NCBI GenBank assembly: GCA_021325275.1
Contig: JAJPHL010000008.1
Span: forward strand, 1 to 51,914
Source: Terriglobia bacterium
Lineage (GTDB): Bacteria; Acidobacteriota; Terriglobia; JAJPHL01
Length of the DNA: 51,914 nt
Direction of reading: 5' to 3'
Below, piece by piece: positions 1-51,914 of this stretch. The position numbers and the translations under genes were made by a program. The notes beneath the pieces are model-generated. The model saw only the letters and a program-made list of their open reading frames with translations. It was not told the origin of the DNA and did not search any database. Every line of letters begins with the position of its first letter. Positions within the stretch are counted from its first letter, which is position 1.

Positions 1-1
1 G

Positions 2-79
2 CCCTACGCGCTACCGTCGCCTTTTACCGAAGATCTTCGTGGCTATACCGAAATCGCCAGTGGCGCCGCTACCCGATGA
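2..79 (+). CDS. Possible 3' end of an unidentified CDS
   Basis: The second forward frame is open from the window edge to a TGA at 77-79 and gives 25 residues ending in EIASGAATR. It would be the tail of a gene whose body lies outside the window. The fragment is too short to assign a family, and another frame is also open here, so it may not be coding. The stretch from 80 to 184 shows no clear promoter or Shine-Dalgarno sequence for the following argJ. Confidence 0.25.
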   Translation, partial: PYALPSPFTEDLRGYTEIASGAATR

Positions 80-184
80 ATCTGTTCTTTCTCTCCGACA
101 GGCTCTCGGCCCTGGCCGTTTTTCGCCTAAAACGCGAACATCGGGGCTTGTTTTATAGCCACTTCCCCGTTATTCTGTCCCCTT

Positions 185-1363
185 ATGCCAGAAGAGCAAC
201 TCGCGCCGCGGGGATTCCGGTTTTCCACCACGGAGGCCGGCATCAGGAAAACGGGCGGAGCCGACTTAGTGCTGATCGTCTCCGATGCCCCGGCTTCCGC
301 CGCCGGCACATTCACGAACAATCGCGCTTGCGCCGCGCCGGTGACGCTTTCGAGCAAGCACCTGCGCCAGTCGCGCGGTCGCGCGTGGGTGATCGTGGCC
401 AACGCCGGTAACGCCAACTGCGCGACGCCGAACGCCATGAAGGTCGCCGAGGCCACGGCGGCGGCGGCGGCGAAACTGGCGGCCGTGAAGCCGGCCGAAG
501 TGCTGGTGGCGTCCACCGGCGTGATCGGGGTGCCGATGGAAGTCACGCAAATTCCCAGCGCGCTGCCCCAGGCCTTCCGCGATCTCGATGCGCACAAGTG
601 GCAGGAAGCGGCGGCGGCCATTCTCACCACCGATACGCGCTCGAAAATCGCGCGCCGCGACTGTGGTCCCGCACGGGTGCTGGGATTCGCCAAAGGCGCG
701 GGGATGATTCATCCGCGGATGGGCCCGCCTCATGCGACGATGCTGGCCTTCATCGTGACCGATGCCCGGATCGCTCCGCCCAATTTGCAGAAGATCACCA
801 GCGCGGCGGTTTCGCGCACGTTCAACTGCATTTCCGTGGACGGCGACACGTCCACCAACGACACGGTGTTTGTTTTGGCGAACGGCGCGGCCGGCAACGT
901 GCCCGAAGCGCGCATCGCCAAGGCGATTGAAGAAGTGATGCTCGATCTCGCCAAAGCCATCGCGGCGGACGGCGAAGGCGCGCGCCGCTTGGTAAAGGTG
1001 GAAGTGACGGGTGCGCGGAACGACGCCGAGGCCGACACGGTGGCTCGCGCGATCGGCAATTCGCCGCTCGTGAAAACGGCCATCGCCGGCGGCGATCCCA
1101 ACTGGGGACGCATTCTCTCGGCCGCGGGCGCGTCGGGTGCGCCGATCGATCCCACCAAGGTTGCGATCACGCTGCAAGGCGTGCCGGTGTGCCGCAAAGG
1201 CGTGGCGCTCGACTTCAACGAGTCGTCGCTCGGATATGCCATGGGCGCGAACCGCGAAGTGCGCGTGGATGTGTCGCTCGGCCGGGGAAAGAAGAAAGCC
1301 GTTTTCTGGACGTGCGATTTGACCGAGGGATATATTCGCATCAACGCCAGCTATCGCACTTAG
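185..1363 (+). CDS. argJ: ArgJ, ornithine acetyltransferase / N-acetylglutamate synthase
   Basis: Arginine biosynthesis enzyme that transfers acetyl from N-acetylornithine to glutamate; bifunctional members also use acetyl-CoA. The 392 residues fit the family length. Visible family segments are NAGNANCATP (about residues 73-82), STGVIGVPM (110-118), KGAGMIHP (170-177), the autoprocessing site ATML with the nucleophile Thr near residue 185, and a C-terminal GGDPNWGRI segment. Cleavage before that Thr normally yields the alpha and beta subunits. Four residues (GPPH) sit between the HPRM stretch and ATML, where many ArgJ proteins have ATML directly after HPNM. The start is the first ATG of the frame that leaves the conserved N-terminus complete; no strong ribosome binding site is visible. 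No other arg gene lies nearby, and a palindromic repeat follows 20 bases after the stop. Confidence 0.95.
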   Translation: MPEEQLAPRGFRFSTTEAGIRKTGGADLVLIVSDAPASAAGTFTNNRACAAPVTLSSKHLRQSRGRAWVIVANAGNANCATPNAMKVAEATAAAAAKLAAVKPAEVLVASTGVIGVPMEVTQIPSALPQAFRDLDAHKWQEAAAAILTTDTRSKIARRDCGPARVLGFAKGAGMIHPRMGPPHATMLAFIVTDARIAPPNLQKITSAAVSRTFNCISVDGDTSTNDTVFVLANGAAGNVPEARIAKAIEEVMLDLAKAIAADGEGARRLVKVEVTGARNDAEADTVARAIGNSPLVKTAIAGGDPNWGRILSAAGASGAPIDPTKVAITLQGVPVCRKGVALDFNESSLGYAMGANREVRVDVSLGRGKKKAVFWTCDLTEGYIRINASYRT

Positions 1364-1382
1364 GCTTTCCTTTCGGCCCGGC

Positions 1383-1493
1383 AATTTCACCACAAAGAAC
1401 GCAGAGAAAAAGCTAGAGGACACCGAGAACGTTCACCTAAGGTGAAATATCTCTGTGTCCTCTTTGTTTCTCTGTGCGCTTTGTGGTGAAATT
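1383..1493. repeat. Imperfect ~110-bp palindrome, gene-less relative of the carAB element
   Basis: The left arm, starting AATTTCACCACAAAG, pairs with a right arm ending CTTTGTGGTGAAATT; the outer 15 bases match perfectly and pairing continues through GCAGAGAAA and GAGGACAC blocks. The centre holds a small second palindrome, TTCACCTAAGGTGAA. It lies 20 bases after the argJ stop and has no ORF inside. The CAC-GAGA-CAC wording resembles the terminal repeats of the element at 33366-33807 and the palindrome at 22063-22163, so all three are treated as one family. It could fold as a long hairpin and act as a terminator, or be a MITE-like relic. The rest of 1364-1600 holds only the promoter of the next gene. 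Confidence 0.8.
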
Positions 1494-1550
1494 CTTAGCC
1501 TGTGCGCCCACCCACTGCTTCCCGCGAACAATCTTTGACAACGACCCAAC

Positions 1551-1593
1551 TTGACAGCGGTCCTCTGGCAGGCATTATTATCAGTTACTGATA
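1551..1593 (+). promoter_or_regulatory. Putative promoter and PadR operator for the PadR-ADOP pair
   Basis: TTGACA at 1551-1556 is followed, after 19 bases, by TATTAT at 1576-1581, a plausible -35/-10 pair with a long spacer. A 7-1-7 palindrome, TATCAGT-T-ACTGATA, lies at 1579-1593, overlapping the -10 and ending 7 bases before the PadR start codon. PadR-family repressors commonly bind palindromes over their own promoters, so autoregulation is the natural reading. The palindrome is seen directly; its use as an operator is inferred. Confidence 0.55.
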
Positions 1594-1600
1594 CTAAGCC

Positions 1601-1930
1601 ATGAGCAAACCGACCGATCTCGTGCAGGGAACGCTGGACCTTCTGATTCTGAAGACCATCGCGCTGGAGCCGTTGCACGGATGGGCCGTGGCGCAGCGTA
1701 TCCGCCAGATGTCCCGCAAGACGCTGCACGTGGGGCCTGGCGCGCTCTATCCCGCGCTTCACAAGTTGGAACACAACGGTTGGATTACCTCGAAATGGTC
1801 CGTCAGCGAGAATGGCCGCCGCGCGAAGTATTACACGCTGACGCGCGCCGGCCGAAAATTCCTAGGGCGCGAGGCGGCCCAGTGGCAGCGGCTGTCGGCG
1901 GCGATTTCGCGCATCGTCCGCGCGGTATGA
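1601..1930 (+). CDS. PadR-family transcriptional regulator
   Basis: A 109-residue winged-helix protein with the PadR pattern: GTLDLLILK near the start, LHGWAVAQRI, then GALYPALHKLE (recognition helix region) and a wing ending in YYTLTRAG. It lacks a long C-terminal dimerisation domain, as in the short PadR group. PadR genes of this size commonly precede ADOP permeases in Acidobacteriota and are thought to control them. The permease start follows 13 bases after the stop, so the two are almost certainly one transcript. A palindrome covers its likely promoter. Confidence 0.9.
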   Translation: MSKPTDLVQGTLDLLILKTIALEPLHGWAVAQRIRQMSRKTLHVGPGALYPALHKLEHNGWITSKWSVSENGRRAKYYTLTRAGRKFLGREAAQWQRLSAAISRIVRAV

Positions 1931-1943
1931 GGGGAGGAGAAGT

Positions 1944-4658
1944 ATGCGCTTGGTTAAGATGATCCGCATGCGGCTGCGGGCGCTGTTCCGGCGCCACAGC
2001 GTGGAAGAGGATCTGAACGAGGAATTGCGCTATCACGTGGAGCGCGACACCGAGGAGAATCTCCGCGCGGGAATGACGCCGGAACTGGCGCGCCTGCAGG
2101 CGATTCGTTCGCTGGAGGGCATCGAGCGGCGCAAAGAGGAATGCCGCGACGCCCGCGGCACTCGCTGGATAGAGCGACTGACGGCCGACTTCCTTTACGC
2201 GTGGCGTCAATTGCTCAAGCAAAAAGTATTTTCCGCCGTTCCGGTGTTGACGCTCGCGTTGGGCATCGGCGCCACCACCGCCATCTACAGTGTCGCCAAA
2301 GCCGTGGTCTTCGCGCCTCTGCCCTTGCCGGAGCCCGACCGCGTGGTGCAGATCTTCCAGGGTTTCCAGGGCGCCCGCTACGAAGCCGGCAGCGAAAACC
2401 GGGGCATGATGGCCGTGCGCAACGGGCTGTTTCAAGATTGGCTGGAGCGATGCCACAGCAGTTTCCAGAATATGGCGGCGTACCGAGCCCGTCAGGTCAT
2501 CCTGCGATCCGGCGACCGCACCGAAGTAGTGGACAGCTTCCTGGCGGGCGATGGTTACTTCGAGACGCTCGGCGTGCCCGCGCGACTGGGGCGTGCCTTG
2601 AATGCCACCGACTACGCGGAGGGTGCGCGCGTGGTGGTGCTGGCCGACCGATTTTGGCGCGCCGAATATGGCGCCGATCCCAATGTAGTGGGGCGTGAAA
2701 TCATCCTTGATGGTGCGAGCTATCGCGTCGTCGGAGTGATGCCGCCGGGATTTTTCCCCACACGCTGGGAGCGCGACCCGATGCTGTGGCTTCCGCTCTA
2801 TTGGAATGCCGCGACCAAGTACAGCCGCACCGAGTGGGGCAATCTCGTCTATGCGCGGTTGAAAGCCGGCGTGACGCGAGAGCAGGCCCAGGCGGAGATG
2901 GACGGCATCGACCGTCAACTGCGCATCGTCTATCCCGAGGAGTCCGCCGATTCGGTGATCGTCCCGCTGGATGGATATCTCTTTGGGCATCACGAGCGCA
3001 TGTTCCAACTTTTGCTGACGGCGGGGGCCTTGCTGTTGTTGATTGCCTGCGCCAACGTCGCGCATTTGCTGCTGGCACGCGCGTTGCAGCGGCGCCGGGA
3101 GTTTGCGTTGCGATCGGCGCTGGGCGCTTCGCGCGTCGCGATCCTTCAGCAGATGCTCGCCGAGAGCCTGGCGATCGCCGGCGCCGGAGGACTGATCGGC
3201 GTGGCACTGAGTTGGGCGCTCATGCGTCCCGTGATCGCGCTCTTGCCGGTGACAAGCAAGATCCCCCGACTCGATCAAATTCGCATGGATGGAGGCGTGC
3301 TTCTGTTCACCCTGCTCGTCACCGTCGGATGCGGCTTGATATTTGGAATCCTTCCCGCGATTCGCGCCTCGGGCGTCGATCTTGCGACGGCACTGAAATC
3401 CGGCGGACGCGGCAGTTCTCTCGCGCGTCACGCGGGGCGTTGGAACGACTCTCTGGTGGCCGTGGAAGTTGCGCTTTCATTGCTGTTGCTTGTGTGCGGC
3501 GGTTTATTGACGCGCGCGTTTTCGCAACTTATCCATACCGATCCGGGCTTCCGGCCGGATCACGCCGTGGCGCTGCAATTGGCGATTCCACCGTATCGCT
3601 ATCCGGTGCCCGCCAAACCTTCCGACGATGGAGCGCGCCGGCGCTTGTACGAGCGTTTGCAATCCGCCGCGCAATCGCTGGCCGAAGTGGAGCATGCAGC
3701 CGTCAGCCGGAGACTGCCATTCCGGCAGGGTTGGGATCCCGAAGACATTAGCATCGAGGGCCGCCCGCCGTTACCCGCGGCGCCTGGGCAGCAACCCAAG
3801 ATTAACAAGTCGCTGGGATGGCCGATTCACGGCGAAATGTCGTTCCAGACGGTCTCACCAGGTTACTTCGAAGCTCTCGGCGTTCCTCTGCTGCGGGGCC
3901 GATTGTTGGATTCGCGCGACCGGCCGGGTGCGCCCATGGCGGTGGTGATCAATCAGGCGGCCGCGCACAAATTCTTCGCCCAAGAGGATCCGATCGGCAA
4001 GCGGATCGCCACCGGAGACGGTCCGATGACGATTGTGGGTGTGGCCGGAGATCCCCGGCTGGACGGCATGGATCGTCCCGCTCTGCCAGAGGGTTTTCGT
4101 CCGCTCTCTTTTGCGCCGTCGCCCAACGCGTGGCTCATCGTGCGCACCAACGGAGACGCAGCGGCCATCGGAAACGCGCTGCGACAGGCGGTGCACAACG
4201 TGGATGCGGAGATTGGCGTGAGCGAGTTGAGCACGATGAACGAAGTAGTCCGCGATTCGCTATGGCGCGAGCGATTCTCCGCCGTGCTCATCGGCATTCT
4301 TGCGACGCTGGCAGTGCTGATCGCGGCGGCCGGCGTGTATGCCGTGATTTCCCACGCCGTCGAGCGCAGGACGCACGAATTGGGTGTGCGCGTGGCCCTC
4401 GGGGCCAGCGGCGTGGACATCGCACGGTCCGTGCTGGGACATGCCTTGCGGGTAACCGCGGTTGGCTCGGGTGTGGGATTGCTGCTGATCGCGACGCTGG
4501 CGCGCTTTGTGCCGAACGTATCGTACGGGCCCGTCGATCTGGCGACGCTGTTCGCTCCCGCCACAGGTCTGCTGGTTGGTTTGGCGATGCTCGCCTGCGC
4601 CGTGCCGGTACGAAGGGCGCGATCGATCGATCCGGTGATCACGCTGCGATCGGATTAG
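1944..4658 (+). CDS. ADOP-type ABC permease (FtsX/MacB fold, duplicated)
   Basis: A 904-residue inner-membrane protein with two FtsX-type permease modules, each preceded by a MacB-like periplasmic domain: the acidobacterial duplicated orphan permease architecture. An N-terminal cytoplasmic segment of about 80 residues (LNEELRYHVERDTEENL region) precedes the first membrane helix near LTLALGIGATTAIYSV. Three helices follow the first periplasmic domain (LLLLIACANVAHLLLAR), and the second half ends with HELGVRVALGASG and three further helices. No ATPase is encoded nearby, which is the reason such permeases are called orphan. The substrate is unknown. The start is supported by GGGGAGGAG a few bases upstream. 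The paired PadR gene is the likely regulator. Confidence 0.92.
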   Translation: MRLVKMIRMRLRALFRRHSVEEDLNEELRYHVERDTEENLRAGMTPELARLQAIRSLEGIERRKEECRDARGTRWIERLTADFLYAWRQLLKQKVFSAVPVLTLALGIGATTAIYSVAKAVVFAPLPLPEPDRVVQIFQGFQGARYEAGSENRGMMAVRNGLFQDWLERCHSSFQNMAAYRARQVILRSGDRTEVVDSFLAGDGYFETLGVPARLGRALNATDYAEGARVVVLADRFWRAEYGADPNVVGREIILDGASYRVVGVMPPGFFPTRWERDPMLWLPLYWNAATKYSRTEWGNLVYARLKAGVTREQAQAEMDGIDRQLRIVYPEESADSVIVPLDGYLFGHHERMFQLLLTAGALLLLIACANVAHLLLARALQRRREFALRSALGASRVAILQQMLAESLAIAGAGGLIGVALSWALMRPVIALLPVTSKIPRLDQIRMDGGVLLFTLLVTVGCGLIFGILPAIRASGVDLATALKSGGRGSSLARHAGRWNDSLVAVEVALSLLLLVCGGLLTRAFSQLIHTDPGFRPDHAVALQLAIPPYRYPVPAKPSDDGARRRLYERLQSAAQSLAEVEHAAVSRRLPFRQGWDPEDISIEGRPPLPAAPGQQPKINKSLGWPIHGEMSFQTVSPGYFEALGVPLLRGRLLDSRDRPGAPMAVVINQAAAHKFFAQEDPIGKRIATGDGPMTIVGVAGDPRLDGMDRPALPEGFRPLSFAPSPNAWLIVRTNGDAAAIGNALRQAVHNVDAEIGVSELSTMNEVVRDSLWRERFSAVLIGILATLAVLIAAAGVYAVISHAVERRTHELGVRVALGASGVDIARSVLGHALRVTAVGSGVGLLLIATLARFVPNVSYGPVDLATLFAPATGLLVGLAMLACAVPVRRARSIDPVITLRSD

Positions 4659-4665
4659 CCCGCGA

Positions 4666-5544
4666 CTACCCGTTAATCTCAGCGAACAACTCTTCAATTT
4701 CCGCCCGCATCTGCGGATTCAGCGGCAGCAGCGGCAACCGCAGCGGACCGCCATAGTATCCGTTCAAATCCATCGCGTGCTTCAGTCCCGCGATGCCGTA
4801 CTTGCTGCCGATCAACGCGCCGGCCTTGGCGATTTTTCGCTGCGCCGCGAGCGCCGCCAGGTGATCACCCTTCTTGTACGCGTCGTGGACCGCCACGCAG
4901 GCCCGCGCCGCGGGGTTCGCAAACGCCAGGATCGCGCCGACAATGCCCGCGCAGAACGACGCGTACAGCGTGGTCACCGAACCTGACATCACCTGAAATC
5001 CCGCCGGCGTTTCCGTCACCATGCGTCCCACTTTCTCCACGCTGCCGCTCGATTCCTTGATCCCGATAATGTTCGGGTGTCCCGCGAGTTCGACAACTGT
5101 TTCGACTGCCAGATCGACGCCCGTGTTCTGCGGAAAGTTGTAGATGATCACCGGAATCTTGGCGCTGTCGGCGACGGTGCGGAAATAATTCATCTGAATG
5201 TCCGGCCGCTGCATGGCTCCCTTGTAGTAATGCGGCGTCAACACCAGCGCGGCGCCGTATCCGATCTCCGCGACTTCGTTCACCAGCGTGATCGACTCGC
5301 GCACCGCTTCGGCGGACGCGCCGGCGATCAGAGGCATGTCGGTGGCTTCGCGAAGCGCCTTCCACAATTTCAGTTTTTCGCCGTGGTCCAGGAACTTTGC
5401 TTCGCCGGTCGAGCCGGTGGCGCAGAATCCGGCGATGCCCGTGGCGCTCCACTTCTCCACGTTGGCGCGCAGCTTGTGCGGGGAGAATTCGCCGTCGGCG
5501 AGAAAAGGCGTGCAGATAGGAGGAAAGATACCGGAGAGATCCAT
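4666..5544 (-). CDS. DapA/NanA-superfamily aldolase, resembling 4-hydroxy-2-oxoglutarate aldolase
   Basis: A 292-residue class I aldolase barrel. The Schiff-base lysine is K163 in GIKESSG, the catalytic tyrosine is Y135 in YNFPQNTG, and the substrate-carboxylate loop GSTGE is at residues 44-48. These define the dihydrodipicolinate synthase/N-acetylneuraminate lyase superfamily. The C-terminal GIAGLKHAMDLNGYYGGP and the TGVDL segment recall mitochondrial 4-hydroxy-2-oxoglutarate aldolase (HOGA1) more than lysine-pathway DapA, so an aldolase for 4-hydroxy-2-oxoglutarate or a related keto acid is at least as likely as DapA. No lysine genes are nearby. It converges on the upstream permease gene (7 bases apart) and diverges from the nucleotidyltransferase gene 40 bases away. 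Confidence 0.88.
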   Translation of the reverse strand: MDLSGIFPPICTPFLADGEFSPHKLRANVEKWSATGIAGFCATGSTGEAKFLDHGEKLKLWKALREATDMPLIAGASAEAVRESITLVNEVAEIGYGAALVLTPHYYKGAMQRPDIQMNYFRTVADSAKIPVIIYNFPQNTGVDLAVETVVELAGHPNIIGIKESSGSVEKVGRMVTETPAGFQVMSGSVTTLYASFCAGIVGAILAFANPAARACVAVHDAYKKGDHLAALAAQRKIAKAGALIGSKYGIAGLKHAMDLNGYYGGPLRLPLLPLNPQMRAEIEELFAEING

Positions 5545-5584
5545 AGGAGAATCAGTTTATCGCGAATTGCGTTATCATTCGGCT

Positions 5585-5905
5585 ATGGCAATCGACGAAG
5601 CGTTGGTCCAGGAAATCGTGCGGCGCATACTAACGGTTACCAAACCGGACCGCATCATTCTGTTCGGATCGGCGGCCACAGGGAACATGACGCGCGACAG
5701 CGATATCGATTTGCTGGTGGTCGAGCCGTCGCCCTCGAAGTCGAGTAAGTATTGGTTGAAAATACGTAACTCGCTGACCGACATTGATTATCCATTCGAT
5801 CTGTTCTTGATGGACACGGATTGGTTCGAGGAGTCCAAGGACATCTGTGGTGGGCTCGCGTTTCCCGCACACAAATATGGTCGCACCATCTATGAAGCCG
5901 CCTAG
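5585..5905 (+). CDS. MNT-type nucleotidyltransferase (antitoxin-like)
   Basis: A 106-residue minimal nucleotidyltransferase. The GS of LFGSAATG is at residues 28-29 and the metal-binding carboxylates are in SDIDLLVV (D40, D42), matching the family pattern GS followed by DxD. In MNT-HEPN modules the nucleotidyltransferase neutralises the HEPN protein, in studied cases by adding AMP to it. The start at 5585 puts the first conserved helix just after the initiator; a longer in-frame extension upstream runs antisense into the aldolase gene and is rejected. The stop overlaps the HEPN start by 14 bases, which indicates translational coupling. Confidence 0.85.
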   Translation: MAIDEALVQEIVRRILTVTKPDRIILFGSAATGNMTRDSDIDLLVVEPSPSKSSKYWLKIRNSLTDIDYPFDLFLMDTDWFEESKDICGGLAFPAHKYGRTIYEAA

Positions 5906-6383
5906 CCGGGCACTACTAAAGATCGTCGAGCAGTGGATTCACAAGGCCGATGTCGACTATCACGCGGTTGAGATCCTTGTCGATGATGAGTTCGCGCGTG
6001 AAATCGTGGCGTTCCACTGTCAGCAAGCCGCCGAGAAGTACATCAAGGCGCTCCTAACGATCCACGGCGTGGAGTTCTCTAAGACGCATGACATTGGCGT
6101 CTTGCTCAAGCTACTGCGGCCGGTGGACGAAGACCTGACGGAAAAACTTGCTGGAACCAAAGAACTCTCGCCCTTTGGTGTCGAGATTCGCTATCCCGGC
6201 GATTTTCCTGAAGTGCTGCCCGGCGGTGAAAAAGAACTCTTCGCCCTCGCGACACTCGCGCGCGACGCCATCATGCCGCGCCTGAAGGCGTTTCTAGATG
6301 CAGGCGAATCTCGGCTATCCGCAACCTCAGCGGGCCCGTCTAACCAGCCGGACCCACCATGCAACTCTCCGAACAACTCCTAA
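5892..6383 (+). CDS. HEPN-domain protein, partner of the MNT nucleotidyltransferase
   Basis: A 163-residue helical protein. The core has the HEPN (PF05168-like) pattern: FHCQQAAEKYIKALL, THDIGVLLKLL, and a later VEIRYPG motif. The first half contains R-x5-H (REIVAFH), but the RX4-6H RNase signature at the usual last-helix position is not obvious, so nuclease activity is uncertain. The chosen start (MKPPSRALLK) overlaps the upstream gene by 14 bases; an earlier in-frame start would lie deeper in it. The last 25 or so residues are rich in P, S and N and overlap the next permease start by 25 bases. They probably arose by stop-codon loss and are not part of the fold. Confidence 0.82.
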   Translation: MKPPSRALLKIVEQWIHKADVDYHAVEILVDDEFAREIVAFHCQQAAEKYIKALLTIHGVEFSKTHDIGVLLKLLRPVDEDLTEKLAGTKELSPFGVEIRYPGDFPEVLPGGEKELFALATLARDAIMPRLKAFLDAGESRLSATSAGPSNQPDPPCNSPNNS

Positions 6384-8782
6384 GCGACATTCGTTACGCG
6401 CTGCGCGCCATGCGCCGCAATCCCGGCTTCACCGCCGTCGCCGTGATCGCGCTGGCGCTCGGCATCGGCGCGAATTCCGCGATCTTCACGGCGGTCAACG
6501 CGATTCTCTTGCGTCCGCTCGCGTATCGCGATCCCGAACGGCTGGTCGTGATTCTGAATCATGGAATGGGTCCGGTGGCGCCCGCGAATTTCGCGGACTG
6601 GAAGGCGCAAGCGCATTCGTTCGAGAATATGGGCGCGGCAGACTATTGGACGCCCGACCTAACGCAAGTCGATCATCCGGAAAAAGTTTGGGGGCTCCGC
6701 TTGACCTCCGGCGTTCTCCCGTTGCTCGGCGTGTCGCCGGCACTGGGTCGCGTCTTCACCGCCGACGAAGATCAGCCCGGGCGCGAACTGGAAGTGGTTC
6801 TCGGCTACACGCTTTGGAAGCGCCAATTTGCGGGCGACCCGAATGTCCTTGGGCGCACGATGCATCTAGACGACAAGACGTACACGATTATCGGTGTGAT
6901 GCCTGCGGGATTTCATTTCGCGCCTTTCTGGGCGACGCACGCCGAAATGTACGCGCCGCTGGCGCTCGGGCCGCGCATCACCAAACGCGGAGGCAACAGT
7001 TTGCGCGTCTTCGCGCGACTGAAACCGGGTGTGCGGCTCGGCGAGGCGCAAGCCGAGTTCGCGGGGATCACCGCACGCCTTGAGCAGCAGTATCCCGGCA
7101 CGAATCGCCATCAAGAAATCGTGCCGTTGCAGGAAAGAGTAGTGCACAACATTCGTCCCGCGCTCTTGACGCTGCTGGCCGCCGTGGGACTCGTGCTGAT
7201 GATCGCTTGCGCCAACGTCGCGCACATGCTTCTAGCGCGTGCCGCGGCGCGGTCGCACGAAATCGCGGTGCGCGCGGCGCTCGGTGCGGGGCGCGCGCGA
7301 TTGGTCCGGCAATTTCTCACCGAGAGCTTGTTGCTCTCGACCGTTGGCGGCGCGCTCGGATTGATCCTGGCGTACTGCGGCGTGCGCGCGATCGCGGCGC
7401 TCGGTCCCTCGACGATCCCGCGCCTCGACACGTTGACGCTCGACGCACGCGTCGTGATATTTACACTGGCCGCGACGCTTTTCACCGGCATTCTCTTTGG
7501 ACTCGCGCCGGCGTTTCAGGCGTCGCGCACGGATCCGGCGCAGCCGCTCAACGAAGGCGCGCGAGGAGGCTCGGGCACAACGCGCGGACGTTTGCGGAGT
7601 CTGCTGGTGGTCACCGAATTCGCTTTCGCGATGATGCTGCTGATCGGCGCGGGACTGATGGTGCGAACTTTTACCGCGTTGCAGGCGATCGATCCGGGAT
7701 TTCAGGCGGATCATTTGCTAACGATGGTGGTCGACGTCGGCGGATCGCAAGATTCTTCCGCCGGTCGCGCGCCGGAATTCTACCAGCGCGCGCTTGAGCG
7801 CGTGCGCGGTTTGCCGGGCGTGGTTTCGGCGGGCATGACGAATCACTTGCCGATCGCCGGCGACATCTGGGGATTTCCGTTTTGGATCGAGGGACGGCCG
7901 CTGCCGCATCCCGGCGAAGAGCCCGATGCAGCGTTTCGTTTGGCGCTGCCCGGATACCTTGAGACGATGCACATCCCGATTTTGCGCGGACGCGGAATCG
8001 CCGAGAGCGACACCGCGGCGGGTCCCGGCGTTGTGGTGATCAACGAATACATGGCGCGGACGCATTGGCCGAATCAAGACGCGATCGGGCAACGCATCAC
8101 CGTCAACAATCCCGCGCGTAACACGTCCCCGAGCTGGCTCACGGTGGTGGGAATCGCGAAGAACGCCGTGCGCAGCGATTGGGCGAGTCCGCCGGAGGAG
8201 GAATTCTTCCTTCCGTATTTGCAGAACACCGCGACGGTCGGCCATTACTTGACGCTCGTGGTGCGCACGGCGGGCGATCCCGCCGCGCTGACGCCCGCGG
8301 TGCAGAGCGCGATTTGGGAACTTGATCGCAACGTCGCGATTTCCGAAGTGCAAACCATGAACGCGGTCGTCGAGTTGGCGACGGCGGAGCCGCGCTTCAA
8401 TCTGGCGCTACTCGGCGTGTTCGCCGCGGTGGCGATGATTCTTTCCGCCGTAGGAATCTACGGCGTGATGAGCCACGCGGTGGCGCAGCGGCGTCGCGAG
8501 ATCGGCGTGCGCATGGCGTTGGGCGCGCGCCCCGGCGACGTGCTGTGGATGTTCGCGCGTCAAGGCATGACGCTGGCGCTCGCCGGTACGGCCGCGGGAA
8601 TCGCCGGCGCGTTGGCGCTGACGCGGCTCATGACCAAGCTTCTCTACGGCGTGTCGCCCGCCGATCCGCTGACGTTCGCGATCGTGCCGATGGTACTCGC
8701 GTCCGCGGCGCTGGCCGCGTGCTTGATTCCGTCGCTGCGCGCGGCGCGCGTGTCGCCGATGTCGGAGTTGCGTCAGGGTTAG
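6359..8782 (+). CDS. ADOP-type ABC permease (second copy)
   Basis: An 807-residue duplicated FtsX/MacB permease with the same two-module plan as the gene at 1944-4658. The first helix (VAVIALALGIGANSAIF) follows SDIRYALRAMRRNPGF almost at the N-terminus, so the cytoplasmic N-terminal segment of the first copy is absent. The first module closes with GLVLMIACANVAHMLLAR, and the second contains REIGVRMALGARPG and ends in three helices. No PadR gene and no ATPase gene accompany it. The upstream HEPN gene overlaps its start, suggesting the MNT-HEPN pair was inserted at its 5' side and may have replaced its promoter. Substrate unknown. Confidence 0.92.
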   Translation: MQLSEQLLSDIRYALRAMRRNPGFTAVAVIALALGIGANSAIFTAVNAILLRPLAYRDPERLVVILNHGMGPVAPANFADWKAQAHSFENMGAADYWTPDLTQVDHPEKVWGLRLTSGVLPLLGVSPALGRVFTADEDQPGRELEVVLGYTLWKRQFAGDPNVLGRTMHLDDKTYTIIGVMPAGFHFAPFWATHAEMYAPLALGPRITKRGGNSLRVFARLKPGVRLGEAQAEFAGITARLEQQYPGTNRHQEIVPLQERVVHNIRPALLTLLAAVGLVLMIACANVAHMLLARAAARSHEIAVRAALGAGRARLVRQFLTESLLLSTVGGALGLILAYCGVRAIAALGPSTIPRLDTLTLDARVVIFTLAATLFTGILFGLAPAFQASRTDPAQPLNEGARGGSGTTRGRLRSLLVVTEFAFAMMLLIGAGLMVRTFTALQAIDPGFQADHLLTMVVDVGGSQDSSAGRAPEFYQRALERVRGLPGVVSAGMTNHLPIAGDIWGFPFWIEGRPLPHPGEEPDAAFRLALPGYLETMHIPILRGRGIAESDTAAGPGVVVINEYMARTHWPNQDAIGQRITVNNPARNTSPSWLTVVGIAKNAVRSDWASPPEEEFFLPYLQNTATVGHYLTLVVRTAGDPAALTPAVQSAIWELDRNVAISEVQTMNAVVELATAEPRFNLALLGVFAAVAMILSAVGIYGVMSHAVAQRRREIGVRMALGARPGDVLWMFARQGMTLALAGTAAGIAGALALTRLMTKLLYGVSPADPLTFAIVPMVLASAALAACLIPSLRAARVSPMSELRQG

Positions 8783-8972
8783 GCGCCGCTGGGAAGTCGA
8801 TGATCTCGAGATAGGCGCGGCTGACGGCACTCGTCACGACCGCAGCGTACCGCAACGTTCGCTGAGGCGGACGAAACAGTTCCCGCAGGCTCGCGCGATC
8901 TCGGGGGTTAGAACCTTCGCGTGCTTGTCACAACCGAGAATCCCTGAGACACTGAATGTCCGAGGTGTGTAG

Positions 8973-11045
8973 ATGAAGGGACTAGGGATTCTCGTGCTCA
9001 TGCTCACTCTGGCTGTTTCAACCACCGTTCCGCAACCGACGACGCGCAAGGATAACGTTACGGAAACCATCAACGGCGTTTCCATCGCCGATCCGTACCG
9101 CTGGCTGGAGGATCAGGACAGTCCGGAGACGCGCGCGTGGATCGACGCGCAGAATAAATACAGTCACGCGATTTTCGAACAGCAACCACATCGCGACGAG
9201 ATGCGCAAGCGATTCAGCGAACTGCTCAAGATCGACGCCATCGGGACGCCGGTGGAACTTGGCGGCCGATATTTCTTCACCAAGCGCTTGGCCACGCAGG
9301 ATTTGCCGGTGCTCTACATGCGCAAAGGCATTACAGGCGCCGATCAAGTGCTGCTCGACCCGCACACACTGAGCAAGGATCACACCACGAGCGCCGGCTT
9401 TCTGGAAATCTCGCGCGACGGCACGATCGTCGTGTATTTCGTGCGCCAAGGCGGCGAGGATCAGGTGACGCCGCATTTCCTCGACGTCGATACGTTGCAG
9501 GAAGTCCCCGTGCAACTGCCGAAAGCAACCTACACGAGCTTCGAAATGATGCCCGACAAAAGCGGCGTCTACTACTCGACGCTCGACAAGAACGGCTCCG
9601 GCGTGTTTTACCATCCGCGCGGCGGCGCGGCCGGGGAGGATCGCGCGATTTTCTGCGGCGACATGGGAGCGCAAACGATTTGCAGCGTGCAATTGTCGGA
9701 AGATGGCCGCTACCTGGCGATTCAAGTGAGTCACGGCGCGAGTAACGATCGCACTGATATTTTCGTCAAGGATCTTTCAATCAAAGATCTCTCAAGGGAA
9801 GGCGCGCCCGCGCCGGTGGTCACCGGCATCGACGCGTCGTTTGATCCGCATTTCGCCGGACATCGCTTGTATCTCACCACAAATTGGAAGGCGCCGCGCA
9901 GCCGCGTGATTGCCGTCGACCTGGAGCACCCGGCGCAAAGCAATTGGAAAGAAGTGATCCCCGAGGCCGATGTGCCGCTCGACAGCGCGTCTGCCATCGG
10001 CGGCAAACTTTTCGCCACGTATCTCCACAACGCCGCTACGCAAATCAAGGTGTTTGACGGCGACGGGAAATATTTGCGCGACGTTTCGCTGCCGTCGATC
10101 GGAACCGCTTCGATCAGCGGGCGCTGGGAAAAATCCGAGGCGTGGCTGAGCTTCCAATCGTTCCACGTTCCGCCGACTTCCTATCGCTACGACACGGGGA
10201 AAGACGAGCGGTCGGTGTGGGCGGAATTGAAAGTCCCCGTGCGCAGCGACGACTTTGAGTTGAAGCAAGTTTGGTATGAGTCGAAGGACAAAACGAAAGT
10301 GCCAATGTTCCTTCTATATCGGAAGGGCATCAAGCTCGACGGCACGCATCCGGTCTACCTTACGGGCTACGGCGGATTTCGCGCCAACATGCTGCCGGCC
10401 TTCAGTTCCACGGCGATCTTCTGGGCGGAGCAAGGCGGAGTCTTCGCTTTGCCCTCGCTGCGCGGTGGCGCGGAGTTCGGCGAAGACTGGCACAAGGCCG
10501 GCATGCTCGACAAGAAGCAAAATGTCTTTGATGATTTCATCGGCGCGGCCGAGTATCTCGTGAAAGCGAAGTACACGTCGCCCGCCCATCTGACCATTTC
10601 CGGCGGCAGCAACGGCGGATTGCTGGTCGGCGCGATGATGACGCAACGTCCCGATCTGTTCCGCGCGGTGATGTGCTCATTCCCGCTGCTCGACATGGTG
10701 CGCTATCAGAAATTCCTGATCGCCAAGTTGTGGGTGCCGGAGTACGGATCGTCGGATGATCCAAAACAGTTTCCGTACATCTATGCGTACTCGCCGTATC
10801 ACCACGTGAAGGCGGGTACGAAGTACCCGGCCGTGTTGCTCGTCACCGGCGACGCCGATACGCGCGTCGATCCGCTGCACGCGCGCAAGATGACCGCGAT
10901 GGTGCAAGCCGCGAACGCCGGGACGCGGCCGATCGTGCTCGACTACGAAACGAAATCGGGACACTCCGGTGGTCAGCCGCTGAGCAAGATCATCGAGGAC
11001 CAAGTCAACCGCATCGGGTTCTTGCTCGACCAATGCGCAAAATAA
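8973..11045 (+). CDS. Prolyl oligopeptidase family serine peptidase (S9A)
   Basis: A 690-residue S9 peptidase with an N-terminal export signal (hydrophobic stretch GILVLMLTLAVSTTV). The N-terminal DPYRWLEDQDSPETRAWI is the classical prolyl oligopeptidase start, a seven-bladed propeller follows, and the C-terminal alpha/beta-hydrolase domain carries the nucleophile in SGGSNGG (Ser about 546), the acid in GDADTRVDP (about 627-633) and the histidine in SGHSGG near the end. The family cleaves short proline-containing peptides; a signal sequence suggests periplasmic action. GAGGTG lies five bases before the ATG. The next glycosyltransferase starts 13 bases before its stop. The 190-base gap upstream shows nothing beyond a probable promoter. 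Confidence 0.93.
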   Translation: MKGLGILVLMLTLAVSTTVPQPTTRKDNVTETINGVSIADPYRWLEDQDSPETRAWIDAQNKYSHAIFEQQPHRDEMRKRFSELLKIDAIGTPVELGGRYFFTKRLATQDLPVLYMRKGITGADQVLLDPHTLSKDHTTSAGFLEISRDGTIVVYFVRQGGEDQVTPHFLDVDTLQEVPVQLPKATYTSFEMMPDKSGVYYSTLDKNGSGVFYHPRGGAAGEDRAIFCGDMGAQTICSVQLSEDGRYLAIQVSHGASNDRTDIFVKDLSIKDLSREGAPAPVVTGIDASFDPHFAGHRLYLTTNWKAPRSRVIAVDLEHPAQSNWKEVIPEADVPLDSASAIGGKLFATYLHNAATQIKVFDGDGKYLRDVSLPSIGTASISGRWEKSEAWLSFQSFHVPPTSYRYDTGKDERSVWAELKVPVRSDDFELKQVWYESKDKTKVPMFLLYRKGIKLDGTHPVYLTGYGGFRANMLPAFSSTAIFWAEQGGVFALPSLRGGAEFGEDWHKAGMLDKKQNVFDDFIGAAEYLVKAKYTSPAHLTISGGSNGGLLVGAMMTQRPDLFRAVMCSFPLLDMVRYQKFLIAKLWVPEYGSSDDPKQFPYIYAYSPYHHVKAGTKYPAVLLVTGDADTRVDPLHARKMTAMVQAANAGTRPIVLDYETKSGHSGGQPLSKIIEDQVNRIGFLLDQCAK

Positions 11046-11788
11046 GCCGCGGTGAAATCGCGCTCGGGATCGCGTGCCCCATGGCCAATGAAGGTCCCGA
11101 TGGCGCGCGATTCGTCGAGGAAGTCCTGCGGCATTGCGGCGGATTTCGCCGCGTGGAGTTTTTCGCGATCCTCGACAAGGCCACCGATGATAATTCGCTG
11201 GAGTTGCTGCGCGATCTCGCCACGCGCGAGCCGCGACTGCGCGTGATTTGGGCGCCGGAGAATCGCCATGTGGTCGACGCCTATTTTCGCGGTTATCGCG
11301 AGGCGCTGGCGGCGGGACACGATTGGGTCCTGGAGATCGACGCGGGCTTCAGCCATCAGCCCGCCGACCTCGCGGCATTTTTTGCGGCCATGGAGTGTGG
11401 CTACGACTGCGTTTTCGGCAGCCGCTTCATGAAAGGCTCGCGGGTTACCGAGAGTACGCTCAAACGCACCATCGTCAGCCGCGGCGGGACGTTCCTAACG
11501 AACCTACTGACGGGAACAAAACAAACCGACATGACCAGCGGATTCGAATTGTTCTCGCGCGCGGCACTGGAGATGGTGGTCGCCAAGGGCGTTCAATCGC
11601 AGGCTCATTTTTTTCAGACGGAAATCAAATTTCACTGCCGGAATCTGCGAATTGTGGAAGTGCCGATTCACTATCGTTCGCCGAGCCCGCGGCTCGGTTC
11701 GTCGGCGGTGAAGGACGCGTTCCGGCAACTGTGGCGGCTGAGGCAGGAGAGCCGCCGAGGGCTGAATCAAAAGGAGCGGGCGAAATGA
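11033..11788 (+). CDS. Family 2 glycosyltransferase (DPM1-like)
   Basis: A 251-residue GT-A glycosyltransferase without membrane helices. The N-terminus ALGIACPMANEG matches the GT2 nucleotide-binding start. The divalent-metal motif is replaced by LEIDAGFSH, an ExDAG variant of DxDxxH as seen in polyprenyl-phosphate sugar transferases. GSRFMKGSRV and TDMTSGFELFSR match the dolichyl-phosphate mannose synthase-like group. It probably charges a polyprenyl phosphate or adds a sugar to a lipid-linked glycan. It overlaps the peptidase gene by 13 bases and the next gene by 4 (ATGA), so the three are co-transcribed. Confidence 0.88.
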   Translation: MRKISRGEIALGIACPMANEGPDGARFVEEVLRHCGGFRRVEFFAILDKATDDNSLELLRDLATREPRLRVIWAPENRHVVDAYFRGYREALAAGHDWVLEIDAGFSHQPADLAAFFAAMECGYDCVFGSRFMKGSRVTESTLKRTIVSRGGTFLTNLLTGTKQTDMTSGFELFSRAALEMVVAKGVQSQAHFFQTEIKFHCRNLRIVEVPIHYRSPSPRLGSSAVKDAFRQLWRLRQESRRGLNQKERAK

Positions 11789-12930
11789 AAGCATGCTTGG
11801 TACTAACCACGATTTTCGACCCGCTGGTTCTCGGCGCTTACCGCCGCAACTTCGAACGCTTCGGCCATCTCGATCAGGTGGAAGTGATCGTGATTCCCGA
11901 CCGCAAGACGCCGGCCGCCGCGTTCGAGCGCTGCCGTGAGGCTTCTCAGCGCGGCCTGCGCACGGAGTGTCCCACACTCGAGGAGCAGGAGCGATTCCTT
12001 TCGCGACTGGGCGTCGATCCGAATTTTCTGCTCTATAACTCGGACCATCGGCGCAACGTTGGATACCTGATGGCGCTGGGACGCGATTGCAATTTCGTGA
12101 TCTCGCTCGACGACGACAACTACGCGCTCGACAGTCCTTCTCCAGAGGACGATGTTTTCACCGAGCACGCGATTGTAGCCGCGCCCGCGGCCGAGCATGA
12201 AGTGATCGAATCGGACGGCGGTTATTTCAACATTTGCGATCTCATCGAGTTCGAGCAGGGCAAGACCGGCGTTTTCCCTCGAGGATTTCCGTTTTCGGCG
12301 CGCCACCGCGCTTCGCAGGTGACGCGAACGAAGCTCACCGCGGAGATTCCCGTGAATGCGGGACTCTGGGTGCTCGATCCCGACGTCGACGCGCTGACGT
12401 GGCTGGTCAGCGATCCGCACGGCAAGGCGTATCGCGGAAAGCCCGAGATTTTGGGAACGCGCACTTGGTCGCCGGTGAATACGCAGAACACCGCGCTGCG
12501 CCGCGAGGCCCTGGCGGCGTATTATTTCGTGCGGATGGGCCATCCCATCGGCGGGCAGTCCATCGATCGCTACGGAGATATTTTTTCGGGATATTTTTTG
12601 CAAGCGTGCGCCAAAAGTCTCGGCGGACTCGTGCGTTTCGGCACGCCGGTAGCGGAACATCGGCGCAACGCGCACAACTATCTGCGCGACGCCACGATGG
12701 AATGGGGCGCAATTCTCGTACTCGAGGAAATGTTGCCGTGGCTGACCGAGGTCAAGCTCAGCGGAAATTCGTGGATTGAAACCTATCGTTCGTTGAGCGA
12801 TGGCCTCGACGAGCTGGCCGAAAAATTCACGCTCTTCAAACCGTCGATGACCGAAGACGCGCGCGGATTCCTGCGGCAAACCGCCGCCGACATGCGGATT
12901 TGGCGCCGCGCCTGCGAACGGCTTATTTAG
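11785..12930 (+). CDS. Putative glycosyltransferase, RGP/STELLO-like
   Basis: A 381-residue protein starting MKACLVLTTIFDP. The centre has ISLDDDNYA, a DDD metal-binding motif, and later NAGLWVLDPDVDALTWL, which resembles the reversibly glycosylated polypeptide (UDP-arabinopyranose mutase) family. The C-terminal part, with YFLQACAKSLGG and the RRNAHNYLRDATMEWG stretch, recalls the DUF288/STELLO group. I therefore call a GT-A type nucleotide-sugar enzyme; transferase or mutase cannot be settled by reading. AAGGAGCGGG precedes the ATG, which overlaps the previous stop as ATGA. Its neighbours are glycosyltransferases, consistent with surface-glycan synthesis. It converges with the next gene, overlapping by 8 bases. 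Confidence 0.6.
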   Translation: MKACLVLTTIFDPLVLGAYRRNFERFGHLDQVEVIVIPDRKTPAAAFERCREASQRGLRTECPTLEEQERFLSRLGVDPNFLLYNSDHRRNVGYLMALGRDCNFVISLDDDNYALDSPSPEDDVFTEHAIVAAPAAEHEVIESDGGYFNICDLIEFEQGKTGVFPRGFPFSARHRASQVTRTKLTAEIPVNAGLWVLDPDVDALTWLVSDPHGKAYRGKPEILGTRTWSPVNTQNTALRREALAAYYFVRMGHPIGGQSIDRYGDIFSGYFLQACAKSLGGLVRFGTPVAEHRRNAHNYLRDATMEWGAILVLEEMLPWLTEVKLSGNSWIETYRSLSDGLDELAEKFTLFKPSMTEDARGFLRQTAADMRIWRRACERLI

Positions 12931-14524
12931 CGTATTCAATCAGCCGAAGCTGACCGTAGCGCGTCACGCCGAGGTTCGAGTAGCGCGCATCGAGCCACGT
13001 GTGCAGCGCGCGGATCAGCGAGGGATCGGGGAACGACTCGAGCACCCACAATCGCGGCGCGCCCGCGACTTCGCGGTTGAGGCGCGGCACCAAAGTGTCG
13101 AGCGTCGCCGGTTCGACAACGGGGCCGGCCTCGGGTCGCGGCAAATAGACGAGTGATTCCATCGGCGTTTGCGGCGGCAGATATGCCGCGATGCTGATCG
13201 GCACGCATCCGTAATTACTCGCCACCACCACGAGATCGCCGTTTCGCCATTCCTTGGCGATGCGCTCGGCGGGACGTTTTGCATCGTAACGCTCCTCCAC
13301 CGTGCCCGCGGGCAGCACGCGCAACGCGGCCTGACATTCGATCATCATCAGCAGGAGGAACACCGCGCCGGCCACGCGCGCAGGCAGGCGCCAGTGCGAG
13401 AGTCCCGCGGCCAGCAGGATGTACAGCGGAAACGCGCATCCCGCGAAGTAGCGCGTCGTCATCACGGTGCCGGAGTGTCGCGCCACGTCGAGCACGTAGA
13501 TCATCGCCATCGGCGCAAAAAACCACAACAGCAGAAACAGCGCGCGATGGCGCGGCAACGCGCGCGCTGCGGTCACCAGGAGCGCGCCCACCACCGCGAC
13601 CATCACCGCCTTGATGGCTAGAATCAAAGCCGGCGAATCGATGAACGCCCGCAAGCTTTCGTTGGGACTCAAGATCAGCAGATCCGTCAACGCCGACGCA
13701 CCGTTCAGCAGCAGCAAGCCGTTCTCCCACGGTCCCTTGATCCACGGCTGCGCGAGCGATGACGGCGAAGCCGTGAAGTAATACGCAAGCGCCGCCAGCA
13801 CCGCGGTCCAAACCGCGCCGATCGCCAGAGCCGCGCGGCGCAATCGCCGTTGTGTCAGCAGCGCGGCTCCCTGGAGCATGGAAAACAGCGGAAAATAGTA
13901 GTGCAGCATCATGCCGGCGATGCCGAGCCACATCAGCGCGCGCAGCAACTTTTGCTCAGGACCGCGCTCGAGAATTTCCAGCGTGAGCCACGACGTGATC
14001 ATCACCAACAAAGCTGTCAGCGTGTAGGCGCGAATCAGAATTGCCAACTGCGACTGAAACGGAGCAAACGCGCACAACACGCACGCGATCCAGGCGGCGG
14101 TCTCGTTGACAATCCGCCGGGTGAAAAAAAACAGCACGGGCAGCGTGATCATTCCGAAGAGCAAGGAAAACGCGCGCCCCGACGCCAGCGAAAAACCGAA
14201 AACGTTCATCCATTCGCAAAGCATCAGGAAATACAACGGCGGGTGGCTTTCCTGCGCGAAGGAGTCGCGTGCCACGCGCCAAAGATTGTTCCCCGGCAGC
14301 GGTTGCAGATAGCGCAAGTAACTCGCCGCCGGCGCGGGACCCTCGGGGTCGTGGTACGTTTCGCCGGGCAACATGCCTTCGAAGCGGACGTCGAGCGAAT
14401 GTCCCGACGCTGCCGCCACCGACCACACGTCGTCGCCCCACACGCTGGAGTCGAAGAGCTTGTAGGTGCGCGCGGCGAACGCGGTCGCGAGCAGCGCACA
14501 CGCCAGGAGTGCTCGTGACGGCAT
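12923..14524 (-). CDS. Integral membrane GT-C glycosyltransferase (GT39/ArnT-like)
   Basis: A 533-residue polytopic protein with about ten or more hydrophobic segments. The first periplasmic loop carries SSVWGDDVWSV, the acidic pair expected after helix 1 in GT39/PMT-type enzymes, and SHPPLYFLMLCEW follows at the usual place. The C-terminal soluble part is short. Such enzymes transfer sugars from a polyprenyl phosphate to acceptors on the outer face of the inner membrane. I chose the second in-frame ATG (MPSRALLACALL), directly before the first helix; the longer form adds a non-conserved proline- and cysteine-rich stretch. Together with the two upstream glycosyltransferases it suggests a small surface-glycan locus. 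Confidence 0.82.
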   Translation of the reverse strand: MPSRALLACALLATAFAARTYKLFDSSVWGDDVWSVAAASGHSLDVRFEGMLPGETYHDPEGPAPAASYLRYLQPLPGNNLWRVARDSFAQESHPPLYFLMLCEWMNVFGFSLASGRAFSLLFGMITLPVLFFFTRRIVNETAAWIACVLCAFAPFQSQLAILIRAYTLTALLVMITSWLTLEILERGPEQKLLRALMWLGIAGMMLHYYFPLFSMLQGAALLTQRRLRRAALAIGAVWTAVLAALAYYFTASPSSLAQPWIKGPWENGLLLLNGASALTDLLILSPNESLRAFIDSPALILAIKAVMVAVVGALLVTAARALPRHRALFLLLWFFAPMAMIYVLDVARHSGTVMTTRYFAGCAFPLYILLAAGLSHWRLPARVAGAVFLLLMMIECQAALRVLPAGTVEERYDAKRPAERIAKEWRNGDLVVVASNYGCVPISIAAYLPPQTPMESLVYLPRPEAGPVVEPATLDTLVPRLNREVAGAPRLWVLESFPDPSLIRALHTWLDARYSNLGVTRYGQLRLIEYAK

Positions 14525-14676
14525 GTTGGGATTATGGCACGGGGCTGGGCAGAGGCCCGGTTGCGACAATGGCACGCCACATGGAACGCGCCGCGAGGTG
14601 CGCCGGGAAGTAAGTGTTATACTCAGTCCATCAATTTGCAGGCTCGATTTTTGGGTGGGCCGGAAAGGGTTTTCCA

Positions 14677-15816
14677 GTGGCGGATCTGGCGATTGTTCGC
14701 GGTACTTTCATCGCCGTATTGACCGTTCTGTCCGCGTATCAGCGTCCCTTTGGACTCTCGCGTTGGGAGTCCGGATTGCTCGGCTTGTTGTTGTCTCTCG
14801 CCATCATCATTTTTGAAATTCGTTTGAAACAAGCCAGCTTGACACGCTTGATCGGCGCGGCGGTCGGATCGATTCTCGGCATTTTGGGCGCGTTCTTGAT
14901 GAGCCTGGTAATCAACTGGGGGCCCTTCGAGCAATCCACGCGCAGCTTTCTGCAAATCCTGATCATGTTGCTGATGGCCTACATCGGTCTGGTGGTCGGC
15001 GCAAAAAAGGGCGACATGCTGAACCTCTCCGCGCTCGGTGGATTGTTCGGCGCGGAGCCGGCGAAAAAATCGCTGAAGCTGCTCGACACCAGCGTGATTA
15101 TCGACGGCCGCATCGCCGACATTTGCGAAACCGGATTCGTCGACGGCATCCTGATCATCCCGCGCTTCGTGCTGCGCGAGCTGCAACTGGTCGCCGATTC
15201 CGCCGATTCGCAGAAACGCAATCGCGGACGCCGCGGCCTCGACGTGTTGCAGCGCATCCAAAAGATGACGCACTTGAATGTGCAAATCGGCGAAGAGGAT
15301 TTTCCGCAAGTGCGCGACGTGGATTTGAAATTGATCGAGCTCGCCAAGCTCGTGGGCGCGAGTATCGTGACCAATGATTTCAACTTGAATAAAGTGGCGC
15401 AACTGCAAGGCGTCACCGTGCTGAACATCAACGATCTGGCGAATTCGCTGAAGCCGATCGTGCTGCCCGGCGAAATCATGAAGGTCTTTGTGCTGAAGGA
15501 AGGCAAGGAGTACAACCAAGGCGTCGGCTATCTCGACGACGGCACGATGGTGGTGGTGGACAACGCGCGCAAGATGATCAACCGCACCGTCGACGTGACG
15601 GTGACGAGCGTGCTGCAAACCACCGCGGGCAAAATGATCTTCGGCAAATACGACGAACGCGCGCCACGCAGCGCCGCTCCGGCCACGGGTCCGCGACCGC
15701 TGGAAGGGACGCTGCCCGCGGCGCCGCCGGCGTTGGAAACGGATAGCGCAGGCCCGCGTCAGGCGCGCGAAACGGCGCCCGCGCCCCGCCGGGAAGCCCC
15801 GATCGTCAATGGATAA
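14677..15816 (+). CDS. PIN-TRAM domain membrane protein (YacL-like)
   Basis: A 379-residue protein with four N-terminal membrane segments (about residues 1-115), a PIN domain starting at LLDTSVIIDGRIADI with further acidic residues in VTNDFNLNKVAQLQG, and a TRAM domain around EYNQGVGYLDDGTMVVVDNA. The tail of about 45 residues is proline- and alanine-rich. PIN domains are Mg-dependent RNases; the cellular role of YacL-type proteins is unsettled. I chose the GTG at 14677 because GGAAAGG lies eight bases upstream; a GTG at 14614 is in frame but has no such site. ispD follows after 21 bases, an arrangement also common in Firmicutes. Confidence 0.88.
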   Translation: MADLAIVRGTFIAVLTVLSAYQRPFGLSRWESGLLGLLLSLAIIIFEIRLKQASLTRLIGAAVGSILGILGAFLMSLVINWGPFEQSTRSFLQILIMLLMAYIGLVVGAKKGDMLNLSALGGLFGAEPAKKSLKLLDTSVIIDGRIADICETGFVDGILIIPRFVLRELQLVADSADSQKRNRGRRGLDVLQRIQKMTHLNVQIGEEDFPQVRDVDLKLIELAKLVGASIVTNDFNLNKVAQLQGVTVLNINDLANSLKPIVLPGEIMKVFVLKEGKEYNQGVGYLDDGTMVVVDNARKMINRTVDVTVTSVLQTTAGKMIFGKYDERAPRSAAPATGPRPLEGTLPAAPPALETDSAGPRQARETAPAPRREAPIVNG

Positions 15817-15837
15817 TTCTTTGGAGCGCCGCGCCGC

Positions 15838-16566
15838 ATGAAAGCGATTGTTCTCATTCCCGCCGCAGGACTCGGCACGCGCATGGGATCCACCACCGGG
15901 AAGCCCGGTCCGCGCAAGCCGTTTCTCCTACTCGACGGCCTGCCGATTTTGATTCACACGCTGCGCAAGTTTCTTTCGCTCGAGGAAATCCAAAGCGCGT
16001 ATGTCGCGCTGCGTCCCGAGGATGTCGCGGCGTTTCAGCCGTATCTGGAAGCAGAAAAGTTTTCCAAGCGCGTAGAAATCGTGGAAGGCGGATTGAATCG
16101 CCAGGAATCAGTGGAGAATTGCTTGCGCCGCGCGCCGGCGGATACCGACCTCGTCGCCGTGCACGACGCCGTGCGGCCTTTCGTGGAGGCGGAGGCGATT
16201 CGCCGCGTGCTGGAAGTGGCGTCGCGCACGGGCGCCGCGATCCTAGGCATTCCCGCCATCGACACGATCAAGCAGGTGGAACGCGTGGCCGGCGACTGCG
16301 CGGTGATCCGCGCGACGCTGAAGCGCGAGATGCTGGTGCAGGCGCAAACGCCGCAGGTTTTCCGCTTTGAGATTTTGCGCCGCGCGTACGAGCACGCCGT
16401 CCGCGAGGGATTCGTGGGCACCGACGAGGCGAGTCTCGTGGAACACATGGGCGGCGAGGTTTATGTGGTGATGGGCTCGGACCGCAACATCAAAATCACC
16501 AAGCCCGGCGATTTGGAATTGGCGCTTTCTATCCGCGAGCAGGAAAAGGCTCGCGCGAATTCATAA
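15838..16566 (+). CDS. ispD: IspD, 2-C-methyl-D-erythritol 4-phosphate cytidylyltransferase
   Basis: Third step of the MEP isoprenoid pathway: joins CTP and MEP to give CDP-ME. The 242 residues match the family length. PAAGLGTRMGS at the N-terminus is the CTP-binding loop; VAVHDAVRPFV, DTIKQVE and the AQTPQVFR segment are all IspD signatures. The loop contains an uncommon TTGKPGPRKPFL where many IspDs have a shorter KQF/KPF segment, so the basic CTP-binding residue is still present. It follows the PIN-TRAM gene closely and precedes ispF by 3 bases, so the two MEP-pathway genes are co-expressed. Confidence 0.95.
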   Translation: MKAIVLIPAAGLGTRMGSTTGKPGPRKPFLLLDGLPILIHTLRKFLSLEEIQSAYVALRPEDVAAFQPYLEAEKFSKRVEIVEGGLNRQESVENCLRRAPADTDLVAVHDAVRPFVEAEAIRRVLEVASRTGAAILGIPAIDTIKQVERVAGDCAVIRATLKREMLVQAQTPQVFRFEILRRAYEHAVREGFVGTDEASLVEHMGGEVYVVMGSDRNIKITKPGDLELALSIREQEKARANS

Positions 16567-16569
16567 GCC

Positions 16570-17046
16570 ATGTCGCGAATCGGAATCGGATACGACAGTC
16601 ATCGCCTCGTTATGGGCCGTCCTCTGATCATTGGACTGGTGCATGTAGCATTCGACTACGGACCCGAAGGTCATTCGGACGGCGACGTGGTGGCGCACGC
16701 GCTCACCGACGCGCTGCTCGGCGCGGCGGCGCTCGGCGACATCGGCCGTCACTTTCCCAACAACGATCCACGCTGGAAAGACGCCGACAGTCGCTTGTTT
16801 CTCACGCACGCGGTCGAGTTGCTGAAGCACGCGGGATTCCGTCCCGTGAACGTGGACGCGGTGGTGGTGTTGGAGCGTCCCAAACTTGCGCCGCACATTT
16901 TGACGATGCGTCAAGCATTAGCCGACGCGCTGGGATTGCCGCTCGACGCGGTCAGCGTGAAGGCGAAAACCGCGGAAGGCTTGGGCGCGGTCGGCGAGGG
17001 TCGCGCGATCGAAGCGCACGCCGTCGCGATGATCGAAACGATTTAG
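16570..17046 (+). CDS. ispF: IspF, 2-C-methyl-D-erythritol 2,4-cyclodiphosphate synthase
   Basis: Cyclises CDP-ME 2-phosphate to MEcPP in the MEP pathway. The 158 residues match the trimeric enzyme. Metal ligands are in GYDSHR (D9, H11) and the later histidine in the HSDGDVVAHAL region; GDIGRHFPNNDP corresponds to the usual GDIG-HFPDTDP loop, and KAKTAEGLG is the conserved C-terminal signature. It starts 3 bases after ispD. The downstream gene converges 6 bases away with no visible terminator. Confidence 0.95.
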   Translation: MSRIGIGYDSHRLVMGRPLIIGLVHVAFDYGPEGHSDGDVVAHALTDALLGAAALGDIGRHFPNNDPRWKDADSRLFLTHAVELLKHAGFRPVNVDAVVVLERPKLAPHILTMRQALADALGLPLDAVSVKAKTAEGLGAVGEGRAIEAHAVAMIETI

Positions 17047-17052
17047 GCTTGG

Positions 17053-17964
17053 CTACCAACCGGCCATCGCGAAACGCGTGCCGATCGGTTTTTCGGGAAT
17101 CCTCGCCGGATCGAGAATTGTGAAACGCTCCGACTTCCGCCGTTCAATTCCATTTTCGAGGTCCAGCTTCTCCACGAAGGTCTTCGAGTAGTAGTCGCGC
17201 AACAAGCTCACGTCGCGAGCGTCGAGTTCCCGGTCCACGGGCGCCTTCGCGTTATGCGCGACTGTTTCGGCTTTGGCGATGCGGTCGCGCAATTCCTTGA
17301 GCCGTGCATCGAGGAAGTCGAGGTCGTGTTTCACAAAGCCCTCGCGGACTTTCAGATTCTCCTCGATGAACAGCGATGCCAACTGATTCGTTACCTGTGC
17401 CACAAGCGGCGCCTGGGATCCGCGGTAGCGGATTCGGAACCCGTGCATGGAGTCGTCCTTGCCGATTTTGTTGGGTAGCACTTCCACTTGAATGTCGCGG
17501 CGCATCTGCTCAATAATCTCCTGCTGCGTCTTTTTTCCCCGCAAGGGTTTGTAGAGATCGTAGGTATCGATGATCCTTTGGAGGCGCCTCGCACTCATCA
17601 ATTGCTCGTTGATCATGCCAATCCGGGCTTCAACGTCAGGCAACACGACCTTGTATTCATCAATCCTGCCAGAATCGATTAGGATCACCGTGGACGCTTC
17701 GTATTCGGGCACGGTGAATTTGCCCCAGAGTCCGACCAGCGTCACAATTCCGACGGCGGCTACCACAATCGCCGTTTTGTCTCTGCGTGAAAGATGCATA
17801 AAATCTCCCGTTTCCAATCTCATTTTTAAGCCGCCCTGGAATACGTCCCACAGATCGCCCCATCCGGCATGCGCGTCATCGAGCAAATATCGAAACTCCA
17901 CGCCGTAGCGCGCGCGCCACTTCTCCGGATACAACCGCATCACGAACGCGAGAAGCCGCTTCAT
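17053..17964 (-). CDS. Membrane protein: PadR-linked N-terminal segment fused to a Wzz/GNVR-like domain
   Basis: A 303-residue protein. The first ~50 residues, with RLYPEKWRARYGVEF, match a short cytoplasmic segment often found in genes next to PadR regulators. One membrane helix follows (IVVAAVGIVTLVGLWG), then a domain like the polysaccharide chain-length determinants: VPEYEASTVILID at its start, a helical region, and KAPVDRELDARDVSLLRDYY, with ILDPARIPEKPIG close to the end. The second membrane helix typical of Wzz is not present: the protein stops near FAMAGW. A role in envelope or exopolysaccharide control is inferred. Its ATG overlaps the stop of the upstream PadR gene (4 bases). Confidence 0.65.
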   Translation of the reverse strand: MKRLLAFVMRLYPEKWRARYGVEFRYLLDDAHAGWGDLWDVFQGGLKMRLETGDFMHLSRRDKTAIVVAAVGIVTLVGLWGKFTVPEYEASTVILIDSGRIDEYKVVLPDVEARIGMINEQLMSARRLQRIIDTYDLYKPLRGKKTQQEIIEQMRRDIQVEVLPNKIGKDDSMHGFRIRYRGSQAPLVAQVTNQLASLFIEENLKVREGFVKHDLDFLDARLKELRDRIAKAETVAHNAKAPVDRELDARDVSLLRDYYSKTFVEKLDLENGIERRKSERFTILDPARIPEKPIGTRFAMAGW

Positions 17965-18251
17965 GCCGGACGCAGCCTCCGCAATCCCGTTTTCACGACC
18001 AACTCAAGACTCGTCAAACGCTCTTCAAGCAATCGCCGGCCCGCGGGTGTGATGCGATACGGCTGGCGCCGCTCGTCGCCGCTGGCGATGGGGCGAATGT
18101 GCCCGCGCTCTTCCAGCCGTGTGATTGCGCCGTAGAGCGTACCGGGTCCCAGGCGGACGCCCGCGAAGCGGTGAATATCTTCCATGATGGCGTAGCCATG
18201 CTTCTCGCCGCCGGCGAGGCTGGACAAAACGAGTAGGTTGGGATCGGTCAT
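17961..18251 (-). CDS. PadR-family transcriptional regulator (second)
   Basis: A 96-residue winged-helix protein: LLVLSSLAGGEKHGYAIM, then GPGTLYGAITRLEERG for the recognition helix and PYRITPAGRRLLEE for the wing end. It belongs to the short PadR group but is clearly divergent from the PadR at 1601-1930. The stop overlaps the start of the Wzz-like membrane gene, so the pair is an operon and the membrane protein is the probable target. The start codon touches an inverted repeat (18251-18298). Confidence 0.9.
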   Translation of the reverse strand: MTDPNLLVLSSLAGGEKHGYAIMEDIHRFAGVRLGPGTLYGAITRLEERGHIRPIASGDERRQPYRITPAGRRLLEERLTSLELVVKTGLRRLRPA

Positions 18252-18312
18252 ATTACGTGTCGCGTAGTACGCGTCGGGAAATATCGTGGCACGTAATACT
18301 TTATGGTGTCAA
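18251..18312 (-). promoter_or_regulatory. Promoter/operator region of the second PadR operon
   Basis: On the minus strand TTGACA (18312-18307) could serve as a -35. A perfect 9-base inverted repeat, TATTACGTG at 18251-18259 and CACGTAATA at 18290-18298, brackets an inner 6-1-6 palindrome CGCGTA-G-TACGCG (18261-18273). The outer arm touches the start codon. No good -10 stands at 17 bases. Nested palindromes here are what a PadR autoregulator would bind, but binding is inferred. Confidence 0.5.
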
Positions 18313-18315
18313 GTG

Positions 18316-20382
18316 CTATTCGCCGGGCTTCGACTTGAGCGGCAACGTCAGCCAAGTGCCTGCGATCGATTGCTGCTGCACACCGGGCTTCGAGTAGTCG
18401 CAAACGCCGCCAGGGAAGATGGTGCGCAACTCTTTCAGTTCGTCGCCCGTGAATGGGATTTTGTAGTCCGCCGGATCGACCGGCTTCAACTGGCATTTCA
18501 TTACGTCGTCGGTGAGCGGCGCGCCGGCCACCAGCCGCGGTGTGCGATGCGCGGGGAACAACTCGCTGCATTTGCCCGTGCCGTCAATGGACGCCGGTTC
18601 GTCGTACCGTGTGCCGTCGCCCGACCAGCAGCCATCGACCGCGGCCGCCGGTTTTGCGTGCGCGATCTTGTCGAGCGTGGGCGCTGTGGATTTATCGGCA
18701 ACGATGGCGTCGAGCCACTTGCTCATCGTGTCGATCGCCAGTCCCGAGACCTTCGCGCTGAGGGTGCGATTTCCACCCGGTGATGCAGGATTGGGGAAGA
18801 TCCAAAGCACTTCGTTGTCGTATCGGCCATTCGCGCGTTGCAGCCGCGCGCGGACCACGAAGTCGCGCACGCGATCGTGAATGTCGCCGAGCGGATCGTT
18901 GTATGTGCGATAGTGCAGGATCGGCACCATCGCGAGACCGCCGGCGCCGGTGTCGATGCGGCCGGCGGCGTAGGAAAGCCGCACGGCTTCCAGATCGGCT
19001 ACCGTGCGCTGGGCGCGCGGCAATCCGTCGCGATCGAATCCACCGACGTTGCGATTCAGGTCGAGAAATTCGCGTTTACTGATAGCGGCCGAGTTCAGCG
19101 CGGCCAAGCCGTACTGCACGCCGACGTTATCGAGCGATTGCCGCGCGAAGCCCGTTTGCGGATCGCGTCCAAACGTCGCGGCGTTCATCTCCCATACCGT
19201 GCAACGCGCGCCCTTGGGGTTTTTCACGGGATCGTAGACTTGATCCGCGGGGATTCCGCAGCCTTTCGCATTGGCCGCGACGATGACCTCGACGAAACTG
19301 CGATCCCAAGCCGCGCACGTGCCCTTCGTATAGCCCTCGACGGCCATGATTTTTTCCTGCGTCCACGTTTGCGGGTCCTTGGCGAAGAATTTCATCAGTA
19401 AGCGGCAATCGGTTACGTCGGGGCGCGTGCTGATGGAATCGGGGTACGTCAAACTGGGCAGCAGGCCGTCGAGGAGACCTGGATAATTCTGCGCGATCAG
19501 CAATTGCTGGATTGATCCGCCCGATCCGCCGAGTCCCACGGTCCACACGGGCACGCCGTAGCGCTTGATGAAATGTTCCTTGATCATGCTGACGGCTTCG
19601 GCCGACAGATTGTCGTTGCAATGCTGCTGCATCACGTTTTGGGTGGACGTAATGTGAGCGAGTCCGCGCGAGAGCACAGCGTCGGTGAGCACGGCCGTGG
19701 GCTGATTGCGGCCTTGCGTGTAATTCGTGCCGCAGCCGCCGCCGAAACTATAAAGAATGCGGTGATTCCATCCCTCCGTGAGCATCGCGATGCGATAGAT
19801 CGCGCGATTGATCGTGCCTGACTCGACGCGCACGATGTACGGGACAGTTTTGCCTTCGCTGGTTGTGGTCTGAGCGAGATCGTCGGGCTTGGACGCGGGG
19901 TCGGCCAGCGGTTTGAATGTGCCGGCGTCGCCGGTTGTACGATAAAAATATTCGACTTTTTCCTTGGCCGAGCAATCGGCGTCGAGCGGCGCGCCGAGTC
20001 CCGATTCTTCCGTTTGGCAGACGAACGGTTTTAAGTGGTCGCCGGAGATAATCGGTCCCGTGAGGGGATGATTCACAACGTCCATGAGGGTCATTTGTGA
20101 GCCGCCCCGCAATTTGAGCATATTGGCGCCGTTGTTCAGACCAGAGACAAGCCCAATGAAGGAACCTCGCGCGGCGTCGGCGTGAAACGCCGCCGTTACG
20201 TCGGTACTGTTTAGGTACACGTGGAAACTCGTGCTTGGCGGGATCTTCACTTCCACCAGCACATTTCCGCCGCTCACCATTTCGGGACGGCTAGAGAGCG
20301 TTGTCATCTCCCAATACGATTGCGCTGTCAATTGTAGAGCGACAGTGAACAAACATGCGATCCCAAGCGCGCGGTAGTTCAT
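18316..20382 (-). CDS. DUF6351-type secreted alpha/beta-hydrolase-like protein
   Basis: A 688-residue protein with an N-terminal signal (IACLFTVALQLTAQ). Recognisable parts are an N-terminal domain with SSRPEMVSGGNVLVEV, a middle region RILYSFGGGCGTNY, and VGLGGSGGS, a nucleophile elbow of the GxSxG kind. This combination matches the uncharacterised DUF6351 family, which looks like an esterase or tannase-type hydrolase. The C-terminal part ends in IAGTWLTLPLKSKPGE. Substrate unknown; placement beside the rhamnose operon may suggest plant-polymer use, but that is only context. A BrnA-like gene lies 41 bases upstream on the same strand. Confidence 0.72.
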   Translation of the reverse strand: MNYRALGIACLFTVALQLTAQSYWEMTTLSSRPEMVSGGNVLVEVKIPPSTSFHVYLNSTDVTAAFHADAARGSFIGLVSGLNNGANMLKLRGGSQMTLMDVVNHPLTGPIISGDHLKPFVCQTEESGLGAPLDADCSAKEKVEYFYRTTGDAGTFKPLADPASKPDDLAQTTTSEGKTVPYIVRVESGTINRAIYRIAMLTEGWNHRILYSFGGGCGTNYTQGRNQPTAVLTDAVLSRGLAHITSTQNVMQQHCNDNLSAEAVSMIKEHFIKRYGVPVWTVGLGGSGGSIQQLLIAQNYPGLLDGLLPSLTYPDSISTRPDVTDCRLLMKFFAKDPQTWTQEKIMAVEGYTKGTCAAWDRSFVEVIVAANAKGCGIPADQVYDPVKNPKGARCTVWEMNAATFGRDPQTGFARQSLDNVGVQYGLAALNSAAISKREFLDLNRNVGGFDRDGLPRAQRTVADLEAVRLSYAAGRIDTGAGGLAMVPILHYRTYNDPLGDIHDRVRDFVVRARLQRANGRYDNEVLWIFPNPASPGGNRTLSAKVSGLAIDTMSKWLDAIVADKSTAPTLDKIAHAKPAAAVDGCWSGDGTRYDEPASIDGTGKCSELFPAHRTPRLVAGAPLTDDVMKCQLKPVDPADYKIPFTGDELKELRTIFPGGVCDYSKPGVQQQSIAGTWLTLPLKSKPGE

Positions 20383-20423
20383 GGCGTCAAGCTACCACAA
20401 CTCACGGGAAAGGAAAATGGTTG

Positions 20424-20666
20424 CTAGCGGACGGCTTGTTCGAGAGCCTCGCGGATGAATCGTTGATAAGGAATTCCGCGGGCCTTTGCGCCTTCCTTAA
20501 CGGCTTCCAGCAGCGGCTCCGGAAGACGCATGTTGACGCGGGCGTCCTTCCTGGCGAACTCAAAGCGGACACGCGTGCCGGCTAGGCTGTACTTGGTCAG
20601 GTCCGCGGTGGCGACGAATCGTTCCGCTTGCTTGTCACTCCGGAATGCCGGGATTCTCTTCTTCAT
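20424..20666 (-). CDS. CopG/BrnA-like antitoxin without a visible toxin
   Basis: An 80-residue ribbon-helix-helix protein starting MKKRIPAFRSDKQAERFV. The central ATADLTKYSL and the C-terminal RVNMRLPEPLLEAVKEGAK and YQRFIREALEQAV match the BrnA/CopG antitoxin family (PF12441 type), which normally follows and overlaps a BrnT toxin gene. No BrnT-like frame is present in the 187 bases between this start and rhaI, on either strand. The longer in-frame start adds a non-conserved cysteine- and arginine-rich stretch and was rejected. It is probably an orphan antitoxin or a regulator taken over by the host. Confidence 0.8.
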   Translation of the reverse strand: MKKRIPAFRSDKQAERFVATADLTKYSLAGTRVRFEFARKDARVNMRLPEPLLEAVKEGAKARGIPYQRFIREALEQAVR

Positions 20667-20760
20667 AATGACGAATTTCCTTCTTGTGCATGTAGCCTGC
20701 GCTCTATGGCGAAGTCCCAATCAAATCCGGTGATTTGTGCATCCACACGGAAAGTATGAC

Positions 20761-20776
20761 ATTTGTATGTACAAAT
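20761..20776. promoter_or_regulatory. Palindromic operator upstream of rhaI (AraR/GntR-like)
   Basis: ATTTGTA-TG-TACAAAT is a perfect 7-2-7 palindrome 77 bases before the rhaI start. It differs by one central base from the AraR-type consensus ATTTGTACGTACAAAT used by GntR-family sugar regulators. TATGAC directly upstream (20755-20760) could be a -10. A GntR-like repressor acting on the rhamnose operon is the natural inference; no regulator gene is in the window. Confidence 0.55.
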
Positions 20777-20853
20777 CTCAATACCCGATCATTGCCTCTC
20801 CTGCAAGGACTTGGCCGAGTGCCCCGCCACGCCGATTGGGGTATCCTTTCAAC

Positions 20854-22044
20854 ATGCATACCAAGCAGCATGAAACCGTTTTCAAGGCGCTCGACACATT
20901 TTCCATCGAGCTGCCTTCTTGGGGATTCGCCAACACCGGCACGCGTTTCGGAAAATTCACGCAGGCCGCCGCGGCCACTTCCACCGAGGAGAAATTCTCG
21001 GACGCCGGACACATTCACTCGATCACCGGCGTTTGTCCGACAGTGGCGTTGCACGTGCTGTGGGATTTTCCGCAGGGAACCGGCAGCATCGGCGACGTGC
21101 AGACAATCGCCGCGAAGTATGGCGTACGTCCCGGCGCGATCAATCCCAACGTGTTTCAGGATCAGTGCTACAAGTACGGATCGCTCGGGAATCCCGATCC
21201 GCAAATTCGCAAAACGGCGCTGCGCCATTTGCTCGACAGCGTGGAAATTCAAACGAAACTCGGCAGCCGCGACCTGTCGCTGTGGTTCGCCGACGGATCG
21301 AATTATCCCGGTACGCAAAACATGCATCAGCGCCGCCAGTGGTTCGAGGAAGGCTTGAAGGAAACGCATCGCCATTTGGCCGAGGGTCAACGCATGCTCG
21401 TGGAGTACAAACCGTTCGAGCCGGCGTTCTATCACACCGATATCGCCGATTGGGGAATGGCGCTGCTTCTGGCGCAAGCGGCGGGCCCGAAGGCGCGCGT
21501 GCTTGTCGACACCGGTCATCATTATCAGGCGCAGAACATCGAACAGATTGTCGTGTGGCTGCTGGGATCGAAGATGCTCGGCGGATTCCACTTCAACGAT
21601 CGCCGCTATGCCGACGACGATTTGACGATGGGCTCGATCGATCCGTATCAGGTGTTCCGCATCTTCCACGAAATATTCTTCTTCGAGTGGAATTCCGGCG
21701 AGCGCGCCGACATCGCCTACATGGTGGATCAGTCGCACAACGTGAAGGGCAAGATCGAGGCGATGATCCAGACGGTGCAAACGGCCGAGGAACTGTTCGC
21801 GAAAGCCGCGCTCGTGGATCACAAGAAACTGGCGTACGCGCAGGGAAAATGCGCGCTGGTTGACGCCGAGAATTGTCTTAAGGACGCGTTCTCCACCGAC
21901 GTTCGTCCGGCGATCCGCGAATGGAACAAGTCGAAGGGCTTGCCCGAAGATCCGTTGACCGCGCATCGCGAGAGCGGATATATCGAGCGGATCACCGCGG
22001 AGCGCGCCGAGAAGAACGCGGCAGCGGTATCGTCCTATGCGTAG
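20854..22044 (+). CDS. rhaI: L-rhamnose isomerase, RhaI type
   Basis: Converts L-rhamnose to L-rhamnulose, the first catabolic step, as a metal-dependent TIM-barrel enzyme. The 396 residues match the rhizobial/Pseudomonas-type L-rhamnose isomerase rather than E. coli RhaA. Visible parts: IELPSWGFANTGTRF near the N-terminus, the metal-binding region with MLVEYKPFEPAFYHTD, VDTGHHYQAQNIEQIV, and GGFHFNDRRYADDDL. Start at MHTKQHETVF; upstream in-frame codons back to 20737 cross the operator and are not conserved. It is first in the rhaI-rhaB-rhaM-rhaD operon and is separated from rhaB by a palindromic repeat. Confidence 0.92.
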   Translation: MHTKQHETVFKALDTFSIELPSWGFANTGTRFGKFTQAAAATSTEEKFSDAGHIHSITGVCPTVALHVLWDFPQGTGSIGDVQTIAAKYGVRPGAINPNVFQDQCYKYGSLGNPDPQIRKTALRHLLDSVEIQTKLGSRDLSLWFADGSNYPGTQNMHQRRQWFEEGLKETHRHLAEGQRMLVEYKPFEPAFYHTDIADWGMALLLAQAAGPKARVLVDTGHHYQAQNIEQIVVWLLGSKMLGGFHFNDRRYADDDLTMGSIDPYQVFRIFHEIFFFEWNSGERADIAYMVDQSHNVKGKIEAMIQTVQTAEELFAKAALVDHKKLAYAQGKCALVDAENCLKDAFSTDVRPAIREWNKSKGLPEDPLTAHRESGYIERITAERAEKNAAAVSSYA

Positions 22045-22062
22045 CCGCAAAGGGTGAAAATT

Positions 22063-22163
22063 TACCACGGAGCACACAGAGAACACGGAGCACACAGAGA
22101 AAAACCATAGCAAAGGTGTTGTCTTTCTCTGTGTGCTCTGTGTCCTCTGTGTGCTCTGTGGTA
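22063..22163. repeat. 101-bp palindrome between rhaI and rhaB
   Basis: Two 40-base arms (22063-22102 and 22124-22163) are inverted copies with 3 mismatches, separated by a 21-base loop. The left arm reads TACCACGGAGCACACAGAGA onward, repeating a CACAGAG theme. It begins 19 bases after the rhaI stop and ends 31 bases before the rhaB start. It would form a very stable hairpin in the operon mRNA and could partially terminate or stabilise rhaI mRNA. The arm sequence is related to the palindrome at 1383-1493 and to the ends of the carAB element. Confidence 0.85.
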
Positions 22164-22194
22164 GAGTTTCCCGTAGTTAGTGGCAACGTTTTCC

Positions 22195-23643
22195 ATGCGC
22201 AATCTCATAGCCTTTGATCTCGGCGCCGCCAGCGGCCGCGCCATTGCCGGCCGCCTTGACGGTGGCCGTCTGGCGATTCACGAGCTCGCGCGATTTCCCA
22301 ACGATCCCGTCACGGTAAATTCCTCGATGCACTGGGACGTGCTAGCGCTGTGGTCGGCGATGCGCGCGGCGCTCGCGTCGCACGGGTGCGAACGCATCGA
22401 TTCGATCGGAGTCGACACCTGGGGCGTCGATTACGCGCTTCTCGGCGAAGGCCATGTGCTGCTCGGGAACCCGTATCATTACCGCGATCGCCGGACCGAC
22501 GGAGTGATGGATCGCGTGATTGAGCGTGTGGGACGCGAGAAAATCTACGCGATTACCGGCATTCAGTTCATGCCGATCAACACGCTGTATCAGTTGGCCG
22601 CCGCGCAGGAGCAAACGCCGAAATTGCTGGCGTCCGCGCAATCGCTCGTGACCATGCCGGACTTGCTGAACTTTTGGCTGACGGGCCGTGTCGCTTGTGA
22701 ATACACAAACGCCACAACGACGCAATTCCTTGACGGCCACACTCGGAAGTGGTCAACGGAATTGCTGGGCGCAGTCGGCGTGCCGGCGCATTTCCTCGCG
22801 CCGGTGATCGATCCCGGCACCGAGTTGGGCGGGCTGGCGGAAGAGTTGTCGCGACTGCCTGGGCTCCGCGCGACCAAAGTGATCGCGCCGGCGTGTCACG
22901 ACACGGGATCGGCCGTTGCCGCGGTGCGCGCGGGAGGGAAACGCGCGTTCATCAGCTCGGGTACGTGGTCGCTGCTGGGTACCGAAGTTCCGCACGCGAT
23001 TTCCGGCGAGCGGGCCCAGGCCTTGAACTTCACGAATGAAGGCGGCGTCTGCGGCACGGTGCGATTACTGAAGAACATCACGGGAATGTGGTTGCTCGAA
23101 GGGTGCCGAAAGCAATGGGCGTCACACTCCTGGGAAGAATTGCTGGAAATGTCCAAAAACGACCGTTCGTTGTTCCAACATCTTGTCGATCCCGACGACG
23201 CATCGTTCATGCGCCCCGACGACATGAGCGCCGCCATCGCCGATTTCTGCAAGCGCACGAGCCAAGCCGCGCCTGCCACACCGGGCGCGTTCGTCAACTC
23301 GATTCTCGCGAGTCTCGCGTTGAAGTATCGCCTTGTGTTGGAGCAATCGGAATCGCTCACCGGCACGCGTATCGCGGAGATTCGCGTGATCGGCGGCGGG
23401 TCGCAGAACGACTTGCTGAATCAATTCACTGCCGATTCAACGGGCCGCACCGTTCTCGCGGGGCCGGTGGAGGCGACGGCCCTGGGCAATCTCGCGATGC
23501 AGATGGTGGGTGCGGGCATGGTCGCGTCGCTCGACGAATCGCGCGATATCATCGAGCGGTCTTTTCCGCCACGTGCGTTCCAGCCGCGCGACGTCGGGCG
23601 GTGGGACGCGGCGTATACAAATTTCAAACGATTGGTGCCATAA
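22195..23643 (+). CDS. rhaB: Rhamnulokinase
   Basis: Phosphorylates L-rhamnulose with ATP to rhamnulose 1-phosphate. A 482-residue FGGY-family kinase: the N-terminal phosphate loop is in FDLGAASGRAIAGRL, IGVDTWGVDYALLG lies in the sugar-binding half, YHYRDRRTDGVMD follows, and ISSGTWSLLGTE plus RVIGGGSQNDLLNQ are typical of the second half. The ATG at 22195 fits the conserved N-terminus; a GTG 15 bases upstream is in frame but adds nothing conserved. The region ahead of it is the palindrome between rhaI and rhaB. rhaM follows 3 bases after the stop. Confidence 0.94.
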   Translation: MRNLIAFDLGAASGRAIAGRLDGGRLAIHELARFPNDPVTVNSSMHWDVLALWSAMRAALASHGCERIDSIGVDTWGVDYALLGEGHVLLGNPYHYRDRRTDGVMDRVIERVGREKIYAITGIQFMPINTLYQLAAAQEQTPKLLASAQSLVTMPDLLNFWLTGRVACEYTNATTTQFLDGHTRKWSTELLGAVGVPAHFLAPVIDPGTELGGLAEELSRLPGLRATKVIAPACHDTGSAVAAVRAGGKRAFISSGTWSLLGTEVPHAISGERAQALNFTNEGGVCGTVRLLKNITGMWLLEGCRKQWASHSWEELLEMSKNDRSLFQHLVDPDDASFMRPDDMSAAIADFCKRTSQAAPATPGAFVNSILASLALKYRLVLEQSESLTGTRIAEIRVIGGGSQNDLLNQFTADSTGRTVLAGPVEATALGNLAMQMVGAGMVASLDESRDIIERSFPPRAFQPRDVGRWDAAYTNFKRLVP

Positions 23644-23646
23644 CAA

Positions 23647-23967
23647 ATGCAACGAATCTGTTTTTTGCTGCAAGTGAAACCGGATCGGCTGGAGGAATAC
23701 AAAGAACGCCACAAATCGGTTTGGCCGGAGATGCGCGCCGCGCTATCGGCGACCGGCTGGCACAACTACTCGCTCTTCCTGCGCGACGACGGATTGCTGA
23801 TCGGCTACGTGGAGACGCCGGACTTCGAGAAGGCGCTCGCCGGAATGGCGGCGACAGAAGTCAACGCGCGCTGGCAAGCGGAGATGAAAGATTTCTTTAT
23901 GGGCGTGCCCGGCCGTAACGCCGACGAGCAGATGTCGCCGGTTCCACAGGTCTTCTACTTACCTTAA
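23647..23967 (+). CDS. rhaM: L-rhamnose mutarotase
   Basis: Interconverts the alpha and beta anomers of L-rhamnose, feeding the isomerase. The 106-residue length and the dimeric alpha-beta barrel pattern match RhaM/RhaU: CFLLQVKPDRLEEYKERH at the N-terminus, VWPEMRAAL, GWHNYSLFL, and a C-terminal MSPVPQVFYLP. The conserved His of KERHKSVWPEM is present. It is tightly packed between rhaB and rhaD. Confidence 0.94.
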   Translation: MQRICFLLQVKPDRLEEYKERHKSVWPEMRAALSATGWHNYSLFLRDDGLLIGYVETPDFEKALAGMAATEVNARWQAEMKDFFMGVPGRNADEQMSPVPQVFYLP

Positions 23968-23974
23968 CCTTCCT

Positions 23975-26146
23975 ATGAAACACGTCAATTATCTCTGGAA
24001 CGATCAAGAAACAGAAAAGCTGTCTCCGGCCGAGCGATTGATCTATCGCTCGAACAAATTGGGATCCGATCTGCGCGTCGTGAACACGGGCGGCGGCAAC
24101 ACGTCGTCGAAGATCAAGGAACGCGATCCGCTGACCGGCGAGCAAGTGGAAGTGCTGTGGGTGAAGGGCTCGGGTGGCGATTTGCGCACCAGCAGCTTGG
24201 CGAATTTCTCGTCGCTGTATCAAGAGAAACTCGTGGCGTTGCAGAAAACGTACGCGGCCTCGCCGGAACGCGGACCGAAGAGCGAAGCGGAAGACCGCAT
24301 GGTCGGTTTCTATCCGCACTGCACGTTCAATCTGAATCCGCGGGCGGCGTCCATCGACACACCGCTGCATTCCTTCGTTCCGCGCCAGCATGTGGACCAT
24401 TTGCATCCGAACTCCGTGATCTCGGTGGCGGCGTCGGGGCGGTCGAAGGAATTGACGCAAGAGGTTTTCGGCGGGGAAGTCGGCTGGACGCCGTGGTTGC
24501 GTCCCGGCTTCGAGCTGGGGTTGGAATTGCAGCGGATTTGCCGCGCAAATCCCGCGCTGAAGGGCGTGGTGCTCGGGCAGCATGGCTTGATCAATTGGGC
24601 GGACGACGATAAAGCTTGCTACGAGTTGTCGCTGGGATTGATCGAGCGCGCCGCCGAGTTCATCGAGAAGAAAGACAGAGGTGCGGCGACATTCGGCGGT
24701 GCGAAATATCAGTCGCTTGACGATTCCGCGCGCGGCGAATTGCTGTTCGAGATTTTGCCGTGGTTACGAGGACAAATTTCCAGCAAAGCGCGCTTCATCG
24801 GCACCGTCGACTGGCGTCTCGAGACGCTACGTTTTGTGAATAGCCGCGATGCGGCGCGCCTTGCCGAGCTTGGCACCTCGTGTCCCGATCATTTCCTGCG
24901 CACGAAAATCAAGCCGCTGTACGTCGACTGGAATCCGCAGGCGGAAGACGTTGCCGCGTTGAAAGCGAAACTGACCGCCGGCCTGGAGCAATATCGCAAG
25001 GACTACGCGGCGTACTACAACGCGTGCCGTCGCCCGGATTCTCCGGCGATGCGCGACCCGAATCCCACCGTCATTCTAGTTCCCGGCGTTGGATCGATTG
25101 CTTGGGGCAAAAACAAGAGCGAATCGCGCGTGACCTCCGAGTTCTACAACTGCGCGGTGGAAGTGATGCGCGGCGCCGAGGCGATCGACGAGTATGTCGC
25201 GCTGCCGCAGCAGGAAGCGTTCGACATTGAGTACTGGCTGCTCGAGGAAGCCAAGCTGCGCCGCATGCCGCCGGAGCGCGAGATGGAACGCAGCGTCGTC
25301 GTGGTGATCGGCGCGGGCAGCGGAATCGGCCGCGCGGTGGCGCATCGTGTGGCGAAAGAAGGCGCGCACGTAGTCTGCGCGGATATGGACGCAGCCGCGG
25401 CGCAAGCAACGGCCGACGAACTCACCAAGATTTACGGGAAGGGAATTGGTCTCGGCGGTTCGGGGATTTCCGAATGTGGTCCCGCCATTGGACTGGCTGT
25501 CAACATCACGAAACGCGAGAGCATCCGCGAAATGCTGAAACAAACCGTGCTGGCGTACGGCGGCGTCGACAGCATCATCGTGACCGCCGGCGTTTTCGTC
25601 GCGCCGAGTCGCGAAGGAAAAGTCACCGACGAGCAGTGGCGCTTCACGTTTGATGTAAACGTGATGGGCGGATATTTGGTGGCAGACGAAACGCGTCCCG
25701 TGTGGCTGCGCCAAGGACTGCGCGGGTCTCTTGTGCTCACGACTAGCGTGAACGCCGTGGTCGCAAAGCCGGGATCGATTGCATACGACACCTCGAAGGC
25801 CGCGGCCAATCACTTGGTGCGCGAACTAGCAGTGGAGTTGGCGCCGCTGGTGCGTGTGAATGGACTCGCGCCCGCGACCGTGGTCGCGGGATCGAGCATG
25901 TTCCCGCGCGATCGCGTGATTGCGTCGCTGGTGAAATACAAAATCGCGTTTGCCGAAGCGGAGGACACTGAGTCGTTGCGCGCGAAACTGGCGGGATTCT
26001 ACGCCGAGCGCACGCTCACGAAGTCGCCGATTACGCCAGAGGATCAAGCGGAAGCGGCGGTTTTCTTGATCTCGCAGAAATCGTCGAAGACCACGGGACA
26101 AGTGATCTCGGTCGATGGCGGATTGCACGAAGCGTTCCTGCGTTAG
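23975..26146 (+). CDS. rhaD: Bifunctional rhamnulose-1-phosphate aldolase / short-chain dehydrogenase
   Basis: A 723-residue fusion. The N-terminal ~420 residues are a class II aldolase/adducin-type domain: [19 protein letters not shown], and the zinc-binding region with RQHVDHLHP and GQHGLINW. The C-terminal ~290 residues are a short-chain dehydrogenase with the NAD loop [17 protein letters not shown] and the catalytic YDTSKAA. The aldolase splits rhamnulose 1-phosphate into dihydroxyacetone phosphate and L-lactaldehyde, which the second domain oxidises. This is the arrangement used by Bacillus and rhizobia. It ends the rha operon, and with gap and pgk downstream the triose enters glycolysis. 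Confidence 0.94.
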
Positions 26147-26156
26147 TGCGCCGGCG

Positions 26157-26633
26157 TTAGCTCTCCTGCCACTTCAGAATCTCGCCCTTTCCCGCGAGGA
26201 CGCTGCCGGGCATCACGCGAAGAAGCCAGGGATCGAGACGGACTGCCGCGAACGACTCCGATTCCGCGCTCGTCCAGCCGGGGATGATCCGCGGATCGTA
26301 GCCCAGCGGTCCCGGCGTGTTGGAAAACAACTCCCACAGCATTGTCCGCGTTGGTTGATCGAATACCAACTCGGCGCGGCATTCCGCGACGCAGGTGTCC
26401 TGCGTCGGCGACCAGTAGTTGATCGACATGTACGGATGTGCCGCGAGATGCGCGCGTTTCAGGGCCGTGGGCCGCGTGGCGACCCAACCGGTAAGGCGCG
26501 CGCCATCCCATTGCCAAATGGGATGGAAGATCCGCGCGCGCGGTTTTCCCTGCGGGTCGACGGTGGCCGCGCTGGCCCAAACGATTCGATGGGCCATCTC
26601 CACGAACGCCGGAGCCGTTTTCTCAAGTGTCAT
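26157..26633 (-). CDS. Pyridoxamine 5'-phosphate oxidase-like flavin-binding protein
   Basis: A 158-residue split-barrel protein: [23 protein letters not shown] with the strand-loop pattern of the family, then [21 protein letters not shown] and a mid-domain [11 protein letters not shown]. It resembles PNPOx-like flavin-binding proteins of unknown substrate, not true PdxH. The ATG at 26633 is preferred over 26639 because GGAGG lies six bases upstream on the minus strand. It converges with rhaD (10 bases apart). Confidence 0.8.
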
Positions 26634-26704
26634 TCTCATCCTCCATTGTGGCGTCGATCACAGGATTCTATAGTGAAAATCACAGGGAGCGCGCGGTCCC
26701 TTGA

Positions 26705-26710
26705 TATAAT
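26705..26710 (+). promoter_or_regulatory. Putative -10 box for gap-pgk
   Basis: A perfect TATAAT at 26705-26710 lies 58 bases before the gap start; the -35 at the expected distance is weak. AGGAGACCTTACATG gives gap a good ribosome binding site. Confidence 0.45.
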
Positions 26711-26768
26711 CACGTTTACTGCACTAAATCCTCCGGCTTCTTCGGAGACATTTTCCAGGAGACCTTAC

Positions 26769-27776
26769 ATGTCCATCAAAGTTGGGATCAACGGCTTCGG
26801 CCGCATCGGACGAAATATCGCGCGCACAGCGCTCGGCCACAGCGATTTGGAATTTGTGGCGGTGAACGATCTCACCGATCCGCACACGCTCGCGCATCTC
26901 TTTAAGTACGATTCGATTCTCGGCAATCTTAAAGAAGAAGTCACGCACGGCGCGGATTTCATCGCTGTCGGCGGCAAAAAGATCAAAGTGTTCAGCGAGA
27001 AGGATCCGGCGAAGCTCGATTGGTCGTCGGTGGGCGCCCAGGTTGTCGTGGAATCCACGGGATTTTTTACCGACGCGCATAAGGCCAAGGCCCATTTGCA
27101 GGGCACGGTGAAGAAAGTGATCATCTCGGCGCCGGCGTCGAACGAAGACATCACGCTGGTGCTGGGCGTGAATCAAGACAAATACGATGCCGCGAAGCAC
27201 CACATCATTTCGAACGCCTCGTGCACCACGAATTGTCTCGCGCCGCCCGCGAAAGTGGTGAACGATCTTTTCAAAATCATCAACGGATCGATGACCACGA
27301 TCCACTCCTACACCAACGATCAGAAAATTCTCGATTTTCCGCACAAGGACCTGCGCCGCGCGCGCGCCGCGGCCATCAACATGATCCCCACGTCGACCGG
27401 CGCCGCGAAGGCGATCGGCTTGGTGGTTCCGGAGTTGAAAGGCAAGCTTGACGGTTTTGCGATGCGCGTGCCGACGCCGAACGTATCTGTCGTCGATCTC
27501 GTGGCGTTCGTCGAGAAAGCCACAACGGTCGCGGAAGTAAACGGGGCGCTGAAAGCGGCGGCGGATGGTCCGATGAAGGGCATTCTCGGATACACCGAAG
27601 AACACTTGGTGTCCTCGGACTTCAAGGGCGACGAGCGCTCTTCGATCGTCGACGCCGATATGACGCGCGTGATCGGCGGAACGTGCGTGAAAGTGATCGC
27701 GTGGTACGACAACGAATGGGGATACTCGTGCCGTGTACGCGACCTGATCAAGTTCATCGCGTCCAAGGGCCTGTAG
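26769..27776 (+). CDS. gap: Glyceraldehyde-3-phosphate dehydrogenase, type I
   Basis: NAD-dependent oxidation and phosphorylation of glyceraldehyde 3-phosphate. The 335 residues match the family. [10 protein letters not shown] (about 7-16) binds NAD, the catalytic cysteine is C152 in [16 protein letters not shown] holds the histidine, and [12 protein letters not shown] is the C-terminal signature. N33-D34 after the second strand fits NAD preference. The ORF is open far upstream, but the ATG at 26769 has an AGGAGA site and matches the conserved start. pgk follows 2 bases after its stop. Confidence 0.97.
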
Positions 27777-27778
27777 TC

Positions 27779-28927
27779 ATGTCCAAACTTTCGATTCGCG
27801 ATTTGGAACTCCAAGGGAAGCGTGTCTTCATTCGCGTGGATTTCAACGTTCCGCTCGGCGAGAGCGGGGAAGTGCAAGACGACACGCGAATCCGCGAAAC
27901 GCTGGCGACCCTGCGCTATGCGATGGATCACGGCGCAAAACTGGTGCTGGCATCGCACCTAGGGCGTCCCAAGGGTAAGGTGAATCCGAAGTACACGCTG
28001 AAGCCTGTCGCCGCGCACCTGGAGAAATTGCTGGGCCGCGCGGTGGCGTTCTCGCCTGATTGTACGCAATCGGTTCCCGGCGATGTGGTGCTGCTTGAAA
28101 ACGTGCGCTTCTACGCCGAGGAAGAAGCGAACGATCCGGCATTCGCAAAAAAACTCGCGGCGCTGTGCGACGTGTACGTGAACGACGCGTTCGGTAGCGC
28201 GCATCGCGCCCACGCGTCGACCGAGGGAATCGCGCACTGCGTGTCGCGGGCGGCGGCCGGCTTGCTGATGGAGAAAGAGCTGAACTATTTGGGCGCGGCG
28301 ATCGCGCATCCCGAGCGTCCTTACGTGGTGATCCTGGGCGGCGCGAAAGTCTCCGACAAAATCGAAATCATCCGCAACCTTTTGCCGCTCTGCGACACGA
28401 TGCTAATCGGCGGCGCGATGGTTTACACGTTTCTGAAGGCGAAGGGCGTGGAAACAGGGAAATCGCTGGTGGAAAACGACAAGCTCGATCTGGCGCGCGA
28501 ACTGATGGCGTCGCCGAAACTGAAATTCCCCGTGGATCACGTGATCGCGCCGCGCATCGAGCAAGGGGCCGAGACGATCGTGCAGCCGATTGACGCGCCG
28601 GTGCCTGCTGAGTGGATGGGCCTGGACATCGGTGAGGCGTCGGTGAAGCAATTCGCCGCGGAGGTCGCGCGGGCGAAGACGATTTTGTGGAACGGGCCGA
28701 TGGGCGTGTTCGAAGTTGAGCAATTCTCCCACGGCACGATCGGCGTTGCGAAAGCCGTCGCGGCCGCGGGCGCGACAAGTATCGTCGGCGGCGGCGATTC
28801 GGTTGCGGCGATCCACAAGGCGGGCGTGGCGGACAAGATTACGCACGTGTCCACGGGCGGCGGCGCGTCCATGGAGTTTTTGTCGGGCAAGAAACTGCCG
28901 GGCGTCGAAGCGTTGACGGACAAATAA
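27779..28927 (+). CDS. pgk: Phosphoglycerate kinase
   Basis: Transfers phosphate from 1,3-bisphosphoglycerate to ADP. 382 residues, two Rossmann-like domains: [12 protein letters not shown] at the N-terminus, [20 protein letters not shown], then [11 protein letters not shown], the nucleotide site WNGPMGVFE and [13 protein letters not shown]. The start at 27779 follows the gap stop. The last 67 bases are repeated, with changes, at 29586-29651. An MNT nucleotidyltransferase starts 25 bases downstream. Confidence 0.97.
28861..28927 (+). repeat. pgk 3' end, first copy of a direct repeat
   Basis: The terminal 67 bases of pgk, including its stop codon, match 29586-29651 with 4 substitutions and one single-base deletion. 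The shared block includes AAGAAACTGCCGGGCGTCGA. The copies bracket the MNT-HEPN cassette. Confidence 0.9.
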
Positions 28928-28952
28928 GTCACGCTCTGCTAGACTAATTTGT

Positions 28953-29255
28953 ATGGCCACAACTTTGCCGGAAGTTCTTGACACCCTCCGCCGGCACGAA
29001 GCCGACTTGCGGCGGCGTGGTGTGCGCCATGCAGCAGTTTTCGGTTCGGTAGCCCGCGGCGAGCAGATTATCGGCAGCGACGTGGACGTTCTGGTGGATT
29101 TGGACCCCGCGGCGCCCATCGGCGTTTTCGAATACGCGCGCCTTACGCTCGATTTGGAAGAACTGATCGGCGCGCCTGTAGACCTCGCGGATCGAGAAGC
29201 GCTGAAGCCGCTGTTGCGCGATAGCATTTTGAACAGCGCCGTCAATGCCTTCTAA
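28953..29255 (+). CDS. MNT-type nucleotidyltransferase (antitoxin of a MNT-HEPN pair)
   Basis: A 100-residue minimal nucleotidyltransferase: VFGSVARGEQ with the GS motif, and SDVDVLVDLD with the paired aspartates. This is the MntA-type antitoxin that inactivates a HEPN (HepT) RNase. It begins 25 bases after the pgk stop and overlaps the HEPN start by 11 bases in another frame. The C-terminal LRDSILNSAVNAF is typical of the group. The partner HEPN gene is frameshifted. Confidence 0.88.
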   Translation: MATTLPEVLDTLRRHEADLRRRGVRHAAVFGSVARGEQIIGSDVDVLVDLDPAAPIGVFEYARLTLDLEELIGAPVDLADREALKPLLRDSILNSAVNAF

Positions 29256-29585
29256 AGACCCGGCGTCGCGCCTCCAGGACATCGTCGATCATATTGGCAT
29301 CGTCCGTTCGTTTGTCCTCGGCATCGATTCCGAAGGTTTGCCAAGGATCCGCTCCGGTTATACGCGGCGATCCGTGCGCTTGAAGTGATTTCGGAGGCGT
29401 CGCGTCGCCTGCCGGAAGAAATGAAGCTGCGCCATTCCGGGATCGACTGGGCGGCCATCGCGGCTGCCGGCAATATCTACCGGCACGAATACGACGTCGT
29501 TAGCCCGCGGCGCATATGGCAGACGATACAGCACGGTCTTGACGATCTTGAGCGCGTCTGCCGGGAAGAGTTGGGGAGGCGCTAA
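29245..29585 (+). pseudogene. Frameshifted HEPN/DUF86 (HepT-like) toxin gene
   Basis: The start gives PSKDPASRLQDIVDHIG and continues to LGIDSEG, then runs out of frame to a TGA. The correct continuation, FAKDPLRLYAAIRALEVI, SEASRRLPEEMK and WAAIAAAGNIYRHEYDVV, is in another frame to the TAA at 29583-29585. Restoring one T in the TTT at 29337-29339 joins both halves into one DUF86/HepT-length protein of about 113 residues. The active-site segment reads GNIYRHEY, with G where many toxins have R in RX4HxY. The gene is therefore probably inactive, or the frameshift is an assembly error in a homopolymer. It ends exactly where the second pgk repeat copy begins. Confidence 0.82.
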
Positions 29586-29651
29586 CGGCGCTTCGATGGA
29601 GTTTCTGTCGGGAAGAAACTGCCGGGCGTCGAAGCGGTGACGGACAAATAA
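29586..29651 (+). repeat. Degenerate second copy of the pgk 3' end
   Basis: 66 bases matching 28861-28927 with 4 substitutions and one deletion (GGG-AAG for GGGCAAG). It starts directly after the HEPN stop codon and ends with the equivalent of the pgk TAA. The deletion destroys its reading frame. It looks like the displaced end of the original pgk after cassette insertion, or a partial duplication. Confidence 0.9.
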
Positions 29652-29668
29652 TCGGTTAGGATACATCT

Positions 29669-29881
29669 ATGAGCCGTCTACAAGAGATCGAACGCCAAAT
29701 TGATCAATTGCCAGCGGACGAGTTTGCCGAACTGATGAAACATATGCTCGCCCTGGATCAGGAGCGGTGGGACCGTCAGATGGATGAGGACGCTGCAGCG
29801 GGACGCCTGGACCGTCTAGTTGACGAAGCTAGGGCGGCGCGCGAAGCTGGTCTGTTGAAGGACTGGCCTCCGTCAGAATGA
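29669..29881 (+). CDS. Small antitoxin of a RelE/ParE-type pair
   Basis: A 70-residue acidic helical protein: IERQIDQLPADEFAELMKHM, then RWDRQMDEDAAAGRLDRLVD and a tail AREAGLLKDWPPSE. This is the pattern of a common antitoxin placed directly before a RelE-like toxin. It starts 17 bases after the second pgk-end copy. Its stop overlaps the toxin start as ATGA. Confidence 0.82.
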   Translation: MSRLQEIERQIDQLPADEFAELMKHMLALDQERWDRQMDEDAAAGRLDRLVDEARAAREAGLLKDWPPSE

Positions 29882-30149
29882 GGTCTCGCGGAACGCCGAG
29901 ATTTTGGAGGCAGTTTTCCGAATTGCCGGCTGATGTGCAACAGCTTGCGAAGAAGAACTACAGTCTTTGGCGCAGCAACTTTTCTCATCCCTCCCTTCAG
30001 TTCCGCCGGCTCAAAGGCAAATACAATCTCTTCACAGTTCGCGAATTGGGGACCACTATCGCGCCGTCGCCGAAGAATACGGTGACGGCGACTTTACATG
30101 GATTTGGATTGGCTCGCACTCCGAGTACGATCGTTATGTATCGGACTAA
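29878..30149 (+). pseudogene. Frameshifted RelE/HigB-like toxin gene
   Basis: The N-terminal half (TPRFWRQFSELPADVQQLAK, FRRLKGKYNLFTVREL) is a RelE/ParE-superfamily toxin; after TVREL the frame continues into non-homologous sequence ending at 30168. The expected C-terminus ([29 protein letters not shown]) is in the next frame, ending at 30149. A single missing base in the G run near 30050 would restore a toxin of about 90 residues. The antitoxin upstream is intact. Inactive relic or homopolymer sequencing error are the two explanations. It overlaps the carB stop by 3 to 4 bases, convergently. Confidence 0.8.
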
Positions 30150-33100
30150 GTGGGTGAGCCGGCCTTAGCATGGAGCGCTTGCAGCGACGCGACGTTGATC
30201 GTCCCACGTTGCAGCGCTTCGATACCCGCGATGGCCGCGCGTGCGCCGGACAGCGTCGTAATCACCGGCACGCGATATTGCACGGCGGCGCGGCGGATCG
30301 TTTTTTCGTCGGCGTAGGAATGTGCGCCGATCGGCGTGTTCACCACCAGCGCGATCTTCTTCGCTTTGATCAAATCGACTGCGTTGGGGCGGCCTTCCTT
30401 GATTTTGAAAACGGTTTTCGCGGCCACGCCCGCCGCGGCGAGCGCTTGCGCCGTGCCGCGCGTCGCGACAAGCTGGAATCCGGCCGCCGAAAAGCGCCGC
30501 GCCAAATCGACCGCTTGCTTTTTATCCTGATCGCTCACACTGATGAAGACTTGACCCTTCAGCGGTAGTTTTTGTCCCGCGCTCAATTGCGCTTTGGCGA
30601 ACGCTTCGCCGAAGTCGGCGCCCACGCCCATCACTTCGCCCGTCGAGCGCATCTCGGGACCGAGGATCACATCGACGCCCGGGAATTTCGCGAACGGAAA
30701 CACCGGCGATTTCACGAAGCACGGCTTGCACGGCAGTTGGCCGGTGGAATACCCGAAGTCGCGGAGCTTGCGGCCCAGCATCAGGCGCGCGGCGAGTTTT
30801 GCCAGCGGCACGCCGACCGCCTTGCTCACATACGGTACCGTGCGCGACGCGCGCGGATTCACTTCCAGCACGTAAACGTTGCCGTTCTGGATCGCGTACT
30901 GCACGTTCATCAACCCGACCACGCCCAGCCGCCGCGCCAACTCGATGGTATAGCGGCGCATCGTTTCCTGCTGATCTTCCGGGATCGTCGCGGGGATCAC
31001 GCAGGAACTGTCGCCGGAGTGCGTGCCCGCTTCTTCGATGTGCTCCATGATCGCGGCAATCAATACGTCTTCTCCATCTGCCAGGCAATCGACGTCGACT
31101 TCCGTAGCGTTGTCGAGGAAGCGATCGATCAGCACGGGCAACGTTTGCCGGAATTCGAGTGCGCGGCGCATGTATTGCTCGACGGTCGCCTCGTCATACG
31201 CGATCGTCATGGCTCGCCCACCGAGAACGTACGACGGACGAATCAGCACGGGGAAGCCGATGCGCTCGGCGACCGCGCGCGCTTCTTCCACGGTCATCGC
31301 GGTGCCGTTTTCCGGTGAGGGAATTTGCAAATCGGCGAGCAGCGCGCCGAAACGTTTGCGATCTTCCGCCAGGTCGATGGAATCGGGCGACGTTCCGACA
31401 ATCGGCACGCCCGCCGCTTCCAGCGATCGCGCCAAGCTCAGGGGCGTTTGTCCGCCGAACTGCACGATCACGCCATAGGGCCGCTCGTGATCGACAATGC
31501 TCATCACGTCTTCATACGTCAGCGGCTCGAAGTATAAGCGGTCGGACGTATCGTAGTCGGTTGAGACAGTCTCCGGATTGCAATTCACCATGATCGTCTC
31601 GTAACCGTCTTCGCGCAGCGCGAACGACGCGTGGCAGCAACAATAGTCGAACTCGATTCCTTGACCGATTCGGTTCGGACCGCTTCCCAGGATCATCACT
31701 TTTTTGCGATCCGTCGGTTCGGCTTCGTCTTCCGTTTCGTAGCAGGAGTAAAGATACGGCGTGTGACTCTCGAATTCCGCCGAGCACGTATCGACGCGTT
31801 TGAAGACCGGGCGCACGCGCCGCTGCAACCTGACGTTGCGCACTTCTTCGCGCGTGGAGTTCCACATCCACGCGAGATGCGCGTCGCTCAGACCATGACG
31901 CTTGAACTGCCGCAGTTGCTCGTATGTCACCGTGGCGGGCGTCACCGTGGCCGCGTCTTTTTCCACCGCCAAAATCTCTTCCATTTGGCGAACGAACCAC
32001 GGATCGACGCCGGTCATTTCGGAGACTTGCGCGCCGCTGTATCCGTGCGCCAGCGCGTACTCCATGTACGACAAGCGATCCGGATGTGGCGTGACGAGGC
32101 GTTCGGTGATGCGCTCGTCGTCGAACTTTTCGGTGCCGCGCTTGCGTCCCGTTTCCAGCGAGCGGACACCCTTGCGCAACGCTTCCTTAAACGTGCGGCC
32201 GATGGCCATCACTTCACCAATTGATTTCATCTGCGGACCGAGCGTGTCGTCGGCGCCGGGGAATTTCTCGAATTGCCACTTGGGAATCTTTACCACCACG
32301 TAGTCCAGCGTGGGCTCGAAGCAACTGGGAGTTTTGTGCGTGATGTCGTTGGGGATTTCGTCGAGCGTGTATCCCACCGCGAGCTTGCTGGCGATTTTCG
32401 CGATGGGGAATCCCGTGGCTTTCGACGCCAGCGCCGAACTGCGCGACACGCGCGGATTCATTTCGATTACCACAAGGCGTCCATCGGCGGGATTCACCGC
32501 GAACTGCACGTTCGATCCGCCGGTTTCCACGCCGATCTCGCGAATGATTTTGATCGCGGCGTCGCGCATGTACTGATACTCGCGATCGGTAAGCGTTTGG
32601 GCCGGCGCCACGGTGATGGAGTCGCCGGTGTGCACACCCATGGGATCGAAGTTCTCGATGGAACAGATGATGATCACGTTGTCGGCGAGATCGCGGATCA
32701 CCTCGAGCTCGAATTCCTTCCATCCGAGCACGCTTTGCTCCACGAGCACTTCGCCGACGGGGCTGAGATCGAGTCCGCGCGTCAAAATCTCCACGCATTC
32801 TTCCTGGTTGTAGGCGATTCCTCCGCCGGTTCCGCCGAGTGTGAACGACGGCCGCAGAATCGCGGGATACCCGATGGTGTCGGCGAAAGCCACGCCGTCC
32901 TCGACGTTGTTGACGAGCTTGGAATGCGGCGTCTCGAGTCCCACACGGCGCACAGCGTCCTTGAACAGCAGGCGATCTTCGGCCATTTTGATCGCGCGAA
33001 GATTCGCGCCGATCAACTCGACACCGTACTTCTCGAGGATGCCGGCCTCGGCGAGCTCCACCGACAAGTTCAATCCTGTTTGCCCGCCGACTGTCGAGAG

Positions 33101-33358
33101 CAGGGCATCGGGGCGTTCCTTGCGGATGATTTCCTCGACGTAGGCGAGCGAGAGTGGTTCGATGTAAGTGGCGTCGGCGAGATCCGGGTCGGTCATGATG
33201 GACGCCGGATTCGAGTTCACCAAAATGACTTCGTAGCCCTCGGACTTGAGGGCTTTGCACGCTTGCGTGCCGGAATAATCGAACTCGCAGGCTTGGCCGA
33301 TGATGATGGGGCCGGAGCCTACGATGAGGATTCGCGAGATATCGTTTCTACGCGGCAT
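30146..33358 (-). CDS. carB: Carbamoyl phosphate synthase large subunit
   Basis: Makes carbamoyl phosphate from bicarbonate, ATP and glutamine-derived ammonia for pyrimidines and arginine. 1070 residues in two homologous ATP-grasp halves, starting [20 protein letters not shown] and, for the second half, [20 protein letters not shown]; the C-terminal MGS-like domain begins near [13 protein letters not shown]. The start is the ATG at 33358 ([11 protein letters not shown]). The ORF also opens 30 bases further upstream, but those codons are the inverted repeat of the inserted element. No Shine-Dalgarno stands before the ATG, which fits loss of the original leader to the insertion 8 bases away. 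carA is upstream on the same strand. Confidence 0.97.
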
Positions 33359-33365
33359 AAAAATG

Positions 33366-33807
33366 AGCCACCGAGACACCGAGAACACCGAGAACGCAAC
33401 TACAAAACCAGGCGCTTGAAGCCGCCTTCCATCAGGACCGGAGAGTTGAAATTGAATAACAATCCCACCTCCATGCCGGTTACACGGAGATAGGCCAAAA
33501 CTTGTGCCACGAAGAGACTGTGCATGGATTCAGCGCTCTTGATCTCGATAATCACTTTCTCTTCGACCAGCAAATCGAGCCGGTATTCACCAACCGTCGC
33601 GCCCCTGTAAATCACAGGGTAGGTTCTTTGCCGCTCGAATCGTAACCCAGCCGCCTGGAGTTCGACGCACAAGGCGTTTTCATACGTTGCTTCCAAGAGT
33701 CCCGGACCAAGAGCACGATGAACATTGATCGCGCAACCGATGATCGCCCGCGTAAGGCCGTCTAACGGATGGCTAGGTTTCTCGGTGTTCTCGGCGTCTC
33801 GGTGGCT
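33366..33807. mobile_element. 442-bp inverted-repeat element carrying a GxxExxY gene, inserted between carA and carB
   Basis: 29-base terminal inverted repeats at 33366-33394 and 33779-33807 differ at one position; the outward half reads AGCCACCGAGACACCGAGAA on the left. The right end includes two bases of the carA stop codon, and the left end lies 8 bases before the carB start, so the element fills the whole carA-carB junction. Inside is a single gene reading along with the operon. No clear target-site duplication is visible. Two gene-less palindromes with related arms (1383-1493, 22063-22163) suggest an interspersed family. Mobility is inferred from structure; no transposase is present. Confidence 0.75.
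33400..33696 (-). CDS. GxxExxY protein, PD-(D/E)XK nuclease-like (PDDEXK_3)
   Basis: The visible core has [20 protein letters not shown] and VIIEIKSAE, giving D-x(n)-ExK as in PD-(D/E)XK nucleases, then [20 protein letters not shown] and the typical end FKRLVL. The coordinates use the only canonical start, TTG at 33696, but homologous sequence continues upstream: GLTRAIIGCAINVHRALGPG and the signature GLLEATY are in the same open frame, which stays open through the inverted repeat to 33810. There is no ATG or GTG there; an ATT at 33810-33808 overlaps the carA TAG by one base and has GGAGG 10 bases before it. Function is unknown; many genomes hold several copies. It may be translated by coupling or be a relic. 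Confidence 0.75.
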
Positions 33808-34912
33808 AATTCTTCTTTTCCTCCATCAGTCTCACAAACTCGTCGAACAAATACCTCGAGTCATGCGGCCCCGGCGCGGCCTCGGGATGATACTGCACCG
33901 AAAACATCGGCAGCGTCCGGTGGCGGAATCCCTCCAGCGTCTGATCGTTCAGATTCATGTGCGTGATCTGCACCTCGCTGTCCTTCAGCGAATCGGGGTC
34001 GACGGCGAATCCGTGATTGTGCGACGTGATTTCCACGCGGCCCGTCAGCAGATTCTTCACCGGATGGTTGGATCCGCGATGGCCGAACTTCAGTTTGTAG
34101 GTCTTCCCGCCGAGCGCGAGTCCCAGCACTTGCTGGCCGAGACAGATTCCGAACACGGGTACGCGTCCGAGCAATTTGCGGACGTTTCCGATTTGCGTGT
34201 GCAACGGCTCGGGATCGCCGGGACCATTCGAGAGAAACACGCCGTCCGGTTTCAGCGCGAGCACGTCTTCCGCCGAGGTCAGCGACGGCACCACCGTCAC
34301 GCGGCAACCCGCCGAAACCAAGCGGCGCAAGATATTCAGCTTGATTCCGTAATCGAACGCGACCACATGCTTGGTGATTTCGCTGGTGCGATCTTCGGCC
34401 GGTGCGGTCCAATCGTATTGCTTCGGCGTCGAGACGCGCGTGGCCAGATCGAGGCCCGCCATCGAGGGAATCGCGCGGGCTTTCTCAATGAGGGCCTCGG
34501 CGTTCGTCTCAATCGTGGAGATGACGCCGCGCATCACGCCGCGCTCGCGCAAGTGGCGAACGATGGATCGCGTGTCCAGTTCCGAGATCACCGGAATTTT
34601 ATTTTTCCCGAGGAATTGGTCGGCGTGTTCCGTGCTGCGCCAGTTGCTGGTGATCGCGGAGAACTCGCGCACCACCAACCCTTCGATGTACGGCCGCGCC
34701 GACTCGTTGTCTTCCGGCGTGGTTCCGTAATTTCCGATTTGCGGATTCGTCAGGATGACAATCTGGCCGGAGTACGAGGGATCGGTGAAGACTTCCTGGT
34801 ATCCGGTGATGGCGGTGTTAAAAACAACTTCTCCGGCACATTCGCCTTGCGCGCCGTGCCCCTTACCCGTGTAGACCTTTCCGTCTTCCAGTGCCAGAGT
34901 GGCCTGCATCAT
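33806..34912 (-). CDS. carA: Carbamoyl phosphate synthase small subunit (glutaminase)
   Basis: Hydrolyses glutamine and passes ammonia to CarB. 368 residues: the N-terminal domain (GECAGEVVFNTAITGYQEV) and a class I amidotransferase domain with nucleophile C257 in FGICLGQQ and the His/Glu pair in SVQYHPEA (H342, E344). Tandem ATGs follow GAGG directly; the second (34909) gives a better spacing and either is possible. The stop codon lies on the edge of the inserted element that separates it from carB. The 70-base gap to lepB contains no obvious terminator. Confidence 0.96.
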   Translation of the reverse strand: MMQATLALEDGKVYTGKGHGAQGECAGEVVFNTAITGYQEVFTDPSYSGQIVILTNPQIGNYGTTPEDNESARPYIEGLVVREFSAITSNWRSTEHADQFLGKNKIPVISELDTRSIVRHLRERGVMRGVISTIETNAEALIEKARAIPSMAGLDLATRVSTPKQYDWTAPAEDRTSEITKHVVAFDYGIKLNILRRLVSAGCRVTVVPSLTSAEDVLALKPDGVFLSNGPGDPEPLHTQIGNVRKLLGRVPVFGICLGQQVLGLALGGKTYKLKFGHRGSNHPVKNLLTGRVEITSHNHGFAVDPDSLKDSEVQITHMNLNDQTLEGFRHRTLPMFSVQYHPEAAPGPHDSRYLFDEFVRLMEEKKN

Positions 34913-34981
34913 CCTCTTTCCGAATGGACGTGGGAACGGCTTTTAGTATAACGCGAGTTGCGGATTTTTCTACCGCACTTC

Positions 34982-35569
34982 TTACTGAACTCTGCCGAAA
35001 AACTTCATCGGCCAGTAGACGAGGACCGCCTTGCCGTAGATGTAGCTCCGCGCCACGGTGCCCCACGCGCGGCTGTCGTTGGAGGAATTGCGATGATCGC
35101 CCATCACGAAGTAGTGATCCGGTTCCACAATCACGGGCGGATAACTCTGGCGGTCGAAATACTCGGCGGCGACGTACGGCTCGGCCAGCGCCTTGCCATT
35201 GACCAAAACTTTTCCGCCGGAAATGCGAACGGTGTCGCCAGGCAATCCAATGACGCGCTTGATGTACGACTTCGAGGGATCGAGCGGATACCAGAAAACG
35301 ATCACGTCACCTTGCTGGATGGTTTCAAACTTGTAGACGAACTTGTTGATGAAGATCCGCTCCTGATCGTAGAGCTGCGGCATCATGCTGGTGCCTTCGA
35401 CCTTCACCGGCTGATAGAGGAACACGATGAAGACGCCGGCGATGAACAGCGAAACCACCAGGTCGCGCGCCCAAGCCTTCAGGTTGAAGAAGGAATCGCT
35501 CGATTGCGGCGGCGATGGTACGACCGGTTCGGCGACGGGAGTCTCGCCGGAAATGGGTGTTTCGTCCAT
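34982..35569 (-). CDS. lepB: Signal peptidase I
   Basis: Inner-membrane serine peptidase that removes signal peptides. 195 residues with a short proline-rich cytoplasmic start, one membrane helix (about residues 37-52), the catalytic S61 in VEGTSMMPQL and K104 in YIKRVIGLPGD, and the C-terminal box GDHRNSSNDSRAWG. The start at MDETPISGET is chosen because the upstream extension is not conserved. It is followed by carA on the same strand. It lies next to the GGCAAAA-type palindrome. Confidence 0.95.
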   Translation of the reverse strand: MDETPISGETPVAEPVVPSPPQSSDSFFNLKAWARDLVVSLFIAGVFIVFLYQPVKVEGTSMMPQLYDQERIFINKFVYKFETIQQGDVIVFWYPLDPSKSYIKRVIGLPGDTVRISGGKVLVNGKALAEPYVAAEYFDRQSYPPVIVEPDHYFVMGDHRNSSNDSRAWGTVARSYIYGKAVLVYWPMKFFGRVQ

Positions 35570-35655
35570 GCTTCTTTCTAGGAATCTACCATAGGATCGG
35601 ACGCGTTCCAAGAGGCGCGGTTAGCAGGCGAGGTTCGCAGGAGGCGGAAGGGCGA

Positions 35656-35857
35656 AATCAAAAATGAAAAATCAAAAGGCAAAAGGCAAAAGGCAAAAGG
35701 CAAAAGGCAAAAGGCAAAAGGCAAAAGGCAAAAGGGACCGACCTGACGGCGACGTAGCCTGGGCCGGATCATCGGCCGGCCACCGGCGCGGCATCGCATC
35801 CATGGCCACGGGCCCTCACTTTTGCCTTTTGATTTTTGCCTTTTGATTTTTGATTTC
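35656..35857. repeat. Large palindrome with (GGCAAAA)n arm, copy 1; fills the lepB upstream gap
   Basis: The left arm (35656-35735) is ATCAAAA-rich sequence followed by about eight tandem copies of the heptamer GGCAAAA; the right arm (35819-35857) reads CTTTTGCCTTTTGATTTTTG onward and is its inverted counterpart. An 83-base GC-rich loop separates them. The gap 35570-35937 holds nothing else except the hairpin that follows. Frames through the repeat give KAKGKRQ or FCLLPFA repeats with no start context, so I do not call a gene. A second copy lies at 40557-40661. Confidence 0.85.
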
Positions 35858-35859
35858 CC

Positions 35860-35886
35860 GGTAGTGGTGCTTAAAGCACCACTACC
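35860..35886. repeat. 12-bp perfect hairpin (possible terminator)
   Basis: GGTAGTGGTGCT-TAA-AGCACCACTACC folds as a perfect 12-bp stem with a 3-base loop, 51 bases before the next gene and directly after the repeat above. No T run follows on the plus strand. It could be a REP-like element or a terminator read from either side. Confidence 0.7.
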
Positions 35887-35937
35887 TGATTCCCTTTCCC
35901 CCCTGATGCCAGAACAATTCTGAGGTAGAATGTTCCC

Positions 35938-36300
35938 ATGCCTTCATACCGAGTCCATTATCTGAAGGATCAGGCGGCCATCGATCGCTTTCGTAGTTTG
36001 CCGCCCGCCGACGGCGCCACCAACGTCAAGCCCAAGGATTACATCCCGGCGTGCGAGATCGAAGCGCCCAACGAGTACGCCTTGTGGCGCGCGCTGCAAG
36101 GCGAAAACGCGAAGGAGCGCAACTTGCGCCCGCTCGGCGTGGGTGACGTGCTCGAAGTGATCACCGCGGAGGGTCCCAGTAAGCCCCGCGTCTGTCGATA
36201 CTCGGGATTTGACGACGCGGTCTGGTTCGTGTTCGAACCGCGCGAGAAAAAGGGTGCCGCCATCTCGGTCCTGGCCGAAAGCGCACCGGTGCCGGCGTAG
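35938..36300 (+). CDS. Hypothetical protein, 120 aa
   Basis: I do not recognise this protein. It starts MPSYRVHYLKDQAAIDRFRS, has KPKDYIPACEIEAPNEYALW in the middle and a GVGDVLEVI segment, and ends in VLAESAPVPA. It has no membrane helix and no cysteine motif beyond single residues. Codon use fits its neighbours, the frame is clean and it stands alone between two repeat-rich gaps, so it is probably a real soluble protein of a lineage-specific family. The 219 bases after it hold the leader of the RNA-binding protein. Confidence 0.7.
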   Translation: MPSYRVHYLKDQAAIDRFRSLPPADGATNVKPKDYIPACEIEAPNEYALWRALQGENAKERNLRPLGVGDVLEVITAEGPSKPRVCRYSGFDDAVWFVFEPREKKGAAISVLAESAPVPA

Positions 36301-36519
36301 CGTTACTTCCCGCAGGCGGAAAACTCCCTGATTGAGGTACCCCTTCCAGCCAGCCCAGACCGATACTTTCAGTCATTTGATCGTGTCCTATGATATGCTG
36401 GGGTTGGATTTTGATGATACGTCGCTTGCTCTTCTGCCCGTTTGCAACCGGCCGATTCGACTTTCGGAAAAATCTGCACGAGAACATCCGCCGCGCAACT
36501 TTTTAGGAGACGCCCCTGC

Positions 36520-36885
36520 ATGGCAAACATTTTTGTCGGCAACATGAGCTTTCAGACTGACGAGGCCGAATTGCGCGCCTTGTTCGAACCCTACGGTGAG
36601 ATTACTCGCGTGCACATCCCAACGGATCGCGACACCGGCCGCGCTCGCGGCTTTGCGTTCGTCGAGATGGCCGATGCAACCGCTGCCGCCAACGCGATCA
36701 CGGCGTTGAACGGCCGGGAATTGGGCGGCCGGCAACTGCGCATCAACGAAGCGCAGCCCAAGGGTGAACGCTCCGGCGGCGGTGGCGGCGGTGGTGGACG
36801 CGGCGGCCGTGGCGGTCGCGGCGGCGGATACTCTCGCGACGACTATCGCGGAGCCGCGCGCCAACCGCGCGAGCCGCGCTGGTAG
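36520..36885 (+). CDS. RRM-domain RNA-binding protein with glycine-rich tail
   Basis: A 121-residue protein with a single RRM: RNP2 is IFVGNM (4-9) and RNP1 is RGFAFVEM (43-50), with ELGGRQLRINEA closing the domain near residue 80. The tail is G/R-rich (RGGRGGRGGGYSRDDY), like cyanobacterial and plant cold-inducible RNA-binding proteins. AGGAG precedes the ATG by nine bases. The 219-base leader could hold a temperature-responsive element, but I see no specific motif. Likely an RNA chaperone. Confidence 0.93.
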   Translation: MANIFVGNMSFQTDEAELRALFEPYGEITRVHIPTDRDTGRARGFAFVEMADATAAANAITALNGRELGGRQLRINEAQPKGERSGGGGGGGGRGGRGGRGGGYSRDDYRGAARQPREPRW

Positions 36886-36942
36886 ATTTTCGCGATCATT
36901 CTTTCCCCGAGAGAACGCACAAGCGATAGGTGTGTCTTGTTG

Positions 36943-36971
36943 GGAGTGCGGCGGCTTGCCGCAGCAACTCC
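36943..36971. terminator. GC-rich hairpin between convergent genes
   Basis: TGCGGC pairs with GCCGCA over a 5-base loop and GGAG with CTCC outside a small bulge. It lies between the RRM gene and the convergent DUF3106-like gene, whose stop is 5 bases away. No T run follows, so termination is inferred; the sequence also looks like an interspersed repeat unit. Confidence 0.45.
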
Positions 36972-36975
36972 AAAA

Positions 36976-37677
36976 CTAGCGCAGATTTGCGGAAAGATCT
37001 TTCAACAACTGCTGCTCGCGCGGCGTAAACGACTTCTGAAATTCAGCGTCGTTGAAGCGCTTTTCGCGCTCGGCCGGCGTCATTTGAGAGAGCGAGTGGA
37101 ATTCCGCGCGGATCGCTTGTTGCCGCTCCGGCGGTAAATGTTTCCAGCGCGGAAAAACTTCGCGGATCCGGTCGCGGTTCTCCGGCGCCATCGAGTTGAC
37201 AATGTCGAAGCGATCGCGCATTTGTTGGCGCTGCTCCGGCGTCATTGCCGCGTATCGTTCCAGCCGTTCGCGCAAGGCCGCCTGACGATCGGGCGGCATG
37301 CGCATGAAATGCGGATCGCTGGCCAGCGCCCGGTTGCGTTCCTCGGGCGACATCGCGGCCAGCGTGTCGAACATCGGAGGAAAGCCGCGCATCCCGCTGG
37401 CGCCCTTCGGTCCGCCCGGTCCACCGGGAGGACGCAGGCTCGAGCGCATTTCCGCGCCGGGTCCCGTAGCGCCGGACATTCCTGGCGCGCCGAAACGGCC
37501 TGGCGCGCCGAACCGGCCGCCCCAACGTTGGTCGAAATGATGCGGACGCTTTTCGATCGTAGATCCCGTTGCCCCGGTGGCTTGCGGCGTGGGCGGCGGC
37601 GCGTCCTGACACACGGTGAACGGAGCCGCCAGAAGCAGCGTTGCGCAGAGCGTCGGAATGTGGGCGCGTAACTTCAT
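36976..37677 (-). CDS. Secreted DUF3106-like protein
   Basis: A 233-residue protein with a signal peptide (LCATLLLAAPFTVCQ), a proline- and glycine-rich linker (residues 27-95, with repeated GRFGAPG) and a C-terminal helical region of repeats: LAAMSPEERNRAL, YAAMTPEQRQQMRDRF, NSMAPENRDRIREVF and HLPPERQQAIRAEF. These match DUF3106. It is the last gene of the sigma/anti-sigma operon; its start ATG overlaps the anti-sigma stop by one base. It may be a periplasmic sensor or effector for the sigma pair, but that is inferred from context. Confidence 0.78.
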   Translation of the reverse strand: MKLRAHIPTLCATLLLAAPFTVCQDAPPPTPQATGATGSTIEKRPHHFDQRWGGRFGAPGRFGAPGMSGATGPGAEMRSSLRPPGGPGGPKGASGMRGFPPMFDTLAAMSPEERNRALASDPHFMRMPPDRQAALRERLERYAAMTPEQRQQMRDRFDIVNSMAPENRDRIREVFPRWKHLPPERQQAIRAEFHSLSQMTPAEREKRFNDAEFQKSFTPREQQLLKDLSANLR

Positions 37678-38183
37678 TACATTTTGTCGTGAGCCGTCTT
37701 CGCCGTGTTGGCCGTCTTCATGTCTTGAATCACTTCAAAATCGGCCAGCATGTCGAAGTCTTCCACCACCGGCATCAGTTCATCGACCTTAGGATTCGGA
37801 CGCGCGGGATTGCTGATCGCCTGCTTCGGGGCGACGACATTCACATCCGGGCGTGACGTCCAAACGGCCAGCGATCCCACGGCCACAACCGCGGCGAAGG
37901 CCGCGACGGCCGCCGGTTGCGCGAGCCATGCGAAGGCGCGCTTCCAATTCCACTCGAACGATTCCTCTTCCGCAATGCGGGCCCGCAAACGCGCGTTAAA
38001 CCACGGCGAAATCTCGGGCGTTTCCCAATCTTCCAGCACCGCCGACACCGCGCGGAACCCTTCCGCCCGGCGGCGGCATCCTTCGCACACCGCGAAATGA
38101 CCTTCAGCCGACGCACGATCGCCCGGGGCCAAGCGGCCGGCGGCGTAATCGAGCATCAACGTTTCGATTTGGCTGCAGTTCAT
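37677..38183 (-). CDS. Membrane-bound anti-sigma factor (zf-HC2)
   Basis: A 168-residue protein. The N-terminus carries the zinc-binding anti-sigma pattern: C3, then H29-x3-C33-x2-C36 in EGHFAVCEGC. One membrane helix lies around AAVAAFAAVVAVGSLAVW (residues 91-108). The C-terminal 60 residues are periplasmic and contain ISNPARPNPKVDELMPVVED. It sits 20 bases behind the sigma gene, as usual for ECF systems, and should hold the sigma factor inactive. It overlaps the DUF3106-like gene. Confidence 0.88.
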   Translation of the reverse strand: MNCSQIETLMLDYAAGRLAPGDRASAEGHFAVCEGCRRRAEGFRAVSAVLEDWETPEISPWFNARLRARIAEEESFEWNWKRAFAWLAQPAAVAAFAAVVAVGSLAVWTSRPDVNVVAPKQAISNPARPNPKVDELMPVVEDFDMLADFEVIQDMKTANTAKTAHDKM

Positions 38184-38203
38184 AAGCTCACCTCACACTT
38201 TAC

Positions 38204-38824
38204 TTACTCTGACGCAGTCGCGGCCGAAGGCGCCGCAAAGCGACTCAGTTTCTCGCGTAGCGTTTCATACGCGCGAAACAACAGCGACTTTACCGCCGAC
38301 TCCGAACATCCCAGCGCCTCGGCGATCTGCTTGTAGTCGAGCTCGTGATACTTGTGCATCAGCACCGCGGCTCGTTGTTTCCCCGGCAGCGCCATCACCG
38401 CGCCGCGAATCTCGCGCACTTCGCTCGACTCCACCAAATACGTTTCGATCGTCGGCCGCGTGTCGCCCACGTCGAGCGGGCTATCGTCGTGGAGACCGTC
38501 GGAGCCGCCGGCTCCGGTGTATCCCGCGTCCAAGCTTTGCACAGCGCGTTCCTTGCGGCCGTCGCGGAGTGCGTTCAGTGCGATGTGAGTGGCGATGCGG
38601 AACAACCAAGTGGTGAAGCGCGCGCTCGGCTCGTATCCGGTGCGGGCCCGGTAGACTCGCAAGAAAACGTCCTGAGCCAACTCCTCCGCCGCTGCGGAGT
38701 TCTGCACCATCCGTTGAATGAACTTCACAACGGGCGTGCGATATTTCTCGAGAAGAATGTCGAACGAAGCTTCGTCGCCGGCTTTGACGCGAAGCATCAG
38801 TTCTGCATCAGTCTCAAGAGCCAT
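38204..38824 (-). CDS. ECF RNA polymerase sigma factor (RpoE-like)
   Basis: A 206-residue sigma-70 family protein. Region 2 is visible at FDILLEKYRTPVVKFIQRM and EELAQDVFLRVYRA, with FTTWLFRIATHIALNALR; region 4 follows as LPGKQRAAVLMHKYHELDY and IAEALGCSESAVKSLLFRAY. The ATG at 38824 starts MALETDAELML; GAGGAG is 13 bases away, and an in-frame GTG at 38833 is closer to it, so the start may be nine bases earlier. The upstream leader has GAAGTT and AACTTC inverted words that might be part of its own promoter. Confidence 0.92.
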   Translation of the reverse strand: MALETDAELMLRVKAGDEASFDILLEKYRTPVVKFIQRMVQNSAAAEELAQDVFLRVYRARTGYEPSARFTTWLFRIATHIALNALRDGRKERAVQSLDAGYTGAGGSDGLHDDSPLDVGDTRPTIETYLVESSEVREIRGAVMALPGKQRAAVLMHKYHELDYKQIAEALGCSESAVKSLLFRAYETLREKLSRFAAPSAATASE

Positions 38825-38957
38825 CGCTCTCACATCTCCTCTAACCCCGTTAGGCCTAAGAAGTTGCATTCGTGAACTTCTCCGGTCCGGGGCAATAATC
38901 GAACGATCATCGCACGGCTGGCACGGACGTTAACTTGCTGAGCTACCTAAATTTACA

Positions 38958-39524
38958 TCAAAACTGGACCTTTGGGACCTCGCGGCTCTGGCCCTCGGCC
39001 TTAAAGTAAGCGTCGTTCCGCTGAAATCCACTCATGCTGGCCACAATGCTGTTGGGAAACAATTGAATATACGTGTTATAGCGCTGCACGGCGTCGTTGT
39101 ACTTGCGCCGCTCCACGGAAATCCGGTTCTCCGTGCCGGAGAGCTCGTCCTGTAGCCGGATGAAGTTCTCATTCGCCTTTAGATTGGGATAGTTCTCGAC
39201 CACGACAAGAAGTCGACCCAAGGCTCCGGTGAGTTGCTCGTTGGCGGCAATGCGATCCTGCGGGGCCTTGGCGTTCAGCAATCCGGCACGGGCGTTGGCC
39301 ACATCGGAAATGGCCTTTTCCTCATGCGTGGCGAAACCCTTGACGGTGGAGACCAGGTTGGGGATCAAATCGGCACGGCGCTCCAGCGCAACGTCGACTT
39401 GCGCCCAAGAGGATCGAATGGCCTCTTGCATGGTCACCATTTCATTGCGTTTGCCGACGTATGACGAGCCCACTGCGGCCACCAAAACCACCAGCACGAT
39501 CACAGCGATTAAAAGTGCTTTCAT
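38958..39524 (-). CDS. LemA family protein
   Basis: A 188-residue protein with one N-terminal membrane helix (LLIAVIVLVVLVAAVGSSYV) and a long helical bundle: SWAQVDVALERRADLIPNL, VKGFATHEEKAI, YPNLKANENFIRLQDELSG and NRISVERRKYNDAVQRYN. These define the LemA family, whose role is unclear. LemA genes are often beside TPM-domain genes, as here, though a 318-base palindrome-rich gap separates them. Confidence 0.93.
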   Translation of the reverse strand: MKALLIAVIVLVVLVAAVGSSYVGKRNEMVTMQEAIRSSWAQVDVALERRADLIPNLVSTVKGFATHEEKAISDVANARAGLLNAKAPQDRIAANEQLTGALGRLLVVVENYPNLKANENFIRLQDELSGTENRISVERRKYNDAVQRYNTYIQLFPNSIVASMSGFQRNDAYFKAEGQSREVPKVQF

Positions 39525-39620
39525 TGTGTCCTTTTCTTGATCGCTTCGCGCGCGCTGCTACGCAAACGCGCTGCGCTCGGGCCGCGGGCGCCCTTTGAGT
39601 TGATATTGTAGCAGAACGAG

Positions 39621-39830
39621 CTGTCAGAACCGTCTACTGTAGCGGACGATCGCGTCTCAGTTTGAATTTCTAGCGGCTCCGCCTCGCAGGAAGGTGGCTG
39701 CAGTCCGCCGGAAAGGCAAAGCCTTTCCGCACAAAGTAGCGGCGAAGCCGCTAGAAACTCAAACTGACCTCCACTACCAGCGGACGGGTCGCGGCATGCA
39801 CCCATTCGCTACCGCGAATGGTTCTGACAG
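39621..39830. repeat. Nested inverted repeat filling the LemA-TPM gap
   Basis: Three layers are visible. The outer layer CTGTCAGAACC (39621-39631) pairs with GGTTCTGACAG (39820-39830). The middle layer, 27 bases at 39657-39683 and 39741-39767, matches with 2 mismatches and includes TTCTAGCGGCT. The centre is GGAAAGGC-AAA-GCCTTTCC (39710-39728). The inner element is also flanked by a rough direct repeat, AGCGGACGATCGCG and AGCGGACGGGTCGCG. No ORF of interest is in the gap 39525-39842. Confidence 0.8.
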
Positions 39831-39842
39831 TCGCGACACTGC

Positions 39843-40661
39843 TCAGAAATCCCCGGACGCCCCCCCGCCTCCGCTATCGCCACCGCCGAATCCTTCGAAC
39901 CCGCCTCCACCACCGCCGCTGCCGCCTCCGCCGCCACCTCCGCTCCAACCACCGCCGCCAAATCCTCCGCCGCCGCCCCAAAACCAAAATCCCGAGCGCG
40001 AGAGGAAAATCAAAATGATGATGATGAAGATGACGATCTGGATCCAACTAATGCTGGAGCTCGATCGGCCGCGCCGTTGCCCGGACACCGGCGGCGGCGC
40101 GTTCGCATCAATCGTGACGCCGCTTTTCTCCGCCACGCGCTGCGCCAGCAGCAGCACGCCGGCGTTGAGGCTCGCGCCCCAATGTCCCTGCGACAATTCC
40201 GGCTTCATCGCGCGCAACACGCTGCCGTCAAAGCCGTCGGGCAGGAGCGGCTCCAGGCCATAGCCGATTTCGAGGCGCGTCTTGCGATCCTGCACCACGA
40301 TCAGCATCAAAGCGCCTTTGTTGTCCTTGCGCCCGATTCCCCAGGCGCGATAGAGCGAGTTGGCGTAATCCTCAATCGGCTCGCCGTCGAGAGATTTGAT
40401 CGTGACGACGGTGACTTGCGCGGCGGTCTTGCGGTCGAGCTGGACGCACAAGGCTTCCAGTTGCTGCTTCGACGCGGCGTCGATCACGCCGGCAAAGTCG
40501 TTCACGTAGGCAGTTGCGTGGAGAGAGTTGATCGGCTCGGAGGAAAGAAAAACGGGCGGCAAAAGGCAAAAGGCAAAAGTCAAAAGGCAAAAGTATGGAT
40601 GTCGGGCTGCGCCCTCCGGCCTTTTGCCTTTTGCCTCTTGCCTTTTGCCTTTTGCCTTCAT
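39843..40661 (-). CDS. TPM-domain (YgcG-like) membrane protein with a repeat-derived signal peptide
   Basis: A 272-residue protein. The TPM domain runs from YVNDFAGVIDAASKQQLE through TAAQVTVVTIKSLDGEP, YRAWGIGRKDNKGALMLIVV and RLEIGYGLEPLLPDGF. A membrane helix (IVIFIIIILIFL) and a very glycine-rich tail of about 45 residues follow. The first ~40 residues, MKAKGKRQEAKGKR then YFCLLTFAFCLLPP, are encoded entirely by the palindrome at 40557-40661: a basic region followed by a hydrophobic region, i.e. a workable export signal. AGAGGG six bases before the ATG supports this start, 24 bases behind the TolC stop. The protein may act with LemA; the function of the family is not settled. Confidence 0.88.
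   Translation of the reverse strand: MKAKGKRQEAKGKRPEGAARHPYFCLLTFAFCLLPPVFLSSEPINSLHATAYVNDFAGVIDAASKQQLEALCVQLDRKTAAQVTVVTIKSLDGEPIEDYANSLYRAWGIGRKDNKGALMLIVVQDRKTRLEIGYGLEPLLPDGFDGSVLRAMKPELSQGHWGASLNAGVLLLAQRVAEKSGVTIDANAPPPVSGQRRGRSSSSISWIQIVIFIIIILIFLSRSGFWFWGGGGGFGGGGWSGGGGGGGSGGGGGGFEGFGGGDSGGGGASGDF
40557..40661. repeat. GGCAAAA-type palindrome, copy 2, inside the TPM gene
   Basis: The left arm 40557-40593 (GGCGGCAAAAGGCAAAAGGC onward) and right arm 40618-40659 (GGCCTTTTGCCTTTTGCCTC onward) are inverted copies around a 24-base loop. It shares its unit with the copy at 35656-35857. Here the repeat is translated as the N-terminus of the TPM protein and begins at its start codon. Confidence 0.88.
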
Positions 40662-40685
40662 TTTTTCCCTCTCATTTTTTCCTTC

Positions 40686-41990
40686 CTACTGCACTAACCG
40701 CGAAATCTCTCCCGTCGCCTTAAGCACCTGTAACTTCGCTTTGTCCCCGGCGAATCCCGAATCGAGCAGGGCATTCCACTTGCCGCTTTCCTCAAGCCGC
40801 GCCTGTTCAAGCTCCTTCGCCCCGGCGCGGCCTTCCTCGAATTGCGCCAGCGTCACCGACGTGTTCTGGCGCGCCAGTTCCAGCTCCAGCCGCGCGACTT
40901 CCTTGGATGCCGTGGCTTCGCGCGATTGTTGAAACGCCGTCCGCACGTCGAGCGCGATCCGCCGCTTGGCCGACTCCAGAGCAGCCTTGGCCACCGTGAT
41001 TTCGGCCGTGGCCTCGCCGACTCGCGCGGCAATCTTAGCATTGGCGAAGAGCGGAATCTTAATCGACGTGCCTAACTGGATGTTGTTCGGCGTGAGAGTG
41101 TTCAAACTGCTCGTGACGAAGCGCGTGGCCCGCGTCAAGTACGCGTAGTTGACGAGCAATTCCATCTGCGGATATTTCTGGCTTTCCTCGGCGCGCAAGC
41201 GCGCTTCCCTCGCTTGCAACTCGAAGTTGAGTTTTTTCAGCTCCGCGCTATTGTCCCACGCCCGCTGCACGGCGCGATTTTCTTCCTCCACCGAATCGAG
41301 CGCGGCATCCGCTTCGAGCGCCCCCAGCGGCTCGGGCGACGTCCGGAATCGGCGATCTTCGGGAAGCGATAACAGGCTTCTCAGGGTCGATTCGAGCAAC
41401 GTCACACGTCCTTGCATTTCCAAGATGTGTTGACGATTGCGCGCTACGTTGAGTTTCGCGCGCGTCCCTTCGCTCGGCAGCTCGCGCCCTTCTTTCACGC
41501 GCTCGAGCATGAGCGCTTCGAGCTTCGTCAAGCTGCCGGTCTCTTTCGACACCGCTTCGAGCTCGCTCGCCGTGTGGGCGAGATCGAGATACGCCGTCGA
41601 GACGCGCCAAATCAAATCGTCGCGCCGCACCGACGCGCCCGCCGAGACAGCTTGCGCGTTGGCGCGCATTTCCTCGACGGCGTGGCTGAGGGGCCGGTTG
41701 AGAATTTGCCCGATGACCACGGCATTGGCGATCGACGGCGGCTGTCCTTCGATCAACTGCGACGTGCCGCGCGTGTACGCCGCGCCCGATCCCAGATAGA
41801 ACGCCGGGATGAACGCCGAGCGCGCTTCGTTGATCGCCTGCTGCGCGGCGTCCTGCTGCGCTTGCATCACTTTCACCTCCGGGCTGGCGGCGAGCGCCAT
41901 CTCGACGGCTTGTTTCAGCGTCAGAGTTTCCGGTGGAGTATCGGGAGCACCGCTGGCGAGCAGAGTTAGAGAAAGAAGGAAATGGAACAT
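40686..41990 (-). CDS. TolC family outer-membrane efflux protein
   Basis: A 434-residue protein with a signal sequence (FHFLLSLTLLASG). ETLTLKQAVEMALAASPEVK is the classical N-terminal segment of the OEP family, and the two long helical repeats are evident, e.g. LIWRVSTAYLDLAHTASELE and RRIALDVRTAFQQSREA. Strand regions such as FYLGSGAAYTRG and MELLVNYAYLTRA are the beta-barrel parts. It is in one operon with the permease, TPR and membrane-fusion genes and should provide the outer-membrane channel. Confidence 0.93.
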   Translation of the reverse strand: MFHFLLSLTLLASGAPDTPPETLTLKQAVEMALAASPEVKVMQAQQDAAQQAINEARSAFIPAFYLGSGAAYTRGTSQLIEGQPPSIANAVVIGQILNRPLSHAVEEMRANAQAVSAGASVRRDDLIWRVSTAYLDLAHTASELEAVSKETGSLTKLEALMLERVKEGRELPSEGTRAKLNVARNRQHILEMQGRVTLLESTLRSLLSLPEDRRFRTSPEPLGALEADAALDSVEEENRAVQRAWDNSAELKKLNFELQAREARLRAEESQKYPQMELLVNYAYLTRATRFVTSSLNTLTPNNIQLGTSIKIPLFANAKIAARVGEATAEITVAKAALESAKRRIALDVRTAFQQSREATASKEVARLELELARQNTSVTLAQFEEGRAGAKELEQARLEESGKWNALLDSGFAGDKAKLQVLKATGEISRLVQ

Positions 41991-42014
41991 GAGTCCTCCG
42001 CAAAAGTGAGAATG

Positions 42015-43220
42015 TTATTCGTAGCGCAGCGCCTCGGTGGGATTCAACTGCGACGCGCGATTGGCCGGGATCACGCCGAAAACCACTCCGACCAAACATG
42101 ACACGGCCAACGCCACGGCGATGGAAACGCCGGAGATGGGAATGTACATCGCGCCGGCGAGCGCGCGCACCGCCAGCGGTATCGCCACGCCGACGGCGGT
42201 GCCCATCAGCCCGCCCAGCATGCTGATCACGCATGCTTCCACCAGGAACTGCATCAGGATTTCGCGGCGCTTCGCGCCGATCGCCAGCTTGATGCCGATT
42301 TCACGCGTGCGTTCGGTGACCGTCACCAGCATGATGTTCATGATGCCGATTCCGCTGATGATCAGCGTGATCGTGGAAATCAAAATCAACACTATGGTCA
42401 GCGCCAAGCCGATGTTTCCGGCCGTCGCCAGGATTTCCGAGAGATTCTCCACGCGATAGACCGAGCCCGGACGATGGCGATTCTGCAAAACTTGTTTCAC
42501 GCGCTCGGTGACCGCCACCACGTTGGTGGCCTTGTCGACCGAGACGTAAAGCTGATCCACTTTGCCGCTGTTGTCGAAGTAACGCATCACGGTGATGGGA
42601 ATCAGCAGCGTCTCCTTGGTGACTTCCGATTGTCCAAACGTCTCGACGCCCTCGCGAAACGTTCCGATGACTGTGAATTGCAATCCGTGAATTTTGACGC
42701 GCCGGCCCAACGCATCCGGCAGCGTCCCGTACAGTTTTTTCGCAAGCGGCTCGGTCATTAGGCAAACTTTGTCGCGATTCGTCAACTCGTCGGAATCGAA
42801 GAATCGCCCGACGGCGAGTTTCAGATTGCGGATCAGGCGATAGTCTTCGTTGGTGCCGATCACCGTGACGTCGCGCTCGGCGGAATCGACCACCAGGCGA
42901 TCGTATTGAATGATAATCGCCGCCGCGGCCCGCACGTGCGCCACTTCTTGGCGTACGGCTTGAAGATCTTCTACGGTGAGGTGATCCGACAGCGCGCTTC
43001 TGCTGATGGGTTTGTCTCCGGCTTCGTAGAAAGCGTAGATCAGGTTCGATCCCACGCCTTCGATTTGTTGCATGATGTAGTCGCGGCCGGTTAGCGCGAT
43101 GGTGACGACGAGAATCACCGAAGCGGTGCCGATGATCATCCCCAGGGCGGTCAGCAGCGAGCGCACACGATTGGCGCGCAGCGCGTCCCAGGAAAATCGC
43201 AGAGCTTCGGCGACGAACAC
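42015..43220 (-). CDS. MacB-type ABC transporter permease (FtsX family)
   Basis: A 401-residue protein with the four-helix MacB topology: helix 1 at LLTALGMIIGTASVILVV, a ~220-residue periplasmic domain, then ISTITLIISGIGIMNIMLV, RTREIGIKLAIGAKRREI and two further helices. The nucleotide-binding domain that precedes it in true MacB is absent, and no separate ATPase gene is in the operon. The start is a GTG; the TPR gene ends 4 bases before it. It probably works with the fusion protein (44166-45419) and TolC, using an ATPase encoded elsewhere. Confidence 0.9.
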   Translation of the reverse strand: MFVAEALRFSWDALRANRVRSLLTALGMIIGTASVILVVTIALTGRDYIMQQIEGVGSNLIYAFYEAGDKPISRSALSDHLTVEDLQAVRQEVAHVRAAAAIIIQYDRLVVDSAERDVTVIGTNEDYRLIRNLKLAVGRFFDSDELTNRDKVCLMTEPLAKKLYGTLPDALGRRVKIHGLQFTVIGTFREGVETFGQSEVTKETLLIPITVMRYFDNSGKVDQLYVSVDKATNVVAVTERVKQVLQNRHRPGSVYRVENLSEILATAGNIGLALTIVLILISTITLIISGIGIMNIMLVTVTERTREIGIKLAIGAKRREILMQFLVEACVISMLGGLMGTAVGVAIPLAVRALAGAMYIPISGVSIAVALAVSCLVGVVFGVIPANRASQLNPTEALRYE

Positions 43221-43224
43221 TCCT

Positions 43225-44124
43225 CTACTCTACCTTTTCCAGTTCCTTCTTCGCATCTTTCAGGTTGGGATTTTCTTGCAGCGCGGCGCGAAATTCGCGC
43301 GCGGCTTCCTGGCGGCGTCCCTGGCGCGCTTGGATTTTTCCGAGCAGCAGGCGGGCGTGCGCCAGGGTCGGCTCGTCGCCGGGCGCGGGCGGTCCCGCGG
43401 CGATGAATTGGCCCACCAGACGCTCCGCTTCCGGAAGGCGTTGGCCCTGTTCCAGCAGCGCCATGGCGAGTGCGTACGACGCCTTCGCGTCGGTGGATTT
43501 CCGCAGGGCTTCTTCCATCGCCGGATAATTCTTGCGGCGATGATAGTATCCGCCGAGTTCGAGATAGCGGCCCGAAGTCGGATCGATCTCGATGGCGGTT
43601 TTCAAGTGCCGCTCCGCCACGGCGTATTTTTCGTCTTTCTCGGCAATGCGCGAAAGCGCCAGCAGTCCGTCGCCCTTGTTGATGCGTCCGATGGCGTCGG
43701 CTTGCTCGCGCGCTTTGTCCATGCCGCCGCCGAACGCCGTGGGAGCCTCCATATAAAATTCAAGAAGGTCGGCGCGCGCTTCGAGATTCTTCGGATCCAG
43801 CGCCACCGCTTTTTCGAAGGCGCGGCGCACTTCGCTCACCATAAACGCGGCGTGGACGGGATTGCTGTTCTCGGCCTTGCGTCCCAGGGCGCGCGCCAAC
43901 CACAGCCAGTCGCTGGAACTATCGGGATGCGCCTGGACAGCCTTGCGGAATTCGTGAACGGCGCGATCGTAGTTGCCTTCCGTGAAGGCGATTTGTCCGG
44001 CGAGGAGATGCTCGCGCGTGTGCGCCATCGCCACCGCTCCGGCGTGGAGGAACGTGGCGGCACACACCCACACGAACAACGTCGTCAGAACGCGAGTACG
44101 TCTCATAGCCCTTTTCTTTCTCAT
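43225..44124 (-). CDS. Secreted TPR protein
   Basis: A 299-residue protein with a signal peptide (VLTTLFVWVCAATFLHAG) and TPR-like helical repeats: EGNYDRAVHEFRKAVQAHP, VRRAFEKAVALDPKNLEAR, VAERHLKTAIEIDPTSGRY and GRRQEAAREFRAALQENPN. The gene lies between the membrane-fusion protein and permease genes, where a LolD-like ATPase is usually found. It could scaffold the efflux complex; this is inferred from context. A second ATG 18 bases in (MRRTRVLTT) is an alternative start. Confidence 0.85.
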   Translation of the reverse strand: MRKKRAMRRTRVLTTLFVWVCAATFLHAGAVAMAHTREHLLAGQIAFTEGNYDRAVHEFRKAVQAHPDSSSDWLWLARALGRKAENSNPVHAAFMVSEVRRAFEKAVALDPKNLEARADLLEFYMEAPTAFGGGMDKAREQADAIGRINKGDGLLALSRIAEKDEKYAVAERHLKTAIEIDPTSGRYLELGGYYHRRKNYPAMEEALRKSTDAKASYALAMALLEQGQRLPEAERLVGQFIAAGPPAPGDEPTLAHARLLLGKIQARQGRRQEAAREFRAALQENPNLKDAKKELEKVE

Positions 44125-44165
44125 CCGGCCCGTCGCACCGAGCTGGATGCCGCCCGATTCCCCCT

Positions 44166-45419
44166 CTAAGAACCGGACGCCTCCGCCTTCACTTTCATTC
44201 CGCCGGAGAGCTTGTGTTCTCCGCCGACGGCTACCGTTTGCCCCTCGCTCACGCCCTCCACAATTTCCACGCGCGTTACATCGGAAATGCCCAACTTCAC
44301 TTCCTTGCGATCCACGCGACCGCCGCTATCATCGTATACGAAAACATAATGCCGCGTGGATGTTCCGCCGGGCCCCGGCTCGCTGGTCACCGCTTCCTTC
44401 GGCAGCGTCAAAACGCGATCGGCGCGCTTCGCGACAATCTCAACGTTCACGTTGACGCCCGGCAACAAGCGATTCTCCTGATTCTCGATCAAGCATTCCA
44501 CCGCGCCCACGCTGCGGCTTCCCAACAACTCCACTTCCGCCGGCATGCGATTCACTTTGCCCGGCCACTTCACGCCCGGCGCAGCGTCCCAGGTCAGCAC
44601 CACGTCCTCGCCCGGCGCCAGCCGGCCCAACTCCGGCTCGTCGACGTAGACCTTCACGCGCAACTTGCCGGTGTCCGCGACTTTCGCCAACAGGTCGCCG
44701 CGATTCACGAAGTTGCCGCGCTGCACGGGCAGCGCGTAAACCACGCCGGAGATCGGCGCCGAGACCGAGCTGGCGTTGAAACGTTCTTGCGCCAACTTCA
44801 ACGCCGCTTGCGCTTCGTTCACTCTCGCCGCGGCGCGCTCGCGATCCTGCGCGCTGTAGCGTTTCCCTCGACGCGATTGCAAGTACGCCAGATCCTGATT
44901 CGCTTTGTTCAAACGATCCCGCGCCGAATCTGTTTCACTGCGCGTGGCGGCGTTCTTCGCTAACAGCCTCTCGGAAATTCCCAGTTGCCGCTGTGCTTCC
45001 TGCTGCTCGAGCGTCGCTTTCTGGATTTGATTTTCCAACTCCAGATTGTCCGACGTTGTTCCGCCGCGATCGATGGCCCGAACATCGTCTTCCGCGCCTT
45101 GCAATTCCGATTGAGCCCGCGCCACGTCCGCCGCGGATTCGGTGCGATTCAACTCAATGAGTAATTGCCCGGCTTTGACGCGATCGCCTTCTTTGACATC
45201 CACGTTCGTCACCGTCCCCGGAGTGAGCGTGCGCAGTTCGCGGGAATCGACCGGCTCGACTTTTCCGTTCGTGGTGACGTTGCTGACCAGCGATGCGCGC
45301 TCCACTTTCACGAAGCGCACCGGTGTCGCCGCGCTGTCGCGATTCAAATAGAAATATCCGGCCGCCGCTGAGCCTGCGAGCAGCGCGATCACCAGGACCC
45401 ATCGGAGGAAAGCACTCAT
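44166..45419 (-). CDS. Efflux periplasmic adaptor (membrane-fusion protein, MacA/HlyD-like)
   Basis: A 417-residue protein with an N-terminal anchor (FLRWVLVIALLAGSAAAGYF), a lipoyl-like half (VTNVDVKEGDRVKAGQLLIE), a long coiled-coil hairpin (about residues 90-210, including LQGAEDDVRAIDRGG), the second lipoyl half SVSAPISGVVYALPVQRGN, and beta-barrel segments. It bridges the inner-membrane permease and TolC. The start at MSAFLRWVL is chosen over an upstream in-frame ATG because it lies directly before the helix. TATACT in the 82-base divergent gap may be its -10. First gene of the efflux operon. Confidence 0.92.
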   Translation of the reverse strand: MSAFLRWVLVIALLAGSAAAGYFYLNRDSAATPVRFVKVERASLVSNVTTNGKVEPVDSRELRTLTPGTVTNVDVKEGDRVKAGQLLIELNRTESAADVARAQSELQGAEDDVRAIDRGGTTSDNLELENQIQKATLEQQEAQRQLGISERLLAKNAATRSETDSARDRLNKANQDLAYLQSRRGKRYSAQDRERAAARVNEAQAALKLAQERFNASSVSAPISGVVYALPVQRGNFVNRGDLLAKVADTGKLRVKVYVDEPELGRLAPGEDVVLTWDAAPGVKWPGKVNRMPAEVELLGSRSVGAVECLIENQENRLLPGVNVNVEIVAKRADRVLTLPKEAVTSEPGPGGTSTRHYVFVYDDSGGRVDRKEVKLGISDVTRVEIVEGVSEGQTVAVGGEHKLSGGMKVKAEASGS

Positions 45420-45501
45420 GGCGCGTAAACTTGCGTAAGTATAACATTGTAGTGAGCGAGTCGCGCCCGCAACAAGGCCTCTAGCCATAAGAGTTCAGCA
45501 C

Positions 45502-46446
45502 ATGGAGAAAAGTTTCACCGCCGCGCCGGATGATCTAGCCGTTCGGCCACAATTGTCACATTCTGTGCGCGTGGGCACCGCCGGGTGGAACTACCGGGAC
45601 TGGATTGGTCCGGTATATCCTCGCAAGCGACCGCGAGGATTCCACGAGTTGGGTTACTTAGCGCAATTCTTCGACGTCGCGGAGATCAACACGTCGTTCT
45701 ATGGCGCCGTGCGGCCGTCGACGGCGCGCAAATGGCTGGAGGCAGTCGCGCCGTTTCCGCATTTTCAATTTACGGCGAAGCTGCATCAGGCCTTCACGCA
45801 CCACATGAATCCGGCGGAGCCTCCGCCGGCGCTCGATACGGAGGAGTTTCGCGCTTTCGCCAGCACGCTTGCTGACGCCGGCAAGCTCGGCGCGGTGCTG
45901 GCGCAATTTCCGTGGTCGTTCAAGAATACGGCGGACAATCGCGCGTATCTCGAGCGGTTGCTTGATACGTTCACGGAGTATCCGATGGTGGTGGAAGCAC
46001 GCCACGCGTCGTGGGACGATCCACAGTTTTGGAAACTGCTGGTGGATCGCGGCGCGGGATTCTGCAATATCGATCAGCCGGTGATCGGCAAGAGTCTTGG
46101 ACCCAGCGCGCGCCGGACGTCCGGCGTCGGATACGTGCGTCTCCACGGACGCAACTACAAAGAGTGGTTCGCCGAGCACGGCCGCGACGCGCGCTACGAC
46201 TATCTTTACTCGCGCGAGGAATTGGCCGGATGGAAAGAGCGCGTCGAGCAAGTTTCGCAGAACGCCTCGGCGACCTACGTGATCGCCAACAATCATTATC
46301 AGGGACAAGCGGCGGCCAACGCCCTGGAGTTGATCTCCATGCTGCTGGATGCCCCGGTGCCCGCGCCGTCGGCGCTGGTGGAAGCATATCCGCGCCTGGC
46401 CGACGTGACGGTGACTGCGCAGCCGTCGCTTTTTTCGATAAAATAG
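45502..46446 (+). CDS. DUF72 domain protein (YecE-like)
   Basis: A 314-residue predicted TIM barrel. The N-terminal VGTAGWNYRDWIGPVYP and the following AEINTSFYGAVRPSTARKW are the DUF72 signatures, and FTAKLHQAFTH, VVEARHASW, and YVRLHGRNYKEWF continue it. The activity of the family is not established. It diverges from the efflux operon and precedes mreD by 9 bases, an unusual pairing. Confidence 0.9.
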   Translation: MEKSFTAAPDDLAVRPQLSHSVRVGTAGWNYRDWIGPVYPRKRPRGFHELGYLAQFFDVAEINTSFYGAVRPSTARKWLEAVAPFPHFQFTAKLHQAFTHHMNPAEPPPALDTEEFRAFASTLADAGKLGAVLAQFPWSFKNTADNRAYLERLLDTFTEYPMVVEARHASWDDPQFWKLLVDRGAGFCNIDQPVIGKSLGPSARRTSGVGYVRLHGRNYKEWFAEHGRDARYDYLYSREELAGWKERVEQVSQNASATYVIANNHYQGQAAANALELISMLLDAPVPAPSALVEAYPRLADVTVTAQPSLFSIK

Positions 46447-46455
46447 CTCGACTCA

Positions 46456-46980
46456 ATGATGCAAGAATCGATTGGACGATCGCTCGAGCGCACCGAAGTT
46501 CATCGCTATCCCATTTGGGCGATGATCCTGGTGCCGATCGTCGCCCTCTCGATCCAGACGCGCTTGGCGGTTTCCTTCTCGAATTCCTCGGGACTCGATC
46601 TGGCGTTGCTAGTCACCGTGTATTTCGCCAGCAATCGCCGCAACCAAATCGTCGGCCTCATGCTTGGCGCAGCCATTGGCTTGGCGCAAGACGCGCTCGG
46701 TTCCGGGCCGATCGGCGTGTACGGCATCGTCAAGACACTGGTGGGCTACATTGCGTCGTCGCTGGGAGCGCAGATCGACACCAGTCATTCGGTGATTCGC
46801 GCGGTGCTTGTGTTCATTTCCTACTACGTCCACTTGGCAATCTATTTCGTGTTGGTGCGCGTGCTGCTCGATCGTCCGATGTCGTTTCCGCCGTGGGGAG
46901 GGATTGTGCGCGCGATCGTCAACGCCGTGGTGGGAGTGATTCTTTTCGACTTGCTCGATCGCTTGCGGATCAAGGAGTAG
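46456..46980 (+). CDS. mreD: Rod shape-determining protein MreD
   Basis: A 174-residue inner-membrane protein with about five hydrophobic helices. LVTVYFASNRRNQIVGLMLG and LAQDALGSGPIGVYGIVKTL match the central MreD motif (AQD..G..G..GL/V). It belongs to the elongasome with MreB, MreC, RodA and PBP2. No mreB or mreC flank it, so it is displaced from the usual mreBCD order; mrdA/rodA could lie downstream only outside this window, since the next gene is convergent. The start is tandem ATGs without a strong site. Confidence 0.88.
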   Translation: MMQESIGRSLERTEVHRYPIWAMILVPIVALSIQTRLAVSFSNSSGLDLALLVTVYFASNRRNQIVGLMLGAAIGLAQDALGSGPIGVYGIVKTLVGYIASSLGAQIDTSHSVIRAVLVFISYYVHLAIYFVLVRVLLDRPMSFPPWGGIVRAIVNAVVGVILFDLLDRLRIKE

Positions 46981-47009
46981 GTTATCGGAAGAGTCTGGCG
47001 AAACCGAAT

Positions 47010-47417
47010 CTAACGAAAAAGATGTAGCAACTGCACGCCCATTACGCTAATCCCCAGCAATCCCGCGACAACTTGGGCCGCCATGTCGAACGCCCACACC
47101 AGCAGAGCCGGTCCTACGCTGGTGTTCAGCACTTCCTTGATCACGAAGAGGCTGAGGAAAACGCCCAGGATCGCGCCCAGCGACACCCCGAGCACCGGGA
47201 CCATCACGTCGGGGAAGAGCGTCACGCAGACCCATGCGGCGCCCGACGCCGACAGCGCGGCGATCGAGGCGCGCACGATCGTGACATATTTCAACCCTGC
47301 GATTCGCGCACCAATGAAGATGAGCGCCGCGGCGATCACGAGGCTGATGGCCAACAATCCCGCGGCAGAGTGAAGAACGTCGCCGAACAATCCGTCTGCG
47401 ATGATGGGTGCGATCAT
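47010..47417 (-). CDS. Small membrane protein of unknown function, 135 aa
   Basis: I do not recognise the family. It has four hydrophobic segments, e.g. GLLAISLVIAAALIFIG, FPDVMVPVLGVSLGAILGVF and VVAGLLGISVMGVQLL. AAGGAG six bases before the ATG at 47417 supports this start over the longer in-frame version. It is convergent with mreD (29 bases apart) and lies downstream of the quinone oxidoreductase, separated by a hairpin-bearing gap. Confidence 0.72.
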   Translation of the reverse strand: MIAPIIADGLFGDVLHSAAGLLAISLVIAAALIFIGARIAGLKYVTIVRASIAALSASGAAWVCVTLFPDVMVPVLGVSLGAILGVFLSLFVIKEVLNTSVGPALLVWAFDMAAQVVAGLLGISVMGVQLLHLFR

Positions 47418-47519
47418 CACGTCTCCTTGGCGCTGCTGTCGACTAAACTTTCGGGGCGACACCAGCCTACTGCTGGAGTGACGGAACTTCTAGCAAAATG
47501 GTTGCAAGGACGCCAGTAC

Positions 47520-47536
47520 GGCGGTCTTAGACCGCC
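47520..47536. terminator. Hairpin whose loop is the qor stop codon
   Basis: GGCGGTC-TTA-GACCGCC is a perfect 7-bp stem; read on the minus strand the TTA loop is the TAA stop of the oxidoreductase. A direct repeat CGCCAGTACGG flanks the hairpin on both sides (47511-47521, 47533-47543). It may be a REP-like unit or a compact terminator; no T run follows. Confidence 0.5.
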
Positions 47537-48501
47537 AGTACGGTTGACCCTGTGGTTTTTCTCGCTTCCAAGTCGCGATGCGCCTGTGCTGCATCTTTCA
47601 GCGGGTAAGTTTGGTGCACCGAAATTTTCACCGCGCCGCTCGAGATGGCGTGGATGAGATCGGCGGCGGTGGCTACCAGGTCTTTGTGCGTGGCGATGTG
47701 ATGCATCAGAACGGGCCGCGTAAGATAGAGCGAACCTTTGGCCGCGAGTTGCGCAATCGCGAACGGCGGAACGGGACCCGAGGCATTGCCGTAACTCACC
47801 ATGAGTCCGCGCGGACTCAGGCAATCGAGCGATCCCATGAATGTGTCTTTACCGGCGGAGTCGTAAACCACCGGCACGCCCTTACCGCTCGTGATCTCAC
47901 GGACCCGCTCGGTGAAATTCTCGCGTGTGTAGACGATGGTGTGCTTGCATCCGTTCGATTTCGCGAGCGCGGCTTTTTCGTCGCTGCCGACGGTGCCGAT
48001 CACCGTCGCGCCGAGATGCGACGCCCACTGGCAGAGGATCAATCCCACGCCGCCGGCCGCGGCATGAACCAAAATTGTTTCGCCGCCCTTCAGCGGAAAC
48101 GTTTTGCGAATGAGATATTGCGCGGTCATGCCCTTGAGCATCATCGCCGCCGCGGTTTGATCGCTGATGCCGGCGGGAATCTTCACAACTTTTTCCGCCG
48201 GAATCGTGCGGACCTCCGCATACGCGCCCAACGACGACGGATACGCCACACGATCGCCCACGCGGAGATCGCTGACGCCCGCGCCGAGTTCTTCCACCAC
48301 GCCGGCTGCTTCCATGCCGGGCACGCACGGGAATCCGGGATTGGGATAGAGTCCGGTGCGAATGTATGTATCGATGTAGTTGAGTCCGACGGCGGTGTGA
48401 CGCAGCCGAACTTCGCCCGCGCCGGGTTTGCCGGGATCGTAATCTTCCCACACCAGTACTTCAGGTCCACCCGTTTGATGCATGCGAATTGCTTTAGGCA
48501 T
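47527..48501 (-). CDS. NADPH:quinone oxidoreductase (zinc-less MDR, QorA-like)
   Basis: A 324-residue medium-chain reductase. RMHQTGGPEVLVWEDYDPG and IDTYIRTGLYPNPGFPCVPG open the catalytic domain; AAMMLKGMTAQYLIRKTFPL and VHAAAGGVGLILCQWASHLG give the QOR signature and NADPH loop. Zinc-ligand cysteines are absent, as expected for quinone reductases. It reduces quinones in one-electron steps using NADPH. The start is clear. The final residues TVLAV are encoded by one arm of the terminal hairpin. Confidence 0.93.
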   Translation of the reverse strand: MPKAIRMHQTGGPEVLVWEDYDPGKPGAGEVRLRHTAVGLNYIDTYIRTGLYPNPGFPCVPGMEAAGVVEELGAGVSDLRVGDRVAYPSSLGAYAEVRTIPAEKVVKIPAGISDQTAAAMMLKGMTAQYLIRKTFPLKGGETILVHAAAGGVGLILCQWASHLGATVIGTVGSDEKAALAKSNGCKHTIVYTRENFTERVREITSGKGVPVVYDSAGKDTFMGSLDCLSPRGLMVSYGNASGPVPPFAIAQLAAKGSLYLTRPVLMHHIATHKDLVATAADLIHAISSGAVKISVHQTYPLKDAAQAHRDLEARKTTGSTVLAV

Positions 48502-48579
48502 ACAGCAATTCTATCGTGGAACAGTTGTTTGAACGGCGGCATGCCCGCCTGTTGGTTTGAACCGCGGGCGAGTGTCCGC

Positions 48580-51500
48580 TCACTTCACTTCAAACAAATC
48601 GAGATCGACGTAGTGGTCCGTGGCCGCGGGATTTTTCTGTGCGCCCACGCGGATGACCGCAGTGTGCCGTCCGCGTGCGAAGTGGCCAAGCAGTTCGTGA
48701 TGATGCCACTCGGGTGCGGCGGCGTACAGGTCGATGGTGCGCGCGAATTTTCCGTCGATGAGGATTTCGGCGGTCCCGCGATTCGGTGCGCGGTCACAGA
48801 GATATACCAGTGCCGTTCCATCGAAGGCGATCGAGAGATACGCGCCTGTTTGGTTGCTGTAGCTGACCGTATGCAGATACGGCTCCGAAAACTGCTCGTC
48901 GTGGGTCCATTGTCCGCGATACACGATGGCCGGATCGTAATCGTCAACGGCCCCGGGCGGCACCGCGTAGCCGGCTGCGCTGAGTTGCTTTGTCCGGCAC
49001 GACGCGTCGATGCGCGCCAGGTACTCGAAGCCATGCTCGGATTCGACAAATGTGCACGACGCGAGCAATTCCCGCAGCGGCGCGGGGTCCAGGTTCTCGC
49101 CCCATCCGGGTTTTCGCGCGATCACGTAGTGAACGTTCCAACTTTGGAGCAGTTTCATTAATGCCGGTACGTCGCCGGCATTGCGGATTTCATTCTGCGT
49201 CGAAAACTGATGCCAGTTGTTTTCATAAACCACGCCTTCGGTACCGGCAAACGACGTTGCGCTGGCGAACAACACGGACGAGTCGCCGCGCAAGGCATTG
49301 TAATCGTCGATGGCATTGCGAATGTCCGGCGATTGCTCGCGATGGCGCGCGTCGATGGGGAGCGAAAATGGCTTGGTCACAAAATCCTTGTGGTAATAGC
49401 TGGACGAAGGAAGCAGATAAATGTTCGCAGCGGCAGAGATCAGCACGATCACCCAAATCAGTTTTCCAAACCACGCTGCGTTGTGTTGCGACCAGTCAAG
49501 AAGTCCGCCGAAGGGCACCATCATCAGCGCCAAACATGGATAGATGTATCGAACATTCGGCTCGGTACACAGAATCAGCGCGGACGCGCCTGTAGCGACA
49601 ACGGCCGCGCTGACGGCCTGTGGGGGGCGCCGCACCATCAAGCCAAGCAGGCCGAGTGGCACGACGAAAAAAAACGCGAGGCCCAACGCGCCGTCTTGTC
49701 CCTCGAAGTAGCGGCGTGTGTGGAACGTCACGTTGTACGGTGTGAGAAAGGAAGGCTTCTCGCGAAAACGTTCGTCGCGGAACGTTTCGCTCTTGGGAAT
49801 CAGCTTCGAGGAAAACACTGCGTTGCGAAACGGAAATAACGGACTGCCGGTTTTGGCAAACGCGATGGCATAGGTGGGCAGCGCCGCGGCGAGGAAAATC
49901 ACCATGGCCCATCCGGCGATCCAAGCATTTTTCCGGCGTAAACTCCCCAGTGCGATCGGCGCGAGAACCACGGCGATCGCCACGGCGCCAAATTTCACCG
50001 CCACCGCGCTTCCGCAAAGAAATGCGCCGGCCAGGAAGAACTTGGTTTTCTTGGTATCCCAAAATCTCCACAGCGCCGTCACGCTGCCGAAGATCATCGC
50101 GGCCAGCGTGTTCTCGATGAAGAGCGACCCCGTGACGAGCTGCACCAGCGGCGTCGTCGCGAACAATGCGACCAGGGAAATCGCCGCCGCGAAGCCGAGC
50201 GAGCGCTTGAGTGCGGCGATCAGCAGCAGGCACAGCGTCACGAGCATGGCGAAATTCACCAGATGCGCCGCGAACTCGCCGCCGAGAATCGTGCCAATCG
50301 CATAGCACCAATCGGCGCCCATCGGCATCACCGACCACACGAAGCGCGCCGGCTCGAACGTCAGCCGATGATTCCGCACAATGTCCATGGCCACGGCGAG
50401 ATGCATTGCCAACGCGTCATTGCCTTTTTCGGGCTTGAGTGCGATAAGCCAATGCGCGCCCATCACGAAGAAGAGCGCCACCGCCGCGACGCGCGTGAGT
50501 GTTTGCGACAGCGCAAACTGCGCGGTGGCGGCGATCCGTCGCAGACGGCCTGAGGCGCCCGGGAAATCGGCCACGATCGGTGCGAGAAGCAGGGTGATCC
50601 ACACAGGAGCCGAGTGAACCGGCAGCCGCGCCGTCGCGGTCATGAACAAAATGTAGATTCCCGCGCCGGTCAGGAACGCGCAGAGCTCGTCGGTGAATCT
50701 TTCCGCTCGAGCGAGCACGATCGATCCCAGCGCGGAACACGACCAAAGGAACAAGATCGTCGCGGCAACCGCCGCCACGCCCGTCGACATGGCCGTCAGT
50801 ACCAAGCCGAGCCCAATGAAAGCCAGCCACACGGACGGCGGGCTGAGGACCAGTGCGAGAGCAACGACAGAATAGATCTTGGTGTAGCGCAGGAATCGCG
50901 TCCAGCCGGGGTCGAGCCAAATCTCCTGCGAAAAAATGCGCTGTACCGCCACGCCGTGAAGTTCGACCACCACGAGCGCGAACAAAGCAATCGCCGCGAG
51001 CAATCCGAACGGATGAATGGCCTTGGTTCGCGCTATCGCGGGCGCCCGCACATCTCGCCGGAAGATAAGTAGGCGCTGGACGGCGAACGTTGCGCACCAC
51101 AGAAGACTCTCGACTACGATCTTCGCGACCACGATCGGCGCAAATCCTGCCAAAGCGCGAACGCCGAAGTACGATACGCAGCCATTCGCCGCTACCAGAA
51201 GCACGTACTGAAAGAACGCGCTGCCGTGCGGTTGTTGCGACTTGAAAACCTTGCTGCGCGCGACACCGTATCCCCACGGAATCGACGCGGCGCGGCCGGC
51301 GACTTGCGCGTACAACAGGTTTTTCGTCGCCGCGAAGACGAAAAGAAAAACGATGTAGTCGAGCAACGCCGTGGACATCGACGCGAGTCCATAGCGCAGC
51401 AGCAAGCTGTAGATCGTGACGGAATCGGCGAGCGGATTGAAATGCGACGATGCGTTTTGCGCATGGTAAATCGTGCGGATCGGCCGCTCGGAGAATTTCA

Positions 51501-51914
51501 CGGAGTCGTCGTGCGCCACCAGCAGCATTTCGGATTCAAACTCGTAGCCCATCGACTTCGAGCGCATCAGCCGCCGCATCAACTCCGCGGGAATCGCGCG
51601 CAAGCCGGTCTGCGTGTCGGAAATCGGTTCGTTCAGCAGCACGCGCACGAGACTCCGCGTGGCGATGTTGCCGACGCGGCTGCGCAATGGGACGTCGTGT
51701 CCGCCGTCGAAGGATCGCGCGCCGAGCGTGAGTTGATTCGGCCGCGCCACGAGCGACGCGGCGATTTCTTGAATGTCCGCGGGATGATGTTGGCCGTCGG
51801 CGTCCGCCGTGACTACGCCGAGCACATCGGGCATCGTGCAGAGAACGAAGTTGAATCCTGTCTTGAGCGCCGCGCCCTTGCCTAAGTTCACGGCGTGATG
51901 CAAAACGGTGACGC
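48580..51914 (-). CDS. Giant GT2-GtrA-GT-C membrane glycosyltransferase fusion (5' end outside the window)
   Basis: At least 1107 residues, open past the window edge. The first ~165 visible residues are the latter part of a family 2 transferase: VNLGKGAALKTGF, VTADADGQHHPADI and TQTGLRAIPAELM, like polyprenyl-phosphate glucose/mannose synthases. Residues ~165-285 form a four-helix GtrA-like domain (YGLASMSTALLDYIVFLFVF). Then ~550 residues are a GT-C-like membrane region with many helices, with EKGNDALAMHLAVAM in the first loop. The last ~230 residues are soluble, ending in a beta-rich segment with FARGRHTAVIRVG. The three enzymatic parts (donor synthesis, flipping, transfer) are usually separate genes. 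Here they are in one chain, so a self-contained lipid-linked sugar transfer system is inferred. The TTG at 51901-51903 is not a real start, because homologous sequence continues upstream. Confidence 0.83.
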   Translation of the reverse strand, partial: VTVLHHAVNLGKGAALKTGFNFVLCTMPDVLGVVTADADGQHHPADIQEIAASLVARPNQLTLGARSFDGGHDVPLRSRVGNIATRSLVRVLLNEPISDTQTGLRAIPAELMRRLMRSKSMGYEFESEMLLVAHDDSVKFSERPIRTIYHAQNASSHFNPLADSVTIYSLLLRYGLASMSTALLDYIVFLFVFAATKNLLYAQVAGRAASIPWGYGVARSKVFKSQQPHGSAFFQYVLLVAANGCVSYFGVRALAGFAPIVVAKIVVESLLWCATFAVQRLLIFRRDVRAPAIARTKAIHPFGLLAAIALFALVVVELHGVAVQRIFSQEIWLDPGWTRFLRYTKIYSVVALALVLSPPSVWLAFIGLGLVLTAMSTGVAAVAATILFLWSCSALGSIVLARAERFTDELCAFLTGAGIYILFMTATARLPVHSAPVWITLLLAPIVADFPGASGRLRRIAATAQFALSQTLTRVAAVALFFVMGAHWLIALKPEKGNDALAMHLAVAMDIVRNHRLTFEPARFVWSVMPMGADWCYAIGTILGGEFAAHLVNFAMLVTLCLLLIAALKRSLGFAAAISLVALFATTPLVQLVTGSLFIENTLAAMIFGSVTALWRFWDTKKTKFFLAGAFLCGSAVAVKFGAVAIAVVLAPIALGSLRRKNAWIAGWAMVIFLAAALPTYAIAFAKTGSPLFPFRNAVFSSKLIPKSETFRDERFREKPSFLTPYNVTFHTRRYFEGQDGALGLAFFFVVPLGLLGLMVRRPPQAVSAAVVATGASALILCTEPNVRYIYPCLALMMVPFGGLLDWSQHNAAWFGKLIWVIVLISAAANIYLLPSSSYYHKDFVTKPFSLPIDARHREQSPDIRNAIDDYNALRGDSSVLFASATSFAGTEGVVYENNWHQFSTQNEIRNAGDVPALMKLLQSWNVHYVIARKPGWGENLDPAPLRELLASCTFVESEHGFEYLARIDASCRTKQLSAAGYAVPPGAVDDYDPAIVYRGQWTHDEQFSEPYLHTVSYSNQTGAYLSIAFDGTALVYLCDRAPNRGTAEILIDGKFARTIDLYAAAPEWHHHELLGHFARGRHTAVIRVGAQKNPAATDHYVDLDLFEVK

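Follow-up and report, generated by a model that had tools for sequence, protein, structure and literature searches.

A hairpin of about 100 bp, made of inverted AAAAGGC arrays, has probably been inserted into the signal-peptide codons of a TPM-family gene whose product was already exported, and it would now encode the n- and h-regions of the signal peptide ahead of a native-looking c-region. We give this reading a probability of roughly 0.78. It starts from direct observations, namely the sequence itself, the open frame that runs through it, the interspersed family to which the element belongs, the absence of the element from homologues and its recurrence in unrelated genes for exported proteins.

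The palindromic element and the start of the TPM gene

The window analyzed here, a stretch of 51,914 nucleotides from a Terriglobia bacterium (contig JAJPHL010000008.1), carries on its minus strand a 272-residue open reading frame (39843..40661) in which residues 53-173 match Pfam TPM_phosphatase (PF04536; E 1.6e-34, 119 bits against a curated cut-off of 22.1) and the N-terminus is encoded by a repeat. The translation opens MKAKGKRQEAKGKRPEGAARHPYFCLLTFAFCLLPPVFLSSEPINSLHATAYVNDFAG..., and its N-terminal segments follow in the order M, KAKGKRQEAKGKR, PEGAARHP, YFCLLTFAFCLL, PPVFLSSEPINSLH and ATAYVNDFAG; at the C-terminus, a hydrophobic stretch (IVIFIIIILIFL) is followed by a Gly-rich tail. 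A LemA gene lies near the TPM gene, and LemA is a neighbour in 88 of 110 homologous loci. The gene upstream is of the TolC type (40686..41990, minus strand; Pfam OEP, 7.5e-25), with its stop codon 27 nt from the edge of the element.

The whole element (40558..40658) has the form (GGCAAAA)n-centre-(GCCTTTT)n, in which the arms measure 36 and 40 nt and the centre 25 nt, and TRF assigns each arm a period of 7 with 93% matches. On the plus strand the GGCAAAA-unit arm occupies 40558..40593 and the GCCTTTT-unit arm 40619..40658; read on the minus strand, the former encodes the hydrophobic h-region YFCLLTFAFCLL (residues 23-34, 40560-40595) and the latter the basic n-region KAKGKRQEAKGKR. The nonrepeated centre (40594..40618) encodes approximately PEGAARHP. 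A first-pass annotation of this DNA had described a palindromic repeat in the TPM N-terminus and traced the start codon, the basic stretch and the hydrophobic stretch to its two arms. The repeat is as described, with the TPM frame passing through it, and the basic and hydrophobic stretches do come from the arms; the ATG (40659-40661, minus strand) lies just outside the arm, and PEGAARHP comes from the centre.

The heptamer pattern has 6 overlapping matches in the window, against 0 in 100 dinucleotide shuffles. As RNA the element folds at -78.9 kcal/mol (z -7.8), and the hairpin begins at the TPM start codon; a 5′ hairpin of this strength (-79 kcal/mol) could hinder initiation or expression, or cause termination. 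A second heptamer element in the window (35673..35845) is intergenic and lies outside any ORF.

The ATG that abuts the element is the sole in-frame ATG or GTG upstream of the conserved TPM domain, and a Shine-Dalgarno-like GAGAGGG (40667..40673, minus strand), a candidate by sequence only, stands 5 nt before it. The stretch that links the repeat to the domain lacks start codons apart from GTG codons within the conserved YVNDFAGV. These GTG codons would be the place to look if the true start lay beyond the repeat and the TPM protein were cytosolic, but because no others are available such a start would cut into the domain and remove its first conserved residues. No ATG precedes them, and on that ground we rejected a downstream start for TPM. 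Export of the homologues, together with the C-terminal hydrophobic stretch and Gly-rich tail, also speaks against it, and we regard this alternative as highly improbable.

Signal-peptide character and homologues without the element

Signal-peptide features were judged by charge, hydrophobicity and -3/-1 rules. The TPM protein has the basic n-region of a Sec signal peptide, unusually long at 22 residues, with a net charge of +7 ahead of the h-region, and YFCLLTFAFCLL has the hydrophobicity of an h-region (KD12 = 2.37; native homologues 1.91-2.99). The best -3/-1 cleavage candidate close to the h-region is LSS|EP, which is weaker than AxA. It falls in the segment PPVFLSSEPINSLHATAY (40506..40559, minus strand), a native-looking remainder of the c-region plus the start of the mature protein that resembles ...HAEPVSQLHPTDYVND of the homologue L073. 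An alignment made by eye pairs the remnant SSEPINSLHATAYVND with HAEPVSQLHPTDYVND of that homologue, so the TPM c-region is probably native. Native sequence would then resume at about PPVFLSSEPINSLH and include the likely cleavage region, so that the repeat, proposed by the first-pass annotation as the signal peptide, appears to supply only the n- and h-regions. From these features we infer that the repeat-encoded signal would work in Sec export.

The coding behaviour of the element follows from its unit. An AAAAGGC array is stop-free in every frame, with one strand reading KRQKAKG and the other AFCLLPF, and because 7 is not a multiple of 3 the array gives the same seven-residue peptide in all frames. 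The purine strand is rich in K and R and the pyrimidine strand in F, L, C and A, so an element with a stop-free centre reads basic and then hydrophobic in any frame or orientation; orientation is irrelevant because the element is a palindrome. The first-pass annotation had noted a K/R-rich arm and an inverted F/L-rich arm in one frame, and the property is thus stronger than it supposed, extending to all three frames and both orientations. AAAAGGC is one of only 8 among 2340 heptamer classes that combine a net positive charge of at least 0.4 per residue with a complement whose mean hydropathy is at least 2.0. Through the complete elements of this genome there are 138 frames, 73 of them open, and 61 of those 73 read basic then hydrophobic. 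Among the element-bearing genes of the genome, each of the three entry phases occurs (KAKGK..., EGKRQ..., ARQKA...).

None of 109 other TPM loci, from GTDB species and from relatives outside the genus and family of this genome, carries the repeat at its N-terminus. Their N-termini at this position are unrelated to the one seen here, and most have a recognizable signal peptide just before (T/S)GYVNDFAG. The first-pass annotation had named two results that would count against it, a conserved internal ATG in such homologues and a true start downstream of the repeat; both were examined, and neither overturned it. Homologues of three further element-bearing genes, encoding GH116, LolA-like and caspase-like proteins, have native signal peptides that end at the same mature residue. 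For the LolA-like gene the start context is also preserved, RHWN[M]SK in the homologue L196 against RHWN[M]NEAN here, and the element follows five codons after the start, so the native start was kept; the LolA query was 96% identical to the genome, and homologue N-termini were located with the genome's own residues. Because homologues in all four families already have signal peptides, the repeat replaces or invades an existing signal and does not create one. The suggestion that such repeats create secreted proteins is not supported in these families, and for the TPM, LolA-like, GH116 and caspase-like genes we rejected the idea that a cytosolic protein became a secreted one.

An interspersed family that recurs in genes for exported proteins

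A survey of the genome (6.86 Mb, 75 contigs) by pattern searches and retrieved stretches gave 145 matches to GGCAAAAGGCAAAAGG and 0 to a reversed control, and the matches group into about 40 elements or half-elements. Contigs C7, C12, C42, C47, C56 and C75 of G000 end within long heptamer arrays, so the true copy number is probably higher. A typical copy starts AAGGCAAAAGGCAAAAGGCAAAAGTCAAAAGGCAAAAG, has a centre of ~15-100 nt that differs between copies and finishes with the inverted arm. The outer-edge pattern occurs in 9 of 349 sampled genomes of the class, this one included, with 1-3 copies in each of the others, and the palindrome in 5 of 347 genomes of a phylum sample, among them G607, G593, G356 and G499 from other families. 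The arms begin AAGGC and end GCCTT, as terminal inverted repeats of a MITE would; no consistent target-site duplication was seen in the inspected flanks. With gene calls from a simple, home-made codon-usage caller trained on this genome, the outer edge lies within 35 nt of a stop codon in 25 of 33 scored elements, compared with 17% of random intergenic positions (P about 2e-13).

Other repeats accompany the family. Heptamer arrays often run on into TCAAAAA-unit arrays (KIKNQKS), as in L141, L144, L154, L156 and L164 and at 35654-35672 of the window, which suggests unit turnover. A second palindromic family has 9-nt units of the CACGGAGAA/CACAGAGAA type (window 22056-22170, 33359-33394 and 33779-33814; L158 3610-3763). 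It adjoins gene ends and starts, one arm abutting the CarB start, and its inverted arm reads LCVLCVLC or FSVFSV. The two families meet in L158, where a heptamer element lies nested with the 9-nt-unit repeat; the L158 ORF was rejected as a case, being an Arg-rich wrong-frame translation with no family.

Scanning this genome for coding frames that follow an element and start at or before it recovered, besides TPM, genes for caspase-like (L142), GH116 (L153), Rv2525c-like (L162), LolA-like (L167b) and pectinesterase (L170) proteins. L169 also matched, with one arm only, in the hydrophobic sense, and a porin-like gene (L167a), element-bearing as well, was missed by the codon score. The LolA-like and porin-like genes are operon neighbours (L167 2343-4477, minus strand), each with an element at the signal-peptide position, and the start of the second overlaps the stop of the first. 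Altogether the TPM arrangement is shared by at least seven further genes of this genome and by about seven from other families of Acidobacteriota. The cases from other genomes lie in G151, G593, G607 and G499, where elements or arms run into genes for proteins classed as exported from family and homologues. Four are lipoproteins, of the outer-membrane efflux (OEP; L221), fn3 (L248), cytochrome c (L240) and solute-binding (L243) types, and the others are an FG-GAP protein (L244), a multihaem cytochrome (L238) and a DUF1302 protein (L247; ...FCLLPFAFCFLLFPAFAQ|EPTP); L217 in G171 is a weaker, single-arm case. The host proteins are unrelated, which makes these separate insertions.

These genes also bear on whether the TPM N-terminus might be an uncleaved signal anchor instead of a cleavable signal peptide, as its aromatic h-region and weak LSS|EP site would allow. 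Elsewhere, by contrast, the element is joined directly to good native sites, CLA|QD (L167b), LQA|QR (L170) and AFA|QE (L247), or to lipoboxes, LTAC (L243), SAAC (L240) and FAAC (L248). We therefore hold a signal anchor to be unlikely, with perhaps one chance in five.

Genes that start after an element were not counted as cases. In this genome they encode a T2SSE ATPase (L147) and, named by eye from sequence, AccC (L155), TruB (L159), a histidine kinase (L160), an MFS protein (L163) and a permease (L167); PriA (L235) and MurI (L263), also named by eye, start after an element in other genomes. Among full palindromes, 6 of 6 genes with the element inside the ORF encode exported proteins, against 1 of 7 that start downstream (Fisher 0.005, or 4e-5 with other genomes included), in a post hoc contrast for which the in-ORF cases were first recognized by eye and exported status was taken from family and homologues. 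The scan for coding frames that follow an element also recovered a MurQ-like (SIS-domain) cytosolic protein (L146 2735-3631, minus strand), whose N-terminus is one arm only, in the basic sense (VKARGKRQKAKGK); the next 40 codons contain no alternative start.

A different account treats the element as a REP-like intergenic hairpin or a terminator that cut the TPM gene short; the in-frame fusion would then be accidental, and the gene would be silent or a young pseudogene. Such an account would draw on the strong hairpin at the 5′ end, on the usual position of elements just after stop codons and on the absence of any retained native h-region from the TPM gene. Yet the gene has an intact ORF and TPM domain, GAGAGGG and an ATG sit at the element edge, and more than a dozen unrelated exported genes have the same in-frame arrangement, which chance fusion to dead genes would not give. 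Truncation seems to us improbable, about one chance in eight.

Insertion into an existing signal peptide would fit a simple scheme. Elements tend to settle, REP-like, just past stop codons, and where the start of the next gene overlaps or closely follows the stop, the element would fall in its first codons. Where the gene product is exported, the element could live on as a substitute signal peptide; where it is cytosolic, the element might persist only ahead of the start codon or with just its basic half. The signal-peptide stretch, where only charge and hydrophobicity matter, would be the most forgiving site, and the element would have taken over its role. A broader proposal is that heptamer hairpins are portable signal-peptide cassettes, independent of frame and orientation, which renew export signals again and again as they spread in Acidobacteriota, and whose readability as signal peptides helps them to persist in or near genes; this we advance tentatively, as a possibility with the odds against it.

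Relation to known systems

Replacement or gain of bacterial signal peptides as whole units is poorly explained, and here a repeat appears to be caught in the act in many genes. There is a simple coding reason for its tolerance, in that purine-rich arrays read K/R and their complements F/L in every frame, and the prediction extends to any genome with inverted purine-rich short-period repeats. For annotators, such repeat-encoded N-termini should not be trimmed as artefacts. A text search of the literature for the repeat peptides found no paper.

REP elements and their associated transposases (PMC3733652) offer one comparison. REPs are likewise interspersed hairpins, mostly extragenic, and placement near gene ends is shared by the heptamer elements (25/33, as above). 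The heptamer elements differ in being longer, with arms of ~38 nt of heptamers, and in having no GTAG/CGTC tag; their aligned edges have no fixed tetranucleotide. Y1_Tnp genes are present (G000 C24:136179, C70:307, C14:8776, C1:76165 and C40:70020), and no heptamer element lies near any of the five within the retrieved loci of ~3 kb, so that we rejected a RAYT-driven REP. With neither the tag nor copies at Y1_Tnp loci, we do not call the element a REP, despite its REP-like placement.

Rickettsia palindromic elements (RPE; Ogata et al. 2000), palindromes of 105-146 bp that lie in frame in many protein genes by the account in PMC2229807, resemble the heptamer element, by description, as in-frame palindromic insertions. 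RPE hosts in that account include conserved cytosolic proteins, for example guanylate kinase, whereas full heptamer elements within ORFs were seen only at the signal-peptide position. In Enterobacterales, signal peptides are gained and lost through insertion or deletion of whole N-terminal segments, and ISEScan detected no transposable elements at such N-termini (PMC5952966); here, unlike in that survey, the source repeat is visible. A further precedent is the Yersinia repeat RU-2/YPAL, which contributes to the predicted signal peptide of YPO1552 (Delihas 2007; PMC2759123; PMC2229807), a protein whose homologues in other genera have unrelated signal peptides (PMC2759123). RU-2/YPAL is a MITE-like unit of about 168 bp at one main locus and in one reading frame, whereas the heptamer arms can be read in any frame or orientation and the element affects many genes. 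What is new relative to these precedents is the type of element, the frame-independent basis of its coding and the many independent instances.
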